Below are positions 1 through 64,000 of a stretch of 64,000 nt of DNA, piece after piece; position 1 is the first letter of the stretch; the number at the start of each line of letters is the position of its first letter. The stretch comes from Peredibacter starrii (lineage in GTDB: Bacteria > Bdellovibrionota > Bacteriovoracia > Bacteriovoracales > Bacteriovoracaceae). Location of the stretch: positions 1,178,001-1,242,000 of the forward strand of contig NZ_CP139487.1 of assembly GCF_034259205.1 (NCBI RefSeq), given 5' to 3'. A program made the translations under genes and the position numbers. The notes below the pieces were generated by a model, which was given only the letters and a program-made list of their open reading frames with translations, made no database searches and had not been told where the DNA came from.

Positions 1-2665
1 AGAACACTGGAGCTTTTACCGCGACATCGCTTTTCGGAGCGAGAGTGCCGTGGAAGTAACCTTGTTTAAGAAGTGATTCACCCATGATCGCTTTTGTTGC
101 GACCTTGGCCATCTGAACACCTGTTACTTTAGAAAGGAATGGTACAGTTCGGCTTGAGCGAGGGTTCACTTCAAGTACGAACACATCACCTTTATAAATC
201 ACGAATTGAAGGTTAATGAGACCCTTAATGTTGAGGGCCTTGGTGATTGAAAGAGTGGTTTCAGAAAGTTTATCCAGAATGTCTTGAGAAACACTTTGAG
301 GAGGGTAAACCGCGATTGAGTCACCAGAGTGAACTCCCGCCTTCTCAATGTGTTCCATAATCCCAGGGATGAATACTGTTTCACCGTCACAGATCGCGTC
401 CACTTCCATTTCTCGACCGATCATATATCTGTCGATTAGAACTGGGTGCTGAGGATTTACCTGAACCGCGCGCTTCATGTAATCCATGAGCTCAGTTTCG
501 TTATAAACGATTTCCATTGCGCGACCACCAAGTACATATGATGGACGTACAATCACTGGGAAACCTAAGTGTGCTGATTTTTCAACTGCTTCGTTGATTG
601 AAGTTACTGTCACACCTAGAGGTTGAGCGATTTTTAATTCGCGAAGAAGGGCCTCGAAGCGCTTTCTGTCTTCCGCGCGGTCGATATCATCTGTCGATGT
701 ACCAAGGATTGTTACTCCACGCTTAGCTAGTGGCTCAGCAAGGTTAATTGCTGTTTGACCACCGAACTGAACGATCACACCGATTGGGTTTTCACGTTCA
801 ATCACGTTGTAAACGTCTTCCACAGTCAGAGGTTCGAAGTAAAGTCTGTCTGAGATATTGAAATCAGTTGAAACTGTTTCAGGATTGTTATTAATGACGA
901 TCGCTTCCATGCCCATGCTACGAATCGCTTCGATGGCGTGAACAGTGGCGTAGTCGAACTCGATCCCTTGACCGATACGGATTGGACCTGATCCAAGCAC
1001 CACCACTTTTTTCTTAGAAGACTCCAAGACCTCGTCTTGATTCTCGTAAGTAGAGTAGTAGTAAGGAGTTGATGATTCAAATTCACCCGCACAAGTATCA
1101 ACCATTTTAAACACAGGTGTAATCTTGTTCGTTTTTCTGAATTTAAAAACTTCTTCCTCAGACGTGTTCCATACTCGAGCAAGGTAGCGATCAGAGAAAC
1201 CAAGTCTCTTTGCTGCTCTCACTGTTTCCGGGGTCTTGTCTCCAGCTTCAAGCTTATCTTCCATCGTGATAATGTTTTGAATCTTGGCGAGGAAGAAGTA
1301 ATCAATTTTCGTGAGTTCGTGGATATCTTTAGCAGGTACTTTCTTTCTCATCGCTTCCGCGACAGCAAAAAAGCGCTCATCATCCTGCTTACTTATTTTC
1401 TCCATGATCTCAGGGATCGTTTTATCTTTTAGTTCCGGAAGTTCCAGGTGATAAAGACCAACTTCCAAAGAGCGAACTGCCTTGAGCATCGACTCTTCAA
1501 AAGTACGTCCTAGCGCCATTACTTCACCTGTAGCCTTCATCTGAGTTCCCAGGCGACGGTTCGCTTTATTGAACTTATCAAATGGCCAGCGTGGGATCTT
1601 ACTCACCATATAGTCCAGTGCTGGTTCAAAACAAGCGTAGGTCTTCTTTGTCACAGGATTAATGATTTCATCCAGTGTGAAGCCAACCGCAATCTTCGCC
1701 GCAATCTTAGCAATCGGATAACCAGTTGCCTTACTTGCTAGAGCTGAAGAGCGAGATACCCTTGGATTCACTTCTATCACATAATATTGGAATGAGTGTG
1801 GATCGAGAGCATATTGAACGTTACATCCGCCTTCAATTTTGAGAGAGCGGATGATCTTCAGAGCCGATGTTCTAAGAAGTTGGTACTCCTTATCACTTAG
1901 TGTCTGGCTTGGAGCAACTACGATCGAGTCACCTGTGTGAACACCCACTGGATCGATGTTCTCCATGTTACACACGATAATACAGTTATCATTGCTGTCA
2001 CGGATTACTTCGTACTCAACTTCTTTAAAGCCCGCGATTGATCTCTCGATCAGACACTGCTGAATCGGAGAAGCGGCTAGACCCGAAGTCGTGATTGTGA
2101 AAAGTTCTTCTTCAGATGTAGCGATACCTCCACCTGTTCCACCAAGAGTGAAGGCAGGGCGGATAATCACTGGGTAACCAATCTTATTTGTGAACTCAAG
2201 AGCTTCACCAACCGTTGTCACAATTCGTGATTCAGGTACTGGCTCATCAATTTTCACCATGAGTTCTTTAAAGAGTTTTCTATCTTCGGCCTTTTGAATC
2301 GTATCGACCTTACAGCCAAGAAGCTGAACACCTAGACGCTTAAGGTGACCTTCTTCTTCAAGCTTCACTGCTAAGTTAAGTGCAGTTTGACCACCCAGAG
2401 TAGGAACGATTCCGTCTGGCTTTTCTTTGTGAATGATTTTTAGAAGAAACTCTTTCGTCAGAGGTTCGATATAAACCTTGTGAGCAGTTTCCTTGTCCGT
2501 CATGATGGTCGCTGGGTTTGAGTTTACCAGTACCACTTCTAGACCTTCTTCAATTAAGGACTTTACCGCCTGAGTTCCTGAGTAGTCGAACTCTGCAGCT
2601 TGTCCGATAACAATCGGGCCTGAACCAATGACTAATACTTTTTTAAGATTTGGATGTAGAGGCAT
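1..2665 (-). CDS. carB: Carbamoyl-phosphate synthase large subunit (partial, C-terminus beyond left edge)
   Basis: This subunit makes carbamoyl phosphate from bicarbonate, ATP and ammonia supplied by CarA, feeding pyrimidine and arginine synthesis. Reading the minus strand from the ATG at 2665 gives [20 protein letters not shown], the typical N-terminal ATP-grasp start. The open frame continues without a stop to base 1, about 888 codons of a family length near 1,070. Both synthetase halves are visible: a second nucleotide-binding segment ([20 protein letters not shown]) begins around codon 560. The allosteric C-terminal domain is mostly cut off. Only 2 nt separate the carA stop from this start, so translation is probably coupled. 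Confidence 0.97.
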
Positions 2666-2667
2666 TG

Positions 2668-3741
2668 TTATTTCCTTATTGAATTCAGAAAGTCATCGAA
2701 TAACCAACCAGTATCTTCAGGACCTGGACAAGCTTCCGGATGATACTGAACTGAGAAGGCAGGTAGCGTCTTGTGACGAAGACCTTCCACTGTATTGTCG
2801 TTGATGTTGATTTGAGAAATTTCTAAGTTTGATTTTTCAACTGAACTCACTGTTACAGCATAACCATGGTTCTGAGAGCTCATGAAAACCTTACCAAGAC
2901 TCAGATCTTTTACCGGATGGTTACCACCACGGTGACCGAATTTTAGTTTCTCGGTATCAGCACCATTCGCGAGAGCGAAGAGTTGGTGACCCATACAGAT
3001 ACAGAACATCGGATACATCTTTTGAAGATCACGAATCACCGGAAGAACACCTGGGACATCTTTTGGATCGCCAGGACCGTTTGAAAGAAGAATTCCTTGT
3101 GGACGGTAACTTTGAATCATTTCAGTCGTTGCGTTCCAAGGAACTACCACCACGTCACAGTTTCTTCTCATAAGTGAGCGAAGAATATTTTTCTTATAAC
3201 CAAAGTCCATCAGGACAATGCGTTTTCCTTCGCCAGGGAAGTGAATCGGATTTTTGATTGAGACGCGGGCGATCTGATCATTCCCAAGTGATTTTTCAAG
3301 AAGAGGCTTAGCATCTGCTACTGAGAAAGTCTCAGGTACCAGCACCGCTTTCATTACACCTTTCTCACGAATCTTTTTTGTAAGCTCACGAGTATCAAGT
3401 CCCGCGATTCCAGGAATTTTGAAACGCTTTAAGAAATCGCGAAGAGAGTATTCGTTTCTCCAGTTAGAACCTTCAGATGGACATTCTCTGACTACCAGAC
3501 CTTTCAGTGCTGGAGTCAAAGATTCGAAATCATCTTTATTCACACCATAGTTTCCAATCAGAGGGTAAGTCATCACAACCATCTGATCGCAGTATGATGG
3601 ATCAGAGATAATTTCCTGATAGCCCGTCATACTTGTGTTAAAAACGAGTTCGCCGAGAGAGTGGGCACCGTCAATCTCGTGCCCAATCGATTCGCCGACG
3701 AACTCTTCACCAGTTTCTAAAATCAGTTTAATTTTTTTCAT
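2668..3741 (-). CDS. carA: Carbamoyl-phosphate synthase small (glutaminase) subunit
   Basis: CarA hydrolyses glutamine and channels ammonia to CarB. The 357-residue protein has the usual N-terminal small-subunit domain and a C-terminal class I glutamine amidotransferase domain. The nucleophile region reads ICMGHQ, and the His/Glu of the triad lie in [15 protein letters not shown]. It is the middle gene of pyrB-carA-carB: its ATG shares a base with the pyrB stop (TAATG at 3741) and it ends 2 nt before carB. Length and motifs are normal for the family. Confidence 0.97.
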
Positions 3742-4646
3742 TACTTACTCCCGCCAAGGGCCCATTCTAAAATGGCCATTCTGGCGAATACGCCGTTACC
3801 CATTTGTTTAAAAATTCTCGATTGCTTGTGCTCAACAATTTCATCCGCAATTTCAACTCCGCGGTTAAAAGGTCCCGGATGCATGATGATGGCATCCTTT
3901 CTCATCTTGTTGACTCGTTCTGAAGTTAGACCAAATTGAGTGTGATAAGCCTTAGCATCTAGCTCAAGACTTGCGTGACGCTCTAACTGAATCCGTAACA
4001 TCATGACGGCATCTACTATCGGCAGAACTTCTTCGAAATTCGCTTTTTTAATGAATGGTTTTGAAACATTTGGCAGCATCGCCTCAGGTCCGCATAAATA
4101 AATTTCCATGCCGAATTTCTCGGCCGCTACCATGAGTGAGCCTGCTACTCGGGAATGTTTGATGTCTCCGCAAACTGCGATCTTAAGACCTTCCAGTTTT
4201 CCAAACTCTTGCTTCAAAGTCAGGAGATCGAGAAGACCCTGAGAAGGATGCTCGTATTTTCCAGCACCAGCATTAAGAAGGGGAGTATTGAATTTCTCAT
4301 ACAGATCGCTGAACACATTATCATCAGAGTGACGAAGCACAATTCCATCTGCTCCAAGGCTCTCCAAAGTTTTAAGAGTGTCGTAGATCGTTTCACCTTT
4401 CTTCACACTCGAATTCTCTGGCACAAAATTAATCACCTCAGCGCCAAGTCTTTTCGCCGCCATTTCGAATGAACAACGGGTTCTTGTGCTTGGCTCATAG
4501 AACGCATTTACGATGATTTTATTTTTTAAGAGATGTTGGATTTTGTCAGGTTGAGAGATGTGAAGAGAAAAATACTGGGCCCTATCAATAAGGGACTGAA
4601 TATCAGAAACGGAAAAACTAGCGAGTGATACAAAATGCTTGATCAT
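3741..4646 (-). CDS. pyrB: Aspartate carbamoyltransferase catalytic subunit
   Basis: PyrB joins carbamoyl phosphate and aspartate, the committed step of UMP synthesis. The carbamoyl-phosphate loop YEPSTRTRCSFE, the substrate-binding HPSQGLLDLLTL and the C-terminal HPGPFNRGVEI are all present. I choose the ATG at 4646 (MIKHFVSLASFSV, 301 aa) over an in-frame start 18 nt upstream because a strong AGGAGG lies just before it. It is the first gene of a minus-strand operon with carA and carB, so carbamoyl phosphate is made next to its consumer. No pyrI-like regulatory subunit follows. Confidence 0.96.
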   Translation of the reverse strand: MIKHFVSLASFSVSDIQSLIDRAQYFSLHISQPDKIQHLLKNKIIVNAFYEPSTRTRCSFEMAAKRLGAEVINFVPENSSVKKGETIYDTLKTLESLGADGIVLRHSDDNVFSDLYEKFNTPLLNAGAGKYEHPSQGLLDLLTLKQEFGKLEGLKIAVCGDIKHSRVAGSLMVAAEKFGMEIYLCGPEAMLPNVSKPFIKKANFEEVLPIVDAVMMLRIQLERHASLELDAKAYHTQFGLTSERVNKMRKDAIIMHPGPFNRGVEIADEIVEHKQSRIFKQMGNGVFARMAILEWALGGSK

Positions 4647-4779
4647 TCTCCTCCTGAGAGACAAAAGTAAGTGAATCTGAATTGAATAAAATAGGATAGA
4701 CTTGTGAGTGGAAGGCGTGGAAAAATGTGGTGATGCGAAGAGGCATCATGTCCATATAACTATCCCTAGTGGTTAAACG

Positions 4780-4785
4780 TATAAT
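4780..4785 (+). promoter_or_regulatory. Perfect -10 box (TATAAT) for uvrB
   Basis: TATAAT lies 40 nt before the ATG at 4826. The -35 region is weak (ATAACT with an 18-nt spacer). A -10 box here would place the transcript start near 4792, downstream of the in-frame GTG at 4769, so it argues that uvrB starts at 4826. No clear LexA-type box is visible next to it. Confidence 0.45.
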
Positions 4786-4825
4786 TCATCTCATTCAATC
4801 GAAGCCTTTGGCAAGAGTAAATTTT

Positions 4826-6826
4826 ATGACAGGTAAATTTCAATTAGAGTCTGCTTTCAAACCGATGGGGGACCAACCCCAGGCGATTGAATCTATTGCT
4901 AATAATTTTCAGAAAAAAGAGAAGTTTCAGACCCTTTTAGGGGTAACGGGATCAGGTAAGACCTTCGCGATGGCGAATGTTATCCAGCGATTGGGTAAGA
5001 AAACCTTAATTCTGGCCCCCAATAAGACCCTGGCCGCCCAGCTATTTGCTGAGTTTAAAGAGTTCTTTCCCAACAATGCCGTAGAGTATTTCGTTTCCTA
5101 TTACGATTACTATCAGCCCGAGGCCTATGTGCCTGGCTCAGATACCTATATTGAGAAAGATTCCGCCATTAACGACGAAATTGAGAAGCTTCGTCACTCA
5201 TGTACCCGTTCGCTGTTTGCTCGCGAAGACGTGATCGTAGTCGCTTCAGTCAGCTGTATTTACGGTATTGGTGCTCCTGATGAATATTTCAATCAGAGAA
5301 TCATGCTCTTAAATCAAGACAAGCTCGATCGCGACGAATTTCTTCGTCGCCTGGTTGATATTCAGTACCAAAGAAATGATACCGATTTCCACCGTGGTAC
5401 CTTCCGTGTTCGCGGTGATATTGTAGAAGTTTTCCCGGCATACGAAGATTCTCAAGTCGTACGAGTTGAATTCTTTGATGATGTTGTCGATGGGATTTTC
5501 TTGGTGGATCCCTTGCGGGGCAAAGTGATTCAACCTCTTCAACGCGTTGATATTTATCCGAAGTCTCACTATGTGGTAGGCAAAGATAAGATGAAGTCGG
5601 CGATTGCAAATATTAAAGTTGAGTTGCGTGAAAGATTGAACGAACTTCAAGAGCAGAGAAAACTTGTTGAAGAACAGCGTCTCTCTCAGAGAACCTTACT
5701 TGATCTAGAGATGATGGAAGAGATGGGTTTTTGTCCTGGTATTGAAAACTATTCTCGCCATCTTGCCGGAAATGCTCCGGGTGAGCCACCTTATACACTC
5801 TTAGATTATTTCAAAAAGGATTTCCTTCTCATTGTGGATGAGTCTCACGTCTCGATTCCGCAAGTAGGAGGTATGTATAAAGGAGACCGCGCGAGAAAAC
5901 AAAATCTCGTAGATTTCGGTTTCCGTCTTCCAAGTGCTCTTGATAACCGTCCGCTAAACTTTCCTGAATTTGAGAGTAAGTTGGATCAGGTACTATTTGT
6001 CTCAGCCACACCGGCCGATTATGAGCTTCAGAAAACGAACGGTGAATATGCTGAGCAGATCATTCGTCCGACTGGTCTCTTAGATCCGGTCATTGAATTT
6101 AAAGATGCCAAGAACCAAGTGGATGACATGTTAGTCGAAGCGAAGAAAGTCATCGCTAATGGTTACCGTGTACTCATTACCACTCTGACGAAACGTCTGG
6201 CCGAAGAGCTAACGGATTTCTATAAGGGTGTAGGAATGAGGATCAAATATCTTCACTCTGACATTGATACTCTTGAACGAATGGAGATCCTGCGTGATCT
6301 TCGACTCGGAGAATTCGATATCCTGGTCGGGATTAACCTCCTTCGTGAGGGTCTGGATATTCCAGAGGTCGCCTTAGTGGGAATTCTTGATGCCGATAAA
6401 GAAGGCTTCCTTCGATCGACCCGTTCTCTCATCCAAACGATTGGTCGAGCGGCCCGAAACTCAGAAGGACGAGTTATTCTCTACGGCTTTAAAAAGACTC
6501 CAAGCATCGAAGAGGCCATGAAAGTAACGGCCGAACGTCGAATCAAGCAGCAGGCCTATAACGAAAAGCACGGCCAGACTCCTAAAACTGTCGCTAAAAA
6601 GGTCAGTGGGGGCGTGATTGAGGTTCTTCGAGGTGCCAAGAAGTCCGACAAGAAAGCACGGGTTAAAGAAATTTCTGAGCAAAGACTTTCTCCAGAAGCA
6701 ATTGATGCTAAAATTGTAGAATTAAAACAGCTCATGAAAGAAGCGGTCAAAGACCTACAGTTTGAAGAGGCCGCCAAACTTCGTGACGAAATTAAGAAGC
6801 TTTCTGAATTAAGGTTTATGCTATGA
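4826..6826 (+). CDS. uvrB: Excinuclease ABC subunit B
   Basis: UvrB is the damage-verifying helicase-like subunit of nucleotide excision repair; it is loaded by UvrA and then recruits UvrC. Visible features are Walker A ([14 protein letters not shown]), the beta-hairpin region ([12 protein letters not shown]), the DEAD-like DESHVSIPQ, helicase motifs V and VI ([19 protein letters not shown]) and a C-terminal UVR motif ([13 protein letters not shown]). From ATG 4826 ([20 protein letters not shown]) it is 666 aa, a usual length; a GTG at 4769 would add 19 unlikely residues and precede the candidate -10 box. It overlaps the next gene by 4 nt. Confidence 0.97.
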
Positions 6827-7173
6827 AGTTTTGGATGATTTTATTGTTCCCTCTTCTTGCCACTGCGGCAGTGAAGACTGAAGGTTTTATCATCCAGATC
6901 AATGACCGTAGCATGAATGTTCTTTCTCCCGAAAAAGCAAAACCCATGTTCGCGGTGATGGTTGAGAACCGTGCCCTGTCTGATCAGGTAGGGAAGTTTA
7001 TCGTGGGTGGAAAAATTTTAAAATTCATCTCGGTGAAGTCTGGAAAGACGGAGACCGTCGAGATTGAAAATAAAACGAATGCTCCTGTGACATTTGTTCC
7101 GGTAAGTCCGGCCTTCCAGGAAGTTCCGTTATTGTTTGGTAAAAAGGCCTATGAAATCCCATCAAAAGAATAA
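6823..7173 (+). CDS. Small secreted protein of unknown function
   Basis: A 116-residue protein with a clear signal peptide ([20 protein letters not shown]) followed by a short beta-rich body without recognised motifs. The start overlaps the uvrB stop (ATGA), so it is probably translated from the uvrB message. Its end overlaps the next gene by 23 nt. I do not recognise the family. No cysteines or histidine clusters suggest metal or redox chemistry. Confidence 0.75.
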
Positions 7174-8296
7174 TGTTCAAAAAGTTGTTCTGGTCATCTC
7201 TGATCTGCATTTAAGTGCGGGGAAGATGATTAAGGGGAAGAGAAATCTTCTCGAGGATTTTCATTACGATAATGAACTCATCGACTTTCTTAATTACTAC
7301 TCAGCAGGTGACTACCTTGAAATCGAAGTAGAACTCGTTATTAACGGGGACTTCCTGGATTTCCTGGCCGTGCCGTATGTAGAGTTCTATGACGATGAAT
7401 TCTGGAGCGAATCGGCGGCACTGGCCAAGCTTCGTATGATCATGCGTGCTCATACTGGTGTTTTGGATGCCCTTAAGCGTTTCCTCTCTAAGCCGAATAA
7501 GCGCATCGTTTATATCATTGGTAACCACGACGCTGAGTTTGTTTTTGACTCCATGAAAGAGGAGTTCTTAAACTATTTTGGTGAACTTCGTAAGAACATC
7601 ATTCTATCGAACTCAATCTCGACTCACGTGCCGATCAAAGGCGTTTGTATTCAACACGGTCACCAGTATGAACGTGCCCATGAATTCGATCAAGAGAACG
7701 CAGTAGTGGAGACTCTTAATGGTGAGAAGTATTTCATTCCGCCTTGGGGCTCGTATTATGTAACGAACGTGATTAATAAGTACAAGCAAGAGCGCCACTT
7801 CATTAATGCTGTTCGCCCGATTAAGCACTTTATCATTCACGGTATCCTATTCGATACGTTCTTTACGTTCCGTTTTATGCTTTCAAACTTCTACTACTTC
7901 GTGATGGTGCGCTTCTGGCACTTCTACATGACGAAGAGAAGTCTGAAACAGGTATTTGAAGACATCTTCCGCGAGCTTGAGCTCTTCCAGGATTACGAGT
8001 CTCTTACTCGTCAATTCTTTGAGAAGAATCCTGAGTCGCGCGTCCTGATTGTAGGACACACTCACAATCCGACACTTCGTATTTTCAATGACGGTACTAC
8101 ATTCATTAATACTGGAACCTGGACCCGCATGGTGAATCTGGATCTAGGACAGTGGAACAATGGTAACGTACTCACATACGCTAAGATTCTTGTTAAAAAA
8201 CTAGATTACGAAATCGAAGACTTTGAGAAGAACGTAGAAGTCGATCTAAAGCACTGGATGGGTATCAACAACCTTCCATACTCTGAGTATCACTAA
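7151..8296 (+). CDS. Calcineurin-like metallophosphoesterase
   Basis: A predicted dimetal phosphoesterase; the substrate is unknown. The full motif series is present: SDLHL near the N-terminus, NGDFLDF, GNHDAEF, a mid-protein GVCIQHGHQYE, and C-terminal VGHTHNP. A hydrophobic stretch around residues 235-265 (rich in F, Y and L) suggests membrane association, as in lipid-directed phosphoesterases such as LpxH-type enzymes, but identity with LpxH is not supported. I prefer ATG 7151 (MKSHQKNN, 381 aa) to a TTG 15 nt upstream. Its stop overlaps the convergent receiver-like gene by 4 nt. Confidence 0.88.
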   Translation: MKSHQKNNVQKVVLVISDLHLSAGKMIKGKRNLLEDFHYDNELIDFLNYYSAGDYLEIEVELVINGDFLDFLAVPYVEFYDDEFWSESAALAKLRMIMRAHTGVLDALKRFLSKPNKRIVYIIGNHDAEFVFDSMKEEFLNYFGELRKNIILSNSISTHVPIKGVCIQHGHQYERAHEFDQENAVVETLNGEKYFIPPWGSYYVTNVINKYKQERHFINAVRPIKHFIIHGILFDTFFTFRFMLSNFYYFVMVRFWHFYMTKRSLKQVFEDIFRELELFQDYESLTRQFFEKNPESRVLIVGHTHNPTLRIFNDGTTFINTGTWTRMVNLDLGQWNNGNVLTYAKILVKKLDYEIEDFEKNVEVDLKHWMGINNLPYSEYH

Positions 8297-8640
8297 GACA
8301 AAGAATTAATTTTTTCTAAGAGCTTCTTCGAATGAACAGGGTAGGACATGATATGTTCTACTCCAAGTTTCGAAGCAAGTTTTAAGATTGATGATTCGCT
8401 ATGATCAGCGAAGATGATGAAGTTCTTTTTATTCTGAACTGCACTCGTTAGTTTCTCATTCAGAACTTTTGCTTCTATCAGAAGAAGATAATCCTTTCTG
8501 TCTTTGAGAATTTCCAATGCTTCATTCGCATTTGTCGCTTCTAAGATATGAAAGAAACCATTTTTCGTAAGCATGTCCCTGATCAGAATGCGAAATTCTT
8601 CGTTTTCATCACAAATGAGAATGGGATTAGCGTAGTTCAT
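8293..8640 (-). CDS. Stand-alone receiver-like (pseudo-receiver) protein
   Basis: A 115-residue single-domain protein with the response-regulator receiver fold signature. It has an acidic start (ILICDENEEFR), a central strand (DYLLLIEAKVL) and a late strand ending in SYPVHSKKLL. The position where receivers carry the phosphorylated Asp reads Glu (LLIEA), and the usual Lys-Pro after the last strand reads Tyr-Pro. It is therefore probably not phosphorylated in the normal way and may act as a constitutive binding module. The gene is divergent from flagellin, which hints at, but does not prove, a motility role. Confidence 0.75.
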   Translation of the reverse strand: MNYANPILICDENEEFRILIRDMLTKNGFFHILEATNANEALEILKDRKDYLLLIEAKVLNEKLTSAVQNKKNFIIFADHSESSILKLASKLGVEHIMSYPVHSKKLLEKINSLS

Positions 8641-8765
8641 AGATTTATCATAGCAGTCAGATATTCACTTGAAAATCGAATAAGTTCTTGAATTAAGAGA
8701 AAAACATCGTTATCTCAGAGTGGAATTGTCGGGCTAAATAGCTGAAAATATTTTTAAAATTGCTG

Positions 8766-8792
8766 TTAAGTTAGGATTCGTAGCTCCGAATA
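8766..8792 (+). promoter_or_regulatory. Sigma-28 (FliA)-like promoter of flagellin
   Basis: TTAAGTTA (8766-8773), an 11-nt spacer and TCCGAATA (8785-8792) resemble the flagellar consensus TAAAGTTT-N11-GCCGATAA, with 6 of 8 and 5 of 8 matches. It lies about 127 nt before the flagellin ATG, which would give a leader of roughly 120 nt. Confidence 0.45.
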
Positions 8793-8918
8793 GGTTGTTG
8801 TCTGACACAAGTAGTGATGGACATAAAATTCACTTAAGCACGGAAGCTTATCAAGTCTCTCAAGGTTGGGAACTGATCATCACGGAATGGATGAGGGTAT
8901 TAAACCAAGGAGGATTTC

Positions 8919-9752
8919 ATGGGTTTTCGTATCAACACAAACGTTTCTTCTATTGCTGCTCAACGCTCACTAAGCGTTAACAATAGAGAATCGGAATCAA
9001 ACCTGGCGAAACTATCGTCTGGTTCTCGTATCACTAAAGCAGCTGACGATGCTGCTGGTCTAGCGATCTCTGAAAAGATGAAAGCTGGTATCCGTTCAAT
9101 GAAACAAGCTGACCGAAACGCTAACGACGGTATCTCGATGGTTCAAACTGCTGAAGGTGGCTTGAACGAAGTATCATCAATCCTTACTCGTATGCGTGAA
9201 CTTGCCATCCAAACTTCATCAGATACAGTTGGTGATGTTGAGCGTGGTATGACAAATATGGAATACCAAAACCTTAAACTTGAACTTGATCGTATTTCGC
9301 AAGTTACAGAGTTTAACGGTAAGAAACTTCTTAACGGTGAAGGCGGAAACTTTGAGTTCCAAGTTGGTACAAACAACGACGCTTTCCAAGACAGAATTGG
9401 TTTCGACGCTGGTCAAGTTAACTCTCGTCTTGATTCACTAGGAGTATCTGAACTAGATGTTTCTACAAAAGGTGGTTCACAAGAGTCTCTAGCTGCTGTT
9501 GACTCTGCGATTGAGAAAGTTTCTGGTCACCGCGCTTTCCTAGGTGCGATTCAGAACCGCTTGATCTCGACATCGAACAACTTACAAGTTAACGTTGAGA
9601 ACTTGTCAGCTGCTAACTCTCGTATCCGTGACGTAGACTACGCTGATGCTACAGCTCAAAAAGCTAAGAACGATATCCTTGGTTCAGCTGGTACATCGGT
9701 TCTTGCTCAGGCTAATATGTCTGGCCAAAACGCTCTTAAACTCATTGGTTAA
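8919..9752 (+). CDS. fliC: Flagellin
   Basis: Structural subunit of the flagellar filament. The 277-residue protein has the conserved D0/D1 N-terminus (MGFRINTNVSSIAAQRSL, then LSSGSRITKAADDAAGLAI) and the conserved C-terminus (DYADATAQKAKNDI ... LAQANMSGQNALKLIG), joined by only a short central segment, as in other predatory deltaproteobacteria. A strong AGGAGG precedes the ATG. A sigma-28-like promoter lies upstream and a strong intrinsic terminator follows. It is a single-gene unit. Coding bias is strong, consistent with high expression. Confidence 0.97.
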   Translation: MGFRINTNVSSIAAQRSLSVNNRESESNLAKLSSGSRITKAADDAAGLAISEKMKAGIRSMKQADRNANDGISMVQTAEGGLNEVSSILTRMRELAIQTSSDTVGDVERGMTNMEYQNLKLELDRISQVTEFNGKKLLNGEGGNFEFQVGTNNDAFQDRIGFDAGQVNSRLDSLGVSELDVSTKGGSQESLAAVDSAIEKVSGHRAFLGAIQNRLISTSNNLQVNVENLSAANSRIRDVDYADATAQKAKNDILGSAGTSVLAQANMSGQNALKLIG

Positions 9753-9782
9753 TACTCTCTGATACTGCATTCCGAACAAGAG

Positions 9783-9812
9783 GACCCACCGCAAGGTGGG
9801 TCTTTCTATTTT
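9783..9812. terminator. Intrinsic terminator after flagellin
   Basis: An 8-bp GC-rich stem, GACCCACC / GGTGGGTC, with GCAA loop (9783-9802) is followed by TTTCTATTTT on the plus strand. The T-rich tract overlaps the 3' end of the convergent hydrolase gene. Confidence 0.9.
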
Positions 9813-10699
9813 AGGGCCTGTTTAAGCATTTCGAATAACTGCGTTGGATAAGGTTCTTCTTCCCAAAAGATAAGATGATCACTGCCCTTGATCGTTTGAA
9901 CATGGGCATTTGAAAAACGACTTTTTATAAAACTCTCATTGAACTCGTAATCTATCACTGTGTCTTTGGTCCCAAAAATAACTTCCACCTCTGCCGCTGA
10001 CTGACGTCCATCCGTTTCTAATTTTTTGTTCCAATCAACTAACTGCTGAAACCAATGAGTAGGGACCTTTTTTATAGGAGAGGGATCCTGCTTTTTTAGT
10101 TCTTTGAACTCAGCGTTTTTGATCATACTAGGACGTCTTGGAAGTTTTGAAAGGAAATGCCCAAAGACATTGTGACCAAAAAGAGAAAGTTCCCATAAGT
10201 AGGAGCGCACGAGAGGTGCCACCATGATAATTTTTTTGAACTGGTGCTGCTGATTATCGAGGAGAAATTCAATCATGCCGGTATTGCCGGTAGAGTGAGC
10301 AAAGAAAATCATGGATGCATAATTATAAGTCGCTATTTTTGGGAAGATACTTTTATAAATATCCGCATAGGCCTCGATGTGAGAAATGTCGGCCTTGGTA
10401 CCGGTGGATTCTCCGTGGCCCGGAAGTTCCATGCAAAGAACATCATACTTTTCATTCAGAAACCAACGGATCATTGGTTTTAGATAAGCACAGTTGTCTC
10501 CATAACCATGGGCCATGAAAACTAAACGGTCATTTTGGTTTGAGTACGTATGCGCGGCGATCTTATGCAATTCACCACGACTATCGTTCACTTCAAAAAT
10601 TTGCTTATTGTATGTAGATGATTCTTTGACTTCATAGAAGTCACTTCCAAATGATGGAAGAGAAAGAATGAGTAGACCCAAAAATGCGAGTGCTTTCAT
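9806..10699 (-). CDS. Secreted alpha/beta hydrolase (S33 / lysophospholipase-like)
   Basis: A predicted exported serine hydrolase. It has a signal peptide (MKALAFLGLLILSLPSFGS) and alpha/beta-hydrolase landmarks: oxyanion region FMAHGYGDNC, ELPGHGES, a nucleophile elbow FFAHSTGNTG (Ser in A-H-S-T-G), an Asp in IFGTKDTVID and a His in IKGSDHLIFWE. The order is complete for a Ser-Asp-His triad, and monoacylglycerol- or lysophospholipase-type activity is plausible. The ATG lies inside the 3' arm of a perfect 14-bp inverted repeat, which would occlude initiation. No other Met lies near, so this start is firm. Confidence 0.88.
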   Translation of the reverse strand: MKALAFLGLLILSLPSFGSDFYEVKESSTYNKQIFEVNDSRGELHKIAAHTYSNQNDRLVFMAHGYGDNCAYLKPMIRWFLNEKYDVLCMELPGHGESTGTKADISHIEAYADIYKSIFPKIATYNYASMIFFAHSTGNTGMIEFLLDNQQHQFKKIIMVAPLVRSYLWELSLFGHNVFGHFLSKLPRRPSMIKNAEFKELKKQDPSPIKKVPTHWFQQLVDWNKKLETDGRQSAAEVEVIFGTKDTVIDYEFNESFIKSRFSNAHVQTIKGSDHLIFWEEEPYPTQLFEMLKQALK

Positions 10700-10726
10700 A
10701 GTGCCAAGTTTAGCACTATGAAAGCA
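10691..10726 (-). promoter_or_regulatory. Perfect 14-bp inverted repeat sequestering a start codon
   Basis: TGCTTTCATAGTGC (10691-10704), an 8-nt loop and GCACTATGAAAGCA (10713-10726). On the minus-strand message the downstream arm contains the hydrolase AUG (10697-10699) and its next two codons. It also lies 14 nt after the stop of the upstream Cys-rich gene. No U-tract follows, so it is not a typical terminator. Confidence 0.75.
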
Positions 10727-10740
10727 GCTGTACTAGAGGC

Positions 10741-11265
10741 CTATCTACAGTCTCTGTGTCTTGGATGCTCTTCGCACCATGTTCTTGTTGGAGTTGGAGA
10801 TGATGATCCACCGCCACGACAGTCTTGGTGACGAGGGTGTTCTTCACACCATTCACGAGAGCCTGGAATTGGTTCACGCTGATTTGAACATGCTGAATGC
10901 CATGGTTGAGATTCGCAATGTTGTCTTGTTCCTACACAAGCTGAGTGCCAAGGCTGTTCTTCACAATGTTGAGGAGTCCCCTGACAAGCCGAGTGCCAAG
11001 GTTGTTCTGAGCAGTGTTGAGGTGTTCCCTGACAGGCAGAGTGCCAAGGTTGTTCTTCACAATGTTGACGAGTGCCCTGACAGGCAGAATGCCATGGTTG
11101 AGTTTCACAGTGTTGGGGGGACCCCTGACAAGCTGAGTGCCAGGGTTGCTCACGACAGTGGGCCGGAGTTCCCTGACATTCCGATCTCCAAGTTTCAGTC
11201 GAGCAATCAGCAGCAAATGTAGAAACAGAAAATAGAGTAAAGATAGCAATCGCTAGTAGTTTCAT
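10741..11265 (-). CDS. Secreted Cys/His/Trp repeat protein
   Basis: A 174-residue exported protein with a signal peptide ending near residue 19, then six tandem 16-residue units (residues 30-125) of consensus CQGTPQHCEEQPWHSA. The tail has two degenerate units (WCEEHPRHQDCR and WCEEHPRHRDCR) separated by a Gly/Ser/Pro linker. Each unit offers two Cys and two His, so metal binding or disulfide cross-linking is possible but unproven. I choose ATG 11265 because AGGAGAGGAAG precedes it; an upstream in-frame start lacks one. It sits 42 nt before the hydrolase gene on the same strand. Family not recognised. Confidence 0.85.
   Translation of the reverse strand: MKLLAIAIFTLFSVSTFAADCSTETWRSECQGTPAHCREQPWHSACQGSPQHCETQPWHSACQGTRQHCEEQPWHSACQGTPQHCSEQPWHSACQGTPQHCEEQPWHSACVGTRQHCESQPWHSACSNQREPIPGSREWCEEHPRHQDCRGGGSSSPTPTRTWCEEHPRHRDCR
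10891..11178 (-). repeat. Six tandem 48-bp coding repeats
   Basis: Six in-frame 48-bp units encode the 16-residue Cys/His/Trp motif. Copies differ at a few codons (for example TPQ, SPQ, TRQ), so they are not all recent duplications. The repeat leaves a spurious long open frame on the opposite strand. Confidence 0.9.
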
Positions 11266-11464
11266 TCTTCCTCTCCTGTGAAGTTTGGTGAAGCGGAATA
11301 GGCAAGAATCTGGCCAAAGGAGAATTTGATTTATATTCATCACTTGCCGCAACGCGCGGTGCGCTTTGGAGTGGGAGCAAAAAGTGAAAGAAGTGATACT
11401 TCGACACCAATCTTAAGTTAAAAAAACTTCGAACCATTCGATAATTGATTCCATAGGAGAACTT

Positions 11465-12877
11465 ATGGAACCGAAAGATTTTTTATATGGACGTAAAGGT
11501 CCATGGCCTCAACCTTGTCCGGATCATCCCTACGGTGAATCGCCGGGAGTGATTCATTTACCTCTAGGAGAGTGGATTGATTGGTGGTCAACCGTTGGCC
11601 TTCGCTTCATCATTCAGTGGCCTCTTTTTACTCCTATTTATTTTTTACAAGGTCTCTTCAATCCAGGTCTTAAAAAAGTAACAGATGAAGAGTTCCATCA
11701 GTATTTAACGAATTCCATGATGGCGAGATTCATCACGCCGAAGATGGATGAAGTGGATAAAAAGATTTTTGCCTCTCACATGAAAGAGGGGAAAGATTAT
11801 TACGTTGTGGATCTGGAACCTGTGAGAGTAGTGCAACTCTTTAAAGGCATTCATGCTTCTCCAACAAAAACTCTTCTCGTAAAAACTGATTTCGAAAAGT
11901 TTGAAGTTGTTTGTGTTTATATGGAGAAAACTGAGACGGTTTTGGTTCCAGCAGATGGAGACGCTTGGGAGCTTGCCAAGTATTTCGTTCTTCAGGGCGG
12001 AGCTCTGTGTGCCACTATGGTGGTACATCCACTTCAGCACTTTCCGATGGACAGTATTAATGCCATTACGAAGACCGCGCTTCCTAAAGAACACACTCTG
12101 TTTAAACTTCTTCACGCACATATGCGTTTCACACTGCCACTTGAGAATGCGGTTTTAAATTTTAAGATGTCGCTTCTTCATGATGATAAGTGGTGGAAGA
12201 CCTACGCGCCTTTCCCTGGCCCTTACCACGGGATTCGTGATCTTCTGGTTGAAGGTTATCGTGGGATCAGAAACAATGATTCTTATCCTCCATTCACATA
12301 TCCTCGTCGTCCGCCAAAAATCTATTCTGGCTACGGTGTTTTCCTGGATGCGTATTTCGAGGACATCTACGCTTTCGTGAGCGAAGTGACGAAGACCATT
12401 ACTCCAGGTGATACTTGTGTGAGAGACTGGGCCAATTATATTGCTCAGTGGATTCCCGGTTTTCCGAATGGAAAAGAAATTTTCGAAGGCACCACACTAA
12501 CTGAAGTCGTGGCCTTCTATCTTTGGGACGTGACAGTCGGACATACGATCGATCACCATAACTATGGGCAGATGGATGTACGCAAAGTCGCTCTTCGTAT
12601 TAGACAAGAGCCGCCTAAGAAGGGAACCAAGATGAAGTCCCTTAAAAAGCTTCAGTCACCCATCGATCTCATGAAGTACAAACTTGCTATGAGACTCTTC
12701 TTCAGACCAACAGTCATGACTCGCTTAATTGATGTTGATTATGGATTTAAGGATCAGAATCTGGTGGAGGCCCAAAAGGTCTTTAAACAGAATTTACGGG
12801 CCACTGATAAAAAGTTAAAAGAGCAGGGGCTGACTTACATGGATCTTAACGATATTGCGAATACAATTCAGTTCTAA
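11465..12877 (+). CDS. Divergent lipoxygenase-like protein
   Basis: A 470-residue protein resembling the catalytic domain of lipoxygenases, which dioxygenate polyunsaturated fatty acids. Family landmarks are W168-E-L-A-K (compare WLLAK), H210-T-L-F-K-L-L followed by HMRFTL (compare HPxxKLL...HxRYTL), H360-xxx-H364 followed by NYGQMD (compare HxxxH/N..GQ), and a C-terminal IANTIQF (compare IPNSVSI). By my alignment the first iron ligand His is Ala183, the second is His188, and the C-terminal Ile ligand is Phe. It may therefore bind metal differently or be non-catalytic. There is no signal peptide. The gene stands alone between a divergent gene and a shared terminator. Confidence 0.65.
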   Translation: MEPKDFLYGRKGPWPQPCPDHPYGESPGVIHLPLGEWIDWWSTVGLRFIIQWPLFTPIYFLQGLFNPGLKKVTDEEFHQYLTNSMMARFITPKMDEVDKKIFASHMKEGKDYYVVDLEPVRVVQLFKGIHASPTKTLLVKTDFEKFEVVCVYMEKTETVLVPADGDAWELAKYFVLQGGALCATMVVHPLQHFPMDSINAITKTALPKEHTLFKLLHAHMRFTLPLENAVLNFKMSLLHDDKWWKTYAPFPGPYHGIRDLLVEGYRGIRNNDSYPPFTYPRRPPKIYSGYGVFLDAYFEDIYAFVSEVTKTITPGDTCVRDWANYIAQWIPGFPNGKEIFEGTTLTEVVAFYLWDVTVGHTIDHHNYGQMDVRKVALRIRQEPPKKGTKMKSLKKLQSPIDLMKYKLAMRLFFRPTVMTRLIDVDYGFKDQNLVEAQKVFKQNLRATDKKLKEQGLTYMDLNDIANTIQF

Positions 12878-12881
12878 TTAA

Positions 12882-12903
12882 AAGGGCCGCAAATGCGGCC
12901 CTT
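12882..12903. terminator. Bidirectional terminator
   Basis: AAGGGCCGC / GCGGCCCTT with loop AAAT lies between the convergent lipoxygenase-like and aldehyde dehydrogenase genes. The A- and T-rich flanks allow termination in both directions. Confidence 0.85.
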
Positions 12904-12913
12904 CTTATTTCAT

Positions 12914-14398
12914 TTAAAAAATGGCATCAAACCAAGGCTTCTTCGCTCTTTCATCACAATCAGAGATCCAAAGATGTTTTACTTCAAGGTATGCTTTCAT
13001 ACCTTCTTCACCCATCTCGCGACCAATTCCAGATTGCTTGTAACCACCGAACGGCATTCCTGGATTCAAAAGATGATATTCGTTGATCCAAACCATTCCG
13101 GTTTCAAGTTGTTTCGCCACATTGATCGCGCGTTGTTGGTTCTTAGACCAAACTGCACCCGCAAGACCGTACACCGATTGGTTTGCTAGTTTTACCGCCT
13201 CAGTTTCGTTCTTCACTGGTGTGATAGCAAGAACCGGCCCGAAGATCTCTTCGTTGAAGATCGTGTGATCAGGGGTAACTTCAAAAAGCGTTGGTTGGAT
13301 GTAATAACCTTTAGAGAAATCTCCATCAGTCATTCGCGAACCACCAGCAAGAAGTTTTGCTCCTTCTTTCTTGGAAGTCTCAATATATCCCATTATGGTA
13401 TCAAGTTGCTTCTTGTTCACTACAGGGCCATAAGCAGTCGCTGGATCAGTTGGAAGACCAACTTTTACGTCTTTAATTCGTTTAACGAGTGCTTCTTTAA
13501 ATTCTGGATAGATTTTCTCTTCAACGAAGAGACGAGTACCTGAGTCACAGGCCTGGCCTGCGTGATAAAGGAAAGCGTAAAGAGCACCGTCGACAGCAAT
13601 TGAAAGGTCAGCATCATCCAGTACGATATTGGCCGATTTTCCACCCAGCTCGAGTGATAGATTCTGAATTCTTTCACCAGCATTCTGCATGATCTTGCGA
13701 CCAACTGCAGTTGAACCCGTGAAAGCAACTTTCTTCACTTTCTTATTCGCGAGAAGATATTCACCCTCTGAAGCGCCACCAGTGATGATGTTCACTACAC
13801 CTTTAGGGAGACCAGCATCGTTTAGAATCTCGGCCAGAATAGAAGCTGTAACTGGAGTGTCTTCTGCTGTTTTAAGAACCGAGGTACTTCCAGAAGCAAT
13901 CACAGGACCAATCTTCCATGCGGCCATCACAAGTGGGAAGTTCCATGGAATGATTTGAGCGCAAACACCCACTGGTTCATACACACGATAATTGTGAGAG
14001 AAGCCAGCGCGAGAAGCGTTCTCATCTTTCACTTCAAATTGAAACTTACGAAGCTGACCAGCAAGCACTTTGAAATATGAGGCCGCATTGGCCACGTCTG
14101 CTTTGGCCTTACGAAGTGAAGAGCCAGAATCTGCAACTTCAAGCTCCACAAGTTCGTTTCTTCTTTCTTTTAATTTCTCAGAGATCTTTTCAAGAATTTC
14201 AGCGCGCTTATTTTGATCCATGCCACGCCATTCTAGTGAATAAAAAGCATTCTCGGCCGCGTCTACTGCTTGATCTATGTCTTTATGCGAGGGAAGGTAA
14301 ACCTTCGCCACAGTTTCACCATTAGCTGGGTTAAGAGAGGTAAATGACTTCTCAGAAGTTCTGAAGTCACCATTAATGAATAGTTTAATTTCTTTCAT
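12914..14398 (-). CDS. NAD(P)-dependent aldehyde dehydrogenase
   Basis: Oxidises an aldehyde to its acid; the substrate is not determined by sequence. The 494-residue protein is full length for the class I/II family. It has the Rossmann region (IIPWNFPLVMAAWK, FTGSTAVGRKI), general base Glu in LELGGKSANIV, catalytic Cys in YHAGQACDSGTR and the C-terminal FGGYKQSGIGREMG. Its ATG overlaps the upstream small secreted gene by 4 nt, and the thiolase lies one gene further upstream, so the three probably form one message. A role in aryl-acetaldehyde or ring-opening semialdehyde oxidation fits the neighbourhood but is inference. Confidence 0.93.
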   Translation of the reverse strand: MKEIKLFINGDFRTSEKSFTSLNPANGETVAKVYLPSHKDIDQAVDAAENAFYSLEWRGMDQNKRAEILEKISEKLKERRNELVELEVADSGSSLRKAKADVANAASYFKVLAGQLRKFQFEVKDENASRAGFSHNYRVYEPVGVCAQIIPWNFPLVMAAWKIGPVIASGSTSVLKTAEDTPVTASILAEILNDAGLPKGVVNIITGGASEGEYLLANKKVKKVAFTGSTAVGRKIMQNAGERIQNLSLELGGKSANIVLDDADLSIAVDGALYAFLYHAGQACDSGTRLFVEEKIYPEFKEALVKRIKDVKVGLPTDPATAYGPVVNKKQLDTIMGYIETSKKEGAKLLAGGSRMTDGDFSKGYYIQPTLFEVTPDHTIFNEEIFGPVLAITPVKNETEAVKLANQSVYGLAGAVWSKNQQRAINVAKQLETGMVWINEYHLLNPGMPFGGYKQSGIGREMGEEGMKAYLEVKHLWISDCDERAKKPWFDAIF

Positions 14399-14757
14399 AT
14401 ATTTGTCAGCTTAATAGTAATAATCGAATTCGGCTGGCCTTCTTCACCCTTGGCATAGATCTCACGTTCAGTACCCGGCTTAATTTCTTCCTCTTCACCT
14501 TTGGTCACAAGAGTAAGTTTTGTGCCTTTCTTTTCAGAGGCAGAGTAAACGAGAGTACTCATGCCGTTCTTTAGAGGAACAAGTTTTAAGTTCAGGATGA
14601 ACGTCCCCATCGGGAAAGAGTAGTCTTTGTTGTGATCAAACTTCTGATTAAATTTCCAGGTCTCACCATCAACTGCGAATGTGCCTTCCGCTTTCCAACA
14701 AGCAAAGGCCGAAAGGCTTACGAACAGGGTAAAAAGAATAATAAAAGTTTTTAGCAT
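14395..14757 (-). CDS. Small secreted protein
   Basis: A 120-residue protein with signal peptide MLKTFIILFTLFVSLSAFAC and a beta-rich body (GTFAVDGETWKFNQKF...). A Cys directly follows a weak lipobox-like AFA, so a lipoprotein is possible but not clear. The start at 14757 overlaps the end of the thiolase gene by 7 nt, and its end overlaps aldehyde dehydrogenase by 4 nt. No function is recognised; a secreted protein wedged between two metabolic enzymes is odd. Confidence 0.75.
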   Translation of the reverse strand: MLKTFIILFTLFVSLSAFACWKAEGTFAVDGETWKFNQKFDHNKDYSFPMGTFILNLKLVPLKNGMSTLVYSASEKKGTKLTLVTKGEEEEIKPGTEREIYAKGEEGQPNSIITIKLTNI

Positions 14758-15947
14758 CTTTCCACCGATACTGCGATTCCTTGACCAACACCGATACACA
14801 TAGAGGCCAGACCCTTCTTAAGCGATGGATCGTTTTTCATCTGGTAAAGCATAGTCGTTAGAATTCGAGTTCCAGAAGCTCCGAGTGGGTGACCAATAGC
14901 AATCGAGCCACCATTACGGTTAATCTTAGACATATCAAGTTCAAGTTCCTTGATACACCCAAGGGCCTGAACTGCGAAGGCTTCATTCAATTCAAAAATA
15001 TCAAAGTCAGAAAGCTTGTGATTGAAACGAGTACAAAGTTTCTTAATAGCACCAACTGGACCCAGACCCATAACGTTCGGGTGAAGACCGTGAACCGCAC
15101 CACCAGTGATTTTTGCGATTGGCTGAATGTTGTGACGTTTTAGAAACTCTTCTGAACAAATGACCACCATTGAAGCACCATCGTTAATCGATGAGCTGTT
15201 ACCCGCAGTCACTGTACCGTCTTTTTTAAAAGCAGGACGAAGTTTAGCGAGTTTCTCAAGAGATGTATCAGCACGAGGACCTTCATCATTTTCAACCACG
15301 AATGAGCCTTTCTTACTTTCCACAGTGATTGCAAGAATCTCTTCTTTAAATTTTCCTTCCGCTTGTGCCTTCACCGCTTTCTGGTGAGAAGCTAGAGCGA
15401 ACTTATCCTGATCTTCGCGTGAGATATTATGAAGCTTTTGAACTTCTTCAGCAGTTTCACCCATTCCTAGAAGAGGGAACATCTGGGCCATCTTAGGATT
15501 TTCAAAGCGCCAGCCGATCGCTGTGTCCCACATCTTCTGACCGCGATCAAAAGGAGAAGTTGCTTTCGACATCACGTAAGGAGCACGTGACATACTTTCG
15601 CCACCGCCTGCGATGAAACAATCACCAAAACCAGCTTGAATACGAGCGTGAGCGTCCATCACAGCATCAAGCGAAGAACCACAAAGACGGTTAATCGTTG
15701 TGCCCGGAACATCAAGTGGATAACCAGCAAGAATCAAACTCATGCGAGCAAGGTTTCGGTTATCTTCACCGGCCTGGTTAGCACAACCAATGATTGTGTC
15801 TGAAATTTCTTTCAGATCATGTTTTGCAACTTTTGCGTAGTCTTTAAAAAGCTCCGCAAGAAGATCATCAATGCGAACAGAAGAGAGTACTCCGCCGAAT
15901 GAACCAATAGCAGTTCTCTTGGCGTGGATAATGTAAGATGTAGTCAT
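14751..15947 (-). CDS. Acetyl-CoA C-acyltransferase (thiolase)
   Basis: Cleaves 3-oxoacyl-CoA to acetyl-CoA in beta-oxidation or the last step of phenylacetate degradation (FadA/PaaJ type). The 398-residue protein has the nucleophile Cys in TINRLCGSSLDAV, the GHPLGASGTRI His motif and the second Cys in SMCIGVGQGIA. AAGGACAC lies before the ATG. It heads a three-gene unit with the small secreted protein and aldehyde dehydrogenase, and is near the Paa-like operon at 19.2-23.3 kb. Sequence alone does not separate FadA from PaaJ. Confidence 0.94.
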   Translation of the reverse strand: MTTSYIIHAKRTAIGSFGGVLSSVRIDDLLAELFKDYAKVAKHDLKEISDTIIGCANQAGEDNRNLARMSLILAGYPLDVPGTTINRLCGSSLDAVMDAHARIQAGFGDCFIAGGGESMSRAPYVMSKATSPFDRGQKMWDTAIGWRFENPKMAQMFPLLGMGETAEEVQKLHNISREDQDKFALASHQKAVKAQAEGKFKEEILAITVESKKGSFVVENDEGPRADTSLEKLAKLRPAFKKDGTVTAGNSSSINDGASMVVICSEEFLKRHNIQPIAKITGGAVHGLHPNVMGLGPVGAIKKLCTRFNHKLSDFDIFELNEAFAVQALGCIKELELDMSKINRNGGSIAIGHPLGASGTRILTTMLYQMKNDPSLKKGLASMCIGVGQGIAVSVERC

Positions 15948-16140
15948 AAATGTGTCCTTAATCGTAGAGCCGTTATGCTAGCAATAAATGGATGAATTGA
16001 GAAAAGAAAGGCACTGATTGTTGTGCTGCGTAGTCTGGTTTACGTCACTTGTCATAAGAAGTTAGTTAATCCGACAGTTTCACCTTGGCTTCATTCAGGC
16101 CCTGTCATAAAACATTTATCCCTGTTTCCCTCACATTAGG

Positions 16141-18420
16141 ATGACTATGAAATTGATTTTGATGTCTCTTTTGATGTTTTGGAGCTCTGTTCACGCTTAT
16201 GAGGCCCAAGTAAGAAAGGGCGAACTTTCTCCTACACTGGAATCGATGCTAGTGAAGGCGAATGTAGAGACTGGCATGAACTTTTCTCCGTCCCATTTCC
16301 TTTTAATTGAAGAAAGAAATCTCGCGACCAGTAGATACCAATTCTATGTCCAGATGAATTCTGAAGTGCCAGTTGCCCGTACTGCCGTTCGTATCTGGAG
16401 TGATCTTAAGACCAACGAACTTATTCTGGCAGAGATGCATTTGGATGAGGCAACTCTTTCAAATGGCGCTCAACTAAAGGCGAAGTTTAATAAAGCAAGA
16501 TTTTCTCCTTCGGCCTTGAAATCGCCTAAGCTTAATCGTCACATCAAGAAGCTTGTGGCAGAAAAAGTTTCGAATAATCACATCGACAACAAAATCATTA
16601 GTCTTAAATTTAAAGATCAGTGGGTGAACGGTGATCTAAGACGTGAGGTTGAAGTAAGAGGTCTGCGTGGACTTCACTTCGTGGCCGTTTCTCTTCTTAA
16701 AAACGAAATTGTTGAATACGGCTACCGCGAATTCGCTCAGAGTGAAATGGTTTCGCTTAAGGCCCACGTCTATCCTATTTACGAAGAAGTTGAAGCAACT
16801 GGTGAGCGTCTGAATTATGAGGAGCGCGAACTAAAATACATCAGCTCAGAAATCCCTGACGGCGGTGATGAGCCCCTAAGTGGTCTAGGCGAGACAAATT
16901 TCACAAGTGATCTCCATAGCCCGCTTCTGGCGGAAACATCTTATGGTCAAATGAAGGGTCTGTGGTCTGAGAATTCAGTACGTAAAAAAGTAGAAGACCT
17001 GGTTTCGTTGATGCCTAAAAAAGAAAACAGCTTCAACAATGGTGTACTTCTTCAAGGTAAGTATGCGACTGTGAATCTTCACCCCGCTGTGAAAGAAACT
17101 TTCAAAGATCTTGGTGGCGTTTCTTTAAGGCCAACTGTTTATCACATGATGACTTGGATGGACGGAGAGGAGAGCTTTGAGAGTAAGGCCTTAAGTGGTC
17201 TTTCAGGAAAACTCATCACTTCTCAGGAAGAGTTGCTCTCTAGAACTCCGGTTCGTCTTTATAACCACGATGTCCGTACTTACATTGAATCAGGGGTAGA
17301 TGAAGTTCAAGTTTACTACGGTGTTACGGTTCTTATGGATTCGCTCGTTGGCATGGGATTCAACGATGCTGAACTTTCAGAGAAGCCTTTTCATGCTTTC
17401 TTATACGATCCAGATATCAGCATGAAGGACAATGCTTACTATTACGATAATACGATTAACTTCACGACTTATTCTCCAGGGTCTCCAAATTACGCTCGTG
17501 ATAATCCAACTATCTGGCATGAACTTGGTCACGCCATCATGGAACGTTTGATGGGAACTCACCTGGGTTTTGCTGATTCTAAAGGCGGCTACGGTGGATT
17601 GTCTGAAGGTATGGCGGATTTCATCGCGCAAATCGTAGTTGAAGAGCAAACGAAAGGAGCATCATTTACTGGGAAAGAAACTTTCCGAATCATCAATGAG
17701 ACAGGTTTTGCTCTTACCAATGAGTTTCACGATGAAGGTGAGGCATATGGTGGAGTCATGAACGACATGCTCATGACGGTTATTAGAAGTGAAGGTGAAG
17801 CAGGTCTTCGCTCTTTTGCTAACCTCACGATCGAGGCCATGCGCCTAACTCGTAATCATCCAAAACTTTCAGCAGCGAGCTGGTTTGAGCATATGCTCAT
17901 CGCTGATGAACTTCAGGGCGGAAAGTATAAAGACGTGATTGTGAATGCTCTTCGAGTTCGTAACTTCTCATTTGAAAGAGAATTTAGACCGGCAACGATG
18001 AAGATCACTTTTCATGATGTTGAATTAACTTCTGATTCACAAGGAAGCCGTGAGCGTCCAGTTATGGCCTGTGGCACTCAAGGTGAAGTCGCCTTCAACT
18101 TGAAGATGGAGCTGACTTCAGGTGATTCTGAATTCATTAAGTTTCCGGCGCTGGTTAAAGTTGAATATAAGAAAGGTGCTCTTCAAGGTGCAATTAATTG
18201 GGTAGGGGAAGAGTCAAATCCTCAGAGCTATACTGTGCATTCAGAGGATGACATCCTGGATATTCCTATTAAGGCCAATCCGGTTTGTGACTATATTAAC
18301 TCACCGGACGGTTCATGTAAGGACTATGCTTATATTCAGGTCTTCAACTCAGGCCTACATAAGCCAATCGCCAAGAAGCGCTTCTATTTAAGATTAAATC
18401 ACAAGGCATGTGCTCAATAG
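16141..18420 (+). CDS. Secreted zinc metalloprotease with FTP-type propeptide
   Basis: A 759-residue exported protease. After a signal peptide (MKLILMSLLMFWSSVHA) comes an FTP-like propeptide region (residues about 50-130, YQFYVQMNSEVPVARTAVRI). The catalytic domain carries HELGH at residues 460-464 and the third ligand Glu in LSEGMADF (Glu489), the gluzincin/M4-M36 arrangement. About 150 C-terminal residues after the protease domain contain several Cys and look like a separate secreted domain. ATG 16147, 6 nt later, is an equally good start. It is a single-gene unit ended by a strong terminator. Prey protein digestion is a plausible role. Confidence 0.85.
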   Translation: MTMKLILMSLLMFWSSVHAYEAQVRKGELSPTLESMLVKANVETGMNFSPSHFLLIEERNLATSRYQFYVQMNSEVPVARTAVRIWSDLKTNELILAEMHLDEATLSNGAQLKAKFNKARFSPSALKSPKLNRHIKKLVAEKVSNNHIDNKIISLKFKDQWVNGDLRREVEVRGLRGLHFVAVSLLKNEIVEYGYREFAQSEMVSLKAHVYPIYEEVEATGERLNYEERELKYISSEIPDGGDEPLSGLGETNFTSDLHSPLLAETSYGQMKGLWSENSVRKKVEDLVSLMPKKENSFNNGVLLQGKYATVNLHPAVKETFKDLGGVSLRPTVYHMMTWMDGEESFESKALSGLSGKLITSQEELLSRTPVRLYNHDVRTYIESGVDEVQVYYGVTVLMDSLVGMGFNDAELSEKPFHAFLYDPDISMKDNAYYYDNTINFTTYSPGSPNYARDNPTIWHELGHAIMERLMGTHLGFADSKGGYGGLSEGMADFIAQIVVEEQTKGASFTGKETFRIINETGFALTNEFHDEGEAYGGVMNDMLMTVIRSEGEAGLRSFANLTIEAMRLTRNHPKLSAASWFEHMLIADELQGGKYKDVIVNALRVRNFSFEREFRPATMKITFHDVELTSDSQGSRERPVMACGTQGEVAFNLKMELTSGDSEFIKFPALVKVEYKKGALQGAINWVGEESNPQSYTVHSEDDILDIPIKANPVCDYINSPDGSCKDYAYIQVFNSGLHKPIAKKRFYLRLNHKACAQ

Positions 18421-18424
18421 CTGT

Positions 18425-18452
18425 AAGGGCCCCTATAGGGGCCCTTTTCTTT
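18425..18452 (+). terminator. Intrinsic terminator after metalloprotease
   Basis: AAGGGCCCC / GGGGCCCTT with loop TATA (18425-18446), followed by TTCTTTT, 5 nt after the stop codon. Confidence 0.9.
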
Positions 18453-18538
18453 TGAACGCCTTTCTCATCACTTAACGCATCTAAAAGAGAAAACATTGCT
18501 TACTATTTTGAATTAAATGCCCAAGTTAAAATTATGGC

Positions 18539-19186
18539 ATGAAAATCAAAAACCTACTCCTCTCGAGTCTATTCCTATTACCTTGTCTTTCTTTTGCAGC
18601 TGAGCCGATCACGGCCGATGAGCATCAGAAACTCATGAAAGGAGAGAGCCTCCAAGTTGTGACCTGGGAAGAAGGATATGTGTGGCCCAAGGTTTTCATG
18701 CGAGTGGTTTTGAACAATAGGCCACAAGAGAACATGGAAGTCTTTATGGACTTTGATTCTCACAAGACGTTCGTCCCAGATATGCTCGAATCTAAAGTTG
18801 TAAAAAAAGTATCTCCCGAGAATATGCACGTCATGATGTCGATGGCGATGCCTTGGCCAGTGAAGAAAAGCACTCACACCACGAACAACGTTCTTGTTCG
18901 TGAAGCTGATGGAAGTCTAACTTTAAAGTGGAGTCTCGTGAGTGCTGAGTTTCTTAAGGCCACAGACGGTTACGTTACCTTCAAACCCTATCAGGGCAAG
19001 ACCTTGATGGAGTATATGACCTTCATCGTTCCAAATTCATCTTTTGCAGGCATGTTTAAGAATCAGGTCGCTGGGGATGTGAAGAAGACAGTGGAAAAGA
19101 TCGCTGAGCATCTTAATAAAACGACAGAAGGGCGCCGAGCTCCAGCTTCTGTCGTGAATGGTCCGGATGGTAAAAATAAGCTTTAA
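18539..19186 (+). CDS. Secreted SRPBCC/START-like protein
   Basis: A 215-residue exported protein with signal peptide MKIKNLLLSSLFLLPCLSFA. The body resembles the START/polyketide-cyclase (SRPBCC) lipid-binding fold: strands such as MHVMMSMAMPWPVKKSTHTT, LTLKWSLVSAEF, GYVTFKPYQGKTLMEYMTF, and a long C-terminal helix (VKKTVEKIAEHLNKTTEG). No catalytic residues are expected in this fold. Its stop is directly adjacent (0 nt) to the stop of the convergent Paa-like operon, with no terminator between them. The fold assignment is from pattern only. Confidence 0.65.
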   Translation: MKIKNLLLSSLFLLPCLSFAAEPITADEHQKLMKGESLQVVTWEEGYVWPKVFMRVVLNNRPQENMEVFMDFDSHKTFVPDMLESKVVKKVSPENMHVMMSMAMPWPVKKSTHTTNNVLVREADGSLTLKWSLVSAEFLKATDGYVTFKPYQGKTLMEYMTFIVPNSSFAGMFKNQVAGDVKKTVEKIAEHLNKTTEGRRAPASVVNGPDGKNKL

Positions 19187-19702
19187 TTAGAAACGGTGGA
19201 TATATCTTTTATCGCCGGTCTTTTTGAATAACTCATCCAGAAGAGTCTTCACGTAGAGCTCTCTTCCTTCGGCCCATTCGAAGGGACCTTTTGGATAATT
19301 CACACCAAACTTCATCGCGCGATCAATATCTTCTTTGGTCGCGACACCATCAGCTAAAGCAAAGTGCGCTTCATTGATGATCTGAACAATCGTTCTTGGA
19401 AAAACGAAACCACAAGAAACGATGGTCGTTTCAACCGGTGTGAAACCAAGTTCTTTAAACTTTTCAATCACACCTGGTTCTTTGTGCAGAAAATGGATTT
19501 CCATCTTCTTAGCATCATCCGCAAAAAGGGCAGCAAAAGATCCTTTTAATTGTGGATACTCATCATAGAACTCTTGCGGATCATAACAAGTCAGATCCAT
19601 GTAAACATGCTTCTCAGGATTTGCTTTAAGCACATTGATCTTTTCTTCTTTCGTGCCAAATCCAAAATTAATCAGAATGTTATCAAATGATACGTTAGTC
19701 AT
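19187..19702 (-). CDS. 3-hydroxyacyl-CoA dehydrogenase C-terminal-domain protein
   Basis: A 171-residue protein whose C-terminal part (VFPRTIVQIINEAHFALADG, KEDIDRAMKFGVNYPKGPFEW) matches the helical dimerisation/substrate domain of 3-hydroxyacyl-CoA dehydrogenases. It has no Rossmann NAD-binding motif. PaaH- and FadB-type enzymes often carry two such domains, so this looks like the second one as a separate gene. I choose ATG 19702 (MTNVSFDNILINFG), which overlaps the upstream PaaH-like gene by 8 nt. It is the last gene of the operon. Confidence 0.8.
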   Translation of the reverse strand: MTNVSFDNILINFGFGTKEEKINVLKANPEKHVYMDLTCYDPQEFYDEYPQLKGSFAALFADDAKKMEIHFLHKEPGVIEKFKELGFTPVETTIVSCGFVFPRTIVQIINEAHFALADGVATKEDIDRAMKFGVNYPKGPFEWAEGRELYVKTLLDELFKKTGDKRYIHRF

Positions 19703-20546
19703 ATTTATAAAACCCACGCTTAGATTTTCTTCCAAAGCGCTTTTCATCAACCATTTGTTTTTGAAGTTTATGAGGAGCAAAGCGCGGCTCTTTATCGTAG
19801 GCTTCCCACACTGAGCAAGTCACAGAGTAGTTCACGTCGATTCCGATAAGATCCATAAGTTCAAATGGTCCCATCTTAAAACCACCCACTTCTTTTAGGA
19901 TGGCATCAACTTCTTTCTCTTTAGCTTCGTTTTCAGTATCAACAATACGTAGTGGCTCACCATAGAAGTTACGGGCCACACGGTTCACGATAAACCCCGG
20001 CGAATCTTTACAGAAAGCGGGCTTCTTATCTTTTGAATCAAACCAGGCATAAAGATCACGACAGAGTTTCTCTGATGAGTCTTTGCCTTTAATCACTTCC
20101 ACCAGCTTCATAATCGTCGCAGGATTAAAGAAGTGAAGTCCTAGGAACTTGTCCTTTCGCTCTACGGCCTCGGCCATAAGATGAATAGGGAAGCTCGAGG
20201 TGTTACTTGCAAGAATTGTATGAGGCCCAAAATACGCGTCTAGCTTCTTAAAAAGCTCGCGCTTGATCTCAAGGTTCTCAATGATCGCTTCAACCACAAG
20301 GTCAGCGTCTTTTGCCACCTGATCGATCATCTTTATTGAGATAAGAGTTTTGAGTTCGGCCGCGTTTGAAAGTTTTCCTTTTTCCGCCAGCTTGTCCCAT
20401 GAAGTATGAATGTCTTTAAGTGCTTTTTCGAGTTGGGCCTGAGAGTTATCGACGAGTTCTACCGAGCAGAGTTGCTGTGTGAACCACTGGGCGATGCCGG
20501 AACCCATGGTTCCGGCGCCAATGACTACAATTTTTTGTAATTTCAT
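19695..20546 (-). CDS. 3-hydroxyacyl-CoA dehydrogenase (PaaH/Hbd-like)
   Basis: Oxidises 3-hydroxyacyl-CoA to 3-oxoacyl-CoA with NAD. The 283-residue protein has the dinucleotide motif VIGAGTMGSGIAQWF, the conserved LASNTSSFPIH and HFFNPATIMKLVEVI (catalytic His), Glu and Asn residues of the active site, and one C-terminal helical domain. It lies 2 nt after the PaaA-like gene and overlaps the next gene, which encodes a second C-terminal domain. In context it most likely serves the phenylacetate-like route; general beta-oxidation is the alternative. Confidence 0.93.
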   Translation of the reverse strand: MKLQKIVVIGAGTMGSGIAQWFTQQLCSVELVDNSQAQLEKALKDIHTSWDKLAEKGKLSNAAELKTLISIKMIDQVAKDADLVVEAIIENLEIKRELFKKLDAYFGPHTILASNTSSFPIHLMAEAVERKDKFLGLHFFNPATIMKLVEVIKGKDSSEKLCRDLYAWFDSKDKKPAFCKDSPGFIVNRVARNFYGEPLRIVDTENEAKEKEVDAILKEVGGFKMGPFELMDLIGIDVNYSVTCSVWEAYDKEPRFAPHKLQKQMVDEKRFGRKSKRGFYKYD

Positions 20547-20548
20547 GA

Positions 20549-21367
20549 TTAAGAAAGAGTGTATTCTAGAGGCTGTTCAGATTCAATGTACTCAGGAACT
20601 ACTAGGCCCCATTCAGCACATTTCTCTTCGATTTCTTTTACGAAAGCAGCACGAACGTCAGCGTTCGAACGGTTTTTAAGACCAAGCTTTTGATAAATAT
20701 CGTTAGCTCCACCAGTTGATTTACCGAACGTGTTCATCACACGTGGCCACCACAGGTTAAGACGCTCTTGAAGGAACGCTTTCTTCTCTGGATCTTGCGC
20801 CATAAGCTTCACAGTTTTATCACCGTGAGCAAGGTGCATGTGCTCTTCCTTACAGATTGTGCCGATAGCATTTTTCCAAGGAAGGTAAGAAGAGTTAAGT
20901 GTATCTTCCAATACGTGACCAGCAGCGCGGTCCATAAGGAAGTTGAAAAGACAGAAGTCTTCCCAGTAAGTGATGTTGTAGTAGAAGATGTTTACACGCT
21001 TATCTTTCTTAGCACGAGAGAAACCGATGTTTGCCAGGTCTTCTGGGATTCTCCAGTCGAACTCGTGAGCAAGCATGTGCTCGTGAGTTTTCTCGCCAAG
21101 ATCATTCAGGATGTTATAGATCACGTGAGCGTGTCTCATTTCATCTTTAACGATTTGAGCAACTAGTACGCGCTCGTGAGCGTTTGGAGCTTTCGCGATC
21201 CAAGGCATATAACCAAGACCACCAGCATATTCAGAATCCGCCTGCATCCATAAAAGGTTCATGAGATTCTTACGGTAGATCTCTGGCATTTCTGATGTTG
21301 AGTCGAATGTACGACCGTTTTTAATTTCTTCGAATAACTTTAAATCCTCAGCAGTGTATGCGCGCAT
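20549..21367 (-). CDS. PaaA-like phenylacetyl-CoA epoxidase family diiron protein
   Basis: A 272-residue homologue of PaaA, the catalytic subunit of the ring 1,2-phenylacetyl-CoA epoxidase. Diiron ligand candidates are Glu46 (DSEYAGG), Glu76 and His79 (KDEMRHA), Asp146 or a nearby acid, and Glu175 and His178 (KEEHMHLAHG). The MPEIYRKNL, ICKEE and NLWWPRVMNTFG stretches match PaaA. It is about 35 residues shorter than enterobacterial PaaA. PaaB, C, D and E, normally adjacent, are absent here. The gene lies between PaaG- and PaaH-like genes. Function with other electron donors or another CoA ester is possible. Confidence 0.8.
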   Translation of the reverse strand: MRAYTAEDLKLFEEIKNGRTFDSTSEMPEIYRKNLMNLLWMQADSEYAGGLGYMPWIAKAPNAHERVLVAQIVKDEMRHAHVIYNILNDLGEKTHEHMLAHEFDWRIPEDLANIGFSRAKKDKRVNIFYYNITYWEDFCLFNFLMDRAAGHVLEDTLNSSYLPWKNAIGTICKEEHMHLAHGDKTVKLMAQDPEKKAFLQERLNLWWPRVMNTFGKSTGGANDIYQKLGLKNRSNADVRAAFVKEIEEKCAEWGLVVPEYIESEQPLEYTLS

Positions 21368-21386
21368 GGATTTCTCCTTATCTATC

Positions 21387-22175
21387 TTATTGACCTTTAA
21401 ATTGCGGTTTACGTTTTTCCAGGAAAGCAGCTACGCCTTCCTTATAGTCCTGCGAGAAGCCCAGCATACGCTGAACATACTTCTCACGGTTTAATACATC
21501 TCCAAGTTCCTTTTCATTAGCATATTGGAGGTTCTTCTTCACCATTTTCACGGAAAGTGGGGCAAGATTATTGATTTCCGTGGCCAATTTTACAGCATCC
21601 TGAAGGGGATTTTCCGCTATGCTATTGATAAAATTATACTCGAGCATCGCCTCTGAGAGAAGTGGCTTGCCTAACAGCGCGAATTCTAAGGCCCGGGTTA
21701 TACCCATCTGTCTAACCAGCATAAAGCTCATTCCGGCGTCCGGTGCCAGGCCAATCTGACTAAAGCCTGAAATGAAGCGCACTCCAGGGGCAGCAATTTT
21801 CATGTCGCAGGCCAGGGCCACCGACAATCCCGCTCCGGCACATACGCCCTGAATCGCACCAATCACCAATTTATCCGACGTACGGATCGCTTCAATGAGA
21901 GGATTCCACTCAGTTTCAATTGTGTGACCGATATCCACCGGGCCTTTGCTGGCGTCAACAGTGCGATCGTTCAAATCTTGTCCTGAACAGAAGGCCTTAC
22001 CTTCGGCGGTCAAAATAATTGAACGAACAGTGGTGTCTTTATTCGCTTCTTTAATGCCCGAGATGATATCGAGTTTTCCCTGAACATTGAGAGCGTTGTA
22101 AACTTGCGGACGATTGATTGTGATAATCGCAGTTCCGTTATTTACTTCGTATTTAATCGTTTCAAATGTTTTCAT
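21387..22175 (-). CDS. paaG: Enoyl-CoA hydratase/isomerase, PaaG-like
   Basis: PaaG isomerises ring-1,2-epoxyphenylacetyl-CoA to the oxepin. The 262-residue crotonase-fold protein has the hallmark GKAFCSGQDLNDR close to PaaG, and GLAPDAGMSFMLVRQMG, whose Asp is the PaaG catalytic acid in place of the hydratase Glu. The N-terminal IITINRPQVYNALN is typical. It overlaps the upstream lipoprotein gene by 4 nt and lies 19 nt before the PaaA-like gene. PaaG is preferred to a generic hydratase on the QDLNDR and PDAG motifs. Confidence 0.82.
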   Translation of the reverse strand: MKTFETIKYEVNNGTAIITINRPQVYNALNVQGKLDIISGIKEANKDTTVRSIILTAEGKAFCSGQDLNDRTVDASKGPVDIGHTIETEWNPLIEAIRTSDKLVIGAIQGVCAGAGLSVALACDMKIAAPGVRFISGFSQIGLAPDAGMSFMLVRQMGITRALEFALLGKPLLSEAMLEYNFINSIAENPLQDAVKLATEINNLAPLSVKMVKKNLQYANEKELGDVLNREKYVQRMLGFSQDYKEGVAAFLEKRKPQFKGQ

Positions 22176-22519
22176 AGTGTGATGTGACCAAAATTTATTG
22201 TTTGAGTTACGTCTTGAACATGATCCATGTCGTAGAATCTAAGATTTTTCAAAACACCTTTAATACAAGTGTGAAGATTAGGATCTTTAAAATCAGTCTT
22301 TAAAATCTCACTCTTCGCTACTTTCCCGTCCAGGATGTCGAACTTCACTTGAATCTTGCCTTTCTCATCCACCTCGCGCCCTTGATAAGAGTCGCTCTCG
22401 TGAAAACATTGGCGATAAAGAAAGTCTTTCCCATGAAAAGTCTCAGTGATCTTGTCCTTCGGTTTTGAAGGAGCAGTAGCACAGGCAGCGAGTAGGAGGA
22501 GAAGACTAATTCCCTTCAT
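22172..22519 (-). CDS. Lipoprotein with AgmX/TonB-C-like domain
   Basis: A 115-residue lipoprotein: MKGISLLLLLAAC gives a clear lipobox with Cys13. The body (GKIQVKFDILDGKVAKSEIL ... LHTCIKGVLKNLRF) resembles the small AgmX/PglI or TonB C-terminal-like domain seen in many predatory and myxobacterial lipoproteins. It overlaps both neighbouring crotonase genes (14 nt with the PaaF-like gene, 4 nt with paaG), so it is in the catabolic operon. A metabolic role is not apparent. Confidence 0.78.
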   Translation of the reverse strand: MKGISLLLLLAACATAPSKPKDKITETFHGKDFLYRQCFHESDSYQGREVDEKGKIQVKFDILDGKVAKSEILKTDFKDPNLHTCIKGVLKNLRFYDMDHVQDVTQTINFGHITL

Positions 22520-23294
22520 ACTTCGGTTCTCTTTTTTCCATGAATGCTTTCATTCCTTCTTTCTGATCTTTCGAAGCGAAAGTCAGGTAGAAGTTTCTGC
22601 GTTCAAATTCCATTCCGTCTTTAAGCGGAGTTTCGAACGCCATATTCACGGCCTCTTTAGCAAGCTTCACGGCAACTGGAGCACGATTTGCGATCACTTT
22701 CGCGATCTCAAATGTCTCCTGCATAAGTGTTTCTGCAGGAACAACTTTTGCCACAAGACCTGATCTCTCGGCTTCGTAAGCATCCATCATCTCACCCGTA
22801 AGGACGGCGAGCATGGCCTTTGATTTTCCAATCGCTCTCGTCAAACGTTGAGTCCCACCAGCTCCAGGAATAGTTCCGATTTTAATTTCAGGCTGACCAA
22901 AACGGGCCGAATCGCCTGCGATGATAAAATCACAAGACATAGCAAGTTCACTTCCGGCACCAAGAGCAAAACCATTTACGGCCGCAATGATTGGTTTCGA
23001 AATAAGTGACATTTGTTTCCAAGTTCTGATTCGCGTGTCGTTAATTTGATCAATCGGAGAGGCCTCGGCCAATTGAGCGATATCAGCTCCGGCCGCAAAA
23101 GCACGATCACCACCAGTGATCATGATGACCCGTACGTCTTTGTCGTCTTCTAAAAGAAAAAGCGCTTCCACTAACTCTTTTAAAAGGTCAGTTGAAATAG
23201 CGTTTAAAACTTTCGGACGATTAAGCTGAATAAGTGCTACGTGGGCGTGATTCTGATAATTTTTAGTGAGCAGGATATTTTCGAACGACTTCAC
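22506..23294 (-). CDS. paaF: Enoyl-CoA hydratase, PaaF-like
   Basis: Hydrates 2,3-didehydroacyl-CoA. The 262-residue crotonase has both catalytic glutamates in place: GAGSELAMSCD and GQPEIKIGTIPGAGGTQRL. The oxyanion-hole region is DRAFAAGADIAQL. It is the first gene of the minus-strand Paa-like operon and likely acts as PaaF, but a short-chain beta-oxidation hydratase would look the same. A palindromic operator-like site lies 44 nt before its start. Confidence 0.88.
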   Translation of the reverse strand: MKSFENILLTKNYQNHAHVALIQLNRPKVLNAISTDLLKELVEALFLLEDDKDVRVIMITGGDRAFAAGADIAQLAEASPIDQINDTRIRTWKQMSLISKPIIAAVNGFALGAGSELAMSCDFIIAGDSARFGQPEIKIGTIPGAGGTQRLTRAIGKSKAMLAVLTGEMMDAYEAERSGLVAKVVPAETLMQETFEIAKVIANRAPVAVKLAKEAVNMAFETPLKDGMEFERRNFYLTFASKDQKEGMKAFMEKREPKYEGN

Positions 23295-23337
23295 TTACGT
23301 TTAACCCCTTGCGCAATTGTTATAAAATTCTGTGGTA

Positions 23338-23355
23338 GAACGATAACGATTGTTC
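23338..23355. promoter_or_regulatory. Operator-like palindrome upstream of the Paa-like operon
   Basis: GAACGATAACGATTGTTC has outer GAAC/GTTC arms and inner AT/AT symmetry. It lies 44-61 nt before the PaaF-like start, just upstream of a minus-strand -10-like TATAAC (23319-23324). Its form resembles operators of TetR-type regulators of acyl-CoA catabolism, but no such regulator is in the window. Confidence 0.3.
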
Positions 23356-23372
23356 AAGGGGGATGTCAAAAA

Positions 23373-24134
23373 TTAACCGAATCTTCCTTCAATATAAGCA
23401 GCTGTTTTTGCTTCTTTTGGCGTGTTGAAAAGAGCTTCTGTTTGACCCATCTCAACAAGCTCACCCATGTACATGAAAATTGTTTCATCAGACACGCGTT
23501 TCGCCTGACTCATAGAGTGAGTCACGATGATGATAGAATAGTCCTTCTTAAGGTCTTTAATCAGGGTCTCAATCGCTTCAATACCCGCTGGATCCAGGGC
23601 CGAACAAGGCTCATCCAGAAGAAGAAGTTTTGGCTTAAGTGGAAGAAGGCGAGCGATACAAAGACGCTGCTGCTTCTCTAAACTTAAAGTCAAGGCCGAA
23701 CGGTTTAGTTGATCTTTAAGATCGTCCCAAAGCCCCACACGTTTAAGTGAAGACTCAACCATATCGTCTAGTTCAGAGGCCTTGATTTTTTTAATATGAG
23801 TGCGAGCACCAAAAATCACATTTTCATAAATTGAAAGTGGAAGAGGATTTGGTTTCTGGAAAACCATCCCGACTTGTTTACGAAGCTCTGGTAGGGCAAC
23901 TGTCGGGTGATAAATATCTTGGCCAAAAACCTGAATTGAACCTTCGTGTGAAACTACATTCCCACGTTCGTTAATTCGGTTTAAGCACTTTAAGAATGTA
24001 CTCTTACCACAACCAGACGGGCCAATCAGCGCCGTGATTTTGAAAGCAGAGATATTGAACGTTAAACTTCTCAGGGCCTGGAAATCTCCATACCAAAAAC
24101 TGAATTCATTAGTGTTTACTACATGGTTTCTCAT
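23373..24134 (-). CDS. pstB: Phosphate ABC transporter ATPase with degenerate signature (second PstB)
   Basis: A 253-residue PstB-like nucleotide-binding protein. Tyr15 (A-loop), Walker A (residues 38-46, GPSGCGKST), Q-loop Gln93, Walker B LLLLDEP and switch His206 (IVTHSMSQ) are intact. The ABC signature, LSGGQ in normal PstB, reads LSLEK at residues 150-154. It is the fifth gene of pst, 3 nt after the first ATPase gene. Paired with the partner ATPase it would supply the intact catalytic residues of one ATP site and the defective signature of the other. Confidence 0.93.
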   Translation of the reverse strand: MRNHVVNTNEFSFWYGDFQALRSLTFNISAFKITALIGPSGCGKSTFLKCLNRINERGNVVSHEGSIQVFGQDIYHPTVALPELRKQVGMVFQKPNPLPLSIYENVIFGARTHIKKIKASELDDMVESSLKRVGLWDDLKDQLNRSALTLSLEKQQRLCIARLLPLKPKLLLLDEPCSALDPAGIEAIETLIKDLKKDYSIIIVTHSMSQAKRVSDETIFMYMGELVEMGQTEALFNTPKEAKTAAYIEGRFG

Positions 24135-24137
24135 AAA

Positions 24138-24893
24138 TTACCCGAATAGACCTTCGATATAGTCTTGCGTTCTAGAATCCTTCACCTTGCCATTGAAAAG
24201 ATTTTCATTGGTATCTAGATCAAGAATTTTCCCGTGAAGCATCATTGCCGTTCTGTCACCAAGGCGTCTGGCCTGGCTAATAACATTTGTTACCATCACG
24301 ATGGTCATTTGTTTTTTCAGTTCTTGAAGAACTGCTTCAATTTTCATGGTCGTCACTGGATCGATCGCAATCGAGAACTCATCCAGGCACAGAACTTCTG
24401 GGTGGTGAGAAAGCGCGCGGGCAATTGTGAGACGCTGCTGCTGTCCACCTGAAAGTTTCGTTGCGAGACCATCAAGACGGTCTTTCACTTCGTCCCAAAG
24501 GGCCGCCTTTCTAAGACAGTCTTCCATAATGTAATCAAGCTCGGCCTGATCTTTACAACCGGCCATACGAGGAGCGTAGGTCACGTTATCTTTAATCGAC
24601 ATTGGTAGACCCACTGGAAGTGGAGACACCATTCCGATACGACGGCGTAGGAAAGTTGAATCTTCGTCTTGATAGATGTTTTCGTTATCAAGAAGGATTT
24701 CACCTTTTACATTGGCGTGTGGATTAAACTCCACCATGCGGTTTAAACAACGAAGAAGGGAGCTTTTCCCAGAGTTCGCTGGACCAATGATTGCCAGAAC
24801 TTCGTTCTGATAGATATCAAGGTTAAGATCGCTGATTACGTCCTGTTGTCCGTAATTAACTGTAAGGCCTTTGATCTGAATTTTCTTAATCAT
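24138..24893 (-). CDS. pstB: Phosphate ABC transporter ATPase with degenerate Q- and H-loops (first PstB)
   Basis: A 251-residue PstB paralogue. Walker A (GPANSGKSS, 37-45) and the signature LSGGQ (147-151) are normal. The Q-loop position reads Pro91 (MVSPLPVG instead of MVFQKPNP), Walker B ends LDEF, the D-loop reads IAID, and the switch His is Asn203 (VTNVISQA). It is thus complementary to the neighbouring PstB, which has these residues but lacks the signature. It follows pstA by 4 nt. Confidence 0.93.
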   Translation of the reverse strand: MIKKIQIKGLTVNYGQQDVISDLNLDIYQNEVLAIIGPANSGKSSLLRCLNRMVEFNPHANVKGEILLDNENIYQDEDSTFLRRRIGMVSPLPVGLPMSIKDNVTYAPRMAGCKDQAELDYIMEDCLRKAALWDEVKDRLDGLATKLSGGQQQRLTIARALSHHPEVLCLDEFSIAIDPVTTMKIEAVLQELKKQMTIVMVTNVISQARRLGDRTAMMLHGKILDLDTNENLFNGKVKDSRTQDYIEGLFG

Positions 24894-24897
24894 AAAA

Positions 24898-25767
24898 TTA
24901 CCACTTCCTTCTGGTACGGAAGTAATAACGAAGAACTACCGCAATTGAGTTAACAGAAAGAATTAAAAGAATAAGGACAAGGGCCGTTGCGAACGGATAA
25001 GCATCCGGAACTCCCACCACCTGAGTTGAGATCGTGAATAGGTGCATGGAAAGCGCCATACACTGATCAAATACAGTCTGAGGCAGGAACGGAAGGTAGA
25101 ACGCCACACCTGTAAAAAGGATCGCTGCTGTCTCACCTGCAGAACGACCTACCGCAAACACAAGTCCAGTAAGGATACCAGGAATAGAATTTGGAAGAAC
25201 GATATGACGGATCGTCTGAAGCTTACTCGCTCCCACGTTCCAAGAGGCCTCACGGTACGACTGAGGAACCGCTTTAAGGGACTCAAGAGTGGACGTGATA
25301 ATTACCGGAAGGTTCATCACTGCAAGAGTGAATGAAGCAGCAAGAATACTTGTTCCCATCTTTAGGAAAAGAACGAAAGCACCAAGACCAAAAAGGGCAT
25401 GAACGATACTTGGAACACCTGCAAGGTTTAGGATCGCAAGACGAATCATACGAGTCACTTTATTGTCTGGAGCGTATTCAGAGAGATAAATCGCCGCCAC
25501 GACGCCAAGGGGACAAGACACCAGAACACTGATCATCACTAGCCAGAACGTACCAACAATCGTCGGGAAAATTCCTCCGGCAGTCATACCATCGATAGGA
25601 TCCATTGTTATAAAGTCCCACGAAAGGGCAGGGTAACCTTTCATGAACAACCAGAAAATAATGATAAGGGCCGGCAAGAAAAGGAAGAAGGTCACAGTGC
25701 TTAGAATGCTCTTAAACTTCTTCTCGCGGATCTCTTTATTAATGAGGTGAACACTTGGTCTGAACAT
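24898..25767 (-). CDS. pstA: Phosphate ABC transporter permease PstA
   Basis: Inner-membrane permease subunit for phosphate uptake. The 289-residue protein has six hydrophobic segments, starting with FLFLPALIIIFWLFM, and the coupling motif EASWNVGASKLQTIRHIVLP that contacts the ATPase. It lies 1 nt after pstC and 4 nt before the first pstB. Length is normal for PstA. Confidence 0.95.
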   Translation of the reverse strand: MFRPSVHLINKEIREKKFKSILSTVTFFLFLPALIIIFWLFMKGYPALSWDFITMDPIDGMTAGGIFPTIVGTFWLVMISVLVSCPLGVVAAIYLSEYAPDNKVTRMIRLAILNLAGVPSIVHALFGLGAFVLFLKMGTSILAASFTLAVMNLPVIITSTLESLKAVPQSYREASWNVGASKLQTIRHIVLPNSIPGILTGLVFAVGRSAGETAAILFTGVAFYLPFLPQTVFDQCMALSMHLFTISTQVVGVPDAYPFATALVLILLILSVNSIAVVLRYYFRTRRKW

Positions 25768-25768
25768 A

Positions 25769-26701
25769 TTATTTCCTCTTCCCGCGAATTAGGTAATCAG
25801 CAGATAGGTTCACGATAAGAGATAGGATGAATAGAACTAAACCGATCGCGAACAGGGCCTGATAGTGCTCTCCACCTTTTGGAGATTCACCCAACTCAGC
25901 TGCAATTGTTGCAGTCAGAGTTCTACCTGGTTCAAAAATACTTTCAGGAATTTGAATGGCGTGACCAGTTGCCATGAGTACGGCCATGGTTTCGCCCAGA
26001 GCACGACCAACACCAAGAAGGGCCGCGGCCATAAGACCATTTTTAGCGGCCGGGAGAAGAACGCGAGTTGCAACTTCCCATTTTGTAGCACCGAGAGCTT
26101 CAGCAGCTTCACGATATGTTTCAGGTACCGCACGAAGGGCATCTTCACCTACAGATACAATAAGAGGAAGAGACATCAGGGCAAGAATCACTGAAGCGTT
26201 CAGGATGTTAAGACCAACCGGAACGTTAAAGATTTTGATAATGGCCGGGTTGATCATCATAATGGCGATGAAACCCCAAACCACTGATGGAATTGCTGCA
26301 AGGAACTCAATCAAGATTTTATAAACTTCTCTCACTTTTGGAGAGCAGAATTCAGAAATATAAAAAGCACACGCCAGACCAAGAGGAACGGCAATTAGCA
26401 TGGAAAGGACTGTTACCATTACAGTACCAACCAATAGAGCAAGAATACCGTAGCTGATTTTAACCACAGAGGCCGGGTTCCAGTTCTCAGAGAAGAAAAA
26501 CTCTTTGAAATCGAAAGCACCCACCAGGAATGGATAAGATTCTTTTAAAATAAAGAAAAGGATCGCAAGAATAAGAACGATAGAGCTCAGACCTGCTACT
26601 TTAATAAAACCTTCAATAAGTCTTTCGCTGAGAGGCTTTTTGCCTTTCTTCTGTCGCCATTCCATGGTGAGCTCGGCCGATTTAGTGATCTTCATTTCCA
26701 T
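25769..26701 (-). CDS. pstC: Phosphate ABC transporter permease PstC
   Basis: Second permease subunit of the phosphate importer. It is 310 residues with six membrane segments and the EAA coupling motif (EAAEALGATKWEVATRVLLP). The basic N-terminus (MEWRQKKGKKPLSERLIEG) is cytoplasmic. It lies 2 nt after pstS and directly before pstA. Confidence 0.95.
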   Translation of the reverse strand: MEMKITKSAELTMEWRQKKGKKPLSERLIEGFIKVAGLSSIVLILAILFFILKESYPFLVGAFDFKEFFFSENWNPASVVKISYGILALLVGTVMVTVLSMLIAVPLGLACAFYISEFCSPKVREVYKILIEFLAAIPSVVWGFIAIMMINPAIIKIFNVPVGLNILNASVILALMSLPLIVSVGEDALRAVPETYREAAEALGATKWEVATRVLLPAAKNGLMAAALLGVGRALGETMAVLMATGHAIQIPESIFEPGRTLTATIAAELGESPKGGEHYQALFAIGLVLFILSLIVNLSADYLIRGKRK

Positions 26702-26703
26702 AT

Positions 26704-27561
26704 CTACCTTTTCGGAGCAGGAACATATCCTGCCTTAATTGTAATCGCGTGAGCTCTCTCGGTTTGAGTCCACTCTAAGTAGGCCTTAACTTCTTCCGAA
26801 GGAGTGCCTGATGTATACATGTATAGTTCACGAGAAATGGGATAAGATTTGTCTGTGGCGGTTTGAACGGTAGGTTGGATGCAGTCGGCTTCTGGCGTCT
26901 TTTTAATACAGATCGCCTTCACGTGGGGATTTAGGTAGCCCATCCCTGAGTAACCAATTGCACACGGTGTTTTTTCAACCAGGTCAATTGATTCACGTGA
27001 ACCACTGAGGTCCATTGATCCAAGTTTTAAATCTCTTTTCTTTCCCAGAATTGCCTCACGGAAATACTGATATGTTCCTGAGTTTGATTGGCGCGATACA
27101 CGAATGATCTTGTTGTCTTTACAACCCGGTACCTGAATTCCACGGATATCGTGCCAATATAGACAGTGTCCGCCTTCGCCGTAAATACAGGCCACTTCTT
27201 CAAGGGTCATACCTTCGATTGGATTTGAAGGATGGATAAAAACCGCAAGGGCGTCCATACCAACGATAAACTCATTAACGTCTTTACCAGTATTTTTCTT
27301 GGCCTCTTCACGCTCTTCATCTTTGATTGCTCGAGAAGAGTTGGCGATATCTACAGTTCCATTGATTAAGGCCGCGATTCCTGTACCGGAACCTCCACCT
27401 GAAACTGCTAGAGCAACATTGGGATTAACTTTTTTGTATTCTTCGGCCCAGGCCTGGGCAAGGTTAACGAGAGTATCGGAACCTTTGTTTTGAATAATGT
27501 GAACGTTTGATTGTTTGGTACAACCAATCATAAGGAAAAGAATCAGAAAAATTCCGCGCAT
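26704..27561 (-). CDS. pstS: Phosphate-binding lipoprotein PstS
   Basis: Periplasm-facing binding protein of the phosphate importer. The signal MRGIFLILFLMIGC gives a lipobox Cys, so it is anchored like PstS of Gram-positive bacteria rather than freely periplasmic. Phosphate-pocket motifs are NKGSDTLVNLAQAWAEEY, SGGGSGTGIAALINGTVD and RQSNSGTYQYF. It is the first gene of pstS-C-A-B-B. A two-copy 7-bp direct repeat with 11-bp period, Pho-box-like, lies 68 nt upstream. No phoU, phoB or phoR is in the window. Confidence 0.94.
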   Translation of the reverse strand: MRGIFLILFLMIGCTKQSNVHIIQNKGSDTLVNLAQAWAEEYKKVNPNVALAVSGGGSGTGIAALINGTVDIANSSRAIKDEEREEAKKNTGKDVNEFIVGMDALAVFIHPSNPIEGMTLEEVACIYGEGGHCLYWHDIRGIQVPGCKDNKIIRVSRQSNSGTYQYFREAILGKKRDLKLGSMDLSGSRESIDLVEKTPCAIGYSGMGYLNPHVKAICIKKTPEADCIQPTVQTATDKSYPISRELYMYTSGTPSEEVKAYLEWTQTERAHAITIKAGYVPAPKR

Positions 27562-27628
27562 AGACCGTCCTAAATTTTTGAGGCGTTATCATAGCGGAAA
27601 GGATCTACTTTTTTTAGCTTTTCAGAAT

Positions 27629-27646
27629 TCTTAACATAGTCTTAAC
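27629..27646 (-). promoter_or_regulatory. Pho-box-like direct repeat before pstS
   Basis: On the minus strand GTTAAGA-CTAT-GTTAAGA: two identical heptamers with an 11-bp period, the geometry of PhoB boxes, 68 nt before the pstS ATG and 52 nt before the divergent TSUP gene. The heptamer differs from the enterobacterial CTGTCAT. Confidence 0.4.
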
Positions 27647-27697
27647 TCTGGGAATTTTCTTTACTTGTATGCAGTGAAACATTACCTTTAATCTCTT

Positions 27698-28474
27698 ATG
27701 GTTAGCACTGAATTAATCTTCCTTTGTTTGGCCGCTTTTGGGGCCGGTTTTGTAGATTCTATAGTGGGTGGCGGGGGAATGATCCAGTTGCCGGCCCTTC
27801 TATCGATTCTTCCTCAGTATCCTGTGGTGACCTTATTAGGGACAAATAAACTCGTTTCAGTGACAGGAACTGCGGTTTCGACCTACCGTTTTTCCCGACA
27901 AATTCCTTACATCAAAACCATCATCGTTCCTGCGATCTTGAGTGCTTTCATCTTTTCCTTTTTTGGGGCCTGGGTAGTTTCGATTGTAAGTAGCGCCATT
28001 CTTCGTCCGCTATTTATGGTTTTATTGTTGGTGGTATTTATATTTACCATTCGTAATAAATCTTTTGGGACTGTTGATCATGATCCAAATGTTGTGATTC
28101 CGGCCTGGAAGCCCCTCCTGATTGGCTCAGTGATGGGATTTTACGATGGCTTTTTTGGGCCCGGAACGGGAACTTTTCTCATCATCGCTTTTGTTGGGAT
28201 GCTCGGGATGACGTTCGTGCAAGGTTCGGCCTATGCCAAAATCATTAACCTTACCACCAATGTTGCGGCCATTTTACTTTTCACCATGAAGGGTAAATTT
28301 CTTTTTTCTTACGCGATTCCCATGATGCTTTTTAACGTGGGTGGGGCAATGCTCGGTGTGAAATTTGCGCTCTTAAAAGGTAATACTTTTGTGCGCGGTC
28401 TCCTTCGTGGCGTGGTGCTCATGACCATTCTGAAACTTGGCTACGATATCTTTAAAGATTTCGCTCTGTCCTGA
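27698..28474 (+). CDS. TSUP (TauE/SafE) family membrane permease
   Basis: A 258-residue inner-membrane protein with about eight hydrophobic segments. It has the duplicated family motif: FGAGFVDSIVGGGGMIQLPA near the N-terminus and GFYDGFFGPGTGTF in the second half. TSUP proteins move sulfite, sulfonates or other organic anions; the substrate cannot be read from sequence. It is divergent from pstS and shares its promoter region. Confidence 0.9.
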   Translation: MVSTELIFLCLAAFGAGFVDSIVGGGGMIQLPALLSILPQYPVVTLLGTNKLVSVTGTAVSTYRFSRQIPYIKTIIVPAILSAFIFSFFGAWVVSIVSSAILRPLFMVLLLVVFIFTIRNKSFGTVDHDPNVVIPAWKPLLIGSVMGFYDGFFGPGTGTFLIIAFVGMLGMTFVQGSAYAKIINLTTNVAAILLFTMKGKFLFSYAIPMMLFNVGGAMLGVKFALLKGNTFVRGLLRGVVLMTILKLGYDIFKDFALS

Positions 28475-28549
28475 CTTCGTGCTGTTTGAGTAACTCTCTT
28501 TGATGTGAAATTTTTTATCGTTGTAGATACCAAAACCAAGGAGTGTTTT

Positions 28550-29254
28550 GTGTTTAAAATGATATTGGTTTTCAGTCTCCTCACAGGCCAGGCCTTTGCG
28601 CGAGAAGGTATCGGAGCTCCTCTTTCGAGAAAAAAATCTACCATTGAAAATGCTCCAAAACAGGTGGTGGATTTCTACGAAAAAAATATTCAACAAATGA
28701 AGGCCAGCGGTCTTGAAAAAAAGGCCTTGAAGTTAGGGGATAAAGCCCCAGAAGTTGAAGTCACCATTGGTGGCGAAACGATGCCACTTAGTTATGTCTA
28801 CGGAGCTCGCCCTCTCATCTTAAAGTTTTATCGTGGTGGTTGGTGTAGTTATTGTTTAACAGAACTAAAAGACCTACAAGAAGTGAATGATAACGTGGAA
28901 AAAGCAGGTGCCCAGATCCTCGCCATCACTCCTGATACAGATGAAATGATTCAAAAGACCCGCGAAACAAATAAGCTGACTGGTTTTGACATAGTGAGTG
29001 ATAAAGGTCACGGAATTGCTTCAAAATTTGGTCTTGTTTATGACGTCGACTCAAACGTTGCGGATCAGCTAAAAAAGCAAGGGATTGATCTGGCCGCATA
29101 TCAAGGCGATGATAAAGCAGATCTTTCAATCCCCGCAACTTATGTGATTAATACCAAAGGCGAAGTGATCTTCTCATATGTGGATGCTGATTATCGAAAT
29201 CGCGCCACTAAAGACGAACTTTTCAGCGCCATCAGAAGTCTAAAAAAGAAGTAA
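28550..29254 (+). CDS. Exported peroxiredoxin-like thioredoxin-fold protein
   Basis: An AhpC/TSA-type protein of 234 residues. The fold core LGDKAPEVEVTIGGETMPL is followed by LKFYRGGWCSYCLTEL, whose CxxC carries the presumed peroxidatic Cys, and later PATYVINTKGEVIFSY. The N-terminus (VFKMILVFSLLTGQAFA) is a signal peptide, so it acts outside the cytoplasm. I choose the GTG at 28550 because AAGGAG ends 6 nt before it; a longer in-frame extension would hide the signal peptide. It likely reduces peroxides or organic peroxides in the periplasm. Confidence 0.88.
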   Translation: MFKMILVFSLLTGQAFAREGIGAPLSRKKSTIENAPKQVVDFYEKNIQQMKASGLEKKALKLGDKAPEVEVTIGGETMPLSYVYGARPLILKFYRGGWCSYCLTELKDLQEVNDNVEKAGAQILAITPDTDEMIQKTRETNKLTGFDIVSDKGHGIASKFGLVYDVDSNVADQLKKQGIDLAAYQGDDKADLSIPATYVINTKGEVIFSYVDADYRNRATKDELFSAIRSLKKK

Positions 29255-29761
29255 TTACTTTCGAGATTTTTTCTTAGTTCCACTCTGGTTAAGGGAGAAA
29301 CAATCTTCCTTAACTATTGGGTGGAAATAGTCGGCCTCTTCCAATAAAACCCCCGCAGTAGTCGATGGAACCGCACAGATTTCAACTCGAACACCCTCTG
29401 ATTTTAAGTGACGAACGAGTTCCACATAATCAGAGTCACCAGATAGAATAATAATCGCATCGACCTTGCTTGCAAGTTGCGTGGCCTTAATACTGAGAGG
29501 AATATCAGCACTCTTATGACAAGGGCGGACGGAACCGTGGTATTTTGAATGCAGGCGTTCTGCAAGCTTTGAGGAAATGTTTTTTCCCTCTCGGAAGTAG
29601 ATGAGACGATTGAGACCTCGGCCACCTAAAAGACGAGGAATGAGGACATCGAAATTGATCATCATGTTTTGATCACGATGCTCACTTTCGAGGGATCTTT
29701 CGATATTATTTCCGTCCACCAGAATGGCCACGGATTGTGAAATTAAAATTGTATCTTCCAT
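29255..29761 (-). CDS. NYN-domain (LabA/DUF88-like) protein
   Basis: A 168-residue PIN-like NYN-domain protein, a family of predicted RNA-directed nucleases. Acidic active-site candidates are in ILVDGNNIE, NFDVLIPRL and ILSGDSDYVELVRHL, the three-aspartate pattern of LabA-type proteins. The ATG at 29761 fits the domain boundary; a longer frame upstream is not domain sequence. It is divergent from the indolepyruvate oxidoreductase gene. A role in RNA turnover is inferred from the family only. Confidence 0.87.
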   Translation of the reverse strand: MEDTILISQSVAILVDGNNIERSLESEHRDQNMMINFDVLIPRLLGGRGLNRLIYFREGKNISSKLAERLHSKYHGSVRPCHKSADIPLSIKATQLASKVDAIIILSGDSDYVELVRHLKSEGVRVEICAVPSTTAGVLLEEADYFHPIVKEDCFSLNQSGTKKKSRK

Positions 29762-29856
29762 AAATATAAGTCCTTGAATTTGCTTTGGGAGAATTTGCTC
29801 AACTGCACGAGGATAAGGTATAAACAAAGGGTTTAAATTACCCTCTGGAAACAACA

Positions 29857-32800
29857 ATGAGCTATAAGATTCTTAATGGCAATGAATTACTAATTCAAGG
29901 CGCCCTGGAAGCAGGGTTTAATCTCTATACAGGTTATCCTGGTTCACCCCTGGCCGACTTCTTCAACATTCTCTTTGAAGAAAAAGAAGAGATGCAAAAA
30001 AAAGGCATCCGCGTTGTCATCGCAAACTCTGAAGCGAATGCTGCAGCAATGGCATCAGGTGCGAAGATGGCAGGGCAGAACGTTCTCGTCGCCATGAAGT
30101 CTATGGGACTCCATGTTGCTTCAGATGCTCTGTCGGTTGGTAACTTCGCTAATCCGGGTGGGGAAATTAAATCTGGCGTGGTGGTAGCGGTTGGTGATGA
30201 CCCTTGGTCAATTTCAACTTCAACTCCGGCCGACTCTCGTTATTTATTTAAACATCTGCATATGCCTTTCCTTGAACCGTCTTCTCCTCAGGAGCTTAAA
30301 GATTGGATGGCAAAGGCGCTGGAACTTTCTCAGGAGAGTTCGGTCTATACCGGAATTCTTCTCACAACTTTTATGGCCGAAGGTGGTGGACGCGTTCACG
30401 TTCATGCAGAGAAAGAAGTTTCAAAAGATCTAGTGACTCTTGATCCTTCAAAGTTCAACTTATCTTCGAACGTGATGGTGCCACCAAACTCACTTATCGC
30501 AGACAAGGAAATGATTCTTAATCGTTTCCCGAAAGTGAAAGAGGCCCTCGCGAAATTAAACCTTGATGAAATCAGCGGCAACGAAACTTCTGAAATTGGT
30601 ATCATTTCTTCTGGTGGTGTTTTCGAGACACTTAAACAAGTTTTGGAAGAATCAGGTCTGATTGAAAAGTTCGCTCTCTATAAGGCCGCCACTTCATATC
30701 CATTTAACGATAAACAACTTCTTCCATTCGTGAAGAATCGTAAAACCATCGTGGTGGTGGAAGAGAAACGTGGCTTTCTTGAAGGAGAAGTTCGCGCTTT
30801 CCTTGGTCAGCATCAGATTCAGGCGGAAGTTCATGGTAAGGAATTCAGAACGAAAGATGGCTTCGTAGAAGGCTTTCCCGCTTTCGGAGGACTTTCTTAC
30901 GAGATCCTTTATCAAAAACTAAATCATCTCCAGGACATTCTTGAGTGGAACAAGAACGATGTGGATTGCGCTCTTCCGGTGAAATTAAATATTCCGGTGC
31001 CGAAGCGTCTTCCGACATTCTGCCCTGGTTGTCCTCACCGTGAAACTCTGAGCATTATGAAGGATGTTCGCGGTAGCCTAGCGGATAAAAACATTAATCT
31101 TATTTCTCACGGAGACGTGGGATGTTACTCGCTTTCATTTCTTGAACCATTTAAAGAAATGCATGACCTTTCGGCCATGGGCCAGGGTGGATCACTTGGT
31201 GCGGGTGCGGATCTCTTCACCACCAACCCATCAGTGGTTCTTATGGGAGACTCAACGTTTTTCCATTCAGGTATGACATCAATCTCGAACTCTGTTCAGA
31301 TGGGTCACAACATTACTTATATTCTTCTCGATAACGACAATACAGCGATGACCGGTCACCAGGTGACTCCGCGTACAGGTGTTTCGGTGGAAGGACATGT
31401 TCGTCCACGTCAGAACATCTTAGACGTAGCTCGTTCGCTAAAAGTCGATGTTGCAATGGAAGTGAACCCATCGGATCGTTACTTCTATAAAAACCTTCTT
31501 CTAGATTTCGTTCAGAAGCCGGGTGTAAAAGTTATTGTTTCAAGTAAAGAGTGTGGTCTGACTTTCCACGGACGTAAGAAGCGCGAAGAGCGCAAAGTTT
31601 TCTCAAAAGGGGAGACTGAAAAGGTCCGTGAGTTCTATCAGATTAATACTCTTGCTTGTGAAGACTGTCGCGCATGTGTTGAGATGACGGGATGTCCTGG
31701 TCTTTCTCAAACCAATGATGCTTACGGAACCAAAGTGATGATCGATCCACAAATTTGTGTGTCGGATTCATACTGTACAAAAATCAAGGCCTGCCCAAGT
31801 TTTGAACTTGTGAAGGTAAGTGATTATCACCCGACAAAATATAAAACTCACTCAAGTGAGAAGCTTTCATTTGGAGAGTTCGCTGAGCCAACTCTTAAAA
31901 AGAACTTAAATGATATCGCTAATGGCTCTGATTACCGCACGATCGTGATTGGTGTAGGTGGTTCCGGTGTCACGACGATTTCTCGTATCATCGCTGAGGC
32001 CGCAACTACCATGGGTGGACGTGACGACCTTCAATTCAAGTTTATGGATCAGAAAGGTCTCGCTCAACGTAACGGTTCGGTGATCAGTCACTTAAGCATC
32101 TACAGTGCTAAGAAAGTTCACGGTCCAGTAGTGCCAGTCGCTTCTGCAGATCTAGTGGTTTCTCCGGATCTACTAGAAGGTGCTCGTGCCCTTGATTATC
32201 TTGGACCTCAGGGACTTCTCATCGTGGATGATGAATTCCAAGTTCCTCTTTCAATCCTTCTTGATCGTGGAATCGAGACTGATGTGACAACGGCTTTGGC
32301 CCTTCAAGAAGAACTAAAAACAAAGCTTGGTGATCGCGTGATTATGGCGCCACTTAAGCAAATGAGCTTCGAGCGCTTCCAGCGTCCGGTTTATGCTTCT
32401 GCCATGATTCTGGGGATTGCTTATCAATCAGGACGTCTGCCATTTACAATTGATGATTTAAATAAGGCCTTCGCTTCAGCTGTTCCTAAAGCAGAGTTCG
32501 CTGCCAACTGGGAAGCGTTCAATATGGGACGTGACTGGTTTAATAAACGTGGCGAGGTTCAGAAGAAGGTAGCAACAACTGATAACACTGATCTTTGGAA
32601 AAAGAGTGCTGGTATGGCAGCTTATCCATGGCAATCGAGCACAAAGTACGCTGACCTTTGGTCTTCATACACCAAGATGCTTTCTGAACGTCTTCCTGAA
32701 GTAGCAGTGACCCATATTCAGCAGTACGTTCATGACCTAATCGTTTTTGATCAAGGTAAGAATCTCGGAGAGTTCTATCAGAACGCCCTTGAGCTTAAAA

Positions 32801-33231
32801 AGCTCTATTCGGGTTCAGAGCTTCTTGTTGCGCTTAGAATTCTGGCAAAAACTTATTGGATTAAGGATGAGGTTTTCGTGTCTCACCTGATGATCTCTCC
32901 CGTTAAAGTCGCGGCCGATAAAGAACGTTATGAAAATCTTGGAACTTCTTTTGAAGTGGTTCATATCAACCGTCCAAGTTTCCTTGTGGCCGGCAAGAAG
33001 ATTGAATTTGATTTCTCCCCTAAGGGCTGGATGCTGAAACTAATGAGACATATGCGTGTTCTTCGCATGCTTATGCCTGAGTGGCACTCAACTGAGAAAG
33101 AAATCTCTAAAAAAACCAGAACTGAAATTCTCTCTACGACACTTTCTAAGAAGCGTCTCATGGAGCTGGATAATATTAAAGGCTACCGTGAAGTGAGATA
33201 CAAGTTCGCAAAGAAATTCCTCGGAAAGTAG
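29857..33231 (+). CDS. Indolepyruvate ferredoxin oxidoreductase, single-polypeptide
   Basis: Oxidatively decarboxylates aryl pyruvates (indole-, phenyl- or hydroxyphenyl-pyruvate) to aryl-acetyl-CoA with ferredoxin as acceptor. The 1,124-residue protein fuses an IorA-like pyrimidine-binding half, a TPP half (MGDSTFFHSGMTSI), an Fe-S segment (CEDCRACVEMTGCPG then CVSDSYCTKIKACPSF) and an IorB-like gamma domain (VIGVGGSGVTTISRIIAEAA). This layout is that of the long fused proteobacterial IORs. The Nudix-MBL gene starts 1 nt after its stop. Its product would be the substrate of the Paa-like enzymes at 19-23 kb. Confidence 0.93.
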   Translation: MSYKILNGNELLIQGALEAGFNLYTGYPGSPLADFFNILFEEKEEMQKKGIRVVIANSEANAAAMASGAKMAGQNVLVAMKSMGLHVASDALSVGNFANPGGEIKSGVVVAVGDDPWSISTSTPADSRYLFKHLHMPFLEPSSPQELKDWMAKALELSQESSVYTGILLTTFMAEGGGRVHVHAEKEVSKDLVTLDPSKFNLSSNVMVPPNSLIADKEMILNRFPKVKEALAKLNLDEISGNETSEIGIISSGGVFETLKQVLEESGLIEKFALYKAATSYPFNDKQLLPFVKNRKTIVVVEEKRGFLEGEVRAFLGQHQIQAEVHGKEFRTKDGFVEGFPAFGGLSYEILYQKLNHLQDILEWNKNDVDCALPVKLNIPVPKRLPTFCPGCPHRETLSIMKDVRGSLADKNINLISHGDVGCYSLSFLEPFKEMHDLSAMGQGGSLGAGADLFTTNPSVVLMGDSTFFHSGMTSISNSVQMGHNITYILLDNDNTAMTGHQVTPRTGVSVEGHVRPRQNILDVARSLKVDVAMEVNPSDRYFYKNLLLDFVQKPGVKVIVSSKECGLTFHGRKKREERKVFSKGETEKVREFYQINTLACEDCRACVEMTGCPGLSQTNDAYGTKVMIDPQICVSDSYCTKIKACPSFELVKVSDYHPTKYKTHSSEKLSFGEFAEPTLKKNLNDIANGSDYRTIVIGVGGSGVTTISRIIAEAATTMGGRDDLQFKFMDQKGLAQRNGSVISHLSIYSAKKVHGPVVPVASADLVVSPDLLEGARALDYLGPQGLLIVDDEFQVPLSILLDRGIETDVTTALALQEELKTKLGDRVIMAPLKQMSFERFQRPVYASAMILGIAYQSGRLPFTIDDLNKAFASAVPKAEFAANWEAFNMGRDWFNKRGEVQKKVATTDNTDLWKKSAGMAAYPWQSSTKYADLWSSYTKMLSERLPEVAVTHIQQYVHDLIVFDQGKNLGEFYQNALELKKLYSGSELLVALRILAKTYWIKDEVFVSHLMISPVKVAADKERYENLGTSFEVVHINRPSFLVAGKKIEFDFSPKGWMLKLMRHMRVLRMLMPEWHSTEKEISKKTRTEILSTTLSKKRLMELDNIKGYREVRYKFAKKFLGK

Positions 33232-33232
33232 T

Positions 33233-34576
33233 ATGTCTAAAATAATTGATGCTGTTTCGATCGTGATGACCTGTGGTGATGAGATCTTCGCCATTCAAAG
33301 GCAGAACTATCTGGCGGCATTCCCTGGCTACTGGGCCTTCCCTGGTGGAAAAGTCGAGAAAGAAGACTCTGATTTTTGTTCAGATCAAGAACTCTGTAAG
33401 CACATTGATCTAAGACTCTTTGGGGCCGTTGTTCGAGAAGGCAAAGAAGAATTCGGGATTGATCTTCATGAAGAGATTAAGAAAGGTAATGTGCGCTCAG
33501 TGGATTACCTGGGCCTCGCTGTTACACCTGACTTTAACCCTTATCGTTTTGCCACATACTTCTTCAAAATTGATTTAAAGCAGAAATTAGACTTCGTGGT
33601 TGATCAAAATGAAGCCGTCTTCGCTGAATGGATGTCGGCCGAACAACTTCTGAAGAAGTATAATGAAGGGAAGGTGCTGGCGGTTCCTCCGGTGATTAAG
33701 GTCATTGAAACCCTAGGTAGACAACCCGACGTTAAGCACATCGAGAATTTAATCACGACCTACGATAATACGAAGTACGTGCCCTATATTGAGAATTTAA
33801 AAGGCATGAGACAGATTATGCCTTTGTCACACACACTTCCGCCTGCGACACGCACTAACGCCTTCTTAATCGGCGACGATGTGAGAATCATCGTAGACCC
33901 GTCTCCTCAAGATAATGACGAGTACGAGAAGTTTAAGAACACGGTGGCACTTTGGGGCGCTCATAAGATTCTCATTACTCACCATCATCCGGATCATTAT
34001 GAACGAGCAAATCTATACGCTCGTGAAATGAACCTTCCTATGCTTATTAGCCGTGATACTCATATGAGAATCACACGCTTAAAACCTGCTTTCTTTGACG
34101 GCGTTCAAGTTGAATTCGTGAAAGAAGGCGATGTCGTGACTTCGTGGTTAGGTAATGATGTTCTGGTGATGGAAATCCCAGGTCATGACGAAGGACAAAT
34201 TGCTCTGTATTCAAAGGACCTAAGTTGGTACCTGGCGGGCGATCTCTTTCAGGGTATTGGCACAGTGGTGATCGGTGGGGAAGAGGGCGATATGAGAAAA
34301 TACTTCTCGACTCTTGAACGCATCATCAAGCTTTCACCGAAAGTGCTTTTCCCTTCACATGGAATTGGTCTTGGTGGAACGGCGATCTTAGAAAAGACCC
34401 TTGCTCATAGAAAACAACGTGAATCACAAATCTTAAATCTTCATCTGGAAGGTCTCACACCTGAACAGATGCTTGAGAAAATCTACGCTGATGTTAATAA
34501 GAATCTCTGGCCATACGCTTTGGAAAATATCCACAAGCATCTAACCAAACTCAAACAAGATAAAATGATTAGTTAA
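33233..34576 (+). CDS. Nudix-metallo-beta-lactamase fusion hydrolase
   Basis: A two-domain 447-residue hydrolase. Residues 1-170 are a Nudix domain: FPGGKVEKED followed after an insertion by GAVVREGKEEFGI. Residues 190-440 are a metallo-beta-lactamase fold of LACTB2 type: THHHPDHYERA (HxHxDH), PGHDEGQI, AGDLFQGIG and FPSHGIG. Both active sites look intact. It starts 1 nt after the IOR stop, so it is translationally coupled to that enzyme. Removal of a toxic CoA or nucleotide by-product is conceivable but not shown. Confidence 0.9.
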   Translation: MSKIIDAVSIVMTCGDEIFAIQRQNYLAAFPGYWAFPGGKVEKEDSDFCSDQELCKHIDLRLFGAVVREGKEEFGIDLHEEIKKGNVRSVDYLGLAVTPDFNPYRFATYFFKIDLKQKLDFVVDQNEAVFAEWMSAEQLLKKYNEGKVLAVPPVIKVIETLGRQPDVKHIENLITTYDNTKYVPYIENLKGMRQIMPLSHTLPPATRTNAFLIGDDVRIIVDPSPQDNDEYEKFKNTVALWGAHKILITHHHPDHYERANLYAREMNLPMLISRDTHMRITRLKPAFFDGVQVEFVKEGDVVTSWLGNDVLVMEIPGHDEGQIALYSKDLSWYLAGDLFQGIGTVVIGGEEGDMRKYFSTLERIIKLSPKVLFPSHGIGLGGTAILEKTLAHRKQRESQILNLHLEGLTPEQMLEKIYADVNKNLWPYALENIHKHLTKLKQDKMIS

Positions 34577-34603
34577 AAAAAAGGCCCGATTTCGGGCCTT
34601 TTT
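34577..34603. terminator. Bidirectional terminator
   Basis: GGCCCG / CGGGCC (34583-34598, loop ATTT) with eight A before and five T after, placed between the Nudix-MBL gene and the convergent small gene. Confidence 0.88.
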
Positions 34604-34604
34604 A

Positions 34605-34823
34605 CTAGTTCAAGAATGTCTGGTGAATGTAGAGGCGAAAGATTTTGTCTTTTGTTCTACGAATGGAAAAGTTTCCGCTGTCTTTCTGTTCAAGAAGGAA
34701 TTGGTAATACTCTGGACGTGTATCTGCAATTTCCAGAACTGATTTACCTTCGAATTCTCCGAAGTCGATTACGACCTTATCTTCTTCAATGATACCGGTA
34801 AGCGGACTCTGTTCCTGCGCCAT
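34605..34823 (-). CDS. Small protein resembling ExoX C-terminal/DUF3820-type motif
   Basis: A 72-residue cytoplasmic protein with a strong AGGAGG before its ATG. The segment DFGEFEGKSVLEIADTRPEY resembles the FGKYKGxxxxEI..dPxYL motif found in DUF3820 proteins and the exonuclease X C-terminus. The rest is acidic then basic. The match is short, so the family is tentative. It is followed by a shared terminator and preceded by the HD-GYP-like gene on the same strand. Confidence 0.65.
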   Translation of the reverse strand: MAQEQSPLTGIIEEDKVVIDFGEFEGKSVLEIADTRPEYYQFLLEQKDSGNFSIRRTKDKIFRLYIHQTFLN

Positions 34824-34912
34824 TATTCCCTCCTTAGAATGCCTGGTTCAGTTTCGACCATGAAACTTTATCTATAATCTGATTTTGCAAAATGTTGTGA
34901 GACTTTGGAAAG

Positions 34913-35935
34913 TTAGTTTTTGTAAAATTGTTTTAAAAAAACAACGAGTGCTCTAAATTCTTGAGGGTAGTCATCGGCCATCATCTTCTTAATGAGTTCG
35001 AGTGATTGATAGAGACTCATGCTCTTACGATAGGGGCGCTCACTCGTCATGGCGACTAAGATGTCGAAGACAGACACTAACGTGCTTTCAATTCCAAAAA
35101 TGATCTCAGGATCCTTCATCTTCTTCTTATCACGTTGAAGAAGGTCCTTCATTTTATCATTCAGAAAGTGATGGTGTTTGATAATAGTCAGGTAATTTTT
35201 CGAGAGAGGTACTCGTCCCTCTAAGAGATCGAAAGAAAAGTCAGCGTGATTAGCGAAGAGCTCCTGATCTCGAGTGGTCAGAGTTTTCAGATCATATTTG
35301 TCACCTGGGATCATCGAGATCCCAATGTCCTTTAAATAGCTCGCAAGGAACAGGTTCTCCACTTCTTTGTCATGAAACAAATGAATCGATTGCAGAAACG
35401 AAAGAAGAAGCACTGAAGAGAGCATTGGCTGCGACAATGTGAAGTGGAAATTTTCACGGATCAAATTTTGGTAAAAGTATGGTTGAAACTTCTTGTTCTC
35501 CAATAAGAATTTACTCAGGTTCTGCGTGCTTTGAAATTGAAGCATCAGCATTTCATCGCTGTGGGGATTCTGGTATAGACCACTCAGGTTAAGCGACAAA
35601 AGTTTCATGTCTTTTGTTCCATTTTCCAATGGGTCACCAACAGACAACGAGCGAGTCACTTTAACCAGTGCCGTTTCAAGGTTCTTTTTGATTTCTACCA
35701 CGTCAGAAGGGTAGACATAGACTTCCTTATGGGAGTTCTTGATCAAGGCATTAATCTGATCCTTAGAAGGTACTGAGCCCTCATTAATCACAGGATAGAA
35801 AAAGCCATTTTTGAAGATATAAACCGGGTGCTCGAGTTTACGGGCGAGATAAAGTTCACCCACAAGAATAGGCCTAAGCTTCAACGAAAGCCTATGTTGC
35901 TCAATAAATGAATGGAAACCCTGTGTGGCAAGCAT
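34913..35935 (-). CDS. Degenerate HD-GYP domain protein
   Basis: A 340-residue protein with an N-terminal domain of unknown type and a C-terminal HD-GYP fold (residues about 185-335). Where active HD-GYP phosphodiesterases have HD and HHE...GYP, this has ASYLKDIGIS (His replaced by Lys) and IKHHHFLNDK with no GYP. The conserved TSERPYRKSMS after it is retained. It probably cannot hydrolyse cyclic di-GMP and may bind it or a partner. GAGG lies before the start. Such degenerate signalling proteins are common in predatory bacteria. Confidence 0.8.
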   Translation of the reverse strand: MLATQGFHSFIEQHRLSLKLRPILVGELYLARKLEHPVYIFKNGFFYPVINEGSVPSKDQINALIKNSHKEVYVYPSDVVEIKKNLETALVKVTRSLSVGDPLENGTKDMKLLSLNLSGLYQNPHSDEMLMLQFQSTQNLSKFLLENKKFQPYFYQNLIRENFHFTLSQPMLSSVLLLSFLQSIHLFHDKEVENLFLASYLKDIGISMIPGDKYDLKTLTTRDQELFANHADFSFDLLEGRVPLSKNYLTIIKHHHFLNDKMKDLLQRDKKKMKDPEIIFGIESTLVSVFDILVAMTSERPYRKSMSLYQSLELIKKMMADDYPQEFRALVVFLKQFYKN

Positions 35936-35988
35936 CCCTGTACCTCATTGGTATTTTAACCCAATTTTGGCACAGGGAGTGAAATAAT

Positions 35989-36987
35989 CTATAAGCTAGC
36001 GATATGCTGTTCGAGGTAAGACACAAAAGAGTGCCCATTTGCCTCTAACATCTTAGGAAACATCGAAATCGATGTAGAACCTGGGAAAGTGTTGATCTCG
36101 TTCAGGTAGATTTTTCCGTCGTCCAGGAAGAAATCGATGCGAGAAAGATGTCTGATTTTTAGACCATGATAAAGCTTAGTAGCGTAGTCAGTAATAGTCT
36201 TCACTTGTTCAGGCGTAACGTTTTCCGCACGAATGAAAGTCTTTGATTCACTGGCCGAAGAATACTTCTCTTCATAGGTATAAAAAGTCGAAGAAGGAGT
36301 TACGATTTCACCTGGGTAAGAAATCTGGAGTTTTCCGTCATACTCATAGGCCGAAACTTCGAGCTCACGAGGACGCATACGCTTTTCAATCAGAACGAAT
36401 GGTGAAAGTGCAAAAGCATCATTAAGAGCTTTGCGAGTGTCTTTTCCGGCCTCGATCATATAACATCCAACCGAAGAACCTTGGTTAGAAGCTTTAATCA
36501 CGATATCGCCATGAGTTTTTTGGAACTCTTCAACTTTCTTAGCACTTTCTTCGTTGTTTTCAGAAACAAAGATGTACGGCGTATTCGCCACACCAAGCGC
36601 AGTGGCCCACATCTTGGTTGTGATTTTGTTAAAGCACATTTTCGAAGTCTCAGAGTTACAACCGAAGTAGGCGAGACCAATCATTTCAAAATATGACTGA
36701 AGGTCGCCTGTTTCACCGGGAGAACCGTGGATACAAGGAATCGCCACATCAATCAGCGTTCCAGGTGCACCATCTTGTTCGAAGGCACGAAGGTAGCGTT
36801 TACCATCCAGAAGATATCTCTTTCCTTTGGCATCTACCCACTGACCTTGTTTATCGATCTCAATTTTGATCGTATTAACGTTTGGCATCTGTGCCATACA
36901 GTCTTCGTAGTATTTCACTGAACGAAGGGAAACTTCATGTTCTGAGCTGCCTCCTCCACAAAGGAGGAGTACGTTTTTCTTTTTCAA
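35989..36987 (-). CDS. ddl: D-alanine--D-alanine ligase
   Basis: Makes the D-Ala-D-Ala dipeptide for peptidoglycan. ATP-grasp features are CGGGSSEHEVSLRS, CIHGSPGETGDLQSYF, VIKASNQGSSVGCY and INTFPGSTSISMFPKM. I place the start at the TTG at 36987 (332 aa), 1 nt after the thrS stop, because GCGAGG precedes it and a longer frame would run through the thrS coding end. It follows thrS on the same message, an unusual pairing of translation and cell-wall synthesis. Confidence 0.94.
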   Translation of the reverse strand: MKKKNVLLLCGGGSSEHEVSLRSVKYYEDCMAQMPNVNTIKIEIDKQGQWVDAKGKRYLLDGKRYLRAFEQDGAPGTLIDVAIPCIHGSPGETGDLQSYFEMIGLAYFGCNSETSKMCFNKITTKMWATALGVANTPYIFVSENNEESAKKVEEFQKTHGDIVIKASNQGSSVGCYMIEAGKDTRKALNDAFALSPFVLIEKRMRPRELEVSAYEYDGKLQISYPGEIVTPSSTFYTYEEKYSSASESKTFIRAENVTPEQVKTITDYATKLYHGLKIRHLSRIDFFLDDGKIYLNEINTFPGSTSISMFPKMLEANGHSFVSYLEQHIASL

Positions 36988-36988
36988 A

Positions 36989-38746
36989 TTAAACCTCGCG
37001 AAGTGCGGCCGGAACTTTTTCCAGATCCAATGTTTCAAACAGGTTCATTAATGCAGTTTGGGCCATAACTTCAGACTTCTGCTCACCGTACTTACGTACA
37101 GCAACTGCTTTGTCTTCAATCTCCTTATCACCCATAACAAGCATGAACGGAATTTTTCCAGTTTGCGCCTGACGAGTTTTAAGACCCATTGATTCGTTAC
37201 GGTCATCCACGCGAACGCGGAAACCTTTCTGCTTAAGTTGTTTTGCTAATGCGTTTGCGGCCTCAAGGTGAAGCTCGTTTTTCACCGGCACGATTACTGC
37301 CTGCTCTGGAGATAACCAGAACGGGAAAGCACCGCCCACGTGCTCAAGGTAAACACCAATGAAGCGCTCTAGAGATCCAAGAAGAGCACGGTGAATAACT
37401 ACCGGACGCTCCATCTCACCAGAGGCGTTTTGGAATTTAAGGTCGAAGCGATCTGGAAGTTGGAAGTCTAGCTGGATCGTACCAAGCTGGAAGTAACGTC
37501 CAAGAGCGTCTGCCACTTGAATATCAATTTTTGGACCGTAGAAAGCACCATCACCTTCGTTAACGAAGTACTCTTTTCCAGAAGCATCAAGCGCCGCTTT
37601 AAGGGCCGCTTCAGCTTTGTCCCAAGTTTCGTCAGATCCCACGCGCATTTCCGGACGAGTCGAAAGACCAATTTTGATTTTCTTAAATCCGAAGTGCTCA
37701 TAACCGATGAAGAACATTTTCATCAGAGTTTTGATTTCTTCTTGAATGCCATCGAATTGAATAAAGATGTGAGCATCGTCCTGACAGAATGTACGAACAC
37801 GAGTCAGACCTGCTACCACACCAGACTTCTCATAACGGTGAAGACGACCAAAGTCCGCAAAGCGAAGTGGAAGATCACGGTAAGAGTAACGGTGGTGAGA
37901 GAACATAAGCATGTGACAAGGACAGTTCATCGGCTTTAGCGCGAACTCTCTTTCATCAATTTGCGTGAAGTACATGTTCTCGTGATATTTTTCGTAGTGA
38001 CCAGAAGTGTGCCAAAGATCTACATCGAGAACTTGTGGAGTAATTACTTCCTGGTAATCGAATTTGTTATAAATGCGTCTCATGAATTCCACAAGGCCGT
38101 TATAAACGAGCGCACCTTTTGGCATGAAGAACGGAGAAGCTGGAGCAACCGGATCGAAGATGAAAAGCTCTAGCTCTTTCCCGAGTTTACGGTGATCGCG
38201 TTTCTTTGCTTCTTCAAGTTGAGTTAAGTAATCACGAAGCTCTTCTTTTGAAGAGAAACAAGCAGCATAAATACGCTGAAGCATCGGACGAGTCTGATCA
38301 CCTCTCCAGTAAGCACCAGCTGTATGAAGGAGCTTAAAGTAGAAAGTCAGATCAGAAGTTTTCTCAACGTGTGGACCTGTACATAGATCGAAGAACGTAT
38401 CACCTTGAGTGTAATACGAAATAACTTCGCCTTCAGGAATATCGCGAATAAGTTCTGTTTTAAGAGTCTGGCCTCTGTCAGCGAAAAGCTTCATCGCCTC
38501 ATCACGAGAAACTTCATGACGAACAACTGGGAGATTACGCTTAATAATCTCTTTCATTTTTTCTTCGATGGTTTTCAAATCCTCATCAGCGAGTTTCTTG
38601 GCCATATCGATGTCGTAATAAAAACCATTTTCAATGGTTGGACCGATACCAAGTTGAACTTTGTCGTTTGGATAAAGTTCCATAATAGCCTGGGCCATTA
38701 GGTGGGCAGTTGAGTGCCTTAAAGTGTCTAAATCATACTTCGCCAT
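36989..38746 (-). CDS. thrS: Threonyl-tRNA synthetase lacking the TGS domain
   Basis: Charges tRNA-Thr. The 585-residue protein begins directly with the editing domain (LDTLRHSTAHLMAQAI, with the zinc/His HxxxH) and continues with the catalytic class II core (motif 2 RFADFGRLHRYEKSG, motif 3 ending GSLERFIG) and anticodon-binding domain. The N-terminal TGS domain of about 60 residues present in typical ThrRS is missing. AGGAG lies just before ATG 38746. A 60-codon frame just upstream overlaps this start but does not look like TGS. Confidence 0.95.
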   Translation of the reverse strand: MAKYDLDTLRHSTAHLMAQAIMELYPNDKVQLGIGPTIENGFYYDIDMAKKLADEDLKTIEEKMKEIIKRNLPVVRHEVSRDEAMKLFADRGQTLKTELIRDIPEGEVISYYTQGDTFFDLCTGPHVEKTSDLTFYFKLLHTAGAYWRGDQTRPMLQRIYAACFSSKEELRDYLTQLEEAKKRDHRKLGKELELFIFDPVAPASPFFMPKGALVYNGLVEFMRRIYNKFDYQEVITPQVLDVDLWHTSGHYEKYHENMYFTQIDEREFALKPMNCPCHMLMFSHHRYSYRDLPLRFADFGRLHRYEKSGVVAGLTRVRTFCQDDAHIFIQFDGIQEEIKTLMKMFFIGYEHFGFKKIKIGLSTRPEMRVGSDETWDKAEAALKAALDASGKEYFVNEGDGAFYGPKIDIQVADALGRYFQLGTIQLDFQLPDRFDLKFQNASGEMERPVVIHRALLGSLERFIGVYLEHVGGAFPFWLSPEQAVIVPVKNELHLEAANALAKQLKQKGFRVRVDDRNESMGLKTRQAQTGKIPFMLVMGDKEIEDKAVAVRKYGEQKSEVMAQTALMNLFETLDLEKVPAALREV

Positions 38747-39090
38747 GGATCTCCTCACAGAAGACTAGATTTTTCGGATGGGATTTTTCGATTTCAACTT
38801 TACCAATCAAACCCCGTTCAATCAATGACTTAGAGAGCTTTCGAGGTTGGGAAATGTTAGAAGTAAGAAAGTCCTTCGAGAGTTTCTTACTTTCATTAAA
38901 AAATCGTAGGGTCAAAAGGCTTCCGGGTAAAAAGTCTTACACTGATTAAGGTCATGAAATTCTTAACATTTAGTCCTTTTATGGCCCTAAACTAACTAGT
39001 TTCTTGCTTTTTTGTCAGGCTTGAGGTTTAACCTCCCATCACTTGAATTGTAAGATCAAGCGTTCTTACGTCATTTTAGGAGGAACTTAT
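38747..39090. other. Intergenic region between divergent thrS and TPR/winged-helix gene
   Basis: A 344-nt stretch without a firm gene. It holds a minus-strand 60-codon frame (38733-38915, TTG start) of doubtful status, a perfect 6-bp inverted repeat GAGGTT-T-AACCTC (39023-39035), and a promoter candidate TTAACC-N17-TAAGAT (39028-39056) reading toward the plus-strand regulator. AGGAGG before ATG 39091 is strong. Confidence 0.5.
39023..39035. promoter_or_regulatory. Short palindrome overlapping a candidate -35 box
   Basis: GAGGTTTAACCTC has 6-bp perfect arms around one T. It overlaps the -35 position (TTAACC, 39028-39033) of a promoter candidate whose -10 is TAAGAT (39051-39056). It could be an operator of the downstream regulator, but this is a guess. 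Confidence 0.3.
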
Positions 39091-40350
39091 ATGGACACCA
39101 TTCAAACGCCATCAGTTGAAACATTGATGACTAAGGCCGTGGTGGATCTCGCTAAAGACGATCGTTTTTTAGCTCACCTTCCAACTGAATCAAGCCGTAT
39201 TGAAGGGCAAGGTCATTACCGTCTAGCTAAAATCTTCTACGACAAAGCAGATTTCGAAAAAGCTGAAGAGCATTTCTTAATGGCACTCGCCAGAACAGAA
39301 CTTCCTCAGGATGCTTTCGCAATCTTTAAAATCTACGGTTTCCTTATTCGTATCTACTCTGAGAGCCTGAACGAAAAAGAGGCGATGAAATACATCCAGC
39401 TTTCAAGTGAACTTCTGGATCAAACTGTAGCTGCTCTTCCTTCTCTGAATGCTGAGTATTTCTATAACGCTGCCGTGGTAAACACTTATAAAGGTGAATT
39501 CTCGGAAGCTCATAAGAACTTCAATCAAGCTTACCGTAAGGCCCAGACTGAAAATGAGCCTGAGCTGATGGCAAAATCTCTTTATGCGATGGCGACTAAC
39601 GCTTATCAGATGAAGAATTTCCAAGACACCATCAATCACTTAAATCAATTGAATGAACTTCTGAATATTCTTAAGAAAGGTTACTTGAAAGGGTCAATGC
39701 ACCTTCTTTGGGGTAACGCTCTTCGCGAGCTAGGGGACTATTCAAGCTCTCTTCCACAATACGACCTGGCAATGAAGCTTCTTCATTCTAAGCGTTGTTG
39801 GAACATGCATAACTATGTTCTTCTGAACAAGGGTATTTCACTCAAGAAAATGGGTGAGTTCTCTAAAGCTCTTATGCTTTTCGGTCTTGCTCAGAACTCA
39901 CTTGATGATGAGTACTTCAAGCGCCTTGAGCAGTTGATTATGATGGAAGTTGAAGATGTTAATGACTCTTCAGTAGACCTATATCTTGATCGTCACAACC
40001 GTGTGATCCACGAGAAAGCTCTTGGTGTTATTGATTTCAAACACCGTTTCGTTCTTCTTGAGATCCTTTTCCTATTGGCGCAAACTCCGGGAACTTACTA
40101 TAATAAAGAAGATCTCGCGAAAATGATCTGGAAAGACGAGTACAATCCTCTTATCCACGATAAGCTGATTTACACAAGTATCAGCCGTCTTCGTAAGTTA
40201 ATTGAGCCGAAAGGCATTAAGCGTCAGTATATCCTTCGTGGTAAAGATGGTTACACATTCAACCCACGTGTGAATGCCCGCTTCCATAAAGAGAATGAAG
40301 TTGTTAAGCAAAAGAACATCGCAAATATCGAAATTTCTTCTCCTGTATAG
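39091..40350 (+). CDS. TPR protein with C-terminal OmpR-type winged-helix domain
   Basis: A 419-residue predicted regulator. Residues about 35-290 form tetratricopeptide-like helical repeats (GHYRLAKIFYDKADFEKAEE, LLWGNALRELGDYSSSL). Residues about 305-400 form a PhoB/OmpR-type DNA-binding domain (VLLEILFLLAQTPGTYYNKE, LIYTSISRLRKLIEPKG, ILRGKDGYTFNP). The order is the reverse of SARP regulators, where the DNA-binding domain is N-terminal. ATG 39091 is chosen for its AGGAGG. The next gene starts inside its 3' end. Confidence 0.85.
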   Translation: MDTIQTPSVETLMTKAVVDLAKDDRFLAHLPTESSRIEGQGHYRLAKIFYDKADFEKAEEHFLMALARTELPQDAFAIFKIYGFLIRIYSESLNEKEAMKYIQLSSELLDQTVAALPSLNAEYFYNAAVVNTYKGEFSEAHKNFNQAYRKAQTENEPELMAKSLYAMATNAYQMKNFQDTINHLNQLNELLNILKKGYLKGSMHLLWGNALRELGDYSSSLPQYDLAMKLLHSKRCWNMHNYVLLNKGISLKKMGEFSKALMLFGLAQNSLDDEYFKRLEQLIMMEVEDVNDSSVDLYLDRHNRVIHEKALGVIDFKHRFVLLEILFLLAQTPGTYYNKEDLAKMIWKDEYNPLIHDKLIYTSISRLRKLIEPKGIKRQYILRGKDGYTFNPRVNARFHKENEVVKQKNIANIEISSPV

Positions 40351-40909
40351 CCTAATCGTTGGAGGAGCCTACGCGCGCGTGGTCTCCTCCGATCGTTTCC
40401 TGATAAAAGTCCTCGATCGTACCGTTTCCTTTCAAGACATCAATTTCCAGCTTAGAAATTTAAAAGCACTGAATTGTCTCTATGACGATTCTATGGTGGT
40501 GCAATTTTTTGAAAAGAGCTTCATCAAAGATCTGGATGGTTTTGTGAAGGATTTCCCGCAGGGAGATGATGAAGTGAGACGCTTTATGCATTCGCGGGCA
40601 AATGAGCTTAAAAAGATCAGATACTTCTTCAAAATGCTTCGCTATTCGGAAGATCAGAAAAATGAAATGTCTCCGAAACTCGCTCAGGTCATTCGAGAAG
40701 GAACACTCGAGCAGAAGTGTGGAGCAGGTGTCTTACATAAAGATACTCTGAAAACTAACTTCATTGGCCTCTTTGAACTTGAGCTCTATCTGCGTGCTCG
40801 CTACGGTGGACAGCTTAAGAACAACAATAAATTTGAATCGATCAGGCCCTCAATTGAGCTTTTCGTAGAGTCTTTGGATAAACAATTCGGCCATGAATAC
40901 TACTGGTAA
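40295..40909 (+). CDS. Exported protein of unknown function
   Basis: A 204-residue protein with N-terminal MKLLSKRTSQISKFLLLYSL, a basic n-region and hydrophobic core suggesting export. The body is helical and charged with three Cys; I recognise no motif. The proposed start lies inside the upstream regulator gene (56-nt overlap), and a start 21 nt earlier is possible. Its end overlaps the RimI-like gene by 17 nt, so the three genes likely share a message. Confidence 0.7.
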   Translation: MKLLSKRTSQISKFLLLYSLIVGGAYARVVSSDRFLIKVLDRTVSFQDINFQLRNLKALNCLYDDSMVVQFFEKSFIKDLDGFVKDFPQGDDEVRRFMHSRANELKKIRYFFKMLRYSEDQKNEMSPKLAQVIREGTLEQKCGAGVLHKDTLKTNFIGLFELELYLRARYGGQLKNNNKFESIRPSIELFVESLDKQFGHEYYW

Positions 40910-41339
40910 TTTTCACGAGCTAGGTCCGGCCTCTAATTTAAATGACGTCGCCCAGATGGATGAAAAGCATTTTCCTCATCCGTGGAAACCTCTTGATTGG
41001 AAGGAGTTGGATTTTTCCAAGCATCTCTTATACAGCTGGAGTGGTGAAAAGCTTGAGGCCTTTGCCCTTTTTGGTCTGGTACCCGGAGATGGTACGGCGC
41101 ATCTTTATAAAATTCAAATTGATCCTGCGTTGCAAGGTAAGGGCGTGAGCTTGCCTTTTTGGTCGGCCATCCTGGAAAATCTTCGCCAGAAGAACGTTAA
41201 GAATATCTATCTTGAAGTCGAATCCTCGAATGATAGGGCCATCGGCTTTTACAAAAAAGTCGGGTTTTCTTGCCTTCGACGAGTAAAAGGATATTATTCT
41301 AATGGCAGTGATGGATTGATGCTTCAGATAACACTCTGA
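40893..41339 (+). CDS. GNAT acetyltransferase (RimI-like)
   Basis: A 148-residue GNAT-fold N-acetyltransferase. The acetyl-CoA loop is IDPALQGKGVSLPFW (normally QxxGxG/A) and the C-terminal motif is LEVESSNDRAIGFYKKVGF, typical of RimI-type protein N-terminal acetyltransferases. The substrate is not certain. It lies just before the translation operon starting with rimP, a context that mildly supports a ribosomal-protein target. Confidence 0.85.
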   Translation: MNTTGNFHELGPASNLNDVAQMDEKHFPHPWKPLDWKELDFSKHLLYSWSGEKLEAFALFGLVPGDGTAHLYKIQIDPALQGKGVSLPFWSAILENLRQKNVKNIYLEVESSNDRAIGFYKKVGFSCLRRVKGYYSNGSDGLMLQITL

Positions 41340-41420
41340 GCCAGAATGGTTTAAATTGCTCTTTTGATTGGACTTTGTTACTTATAAGGCCTGCTCGTTT
41401 AGTTGTGTAGGTAGGGGAAA

Positions 41421-41450
41421 GGGTGGAAGTATTCCATCCTTTTTTATTTT
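41421..41450 (+). promoter_or_regulatory. Terminator-like hairpin in the rimP leader
   Basis: GGGTGGAA / TTCCATCC (one G-T wobble, 3-nt loop) followed by TTTTTTATTTT, ending 1 nt before the rimP ATG at 41452. It has the form of an intrinsic terminator but sits in the leader of the operon, so it is a candidate attenuator. It also leaves no room for a Shine-Dalgarno sequence. Confidence 0.6.
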
Positions 41451-41451
41451 T

Positions 41452-41976
41452 ATGGATATTAATAACGAAAGATCTGGTTTAGAGAAAAAATTTTTTTTGA
41501 TGTGTGAGCCTGTTGTACAAGAAGCTGGTTACAGACTTTACGACATGGAATACATCAGCACTCAAAAACTTCTTCGTCTTTATATTCAGGACCCTCGCAC
41601 AGGTTCAGCGCTCATCGAAGATTGCGTGAAAGTAGATCATGCTCTTGATAAGCCATTTGAGACTGAAACCTGGATTCCAGAAGATGTTGTTCTCGAAGTT
41701 TCTTCTCCTGGAGTTTACCGTCATCTTTCAACCCTGGAACATTTTAAAATGACCATCGGTGAAGTGATTGCTGTTGTGATCATGGGTCAGCTTTCTGAAG
41801 AACAAACGAAAGACGCTCCGAAAGGCATTAAGGGCGAGAAGAAATTCAGAGGGAAACTTCTGAGCGCAGATGGTGAAGGTTTTACGATTGAGGTCAAAGG
41901 CTATCCTCTGACACTCACATATAAGCAAACGAAAAAAGTAAATTTAGATCCCGATTTGAAATCGGTTAGTGAATAA
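41452..41976 (+). CDS. rimP: Ribosome maturation factor RimP
   Basis: Needed for 30S subunit maturation. The 174-residue protein has the RimP start (LEKKFFLMCEPVVQEAGYRL), the ISTQKLLRLYIQ strand and VLEVSSPGVYRHL, characteristic of the family. ATG 41452 fits the family N-terminus although it directly follows a T-tract and lacks a Shine-Dalgarno. It is first in rimP-nusA-infB-rbfA-truB, the classic bacterial order. Confidence 0.93.
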   Translation: MDINNERSGLEKKFFLMCEPVVQEAGYRLYDMEYISTQKLLRLYIQDPRTGSALIEDCVKVDHALDKPFETETWIPEDVVLEVSSPGVYRHLSTLEHFKMTIGEVIAVVIMGQLSEEQTKDAPKGIKGEKKFRGKLLSADGEGFTIEVKGYPLTLTYKQTKKVNLDPDLKSVSE

Positions 41977-41987
41977 GGAGACTACAA

Positions 41988-43412
41988 GTGAACTTTTCAG
42001 AATTGAGCCGAGTTATCGAACAACTAGGAAAAGACCGTGGCATCAAGAAAGATGTGGTGGTGAGTGCTATTGAACAGGCCTTCCTTGTTACTGCACGTAA
42101 AAAATTCGGAATTCAAGGCGAATACGAAGCTCGTTATAATGAAGACGATGGCGAAGTAGAAATCTTTCAATATAAGAACGTTGTTGAGAAAGTTCGCGAT
42201 TCAATCGTTGAAATCGATTACGACTCTGCTAAGAAGCTTGATGAAGATTGTGAAGTGGGTGACCAACTTGGTCTTAAGATCGAGAACCCTGGTTTCTCAC
42301 GTGTTGATATTCAAACAGCTAAACAAATCATTTTCCAAAAAGTTCGCGATGCTGAAAGAGACATTCTATTCTCTGAATTCAAGCACCGTGAAGGTGACCT
42401 GGTAACAGGTATTGCTCGTCGCTTTGAAAAAGGCAACGTGGTTCTAGATCTTGGTAAGTCAGATGCAGTTCTTCCTAAAAAAGAAATCATCTTCGGCGAA
42501 TCATTCAAGCCGGGTGACAGAATCCAAGCTTACCTTTCAGACGTAGTAATGACTAACCGTGGTCCTGAAATCCGTCTTACAAGAACATCTCCAATGTTCC
42601 TGGTTAAACTTTTCGAAGTTGAAGTTCCGGAAATTGCTGATGGTACAATCGAAGTTAAAGCTGCTGCTCGTGAGCCGGGCCACCGTGCTAAGATCGCTGT
42701 AACAACTAAAGATCGTGATATCGATCCAGTTGGTGCTTGCGTAGGTATGAAAGGTTCTCGCGTTCAGAACATCGTAAATGAACTACAAGGTGAGAAAATC
42801 GATATCGTTCGTTGGAACGAAGACACTGAAACTTTCGCTCGCGCAGCTCTTGCTCCAGCGGAAATTCAATCAATCACTCTTAACCACGACGAGCACACTC
42901 TTGATGTGATCGTTGAAGACGATCAACTGTCTCTTGCCATCGGTAAGCGCGGTCAAAACGTTCGTCTGGCAGCAATGCTCACTGGTTGGAAAATTAACAT
43001 CATCTCTAAAGCCAAGCTTCAAGAGAGAGTTAAACTTGCAGTTGAAAACCTTATCCAACTTTCTAACATCTCTGAGGCCACGGCTCAGGTGCTTGTTCAG
43101 AAAGGTATCATGTCGATCGTTGATCTATCTGCTGCGGCTCCGGAAGACGTTGCTCGTTTCCTAGGCAAGTCTGTTGCTGACGCTAAAGCGATGATTGAAA
43201 TTGCTTCTGAAGCTCTTGAAGACGAAAGCATCAAGACAGATCTTGATGAAAACGCTGAAATCATCTCAGCTTCTGCTGTTCCTAATCAGAGCGGTTTCAA
43301 GAAGTCTGAAGGTGGAGCTAAGACAGAAGTTAAGAAAGGCGACGACGTTACTAAGTTCTCAGAAGCTGAAAGAAGACTTCGTGAAGAACTTGCTGCTTTT
43401 AAATTGAAGTAA
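41988..43412 (+). CDS. nusA: Transcription termination/antitermination factor NusA
   Basis: Binds RNA polymerase and modulates pausing and termination. The 474-residue protein has the N-terminal domain (to about 125), S1 domain (GDLVTGIARRFEKGNVVLDL), KH domains (GACVGMKGSRVQNIVNEL, then IGKRGQNVRLAA) and a C-terminal helix-hairpin-helix repeat (TAQVLVQKGIMSIVDL). The start is GTG with AAGGAG upstream. NusA could act on the hairpin before rimP, as NusA autoregulates this operon in enterobacteria. Confidence 0.96.
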   Translation: MNFSELSRVIEQLGKDRGIKKDVVVSAIEQAFLVTARKKFGIQGEYEARYNEDDGEVEIFQYKNVVEKVRDSIVEIDYDSAKKLDEDCEVGDQLGLKIENPGFSRVDIQTAKQIIFQKVRDAERDILFSEFKHREGDLVTGIARRFEKGNVVLDLGKSDAVLPKKEIIFGESFKPGDRIQAYLSDVVMTNRGPEIRLTRTSPMFLVKLFEVEVPEIADGTIEVKAAAREPGHRAKIAVTTKDRDIDPVGACVGMKGSRVQNIVNELQGEKIDIVRWNEDTETFARAALAPAEIQSITLNHDEHTLDVIVEDDQLSLAIGKRGQNVRLAAMLTGWKINIISKAKLQERVKLAVENLIQLSNISEATAQVLVQKGIMSIVDLSAAAPEDVARFLGKSVADAKAMIEIASEALEDESIKTDLDENAEIISASAVPNQSGFKKSEGGAKTEVKKGDDVTKFSEAERRLREELAAFKLK

Positions 43413-43440
43413 TTTTTTGAAGTTATAATCGGAGAAAAGA

Positions 43441-46134
43441 ATGGCAAAAAAAGTTTACGAACTTGCCAATGAAATTGGAGTGGGTGCACTTGATCTCGTT
43501 GAGAAGCTCAAATCAATGGGCTTTAATGTGAGAAACCACATGGCAAGTCTGACAGACGAAGAAGCTGCGAAGGCATTGGCCGCGTACGCGACTCCTGAGA
43601 AGAAAGCTTCTCCTGTGAAGAAAGCTGTCGTGAGAAAAGTGATTAAGAAAGAAGCTCCTCCTGTTGAAGAGGCCCCTGCCGCTCCGGTTGCAAAAGAAGA
43701 AGTGACTGAAACTCCAGTGACGGCCAAAGTTGCTGCTCCTGAAGTTGCTGCCGCTCCGACTACTCCTGCAGCTTCTGCTGAAGTTGAAGACGCTTCGAAG
43801 CCCAAGGTTGTTACGGTAAAACGTAAGACGAAAGCTCAAAAAGAAGATGAAATTCAACGTGCGGTTGAAGCGAAAGAAGAGGCCGCTGCCGAAAAGGCCG
43901 CTCAGCAAGCTGCTCGCGAAAATCCAGTTGAGCCAACTGCTGCAAGCTACAACACTTCTGCTAAAGTACGTGATCCGAAAAAAGATTACTACGAAGAGAA
44001 AAGACATACTTTCACTCCGATCTTCGTTCCTGAAGAGAAGAAGAAAGACGAGCCTTCTCAGGAGAAAAAACCTACAGAAAACCGTCTTCCTCCTCGTCGT
44101 CCAATGGACGAATCTGCTCCTGTGGAGACTGAAGAGGAAAAAGATAAGAAGCGCATGGGTGACCTTGCCGCTGCTATCGGTAAGAAAGGCGTAGGAGCTG
44201 GTAAGAAAGACCTTACAGTTATCCGTGCTGATGAAGAATTAAAGTACGCTTCTGCCCTTGTTGGTAAAGCGATCTATACTCCACCAAAGAAGAAAAAAAT
44301 CTACTCTGGTCCAACTCAGAAGACACTTATCACTGAAGTAAAAGAATCGAAGCGTGTAATTCAAGTCCACGGTGTTGTAACTGCAGAAAATCTTGCAGAG
44401 AAACTAAGTGTACGTTTTGAATCATTCGCTAACCGCGTTCTTGAGATGAACCTACTTGTTAGACCTGATGATTACATTGGTGTGAAACTAGCTGGTGAAA
44501 TCGCCGCTCTTTACAACTACCGTGTTGAAGACGTTGCATTCAATGAAGAAGCTGTTCTTAATAAGAAGGCTGGCGAAGATAAATCTGCATACCCGGTTCG
44601 TAACCCGATCATCACGATCATGGGTCACGTAGACCACGGTAAAACTTCACTTCTAGACTATATCCGTAAGGAGAAAGTTGCTGCAGGTGAGGCCGGCGGT
44701 ATTACTCAGCACATTGGTGCTTACTCAGTAAAAGTAAAAGATGCAATGCTTACGTTCCTGGATACTCCTGGTCACGCCGCTTTCGCAGCGATGAGACAGC
44801 GTGGTGCTAACGTAACAGATATCGTAGTTCTAGTAGTTGCTGCAGACGACGGTGTAATGCCTCAGACTGTTGAATCAATCCGTTTCATTAAGAACGCGGA
44901 AGTTCCAGTTATCGTAGCAGTTAACAAAATTGATAAACCTGCTGCTAACCCAGATAAGGTAAAACAAGGTCTAACAGAGCACGGTCTCCTTCCTGAAGAA
45001 TGGGGTGGTGAGACTCAATACGTGAACGTATCTGCTCTTACAGGTCAAGGTATCGATGATCTACTTGAGGCGATCCAGCTTCAGGCAGAAATCATGGAAC
45101 TTCGTGAGAACCCTAAAGGTGCTGCTGAAGGTATCGTGATCGAATCTAAGATTGAAGTGGGCCGTGGTCCAGTAACAACAATCCTGGTTCAGAAAGGTAC
45201 ATTGAATAAAGGTGATTCAATTGTGGTTGGTGAGACTTCTGGTCGCGCTCGTTCACTAATGGATTACACAGGTAAAATGCTAAATTCTGCGGGTCCTTCG
45301 ACTCCGGTTCAGGTTCTTGGTCTTGAGAACGTTCCAACTCCAGGAGACATCCTGAACGTTGTGAAAAATGAACGTGAAGCCCAAAAGATCGTTGATAACC
45401 GTATTGCAGAAAGAAAAGCACTTGCTAATACTTCAGTTGAGGCCAAGAAAGTTTCTCTTGAAGACTTCTTCGCTACTGCTCAGAACAACTCTGAGGCCGA
45501 GAAGAAAGTTCTTAAACTTATCATCCGTTCAGATGTTCAAGGTTCTTACGAAGCGATCAAAACTTCGGTTGAGAGACTTGGAAATAGTGAAGTATCAGTT
45601 GAAGTTATCAGCGGTGGCGTAGGTGCCATCACAGATAATGACGTAAACCTTGCTGCTAACTCTCAAGGTTTCATCCTTGGATTCAACATGCGTCCAGTAA
45701 CAACTGCACGTCGTATTGCTGAAGAGAAGGGCGTTGATATTAAGACTTACTCAATCATTTACGAACTTATCAATGACGTGACACTTGCCCTTGAAGGTAT
45801 GTTAACTCCTGAAAGAGTTGAGAAGTACATTGGCCGTGCTCAAGTTAAAGAAACGTTCTCGATTCCTAAAGTTGGTACAATTGCTGGTACAGCGGTTGTT
45901 GACGGTAAGATCGAGCGTGGTTGTAACATCCGTCTTCTTCGTGATGGTAAGATCATTTACGATGGTAAGCTTACAACTCTTAAACGCTTCAAAGATGAAG
46001 TTAAAGAAGTTAAGAACGGTTACGAGTGTGGTATGTCTCTTGAGAACTTCAACGATATTAAAGTGGAAGATCTTATCGAGGCCTATGTTATGGAAGAGAA
46101 AAAGAGAACTCTTACAAGCGATCTAACTCTCTAA
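43441..46134 (+). CDS. infB: Translation initiation factor IF-2
   Basis: GTPase that places initiator tRNA on the ribosome. The 897-residue protein has the IF2-N domain (MAKKVYELANEIGVGALDLV), a long Ala/Lys/Glu/Pro-rich linker (about residues 60-290), the G domain (G1 GHVDHGKTSLLDYI, G3 DTPGHAAF, G4 NKID), and two C-terminal beta-barrel domains. It is third in the rimP operon. The linker composition is normal for IF-2 though long. Confidence 0.97.
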   Translation: MAKKVYELANEIGVGALDLVEKLKSMGFNVRNHMASLTDEEAAKALAAYATPEKKASPVKKAVVRKVIKKEAPPVEEAPAAPVAKEEVTETPVTAKVAAPEVAAAPTTPAASAEVEDASKPKVVTVKRKTKAQKEDEIQRAVEAKEEAAAEKAAQQAARENPVEPTAASYNTSAKVRDPKKDYYEEKRHTFTPIFVPEEKKKDEPSQEKKPTENRLPPRRPMDESAPVETEEEKDKKRMGDLAAAIGKKGVGAGKKDLTVIRADEELKYASALVGKAIYTPPKKKKIYSGPTQKTLITEVKESKRVIQVHGVVTAENLAEKLSVRFESFANRVLEMNLLVRPDDYIGVKLAGEIAALYNYRVEDVAFNEEAVLNKKAGEDKSAYPVRNPIITIMGHVDHGKTSLLDYIRKEKVAAGEAGGITQHIGAYSVKVKDAMLTFLDTPGHAAFAAMRQRGANVTDIVVLVVAADDGVMPQTVESIRFIKNAEVPVIVAVNKIDKPAANPDKVKQGLTEHGLLPEEWGGETQYVNVSALTGQGIDDLLEAIQLQAEIMELRENPKGAAEGIVIESKIEVGRGPVTTILVQKGTLNKGDSIVVGETSGRARSLMDYTGKMLNSAGPSTPVQVLGLENVPTPGDILNVVKNEREAQKIVDNRIAERKALANTSVEAKKVSLEDFFATAQNNSEAEKKVLKLIIRSDVQGSYEAIKTSVERLGNSEVSVEVISGGVGAITDNDVNLAANSQGFILGFNMRPVTTARRIAEEKGVDIKTYSIIYELINDVTLALEGMLTPERVEKYIGRAQVKETFSIPKVGTIAGTAVVDGKIERGCNIRLLRDGKIIYDGKLTTLKRFKDEVKEVKNGYECGMSLENFNDIKVEDLIEAYVMEEKKRTLTSDLTL

Positions 46135-46143
46135 GGATGACAA

Positions 46144-46515
46144 ATGGCCAAGGCCAGTACCGGACGTGGTAATAAATTTTCAAAACTAAAATACGAGGAA
46201 AGGATCCGCGATGAGATTAATCTCGCTCTCAGAAGAGAGTTCGCGGATCCTCGACTCATTAATGTTTCAATCACTCACGTAGAACTGACTCAAGACTATT
46301 CTCACGCGAAAGTTTATTGGGACACTTTCAATGCTCAAACTCGTGGAGACGCGAAAGAGGCGATTGAAAGTACAGCAGGTCGTATGCGTAAGCTTCTCTC
46401 TACCAAGATGGAAGTTCGTCACACTCCTGAAATTCACTACGTGTACAATTCTCAGTTCGAAGATTCGAACAAGATCGACAAGCTCCTGAAAGATTCAGCG
46501 GATGAAGCTGAATAA
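46144..46515 (+). CDS. rbfA: Ribosome-binding factor A
   Basis: Assists late 16S rRNA processing and cold adaptation. The 123-residue KH-like protein has the family pattern RIRDEINLALRREFADPRL followed by VSITHVELTQDYSHAKVYWD and RHTPEIHYVYN. AAGGAT lies before the ATG, 9 nt after infB. Its end overlaps truB by 14 nt. Confidence 0.94.
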   Translation: MAKASTGRGNKFSKLKYEERIRDEINLALRREFADPRLINVSITHVELTQDYSHAKVYWDTFNAQTRGDAKEAIESTAGRMRKLLSTKMEVRHTPEIHYVYNSQFEDSNKIDKLLKDSADEAE

Positions 46516-47497
46516 GAAACAGGCGCTGTTTCCCCCTTTAGTATTTAATGTGTTTAAACCTGCCCGGATCACGTCTTACGATGTGGTCAGGCACTTTAAA
46601 CGTCATCTTCCCCAGGGCTTTGGGAAGATCGGGCATTTTGGAACTCTAGATCCATTTGCTTCCGGTGTTCTCATGATTGGTATCTGTGGCGCTGCTCGTT
46701 TGAATGATTTCATTCACGATTTCCTTCCAAAAACTTATCTTGCCGTTGGAAAACTTGGGATTGAAACACCGACCGGTGATTACACTTCCGAAATCGTCCA
46801 GCGTGATGAATCTCTTTATTTAACTCGTGAGATCGCGAGTTTCAGTCGTGAGTTCATCGAAGAAAAACTTCGTGAGAAGTTTATCGGTGATTACTGGCAA
46901 GCTCCTCATAAATATTCGGCCTCAAAGTTCATGGGCCGCAATATGCACGAGTGGGCGAGAGAAGGAATTGAAGTCAAGAAAGAGCCAGTTTTACGTAAGG
47001 TCTATAAAATCGAAGTCGTAAAATACGCTTTCCCTTATCTCTCAATCAGAGTGGAAGTGAGCTCAGGTACATATGTTCGAACGCTTTTCACAGACATGTG
47101 CAATTACTTAGGAACTCTTGGTTCTCTCATTTCACTGGTGCGTGAAAGTGTAGGACCTGTTACTTACAAGACCGCACTTAAAATGAAAGACTGGCCTCAG
47201 GATAAAACTCTTCCCATCATTTCTCGCGGAATGAAAATTGAAGATGTGCTGCCTTTCACCAAGCTGAAGCTTGATGAAAAGCAGACACTGATTTTTAAAA
47301 ATGGTGGATTTCTAAGACCGGCAGATTTGAATGTTCTGCAGGATTCATCTCTTTCTCAGAATTATTTCTGGATGCTGGATGAGAGCGAAAAACTTCTTGG
47401 TCTGGGGGAAAAAACTTTTCCTACCGAATTAAAACCTAAGATAAATTTTCATTCAGAGGTTGAAGTTCCTTCTTCATCTGATCATGACCCTCAATAA
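46502..47497 (+). CDS. truB: tRNA pseudouridine(55) synthase
   Basis: Makes pseudouridine 55 in the tRNA T-arm. The catalytic Asp50 lies in GTLDPFASGVL, and KTYLAVGKLGIETPTGD and SSGTYVRTLFTDMC are further family motifs. At 331 residues it has a C-terminal extension beyond the synthase core. The start overlaps rbfA by 14 nt. Its 3' end overlaps the convergent plsC coding region by 62 nt. Confidence 0.94.
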   Translation: MKLNKKQALFPPLVFNVFKPARITSYDVVRHFKRHLPQGFGKIGHFGTLDPFASGVLMIGICGAARLNDFIHDFLPKTYLAVGKLGIETPTGDYTSEIVQRDESLYLTREIASFSREFIEEKLREKFIGDYWQAPHKYSASKFMGRNMHEWAREGIEVKKEPVLRKVYKIEVVKYAFPYLSIRVEVSSGTYVRTLFTDMCNYLGTLGSLISLVRESVGPVTYKTALKMKDWPQDKTLPIISRGMKIEDVLPFTKLKLDEKQTLIFKNGGFLRPADLNVLQDSSLSQNYFWMLDESEKLLGLGEKTFPTELKPKINFHSEVEVPSSSDHDPQ

Positions 47498-48206
47498 CTT
47501 TGCCCCAACACGCAACACAAAAGTCATCTACGTTTGAGAAGTTCTTTGGATCAATTTCTTTGTGAACAATAATTCCGATATTACGGTTCGGACGAATCAT
47601 TCCCCAACGGTTCAGGATGCCACGTGTTCCATAGATACTTGTTGGAATGACAGGAATTTTTTCATTGAAAGCGAAAATCATGAGCGTGCGTTTTACTTCT
47701 TCCATCGTTTTTGGAACCGCATTTTTTGAACGAGTGCCTTCCGGATAAACCTGAAGACCGATTTTCTCAACCAGGATTCTCTTCTTCGCCTGATCAAAAA
47801 CTTTTTTACGTGAAGACATTTTTCCACGGGCAACCGGCATAGAGCCGGAAGCGTAAGCGATCCAACCAAAGATAGGGATGTAGAGAACCTCTTTCTTCAT
47901 GATTGGTGGTACCTGGTACTTCGTCATGACCAGCGGGATGTCCATGTAACTCTGGTGATTCGCAATATAAAGACCTTGCGCTGGAACTCCGGCGAATTCC
48001 GGAGAGCGATGGTCTTCGGAATAGCGAACTTTTGCGTGACACGCATAGCGCAAAAGGAGTTTGCCGAAACGTTCCCACATCGGGCTCATGATTTTCAGTC
48101 TTCTTTCCAGACCAAAAGGCAGGGCCACTAAACAAGCAGGCACAAGAGTAGTAAAAAGTAGGACTGTGCCTACTACAACAGCTTTTATTTGAATAAGAAT
48201 ACGCAT
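47436..48206 (-). CDS. plsC: 1-acyl-sn-glycerol-3-phosphate acyltransferase
   Basis: Acylates lysophosphatidic acid to phosphatidic acid at the inner membrane. The 256-residue protein has an N-terminal hydrophobic segment (VVVGTVLLFTTLVPACLVAL) and acyltransferase motifs NHQSYMD (I), the G-x-I region, and VYPEGTRSK (III). Its last 62 nt overlap truB on the opposite strand, so the two messages are complementary there. It is divergent from the ferredoxin gene. Confidence 0.93.
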   Translation of the reverse strand: MRILIQIKAVVVGTVLLFTTLVPACLVALPFGLERRLKIMSPMWERFGKLLLRYACHAKVRYSEDHRSPEFAGVPAQGLYIANHQSYMDIPLVMTKYQVPPIMKKEVLYIPIFGWIAYASGSMPVARGKMSSRKKVFDQAKKRILVEKIGLQVYPEGTRSKNAVPKTMEEVKRTLMIFAFNEKIPVIPTSIYGTRGILNRWGMIRPNRNIGIIVHKEIDPKNFSNVDDFCVACWGKVIEGHDQMKKELQPLNENLS

Positions 48207-48265
48207 AGGGTGGCATTGTACAGAAAAATAGATGACTATATCAATAAAGAGTCCTGATCTTTTTG

Positions 48266-48294
48266 TTCTAATTTCCAGCTGTTTAGGCTATAAT
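48266..48294 (+). promoter_or_regulatory. Sigma-70-like promoter for the membrane ferredoxin gene
   Basis: Perfect TATAAT (48289-48294) with TTCTAA 17 nt upstream as a weak -35. The GTG start is at 48332 with AGGAG before it, giving a leader near 30 nt. Confidence 0.45.
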
Positions 48295-48331
48295 TTTGAA
48301 GATTAATAGGATCATTTTTTAGGAGTTACTT

Positions 48332-49207
48332 GTGTCATCTAGCTTAATCGCCATGGGCGTTGCTATTTTTCTGGTAATCAACCTTGTTGTTGGTTTGGCC
48401 GGTTTAAGTTTATTGTTCGGGACTTTCGAGACTTTGTTCGGAAAGCCTAAGCTAACACTTTTAAGATCTACAAAGAGCGGTAACTTCTTCGCTTTCGGAT
48501 TCAAGTGGAATTCAGCGAAAGAGCCAGCTGCACTAGACACTATTCGCATTCGCTTGTTCAACCCGTTCGGTAGCCCGACTCAGGTTGAAGTATCAAAGCC
48601 ATTCGATGCTAAGAAAACTTCTTTCGCTACTGAAGTAGATATGGGACCTGGTTTCATCGATCTACTAGGCGCTAAGAACTTTGACCTAGCTATGGTTCAG
48701 ATTGAAGTTGTTTCTTCAACTGACGGCGTGGTTTTCCAGTTCGATATGAAAGGCCCTAAGTTCAAGAAGCTTGTGACTGAAGCTCATCTAACTGTTGATC
48801 AGTTTGTTGCTGATCACAAACTAGATGTTGTGAAAAAATCTCAACCACCAATCGATGTACCTATCCGTTCATTCATTGCTGATACAGTTCCAGGAAAAGG
48901 TTCACAACTTGCAATCGCTACGAACCCAGCTTTTGCTGCTCAGTTCGGTGGTGCTGCTGCAGGTGGCGCGGCCGCTGCTGGCGGAGCTGCTGCTCCTGCT
49001 GCTGAGAACTTCAAAATCGCCAAGGTTTGGATTGAGCCAGGTTGTATCGTTTGTAACGCTTGCGAAGACATCTATAAGGAAGTGTTCGAGGTTCTTGCTG
49101 ATACATGTATCATCCGTCCAGGAGCTCCTCTTGATGACGGTCTAAGGATCCAGGAAGCTGCTGAAGCTTGTCCGGTTGAAGTCATCAAATTTACAAAAGC
49201 ATCATAA
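48332..49207 (+). CDS. Membrane-anchored ferredoxin-domain protein
   Basis: A 291-residue fusion. Residues about 1-32 form a membrane anchor (AIFLVINLVVGLAGLSLLFG). Residues 40-200 are a domain I do not recognise, with beta-rich stretches. A 25-residue Ala/Gly linker (about 208-232) leads to a C-terminal ferredoxin domain with PGCIVCNACED, a further Cys in ADTCIIRPG and AEACPVEVIKF, enough for one [4Fe-4S] or [3Fe-4S] cluster. GTG start with AGGAG. It is a single-gene unit with its own promoter and terminator. It may be an electron carrier at the membrane; whether it serves the IOR is unknown. Confidence 0.82.
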   Translation: MSSSLIAMGVAIFLVINLVVGLAGLSLLFGTFETLFGKPKLTLLRSTKSGNFFAFGFKWNSAKEPAALDTIRIRLFNPFGSPTQVEVSKPFDAKKTSFATEVDMGPGFIDLLGAKNFDLAMVQIEVVSSTDGVVFQFDMKGPKFKKLVTEAHLTVDQFVADHKLDVVKKSQPPIDVPIRSFIADTVPGKGSQLAIATNPAFAAQFGGAAAGGAAAAGGAAAPAAENFKIAKVWIEPGCIVCNACEDIYKEVFEVLADTCIIRPGAPLDDGLRIQEAAEACPVEVIKFTKAS

Positions 49208-49211
49208 AGAA

Positions 49212-49240
49212 AAGGCCCTCGCAAGAGGGCCTTTTTTTTT
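49212..49240. terminator. Intrinsic terminator
   Basis: AAGGCCCTC / GAGGGCCTT with GCAA loop (49212-49233), followed by seven more T, 5 nt after the ferredoxin stop and just before the end of the convergent caspase-like gene. Confidence 0.92.
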
Positions 49241-50695
49241 CTAGAGGATAAAATCTTTGCAAGGGTTAGGTCGGGTATCGGAAGAGGCCTTCTGCTTGTA
49301 GCGTTCCTGATAAAACGCTTTAGCGTGACCTGCGACTTCATAAGAGAGTCTGGTTGTTTCTTCTTCTAACTTGGGCCAATCTTTGAAAAAGTTTGCTCGT
49401 TTAGCATAGTCAGGATTCTCTCGGATAAGTTGCTGCTGTCTTCTTTCAACTTTGGTGATTCTCTCCAAGGTCATCTCTGCATCTTCTTTATCTTTGCCAG
49501 AAGTGGATTGAATCCTTTTTGCATAAAGTTTCTTAAGTGGTTCAGCATTGTAGCTCAGGATTTCATTCTGATTCAAAGTCATGCAACTACGAAGTTTAAT
49601 GACTCCGTCATCTTTTTCGGTGCAAAACTCTTCTTTCGGCGAAGTTTTCGGAGTGGCAAGCTTACTTAAGTCCGTTCTCATTTTTGTAAGAAGGGTATAG
49701 TAGCGGTCCACAGATTCACGAAATTTTTTACCATCTCTTGAGCTGTAATCAACTCCACGGGCCTTCTTAATGTCCTCGAATTGCGTGATAAGATTTGTGA
49801 GTTCCTGGTAATTCTTCGGTTCCTCGCAGGCCTCACCTTTAGACGCTTCATTTGTCACGTAAGGAGAAAACTTATCGTGATTGGAATCGTAGCGGTAGAG
49901 ATAAGGAGTGATGTTGTCATACATCTCTTCATTAAGATCCATGCCCACAGGGGATGAAATCATGGGAAAAGAGAGGTCACTGAATGTATTTCGAGCATTT
50001 AAAAAAACCTCTTCAAGTGATTTTCCTTTCTTCATGCTATCGATAAATGAGTTGGTGAATGGACCAGAACCTCCACCAGCATAGCCGTAGTGATTAGGGC
50101 CAGTCGCAGAAATGATACAGGTATTGGGTCTATTCAGAGCAAGGGTATTTCCCGAGTGACAAGACAGATCGATGATGGCGAGTTTCACGCCTCTTTTCTC
50201 TGCAAGCTTCACAAGATTCTCTAGCTTGTCCATTGAGACCATGCGACTACCTTCGGCCGTATCAAAGTTTTGAACGGCACCACCGGTAACAGAAACGTCA
50301 TGGGTCTTCTCATCATCACGCTTTTTCATTGAACCGTGAGTGGTCACGACCAGCATGAGTTGATCACCACTGGTGATCTGGCCGTTATTTAACTTTGTTT
50401 CGTAGTCTTTGATGATTCTTTCATACTCGGATTCAGTGAACCGAGAGTTGGTCGCTTTTCTTTTAAAACTGTCCGCAATGTATCCTTCAGTTTTAGAGTG
50501 ACCACCATTGAAGGAGACCTGTGTTTCCCAGGTCGAGTTCGAGTTGAAATCTCCAATAGATTTAACCTGATAATCGAAGATCGTTTCAGGACCTGCAGGC
50601 TCACCACCACCACCCATAAACGTCATGTAGTTTTTGGCGTGTAGAGGAGCACAGGTCATGAGGGAGAGGAGGAGGGTGGTTTTTACTTTGGACAT
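49241..50695 (-). CDS. Secreted caspase-like cysteine peptidase
   Basis: A 484-residue exported protein (signal MSKVKTTLLLSLMTCAPLHA). The N-terminal half has a caspase/C13-like dyad: His120 in MLVVTTHGSM and Cys179 in AIIDLSCHSGNT, with strands before each as in the CD clan. The C-terminal half is helical and charged (KVERRQQQLIRENPDYAKR), perhaps a binding or inhibitory region. It overlaps an upstream small secreted gene by 13 nt. Substrate specificity and activation are unknown; a role in prey or self protein processing is only inference. Confidence 0.8.
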   Translation of the reverse strand: MSKVKTTLLLSLMTCAPLHAKNYMTFMGGGGEPAGPETIFDYQVKSIGDFNSNSTWETQVSFNGGHSKTEGYIADSFKRKATNSRFTESEYERIIKDYETKLNNGQITSGDQLMLVVTTHGSMKKRDDEKTHDVSVTGGAVQNFDTAEGSRMVSMDKLENLVKLAEKRGVKLAIIDLSCHSGNTLALNRPNTCIISATGPNHYGYAGGGSGPFTNSFIDSMKKGKSLEEVFLNARNTFSDLSFPMISSPVGMDLNEEMYDNITPYLYRYDSNHDKFSPYVTNEASKGEACEEPKNYQELTNLITQFEDIKKARGVDYSSRDGKKFRESVDRYYTLLTKMRTDLSKLATPKTSPKEEFCTEKDDGVIKLRSCMTLNQNEILSYNAEPLKKLYAKRIQSTSGKDKEDAEMTLERITKVERRQQQLIRENPDYAKRANFFKDWPKLEEETTRLSYEVAGHAKAFYQERYKQKASSDTRPNPCKDFIL

Positions 50696-51036
50696 TCAAC
50701 CGCCTTCAGTTCTTTTATATAGCTATGATTTTGATGATTAAGTGGATCAGGAGTACTGCGTTCCAGGTTTTTGATCTCCAGGATGACAGACTTTGAAACG
50801 GGTTTGCCTTTGAAGACGTATTCACCTTTCGTTGTCGTATCGAGATACGAACCAAACTTCGCGGTGTCGGCAATTTTCATTCCGAATCTCATCTCGGACA
50901 TGCTCTTTTCGTTCACGACCAATTCCAGGTCTGAACCTTTGATACGTGCCACGCCCTTCACCTCATAAAGGTAACAACCTGTTGAAGCGATGGAGTTCGA
51001 AGCAATGAAAATACCTAGAAGGAATATGGTCTTCAT
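50683..51036 (-). CDS. Small secreted protein paired with caspase-like peptidase
   Basis: A 117-residue protein with signal MKTIFLLGIFIASNSIAS, then a small beta-rich domain with two Cys (GCYLYEVKG and VECPK) that could form a disulfide. It overlaps the caspase-like gene by 13 nt in the same operon, so an inhibitor or chaperone role is conceivable. No known family was recognised. Confidence 0.72.
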   Translation of the reverse strand: MKTIFLLGIFIASNSIASTGCYLYEVKGVARIKGSDLELVVNEKSMSEMRFGMKIADTAKFGSYLDTTTKGEYVFKGKPVSKSVILEIKNLERSTPDPLNHQNHSYIKELKAVECPK

Positions 51037-51098
51037 ATTCCTTCGGTATCGGTTAATTTAGAGGGGACTTTAAGGAGCCGGAGCGCTCCGGTCGAATA

Positions 51099-51788
51099 CT
51101 AGGACAATTTTTGCTTGATTAGATCAGTCTGGAAAAAGCCTTTTAGGCCTTCTTCATTTTCTTTCCAGATCTCTTTCAAGCTATCTCTGTGTTTTTTCAA
51201 TTCAGGACATTCAAATGTTAAAACTGGAGATTGATACTTCTCAACCGCGAACGTTCCTAATGAACCTGGAGTTGGATATCCAATATCAGAGGCCATTTCG
51301 TATTTATTAAAGCCATGCAAATATTCAGCAACGTCCTTACAGTCACCGTTATAGTTCAGGATCGGTTTCCATGTATGGAATGAAAGAATAAATCCTGGCT
51401 TGTACTTATCCATGAGCTTAACCAGAAATTGGTTTTCCGGTTCAGAAAGCGCTTTAGCTCCTGGATTGTAGCGAGCTTCTTTGAATACACCTGACCAATC
51501 TTTTGTTGGAAGATTGCGGTTAAGATCAACTGAGTGTGCATTTACACGAGTTTGATTTTTATAACCATCAACGTTCAGGATAGGAATTACGATCATCGGA
51601 AGATCTTTCAGTGAGTGTTCAAGTTTTAACCACTGAAAAAGTTCTTTCAGAACGTATACACCTTCCACTTCATCACCGTGCACTCCACCAATAAGATAGA
51701 GATACTTTGAAGCTTTGATGTCCGTTTTAAAAACAGGAATCGGATGGCCTTCTACTGATTCGCCACTATCAAGTTCAGAAAAAATCAT
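51099..51788 (-). CDS. mpaA: M14 zinc carboxypeptidase, MpaA-like
   Basis: A 229-residue cytoplasmic metallocarboxypeptidase. Zinc ligands are His37 and Glu40 (GGVHGDEVEG) and His138 (SFHTW). Substrate residues are in RVNAHSVDLNRN, and the catalytic Glu193 is in TFECPE. The DIGYPTPGSLGTFA stretch closely matches E. coli MpaA, which removes diaminopimelate from murein tripeptide. No signal peptide is present. A role in recycling own or prey peptidoglycan fits; the exact peptide is inferred. Confidence 0.85.
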   Translation of the reverse strand: MIFSELDSGESVEGHPIPVFKTDIKASKYLYLIGGVHGDEVEGVYVLKELFQWLKLEHSLKDLPMIVIPILNVDGYKNQTRVNAHSVDLNRNLPTKDWSGVFKEARYNPGAKALSEPENQFLVKLMDKYKPGFILSFHTWKPILNYNGDCKDVAEYLHGFNKYEMASDIGYPTPGSLGTFAVEKYQSPVLTFECPELKKHRDSLKEIWKENEEGLKGFFQTDLIKQKLS

Positions 51789-51790
51789 AT

Positions 51791-52282
51791 TTACTCTCTA
51801 TGAAGATACACAGCGGACTGACCCGGTGTCTCTTCAACCTCCACTTCAAAACTATTAAAGGCAAAACCAAATTTTTGCGTCACTTTTTTACGAATTTCAT
51901 CACAGATATAGACCGCGATTCTTTCTGCAGATGTATTTAAAATCGGCAGTAAAAGCACATCTGATTGTGGAATAGAGAAGTGGCTTTCGTCAGGTGTTTC
52001 AATGACGTAATTCTTTCTGTCCGTATAAATTTTCAGATGCTTGTTATCTTTTGGAATCAAAAGCTTGTGATCAAGGGAATCACAAACTTCACGAACGATC
52101 GGTTTAATGTCCAGGAAATCGAAAACCATGTCACCTTCAAGAGAAGGAGCTTCGCCACGAACTTGAACACGGTAATTGTGACCATGAAGAGGCTCACGGG
52201 TCCCGTTCTCAAAAATCATGAAGTGCGAAGATGCAAAATTAAAGTATTGCTTATAAACTTTAATCGAAAATGGAAGACTCAA
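51791..52282 (-). CDS. 6-pyruvoyltetrahydropterin synthase family protein, PTPS-III-like
   Basis: A T-fold pterin enzyme of about 163 residues. Zinc His residues are His20 (FASSHF), His33 and His35 (LHGHNYRV). QueD-type enzymes have a catalytic Cys four residues before HGH. Here that Cys is missing and Glu30 occurs in REPLHGH, as in the PTPS-III subgroup known from Plasmodium and some bacteria, which makes 6-hydroxymethyldihydropterin for folate and replaces FolB. LDHKLLIP and VEVEETPGQSA complete the active site. I prefer TTG 52282 (AAAGGA before it) to a GTG at 52312. Confidence 0.82.
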   Translation of the reverse strand: MSLPFSIKVYKQYFNFASSHFMIFENGTREPLHGHNYRVQVRGEAPSLEGDMVFDFLDIKPIVREVCDSLDHKLLIPKDNKHLKIYTDRKNYVIETPDESHFSIPQSDVLLLPILNTSAERIAVYICDEIRKKVTQKFGFAFNSFEVEVEETPGQSAVYLHRE

Positions 52283-52382
52283 AGAGGTCCTTTCCTGTTG
52301 AGGTAATCTCACAGAAGATACTACCGCGTTAAAAAGTTGGCAAAGGGAATACTGCCTTTGCTGCGTTTTGTTAAAGGCAAAA

Positions 52383-53027
52383 ATGAAGAAAAAACAGCTC
52401 CGCGCCCTGAATTCCCTCGAGAAGTGGCTTTTAAAAGAAGTTCCGAGTCAGGAAATACTAAAAGAGGCCTTCAAAACCATCCGTGGTGCTCTGGAAAGTC
52501 TACCCGAGGAAATTGATGAAATTCCTGCGGGATTACCGGTCCCGGCCGAAATTGCAAGTGAGCCTCAAACGATTGCTCTCTATTCAGATGGCGGATGTCG
52601 TGGAAATCCGGGTCCGGGTGCATTTGCATACGTCGTACAAAATCACCAAGGTGAAGTTCTTGCAGAAGGTGTGGAGTTTGAAGCTCACACCACAAATAAT
52701 AAGATGGAGCTCTCGGGCCCGATTCGTGGTCTTTCAGAGTTAAAGGATATTCTTCCTGAATCACGTCTTACAAAAATCAAGGTCATCACTGATTCAAAAT
52801 ATGTTGTGGACGGAATGAAGAGTTGGGTCGCAGGCTGGAAGTCTCGTGGTTGGAAAAAGGCCGATGGTAAAGCGCCAGAGAATCTTGAGCTTTGGCAGGA
52901 GCTTGATCGAGTGAAAGATTCATTCCTGCAAGTAGAATGGGCCTGGGTAAAAGGTCATGGCGGACATCCGCAAAACGAATACTGTGATAAGAAGGCCAAT
53001 GAGGCGATGGATGCGAATCTTTCTTAG
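52383..53027 (+). CDS. rnhA: Ribonuclease HI with N-terminal extension
   Basis: Cuts RNA in RNA-DNA hybrids. The catalytic core from about residue 62 has Asp in YSDGGCRGNPGPG, Glu in NNKMELSGP, Asp in ITDSKYVVDGMKSWV and the final His/Asp in VKGHGGHPQNEYCD. The first 60 residues are a charged helix not found in E. coli RNase HI and lack a hybrid-binding motif I can name. ATG 52383 (MKKKQLRALNSLEKW) is preferred to TTG 52368. It overlaps the next gene by 17 nt. Confidence 0.92.
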   Translation: MKKKQLRALNSLEKWLLKEVPSQEILKEAFKTIRGALESLPEEIDEIPAGLPVPAEIASEPQTIALYSDGGCRGNPGPGAFAYVVQNHQGEVLAEGVEFEAHTTNNKMELSGPIRGLSELKDILPESRLTKIKVITDSKYVVDGMKSWVAGWKSRGWKKADGKAPENLELWQELDRVKDSFLQVEWAWVKGHGGHPQNEYCDKKANEAMDANLS

Positions 53028-53811
53028 TCTTCTCTTTCTATCATTTCATCTCGAGGCCGCTTGCGAATTTAAAGCAGCGGCCAAGAAAGTCATTTCGCTT
53101 TCTGGAACTTCAACCGTTGTATTTAAAGAGTTGGGACTTCTCTCAAAACTTCACGGTATTTCTGTTTTCAATCCTATCAGTGATAAAGAATTTTCCGGCA
53201 AGGTCTATCCGGGCGGAATCTTTTTATCTCATAGTGCACTTTCTGAATTAGAAGGAAGTGTGGTGTTTTATGATGAGAGTCGTGATCTGAAAAAAGTTTT
53301 AGGTTCTCGTAAAACCATCATCGCCACTGAAATTCATACTCGAGGTCTCACTCCTAAAGAATCAATGGATGGAACAATTAAGGCGATTACTCCTTATGTT
53401 CAGAATTGTGAAGATAAGATCACGACTTTGAATTCTAAGATCAAAACCTTGGAAGAAAAGCTACTTAAGAAAATTCCGAATGATCTCAATGTCGTTTTTT
53501 ATTTGGGAGAGTTTCACAGTGGTCGCGCACCAGAATTTGTGATGGTCAATGACGGTGTCGTAAAGTGGCTTAAGGATTTGAAGAAAATCAAAACTTATCC
53601 CACGGATCTTGCTTACGTAAACTGGTCATCGAAGCTCATGAGTGAGATGCCGGTAAATACGATGCATGTGGGAGTGAAAGATCCGGGTCGTGATAATAAG
53701 CGAGAAATAAAAAGGTCATCCCAGAGGATGACCTTTATTTATCCTGGTTCTTTGGTTCCAGGTGTAACTCAGCTTGAAGCTTTTCTTTATTGGGCAGAAT
53801 CTATTTTTTAG
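53011..53811 (+). CDS. ABC transporter substrate-binding protein (BtuF/FecB-like)
   Basis: A 266-residue exported binding protein. The signal MRIFLSLLFLSFHLEA is followed by AAKKVISLSGTSTVVFKELG, the start of the periplasmic-binding family that serves cobalamin, heme and siderophore importers. Residues about 140-165 form the linking helix. GAGG six nt before ATG 53011 supports that start. The ATPase and FecCD-type permease lie downstream (54.8-56.3 kb) beyond an opposite-strand gene. Substrate unknown; iron or B12 is likely by family. Confidence 0.78.
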   Translation: MRIFLSLLFLSFHLEAACEFKAAAKKVISLSGTSTVVFKELGLLSKLHGISVFNPISDKEFSGKVYPGGIFLSHSALSELEGSVVFYDESRDLKKVLGSRKTIIATEIHTRGLTPKESMDGTIKAITPYVQNCEDKITTLNSKIKTLEEKLLKKIPNDLNVVFYLGEFHSGRAPEFVMVNDGVVKWLKDLKKIKTYPTDLAYVNWSSKLMSEMPVNTMHVGVKDPGRDNKREIKRSSQRMTFIYPGSLVPGVTQLEAFLYWAESIF

Positions 53812-54760
53812 TTTTTGCTTTATTTGCAGCAACCATATCCTGAGCGATCTTTTTCATACGTTGAAATTCTTCAGTTGAACCGATTCCTCCAGACGTAGTC
53901 ATTTTCATTTCCATTTCTTTTGCCTGCTTCACGCGCTCATTTGAATTCGGGTGTGAGGCCATGGCATCTGATAACCAAACCATCGCAGCGTTCTGACCTT
54001 TCTTCGCTTCTTTTTCCATTGAAGCAAGTTTTGAGTAGAAGTCGCCAATCTTCGTTTTATCGTAACCGGCCACAGTTGCGTATCTGAAGCCCACGCGATC
54101 TGATTCTAATTCATCTTCCTGAGAGTTTTTCATGAAGACAAACTTCTGAACCATTAATCCACCAACTGCACCACCACCTGCACCATAGGCGGTGTACTTC
54201 GCCAAACAGGCAGTGTCTTTTGGAGCGCAAAGTTTTTTACTAAGCATATAGCCGGCAGCTCCACCAAGAGCAGCACCAACTCCACCGAACACCCAAGTTT
54301 TCGTTTGTTCCTTCTTTGCTATATACATGCGCTCAGCTGTATGGCGAGCAGTCACGTGGCCAATCTCATGTCCTAATACGCCTGCGATTTCCGCTTCAGA
54401 ATCGGCCATCGCAATAATAGGTGCAGTGATAAAGACACTTCCTGCCGGCATTGCAAACGCGTTCACCGCTTGCACATCAACCACTGTGAAAGTGTAAGTG
54501 TATGGGTTGTTATTTAAGCGATTAGCATTAACGAGCTTCTGACCCAAGCGATTGATGTAGGCCTGGATCTCTTTATTTTCGGCCGCTGGATATTCTTTCA
54601 TCATTTCCGGCAGGGCCTCCTTGGTTAACTTCTTTTCTTCATCAACAGTTAAGGCCACTTGTTGGCCCTCGTTATTTCCTTCGCGGTAGCGATCTGATGT
54701 CTTGGCGCAAGAAACCAAAAGAATCATCAGGGAAAGTCCCATGATTAGCTTATTTGTCAT
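53801..54760 (-). CDS. M48-family metalloprotease lipoprotein
   Basis: A 319-residue lipoprotein (lipobox LLVSC, Cys18). The zinc motif HEIGH (131-135) is followed by the M48 third ligand Glu217 in EDELESDRVGF. Between them lies an insertion (about 155-208) with two glycine-zipper-like hydrophobic segments (GGVGAALGGAAGYML, GAGGGAVGGLMV) separated by a loop with two Cys. Related to BepA/YcaL-type outer-membrane quality-control proteases. ATG 54760 is chosen; an earlier start lacks a signal. It overlaps the convergent binding-protein gene by 11 nt. Confidence 0.9.
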   Translation of the reverse strand: MTNKLIMGLSLMILLVSCAKTSDRYREGNNEGQQVALTVDEEKKLTKEALPEMMKEYPAAENKEIQAYINRLGQKLVNANRLNNNPYTYTFTVVDVQAVNAFAMPAGSVFITAPIIAMADSEAEIAGVLGHEIGHVTARHTAERMYIAKKEQTKTWVFGGVGAALGGAAGYMLSKKLCAPKDTACLAKYTAYGAGGGAVGGLMVQKFVFMKNSQEDELESDRVGFRYATVAGYDKTKIGDFYSKLASMEKEAKKGQNAAMVWLSDAMASHPNSNERVKQAKEMEMKMTTSGGIGSTEEFQRMKKIAQDMVAANKAKTKK

Positions 54761-54821
54761 ATATACCCCTCTAAAAGCGATTAACACATTTTATGTAAGA
54801 GGATAGAATCTTCCAAGAATT

Positions 54822-55409
54822 ATGTATAAATTCAAAATCACTGATCCTCATTTTTTGCCTCATTGTGCTTGTGATGTCGAGCTAACGGTTTCTCCTGGGG
54901 AAGTAGTGACTTTAGTGGGGGAGAACGGGCTTGGTAAATCCACCCTCATGAATCGCCTGTGGCAAACTTATGCCCATGACATGACCTACGTTGAACAAAA
55001 ACCGTTGGATCTTTTTTACGATCGTCCGCTTAGAAAAATTAAAGATGTTTTATTAAAATCTCGGGCCGATAAAATTGATAAAGAGTTTTTCGCTTCACTC
55101 TGGAAGCGTTTTGGCCTCGAACAAAAAGAGACTCGCTTGCATTCTTCGCTCTCTGGAGGAGAAGGTCAGGCGCTAAAAATCTCTTTGGCGCTGGCACAAA
55201 TGTCTCAATGCTATTTACTCGATGAGCCTTCGCAGTTTCTCGATGTGAATATGAAGCAAGTATTGAGTGCTGTCGTAAGTGAACTCCAAGCGAAGCAGAA
55301 GTCCATTGTTTTGGTTGAGCATGATAAGGAGTGGATTCGTCATTCTCGTTTTGTTCAATTGGGAGTTGTGGATGAGACTTTGAAAGAGGTGAAATCGTGG
55401 ACTATCTAA
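54822..55409 (+). CDS. ABC transporter ATPase (small)
   Basis: A 195-residue ABC ATPase with Walker A LVGENGLGKSTLMNRL, signature SLSGGEGQALKIS, Walker B YLLDEPSQFLD and switch His in VLVEHDKEW. At 195 residues it is short for an FecE/BtuD-type ATPase (usually about 250). It overlaps the permease gene by 13 nt. It is divergent from the M48 gene. Confidence 0.88.
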   Translation: MYKFKITDPHFLPHCACDVELTVSPGEVVTLVGENGLGKSTLMNRLWQTYAHDMTYVEQKPLDLFYDRPLRKIKDVLLKSRADKIDKEFFASLWKRFGLEQKETRLHSSLSGGEGQALKISLALAQMSQCYLLDEPSQFLDVNMKQVLSAVVSELQAKQKSIVLVEHDKEWIRHSRFVQLGVVDETLKEVKSWTI

Positions 55410-56272
55410 TTCCAAGATTTCTCTGTGCTTTTTTATCAGGCGCCATTCTTTCCCAGACGGGAAGTTTGATTCAAATGGGAACCAGAAATATTCTGGCGAG
55501 CCCTTCAACCCTTGGCTTTGATGGATTAAGTATTCTCTGGATTCTAATCCTTCATTCAATTCTATTGCTGACGGGTTATGAGCATCCAGTGACAGTATTG
55601 TTTCTTTTCGGAGTTCCGGTCTTTGCTCTCGTAGGACTCTTCTTTTCTAAATTTATCGGACAATCAAAAAATATTGAGCGACTGATTCTTTTGGGTCTTA
55701 CCTTTAACTTGTTGGTAGGGGCAGTCTTCTCGTTATGGCAGTTTTTGTTCCTGGCCTTTAATCTTCCGTTTCCGGTTGAGCTTTGGTTTGGTCATTTTCG
55801 TTTTGCGAACATTGAGGCCCTGGGAATTTTAATTGTTTTGGAACTTTTGATTCTCTTAGGGTGGTGGAGATTATCTAAAGAATTTTTATTATTTTCTCTG
55901 GGTAAGAACCTGGCGTCGAATTGGAAATTAGAGGAGAAACTCGTCTATAAGTTTCTATTTCTGACAGTGGCAATCGGAACATTTACCGTGATAAGTCTCT
56001 TTGGAGCATTCTCATTCATGGGCCTAGTGTTTCCCATTCTCGCCCGTAAGCTTTGGTTTAAAAAATTCGATCTTGCAGGAGAGTTTTTGATTGGTGGGTT
56101 TGCCAATGGACTATTACTCATGGCGATTGATTCCGCTTGTTACTACTTCCCGATCTTCGGGGCAGAAATTCCGGTAGGGCTGATAGCAACTGCTGTAGGT
56201 GCGCTGAGTCTTATTTTCCTTTTATGGAGTTCATACAGACCCATGGAAATTGTGGCAAAGACTAAAAAATAA
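55397..56272 (+). CDS. FecCD-type ABC transporter permease
   Basis: A 291-residue polytopic permease with about eight hydrophobic segments. The N-terminal FLSGAILSQTGSLIQMGTRN and ILASPSTLGFDG match the conserved start of siderophore/B12 permeases, and GAFSFMGLVFPILARK matches their coupling region. It is shorter than the usual 330 residues with ten segments. GTG start with GAGG. Together with the ATPase and the upstream binding protein it makes a minimal importer for iron chelate, heme or cobalamin. Confidence 0.87.
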   Translation: MDYLIPRFLCAFLSGAILSQTGSLIQMGTRNILASPSTLGFDGLSILWILILHSILLLTGYEHPVTVLFLFGVPVFALVGLFFSKFIGQSKNIERLILLGLTFNLLVGAVFSLWQFLFLAFNLPFPVELWFGHFRFANIEALGILIVLELLILLGWWRLSKEFLLFSLGKNLASNWKLEEKLVYKFLFLTVAIGTFTVISLFGAFSFMGLVFPILARKLWFKKFDLAGEFLIGGFANGLLLMAIDSACYYFPIFGAEIPVGLIATAVGALSLIFLLWSSYRPMEIVAKTKK

Positions 56273-56314
56273 AGTTATTCTTTAAATGTTTTAATCAACA
56301 AAGGATTGTTCTCT

Positions 56315-57046
56315 ATGAAAAACACGTGGGTTTTATTAAGCCTTTTAGTTTCTGTTCTAGTTCTCTCTGCTTGTTCTAAAAATGATCCAAAGAAAATTTC
56401 CCTTGAGTCTGAAGACGATAAAACGTTCTACGCTATGGGATACATGCTTGGTGGTAACCTTCAACGTCTAAGCCTTTCTGATAAAGAGCTTGCTGCTCTT
56501 TACAAAGGTGTTGCAATGGCCGCTAAGAACGAAAAGTCTGAAGTAGACATGGCCGTTTATCAGAACCGTATCCAAGAAGTTTTCAAAGCTCGTATGGATA
56601 AAGTTGCTGCTAAAGAAAAAGAAGCTGGTAAAGCTTTCATCGAAAAGTTCATCAAAGATGAAGGTGCTACTAAGACTGAATCAGGTCTAGCTTATAAAGT
56701 AATCAAAGAAGGTACTGGTGCTACTCCAACTGCTGAAGACGTTGTTGAAGTTCACTACCACGGTACACTTGCTGACGGTACAGTTTTCGATTCATCAGTT
56801 GAGCGCGGTAAGACAATCTCTTTCCCACTTAACCGTGTAATCAAAGGTTGGACTGAAGGTCTACAAACTATGAAAGAAGGCGGAAAAACTAAGTTCGTAA
56901 TTCCTTCTGACCTAGCTTACGGCGAAGCTGGTGCTCCTCCGAAAATCCCTGGTGGCGCAACTCTAGTTTTCGAAGTTGAGCTTTTCAAAGTTACAAAAGC
57001 TGCTGACGCTAACAAGCCAGCTGCTCCAGCTCCAAAGAAAAAGTAA
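56315..57046 (+). CDS. FKBP-type peptidyl-prolyl isomerase lipoprotein
   Basis: A 243-residue lipoprotein ([20 protein letters not shown], lipobox Cys20). It has an FKBP_N helical dimerisation domain (to about 120) and a C-terminal FKBP domain ([54 protein letters not shown]), the Mip/FkpA layout. It is expected to help fold exported proteins. ATG 56315 follows AAGGATTG. Strong codon bias and a strong terminator suggest high expression as a single gene. Confidence 0.95.
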
Positions 57047-57073
57047 TTCTTTTAGATTAGATCTAATAGATGA

Positions 57074-57101
57074 GGGCGGTAGCAATACCGCCCTTTTTTT
57101 T
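57074..57101 (+). terminator. Intrinsic terminator after FKBP gene
   Basis: GGGCGGTA / TACCGCCC with GCAA loop (57074-57093) followed by eight T. Confidence 0.93.
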
Positions 57102-57188
57102 GCACTGAAATTGGCCTGTAATCTGCTTTTGAATCACGATACATATAAAGACTCATCTCTGAATTAATTCTGAAGCCTGCGGGGATCA

Positions 57189-57388
57189 CTTTCGCCAGCG
57201 GCGGTAATAATTACTTTCGCCAGCGGCAGTAATATTCACTTTCTCCAGCGGCAGTAATATTCACTTTCTCCAGCGGCAGTAATATTCACTTTCTCCAGCG
57301 GCGGTAATATTCACTTTCTCCAGCGGCGGTAATATTCACTTTCTCCAGCGGCGGTAATAATTACTTTCTCCAGCGTCAGTAATTAACC
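57189..57388. repeat. Eight tandem 25-bp repeats
   Basis: Units start at 57189 and every 25 nt to 57364 without spacers. Each begins CTTTC(T/G)CCAGCGGC and ends (A/G)GTAATATTCA. Variants: units 1 and 7 end AATAATTA; units 1-2 have CGCC instead of CTCC; unit 8 is degenerate. The period is not a multiple of three and stops occur in all frames, so it is non-coding. Confidence 0.95.
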
Positions 57389-57464
57389 CTTATCATTCTT
57401 TATAAATGTCTTTCTAAGCAAAGGAAGAGCAGAGGAGGGCGATCTAAAAGTCAGAACAAGCACA

Positions 57465-57491
57465 AAAAAAAGGCCACCTTCCGGTGGCCTT
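57465..57491 (-). terminator. Intrinsic terminator of the secreted metalloprotease gene
   Basis: On the minus strand AAGGCCACC / GGTGGCCTT (loop of 4) is followed by a run of T (A-run at 57464-57471 on the plus strand), 25 nt after the gene end. Confidence 0.88.
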
Positions 57492-57515
57492 CATATAAAT
57501 CAATTTATCTAAGAA

Positions 57516-58433
57516 TTACTTAGAAGGTTTGAACCAACAAAGTGGACGTGTACCAGATTTGTGGCCAAGAGAACCGTGACAAGTACCTTTTACTTCGTCA
57601 GTAGCAGATACGTCTTCGTTCATGCTTACGTCACAGATAGAACCTTGGTAGTAAGTATCTAGACGACACTGAGCTTTAGGGTGGTTGTCATCTGTTTTAG
57701 AAACAACTGCTCTGTCTGGAGTTTCGAAAGCTGTAGCAGGTAGGTTACCAAGAGCTGAGAATAGATCTGAAACTGATTTACCCGCCATTGAAGTACGGAT
57801 ACAAAGAGCAGTATCTTCTTTATCGTTCTTAGTAGCTTTTTTACAACCATCAACAACCATCTTCGGAGCGTTCATAGCTTTTACGATAGCTTGGTTATTG
57901 TCGTTTACCCATGTTTTACGAAGACACTTAAGAACTGCGAAGTAGTCAGATTGACCTTCGTTTGAAGCCCAGCTAACAGCTCCACCGCCGTTACCGCCCC
58001 ACCATCCGCCGCCGCCAGCAGATTGACCTTTTCTTGGAGCTCCACCGATGTGGTGACCAAGTTCGTGACACACAACTAGAGACATACCGTCTTTAGTGAT
58101 TGTGTTGTGACGAGCTAGACCGCCGAACATAGCAACTTTCCAAGTTTTACCTTGTTGAGAAGCGTATGCGTTAACTGTACCGTCAGTCCAGTTACGCTCG
58201 ATATATAGTTTGCCACCTAGGTTAGCAACGATTGGAGAGTAGATGCGTTCAACTTCGTCGATAGCGTCATTGAATTCAGCTTCTGTGATACCGCCCTTAA
58301 GACCTTTCTGATCTGCAGAGATGTATAGATCGTTCTCAGGAACGAATCCACCTTTACCATCTTGTGAACAAGCAAGTGCTGATCCAGCAAGTGTAAGGCC
58401 TAGTGCCAATGCTGTAAGTTTCTTCATAGTCAT
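57516..58433 (-). CDS. Secreted HExxH metalloprotease-like protein
   Basis: A 305-residue exported protein with signal MTMKKLTALALGLTLAGSALA. The zinc motif VVCHELGHHIGG is followed by a Gly/Trp-rich loop and NEGQSDYFAVLKC, whose Glu/Asp would complete a gluzincin-type site. Eight or more Cys suggest disulfides. The body is not an obvious member of a named peptidase family. Strong codon bias suggests high expression. GGAGG lies 9 nt before the ATG; a second ATG 6 nt later is possible. Confidence 0.85.
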   Translation of the reverse strand: MTMKKLTALALGLTLAGSALACSQDGKGGFVPENDLYISADQKGLKGGITEAEFNDAIDEVERIYSPIVANLGGKLYIERNWTDGTVNAYASQQGKTWKVAMFGGLARHNTITKDGMSLVVCHELGHHIGGAPRKGQSAGGGGWWGGNGGGAVSWASNEGQSDYFAVLKCLRKTWVNDNNQAIVKAMNAPKMVVDGCKKATKNDKEDTALCIRTSMAGKSVSDLFSALGNLPATAFETPDRAVVSKTDDNHPKAQCRLDTYYQGSICDVSMNEDVSATDEVKGTCHGSLGHKSGTRPLCWFKPSK

Positions 58434-58614
58434 TCTCGGTATCCTCCGTGATCTCTAATACAATTTTGTGTTAGGATTTTATTTGGATGGTTATTGTTTC
58501 GTTTTTCAAAAAAACCTGTCTAGTCAGAAATTCATTTTGGCCTCAGGTTGTAAGAAGATGTTGGAAAACCGACCAAAATAGGCAGTTGCGCGCAAAATCA
58601 ATTAAAGGAAATTC

Positions 58615-58926
58615 ATGTTTTTCATCGCGTTTTATGTTCCCGAAGATCACGCAGAGAAGGTGAAAGAAGCTATGTTCCTGGCAGGTGCAGGAACAATTGG
58701 TAACTATCGTCGATGTTCCTTTGAATACAAAGGAGTAGGCCAGTTTGAGCCACTCGCAGGAAGTGATCCTTTCATCGGAAAAGTTGGTGATGTCGAACGT
58801 GTTCCAGAACTCAAAGTGGAAATGGTTTGTGCAGAAGGACATCTAGCCGCAGCAATTTCGGCTTTAAAGATGTCACATCCGTACGAAACTCCCGCTTATC
58901 ACGTGATAAAAACAGTCGGGATTTAA
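58615..58926 (+). CDS. NIF3/YqfO-type stand-alone domain protein
   Basis: A 103-residue protein matching the small CutA-like domain inserted in NIF3/YqfO proteins (MFFIAFYVPEDHAEKVKEAM, GNYRRCSFEYKGVGQFEP, KMSHPYETPAYHV). As a stand-alone protein its function is unknown; metal or nucleotide binding has been suggested for the fold. AAGGAAA precedes the ATG. It is followed by the cupredoxin gene. Confidence 0.85.
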   Translation: MFFIAFYVPEDHAEKVKEAMFLAGAGTIGNYRRCSFEYKGVGQFEPLAGSDPFIGKVGDVERVPELKVEMVCAEGHLAAAISALKMSHPYETPAYHVIKTVGI

Positions 58927-58941
58927 GCTGTAATTAAAGCT

Positions 58942-58968
58942 AAAAAGTTGATCCATTCAAACCGATAA
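58942..58968 (+). promoter_or_regulatory. Sigma-28-like promoter candidate before the cupredoxin gene
   Basis: ACCGATAA (58961-58968) matches the GCCGATAA -10 in 7 of 8 bases; 11 nt upstream AAAAAGTT matches TAAAGTTT in 5 of 8. The ATG at 58992 would have a leader of about 16 nt. Confidence 0.35.
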
Positions 58969-58991
58969 GAAAAGAGAACAAAGAGGTTTAA

Positions 58992-59390
58992 ATGAAGCTC
59001 TTCCTTTTTTCTATTCTACTTTCTACTCAGCTCTTCGCTGCTGAAAACAAGACACCACCCCTGCGTGAAGTGGCCGTTATTGTGACTAAAGAGGGTTATT
59101 ACCCAAAGTCTCTTTCAGTTTTTGAAGGCGAAAAGGTGAAGTTTTATGTGACTTCAACGGTGGAAGAACCTCATTGTTTAATCGTGGAATCTCATAAAGT
59201 GTTCCTGGCCGCCAATAAAGGCAAGGTCACTGAGGCAGAGGCGGTCTTTGATAAGGCCGGAGAATTTGCCTTTTATTGTCCAAGTTCAAAAAATGACGGA
59301 AAAATAGTGGTTTTAAAGAAAGTTGTGCCGAAGAGAGAAGTGGCCTCAGAAAAAGGGGACGGCATGCTTTGGACCCCAAAAGAGTATTAG
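58992..59390 (+). CDS. Exported cupredoxin-like protein
   Basis: A 132-residue exported protein (signal MKLFLFSILLSTQLFAA) with the cupredoxin_1 fold: VTKEGYYPKSLSVFEGEKV, VEEPHCLIVE and GEFAFYCPSS. The His of EEPH and Cys of FYCPS are two expected copper ligands, but the second His and the Met that follow in blue copper proteins are absent (SSKNDGK). It may hold another metal or none. It lies 12 nt before cpaF. Confidence 0.78.
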   Translation: MKLFLFSILLSTQLFAAENKTPPLREVAVIVTKEGYYPKSLSVFEGEKVKFYVTSTVEEPHCLIVESHKVFLAANKGKVTEAEAVFDKAGEFAFYCPSSKNDGKIVVLKKVVPKREVASEKGDGMLWTPKEY

Positions 59391-59402
59391 GAGCTTTCAG
59401 TC

Positions 59403-60533
59403 ATGAGTAGCGTTTTTCAGGACGCAATTTCGACCCTCTTAGCACCAATCGGCGATTTGCTGAAAGATCCTTCTATTTCAGAAGTCATGATCAACGGTCC
59501 CTTCGATATTTTCATTGAACGTAAAGGTCTCGTTTACCGAGTTCCAAATAAATTTCCAGATGACGAATCTTTGATGGCCTCGATGCGAGCAGTTGCTCAG
59601 TCGGTAGGTCGTGTGATTGATTCAGATAATCCTCGTCTGGATGCTCGTCTGCCGGACGGTTCACGTATTGCCGTAGTGATTCCACCAATGGCCAAGGCCG
59701 GTGTGACAGTTGCGATTCGTAAATTCTCAGAGGAGAAATTAGGTCTGAAGGATCTAATTAACTTCGGTTCGCTTTCACCAGATGGCGCGCGTTTTCTCGA
59801 TTGCTGCATGTATATGGGTAAGAACACTCTCGTGAGTGGTGGTACCGGTTCAGGTAAGACCACCATGCTGAACGTTCTTGGTGGCCGCATGCCAAAAACT
59901 CAGCGCCTTCTTATCATTGAAGATGCGGCCGAACTTCAAATTAAAGCTGAGCACGTGGTTCAATTTGAAACACGTAAGCCAAATAAAGAGCGTGGGATCA
60001 AAGAAGTGACCATCAGAGATTTGATGGAATCAGCACTCCGTCTTCGTCCAGATAGAATTATCGTGGGGGAGGTTCGTGGTCCTGAGGCACTTGATCTTCT
60101 AAATGCCATGGGTACCGGTCACGAAGGTTCAATGGGTACGGTTCACGCCAACTCACCGGTCGATGCTTGTACTCGTCTAGAGACTTTGTGTCTGATGGGT
60201 GAAACGAAAATTCCACCTGATGCTATTCGTAAAATGGTCGGAAGTGCTCTGCAATTAATCGTTCAATGTAGCCGTTACCATGATGGTGGTCGTCGTACTT
60301 CTCATATCTCAGAAGTTCTGGGTGTGGATGAGCACGGTCGTTATGTGGTGCGAGATATTTTTCGCTGGGTGCAAACTGGTAAGGATGAGAACGGTAAGTT
60401 CATCGGAGAAATGGTTCCGACGGGTTACGTTCCAACATTCTTTGAAGAGTTTGTGGCCAATAAACTTCCATTCCCAAGAGCAAACTTTAAGCCGCCTGAA
60501 TGGGCCCTTCCAATGCTTAAGAAAGCATCTTAA
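59403..60533 (+). CDS. cpaF: CpaF/TadA-family secretion ATPase
   Basis: A 376-residue hexameric-type ATPase of Tad pilus/type II/IV systems. It has Walker A SGGTGSGKTTMLNVL, the Asp box IIEDAAELQI, Walker B RPDRIIVGEVRG and the His box TGHEGSMGTVHANS. The N-terminal domain of about 120 residues is normal. No tadB, tadC, pilin or CpaB/C genes are adjacent, so it is an orphan here. It follows the cupredoxin gene by 12 nt and precedes enolase by 56 nt. Confidence 0.93.
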   Translation: MSSVFQDAISTLLAPIGDLLKDPSISEVMINGPFDIFIERKGLVYRVPNKFPDDESLMASMRAVAQSVGRVIDSDNPRLDARLPDGSRIAVVIPPMAKAGVTVAIRKFSEEKLGLKDLINFGSLSPDGARFLDCCMYMGKNTLVSGGTGSGKTTMLNVLGGRMPKTQRLLIIEDAAELQIKAEHVVQFETRKPNKERGIKEVTIRDLMESALRLRPDRIIVGEVRGPEALDLLNAMGTGHEGSMGTVHANSPVDACTRLETLCLMGETKIPPDAIRKMVGSALQLIVQCSRYHDGGRRTSHISEVLGVDEHGRYVVRDIFRWVQTGKDENGKFIGEMVPTGYVPTFFEEFVANKLPFPRANFKPPEWALPMLKKAS

Positions 60534-60589
60534 AAGACTTTTCAGAAGTTTTAAGCTGAGTAGAATAGAGGCACTACAAAGGAGCCTCT

Positions 60590-61870
60590 ATGAGTACTAT
60601 TAAAAAGATTCATGCGCGACAAATTCTGGATTCACGTGGAAATCCAACAGTTGAAGTTGATGTAACAACAGACAGAGGATTTGTAGGTCGTGCTTCAGTA
60701 CCATCTGGTGCATCTACTGGTAGCCGTGAAGCTCTTGAGCTTCGTGACGGTGATAAAACTCACTATATGGGTAAAGGCGTTTTAACTGCGGTTAAAAACG
60801 TAAATGAACTGATTGCCCCAAAACTAATCGGCAAAAGCGTTTTCGATCAGCGTGCGATTGATAATCTCATGCTGGAAATCGATGGCACTGAAAATAAAGC
60901 AAAACTTGGTGCGAACGCGATCCTTGGTGTTTCAATGGCCGTTTGTCGTGCCGGCGCACTCGAAAAAGGTAAGCCTCTTTATCAATACCTTTTCGAAGAT
61001 CTTAAAGTTCCAAATCCAGTTGGGAAACTTCGTCTTCCAACTCCACTCATGAACATCATTAACGGTGGAGCTCACGCTTCTAACAATCTTGATATCCAGG
61101 AATTCATGATTGTCCCTCACATGAAAAAATCATTCTCTGAAAACTTCCGCGCAGGTGTTGAAGTTTTCCATAACCTTAAAAAAGTTCTTTCAGATAAAGG
61201 TTATTCAACAAACGTTGGTGATGAAGGTGGATTCGCTCCGGATCTTAAATCTCATGACGAAGCGATTGAATGTATTCTTACTGCCATTCAGAAGGCCGGT
61301 TATAGGCCAGGTGTAGATATTTCTCTTTCACTAGACTGTGCTGCTTCTGAGTTCTACAAAGACGGCAAGTACGAAATGCAAGGTAAGACTTACACTTCTG
61401 ACGAAATGATTCCTTACTATGAGCACATGACAAAAATTGCTCCAATCTATTCAATCGAAGATGGTTTCGATGAATCAGATCAAAAGGGCTTCATTAATTT
61501 CCAGGCGAAGCTTGGTTCAAAACTAGTCAACGTAGGGGATGACCTGTTTGTAACAAACGCTAAAATCCTTAAGCGTGGTATCGATAATAAAGAGGCCAAT
61601 GCCATTTTAGTGAAAGTGAATCAGATCGGCTCTCTTTCTGAGACATTCGATACTTTGAAACTTGCTTACGATAATGGTTTTAAAGCGATCATCTCTCACC
61701 GTTCAGGTGAAACAGCTGATGCTTTCATCGCTGACCTGGCAGTCGCTTCAGGCTCGGGCCACATCAAAACTGGTTCTGCTTCTCGTTCAGATCGAATGGA
61801 GAAATATAATCAACTTCTTCGCATTGAAGAGGAATTGGGCCAGAGCGCGCAATTTGATCCAGTAAAATAA
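60590..61870 (+). CDS. eno: Enolase
   Basis: Interconverts 2-phosphoglycerate and phosphoenolpyruvate. The 426-residue protein has the family motifs: [39 protein letters not shown], the loop [10 protein letters not shown], and C-terminal [23 protein letters not shown] lies before the ATG. It is ended by a terminator. High codon bias. Confidence 0.98.
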
Positions 61871-61880
61871 GCCTTCTAAA

Positions 61881-61916
61881 GCTCGAGGGGAACATTTTCC
61901 CCTCAGCTTTTTGTTT
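61881..61916 (+). terminator. Intrinsic terminator after enolase
   Basis: GAGGGGAA / TTCCCCTC (61885-61904, loop CATT), extended by GC pairs around one mismatch, followed by a T-rich tract, 14 nt after the enolase stop. Confidence 0.9.
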
Positions 61917-61979
61917 GTCCGTATCCCCGCTAGGGCTTAAAATTGAACTTGTTTGGACCTAAGCTCAAAGGGGGTCCCA

Positions 61980-62582
61980 TTGAACTCTAAGCTATTTGTC
62001 GGTTTAACTTTTTTCTCTGACAACTCTTTCGCTAAAAATATCGAAAGTTTTCGTTCGCGTTTTGATTCCAAATATCAAACCAATCCTGATTTGCATTTGC
62101 CGATCGTGGCCCCATTTGAAATTGAGGTCACTGAAGTTAAGAAGCTAAAGCAGGAGCTGGTAGAAGAGTTAGAATCTTTCTATTTCGAGAACACTGCTCA
62201 TCACGTTTTGGGCTTTTCCGGTTTGGATGTTCAAGAGCACAAGAAGAATAAAATTCTTTATTTAAAACCAACCATCGAAGAAGAACTATCACTCTGTCAG
62301 GAGTCGTTGGTTTCAATTTGTAAGTCTTATATCACTGACCGTGAGAAGAAGATCAAAGACTCTAAAAAAACTTTTCTTACGATTGGCCGATTCAATGATC
62401 CTCTGGAGCTGCATGCTTCGATTGATCTTGCTCAAAAAGAATTTCAAGAATTCACCGCTCTACCTTACCAGTCCATTTGTCTTTTCTCGAAGAACAATGG
62501 CATTTGGTATAGAGAGGCAGATTTGATCAGTTTCGACCGTCCTACGAACGCCTTTTTGCATTCAACCAATATTTCCATATAA
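61980..62582 (+). CDS. 2H-phosphoesterase (LigT/2'-5' RNA ligase)-like protein
   Basis: A 200-residue protein resembling the 2H phosphoesterase fold. The first motif, DLHLPIVAPF, keeps the His. The second, normally HxTxxR, reads FLTIGRFND with Phe at the His position. Activity is therefore doubtful. I place the start at TTG 61980, five nt after AAGGGGG, giving MNSKLFVGLTFF; a TTG 27 nt upstream is possible. The next gene begins 7 nt after its stop. Confidence 0.68.
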   Translation: MNSKLFVGLTFFSDNSFAKNIESFRSRFDSKYQTNPDLHLPIVAPFEIEVTEVKKLKQELVEELESFYFENTAHHVLGFSGLDVQEHKKNKILYLKPTIEEELSLCQESLVSICKSYITDREKKIKDSKKTFLTIGRFNDPLELHASIDLAQKEFQEFTALPYQSICLFSKNNGIWYREADLISFDRPTNAFLHSTNISI

Positions 62583-62589
62583 TGGTTGA

Positions 62590-63771
62590 ATGAAGTTCAT
62601 TCCTCTTTTTCTGTTGTTTGTAGCAAGTGCTGCTGTTGCGCAGACTAGTTACGTACCTCCTACAAAAGTCCTCCTTAAAAAAGGCTATCAGCTTGGTGTG
62701 ACCGGTGATTATTTCAAGTCATCAAAGTCCATTGATAAAGATGGTAAAGACGTTGAGTTTCTGGATGGAGAGTCATTTTCTCGCACGCAAGGTGAAGTGG
62801 AAGGCCGTTACGGTTTAACCAATGAACTTCAACTAAGTGGTGGTGTTCGCTTCCGTCAAAACGCTTCTAAGATGATCAATGCTGGTGGAGAAGTGGAAGA
62901 TGAAACCAGCACCGGTGTTCAGTCTACATTTCTAAGTCTCATGTATGCCTTCAAACCAGTGGATCGTTTTATCTACGCAGTTGAGGGAACTTTTCGTTAT
63001 ACCCCTTATACAAACGAAGAAACCACCAGTACTCAAAGAGGAACAATGGTTCTCGGTGATGACGGGAACGAATACACAGTTGGTGCGGCGGTCACTTATG
63101 CTTCTCGCACGAATAACTACCTCACGCTTCGAGGTGGATATAGAAATCCAGGTAAAGATCTTGCCACTGAACTTTATTGGCAGGCCGAAGCGGCACTTGC
63201 CTGGAAATATGTAGCACTCATTGCTGGGGTGGATGGTTCATCTTCAATGAACAATGACCCCTATGAGGATAAGCCGCTCGAGAAACCAAATTACTACACT
63301 GGTCGTACCGCTCTTTACAACAGTAGCAATCGGGAATGGATGGCACCTTACGCTGGCCTGAACCTTGCCCTTGGAGAAAGTTGGCGAGTTGAGGCCCGCG
63401 GATCTCAAGTAGTAAGCGGCAAATCCACTGACCTAGGGACGAGTTTTAGTCTTGCTCTGATAAGACGTGTGGATGGAAAGAAGACTTCTAGTCCGGATAA
63501 GAGATTTAAAGATTATGATTTTGAAGGAACGATCACCAAGGTTTCTCCAAAGAAAGGTTATGTGGTCATCGATCGTGGACTTTCAAGTGACGTACAAAAA
63601 GGAATGAAGATCGATTTCTTCGATTTTGACTACGTTGGAGGAAATATCCTGCTGGCCCGAGGAACAGTCATTCAGGCCAAATCAGAAACATCGATTGTTA
63701 AGATCACTCAGCTCTACAATACTAAGAAGGAACTAAAAGAGGGTGTAGTTGCCAGAGGGTTCTTTAGATAG
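62590..63771 (+). CDS. Outer-membrane beta-barrel-type exported protein
   Basis: A 393-residue exported protein (signal MKFIPLFLLFVASAAVAQ) with alternating polar/aromatic strands typical of outer-membrane barrels (ELQLSGGVRFRQN, NNYLTLRGGYRNPG, ALAWKYVALIAGVDG) up to about residue 300. The last 75 residues (FEGTITKVSPKKGYVVIDRG, DVQKGMKIDFFDF) resemble a small periplasmic beta domain with a GxxGM-type turn. Function unknown; no close family recognised. It may share a message with the 2H gene. Confidence 0.75.
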   Translation: MKFIPLFLLFVASAAVAQTSYVPPTKVLLKKGYQLGVTGDYFKSSKSIDKDGKDVEFLDGESFSRTQGEVEGRYGLTNELQLSGGVRFRQNASKMINAGGEVEDETSTGVQSTFLSLMYAFKPVDRFIYAVEGTFRYTPYTNEETTSTQRGTMVLGDDGNEYTVGAAVTYASRTNNYLTLRGGYRNPGKDLATELYWQAEAALAWKYVALIAGVDGSSSMNNDPYEDKPLEKPNYYTGRTALYNSSNREWMAPYAGLNLALGESWRVEARGSQVVSGKSTDLGTSFSLALIRRVDGKKTSSPDKRFKDYDFEGTITKVSPKKGYVVIDRGLSSDVQKGMKIDFFDFDYVGGNILLARGTVIQAKSETSIVKITQLYNTKKELKEGVVARGFFR

Positions 63772-63880
63772 TTGACCAAACATCTTGGGATGATTGGGCA
63801 ATTCTTATCGGCAGTTGTAACCTATTGAGTTTTAGTTAGAATTAAACAAAGCATTCGGACTTTAATTAAGGATATGGCCC

Positions 63881-64000
63881 ATGAAGCTAGCTTTCTCTCT
63901 AATCTTAGCTGCTCTTTTTTCTTCAAATCTTCATGCGAAGAGATTTGCCAGTAAGTATTGTGAGTTTGAACTTCCTGCTGGGTGGGAGTGTGCTCTTGAA
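63881..64000 (+). CDS. Start of another exported protein (partial)
   Basis: ATG at 63881 with AAGGAT seven nt upstream opens a frame that runs to the window edge: signal MKLAFSLILAALFSSNLHA then KRFASKYCEFELPAGWECAL, 40 codons in total. The Cys-Trp-rich beginning does not identify a family. Confidence 0.7.
   Translation, partial: MKLAFSLILAALFSSNLHAKRFASKYCEFELPAGWECALE

Follow-up and report, generated by a model that had tools for sequence, protein, structure and literature searches.

To each ATP site of an ABC dimer, one subunit contributes its Walker A and Walker B motifs, Q-loop and switch residue, and the partner subunit contributes its signature motif (PMC7756269). The canonical phosphate importer PstSCAB of E. 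coli (PDB 9k3x, 9k3y, 9k3s) has a single pstB gene with all motifs intact, and with it two equal ATP sites. A previous sequence-only reading of the locus described here took one pstB gene to be the normal state, which overstates the case: Firmicutes are known to carry tandem pstB genes, with PstB1/PstB2 (PstBA/PstBB) encoded by two adjoining genes within one pst operon. A heterodimer model exists for PstBA/PstBB of B. subtilis (PMC11466899), and PstB1 and PstB2 of E. faecalis have intact motifs and no degenerate site (PMC12096839). The importer DppDF of E. coli likewise has free NBD subunits that differ from each other, and both of them keep functional motifs and hydrolyse ATP (PMC12136057). 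A degenerate site as one of two is found in the importers RbsA and NupO, which have their NBDs fused in one chain, are classed as type II and, as part of their degeneracy, lack the Walker A Lys (PMC11466899); their substrates are ribose and nucleosides. The exporters TM287/288, TAP1/2 and BmrCD also pair one consensus with one degenerate composite site, the degenerate pattern being conserved (PMC7756269), in proteins whose TMD and NBD are fused. Degenerate-site importers and intact tandem PstBs are therefore both known, but we did not find their combination in a phosphate importer in the literature searched, and the earlier statement that no described phosphate importer of this build is known holds within that search, most subscription journals lying outside its scope.

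The window (the whole 64,000-nucleotide stretch of Peredibacter starrii DNA that was analysed) encodes the same four kinds of subunit on its minus strand. The genes pstS (26704..27561, phosphate-binding protein; TIGR02136, 216.3 bits; Pfam PBP_like_2), pstC (25769..26701, permease subunit; TIGR02138, 288.6 bits) and pstA (24898..25767, permease subunit; TIGR00974, 257.9 bits) each score above their own curated family cut-off. They are followed by the two adjoining pstB genes that had been noted previously, both recovered as open reading frames at the positions first given: pstB-alpha (24138..24893, 251 aa) and pstB-beta (23373..24134, 253 aa), each an ATPase subunit. Both match TIGR00972 best (284.1 and 328.6 bits, respectively), though they fall below the curated cut-off of this PstB equivalog (343.2 bits), so that two diverged, sub-cut-off PstBs stand where the canonical system has one. 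Alpha and beta are separate open reading frames with a TAA stop between them, not one polypeptide as in RbsA-type fused importers, and they are the sole PstB genes of the 4.15 Mb genome, in which a third, ordinary PstB was sought and none was found. The PstS N-terminus, MRGIFLILFLMIGC, contains a lipobox-like motif (LMIGC) as read from the sequence, and PstS is probably a membrane-anchored binding protein.

Motif positions were assigned by aligning both proteins, residue by residue, with the E. coli PstB found in the solved PstSCAB complex (PDB 9k3x), and this alignment agrees with the motif assignments first made for both genes. Alpha keeps an intact LSGGQ signature (residues 147-151; 24441..24455, minus strand, as for all motif coordinates here) and a Walker B/D-loop segment, LCLDEFSIAIDP, with the catalytic Glu172 retained (24357..24392), while Pro91 replaces the Q-loop Gln (codon 24621..24623) and Asn203 replaces the switch His (codon 24285..24287). 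Two further changes in alpha had not been noted before: its Walker A reads GPANSGKSS, compared with GPSGCGKST in ordinary PstB (24759..24785), and its D-loop flank reads DEFSIAID, compared with DEPCSALD. Beta shows the complementary pattern, with an intact Walker A (GPSGCGKST; 23997..24023), Q-loop Gln93 in an FQ context (codon 23856..23858), Walker B and D-loop, LLLLDEPCSALDP (23589..23627), and switch His206 (codon 23517..23519), and with LSLEK in place of the LSGGQ signature (23673..23687; family pattern L-x-L-[ED]).

To place these substitutions in a wider context, GTDB species genomes were scanned, yielding 80 loci, 78 of them with both genes complete enough to read. Alpha P91, N203, K43, E172 and LSGGQ are present in 78/78 pairs, as is Asp171 of Walker B, and the A-loop Tyr is usually retained; the fourth residue of the alpha Walker A varies (N, Q, G or K), K43 being kept throughout. 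On the beta side, K44, Q93, E175 and H206 are intact in all 78 pairs, and the signature has Leu (L152) at the first Gly position in 78/78 and Glu (E153) at the second in 76/78, with Asp in the other two. A second gene with a normal signature had been named as an observation that would count against the proposal, and no such orthologue occurs among these pairs. The same split is seen in 28/28 loci with both genes from the genus and its relatives, a set that partially overlaps with the 78 pairs. Going by their record titles, the loci spread over roughly twelve groups of phylum rank (Bdellovibrionota, Verrucomicrobiota, Myxococcota, Acidobacteriota, Pseudomonadota, Gemmatimonadota, Planctomycetota, Fibrobacterota, Lentisphaerota, Binatota, Eiseniibacteriota and KSB1); most of the loci are metagenome-assembled, and some of the group names are coarse. 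The check suggested previously was whether the substitutions are conserved and co-vary. They are conserved. As to co-variation across the presumed degenerate site, raw counts of alpha residue 40 (N/Q) and beta residue 151 (S/Q) do track each other, but the tree needs only 4 and 8 changes, phylogenetically independent pairs give no support, and the signal is lost when phylogeny is allowed for; we do not count it in favour of the heterodimer.

Assuming the usual head-to-tail dimer, the motif changes, at the level of sequence, all fall into one composite site and leave the other complete. A heterodimer of this kind predicts that relaxation in each subunit is confined to those regions with which it builds the degenerate site. 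We therefore scored departures at the columns that 35 ordinary PstBs conserve. Those of alpha are almost confined to regions forming its own ATP site, and most of those of beta are in regions extending into the site of its partner: 15/17 departures seen in alpha only are outside the helical/signature half, and 7/11 seen in beta only are inside it (Fisher P = 0.010, which is only indicative, as the halves were drawn from E. coli numbering after the list had been seen). The departures appear to partition as a head-to-tail heterodimer predicts. The gene order pstS-C-A-alpha-beta and the overlapping alpha-beta junctions seen among the pairs would also fit a stoichiometric pair.

We therefore propose, with a probability of roughly 85%, that alpha and beta form an obligate head-to-tail heterodimer, with one catalytic and one impaired ATP site, in a high-affinity phosphate importer of the composition PstS-C-A-Balpha-Bbeta. 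The two ATPase subunits would assemble head-to-tail under PstC and PstA. Site 1, combining the Walker A, Walker B, Q-loop and switch His of beta with the LSGGQ of alpha, would hydrolyse ATP, and site 2, combining the altered P-loop, Pro91 and Asn203 of alpha with the LxLE signature of beta, would be catalytically impaired, so that transport would be powered by about one hydrolysis per cycle. Because alpha keeps K43, D171 and E172, site 2 would most likely hold or sense nucleotide as a structural element; with the A-loop Tyr usually kept as well, this defective site may still bind ATP. The sequence-only reading had one site combining all intact motifs and the other all defective ones; the complementary pattern is upheld by the 78/78 pairs and by the partition of motifs, but a wholly defective second site is not, given the three retained residues. 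Its comparison with asymmetric exporters of the TM287/288 type is apt, as the same split into one consensus and one degenerate site is found here at the sequence level and is fixed in all pairs, and we infer that the pair works like an asymmetric ABC transporter. Unlike those exporters, this system is a type I importer that depends on a binding protein and has free NBDs, and unlike several of them it retains the catalytic Glu on the degenerate side. In contrast to RbsA and NupO, its predicted degenerate site keeps the Walker A Lys, and its substrate would be phosphate.

Other readings of the pair have to be weighed against this one. Alpha and beta might each homodimerize and serve different functions, for example one as transport ATPase and the other as regulator, as could be suggested by E. 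faecalis, in which the roles of PstB1 and PstB2 are non-overlapping and excess PstB2 replaces PstB1 (PMC12096839). Both of those proteins have all motifs intact, however, whereas neither alpha2 (without the Q-loop Gln and switch His) nor beta2 (without the signature) would hold one complete ATP site, and the alpha-beta pair is inseparable across phyla, which makes separate homodimers quite improbable. The second site could instead have altered chemistry with a useful rate of hydrolysis, giving a heterodimer that is functionally near-symmetric, like DppDF. The retention of K43, D171 and E172 of alpha in 78/78 pairs would allow for this, as would the tolerance of Asn at the switch position in ABCC1, where wild-type-like transport is retained (PMC7756269), so that the His-to-Asn change alone is no proof of a dead site; furthermore, DppD and DppF differ from each other and yet both hydrolyse ATP (PMC12136057). 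Those two subunits keep their functional motifs, though, while here one composite site has its P-loop, Q-loop Gln, switch His and the two glycines of the signature all altered jointly, and they remain so in all pairs, and we regard near-symmetry as very improbable.

A speculative variant of the heterodimer, which is drawn from residue conservation and which we consider unlikely, would leave the degenerate site free of nucleotide: E153 of beta, a position that is always acidic among the pairs, would reach the altered alpha P-loop and pair with the invariant Lys43 as a stand-in for the ATP gamma-phosphate, latching that half of the dimer and making the importer a one-ATP machine. Next to no weight is given to a relaxed or decaying locus in which one gene is a failing duplicate. 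It would be in keeping with both proteins scoring below the strict PstB equivalog cut-off, but the two genes are the only PstB genes of their genome, the substitutions are fixed over about twelve phyla, and species of the window's genus show a low pN of 0.12 against a pS of 0.80, near saturation (both values are quoted instead of a dN/dS ratio, as dS is saturated). Judging by these values, both genes are under strong purifying selection, and conservation refutes the failing duplicate. Recent decay and sequencing error are likewise ruled out, because the open reading frames are intact, non-synonymous differences are few next to near-saturated synonymous ones, and the motif split is fixed.

With respect to structure, alpha predicted alone as a single chain folds well (pLDDT 89.7), a result that does not bear on assembly. 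AlphaFold2 was also run on the in-frame alpha-TAA-beta read-through, that is, on tethered subunits and with 13 sequences; the domains fold, but the model as a whole, at pTM 0.51, does not fix how the two are arranged, and the alpha part of this model has the same NBD fold as 9k3x (Z 33.2, rmsd 1.6 Å). Compared with solved fused two-NBD importers, the tethered alpha-beta model differs by about 20 Å rmsd over both NBDs.

The phosphate role is supported by the PstS, PstC and PstA scores and by the neighbours of pair loci in other phyla, which include genes for PhoU, DUF47+PHO4, histidine kinases/response regulators and a phosphate-selective porin. Within the window's own genome, neither a Pit-type (PHO4) transporter nor a free-standing PhoU was found, so that Pho signalling via PstB-PhoU may be absent there. 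The only PhoU domain of this genome (G000:C1:3037686-3037949; L211:1162-2877) forms the tail of a protein of 571 residues, which we read from its sequence as an NptA-like sodium/phosphate transporter. The PstA of the window shares with that of other paired systems a coupling helix of the form REA-[SC]-W-N (REACWN-like), a form absent from the ordinary PstAs used for comparison; this Trp-Asn variant might mark the permease half that docks alpha, or may be a mere mark of the clade. Three pair loci, from Gemmatimonadota, Gammaproteobacteria and Acidobacteriota (L106:2132-3199, L107:2029-3108 and L118:2015-3103), have a PhoU gene between pstS and pstC whose product is extended at the C-terminus by what looks, from its sequence, like a low-molecular-weight phosphatase/arsenate reductase domain; Pfam reports the PhoU part only, in L106 and L107.

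The pair is widely but sparsely distributed, being found in 29/369 genomes of the window's phylum (6 genera) and in 4/195 sampled genomes of the phylum of an Opitutaceae locus. Beta adjoins alpha in 28 of the 29 alpha-positive genomes of the window's phylum, the contig ending in the remaining one, and a beta-specific pattern, which misses some leucine codons, matches alpha-positive genomes only, except for a single genome, 59% complete, from the same genus. The order pstS-C-A-alpha-beta is kept wherever the contig allows (about 80 loci), and the alpha-beta junction overlaps in 42/78 pairs, by 4 bases in 32, which suggests coupled, equimolar translation.

A tree calculated with the motif columns removed places alpha (support 98/96) and beta (100/99) in separate clades, neither of them within the ordinary PstB clade. 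The two would thus constitute two subfamilies of the PstB superfamily outside ordinary PstB, which profile-based annotation does not split from it. The alpha and beta subtrees are closely alike, with distances correlating at r = 0.86 (0/2000 permutations), a mirroring that operon linkage alone could explain. One genome of the window's own family (G063) carries both genes of the Gemmatimonadota/Acidobacteriota type, suggesting joint transfer of alpha and beta. These results touch on the open mechanistic question of whether both ATP sites of an ABC importer have to work, which has so far been approached mostly through engineered mutants or exporters. Here, evolution appears to have made a one-site version of a textbook importer and to have kept it across very large distances, with both genes apparently transferred jointly from one lineage to another. 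Since 20/31 diverse pair-bearing genomes also hold a PstB above the ordinary cut-off, a symmetric and a putatively asymmetric machine could be compared in one cell.

Additional PstB-like genes were observed at some loci. An uncultured Verrucomicrobia MAG carries a third such gene after alpha and beta (L115:6291-7200; G218 C171:8560-9297), in which the signature is ruined (LNNRQ), Lys replaces the catalytic Glu (LDKP) and the switch residue is Asn (ATND). It appears to encode an ATPase-dead relative of the NBDs whose operon it shares. Four loci of the window's phylum (L136, L138, L140 and L142) have second PstB-like genes that branch off early as a clade of their own. Their LSGGQ is intact, and two of these genes have a changed Q-loop context, FQEP.
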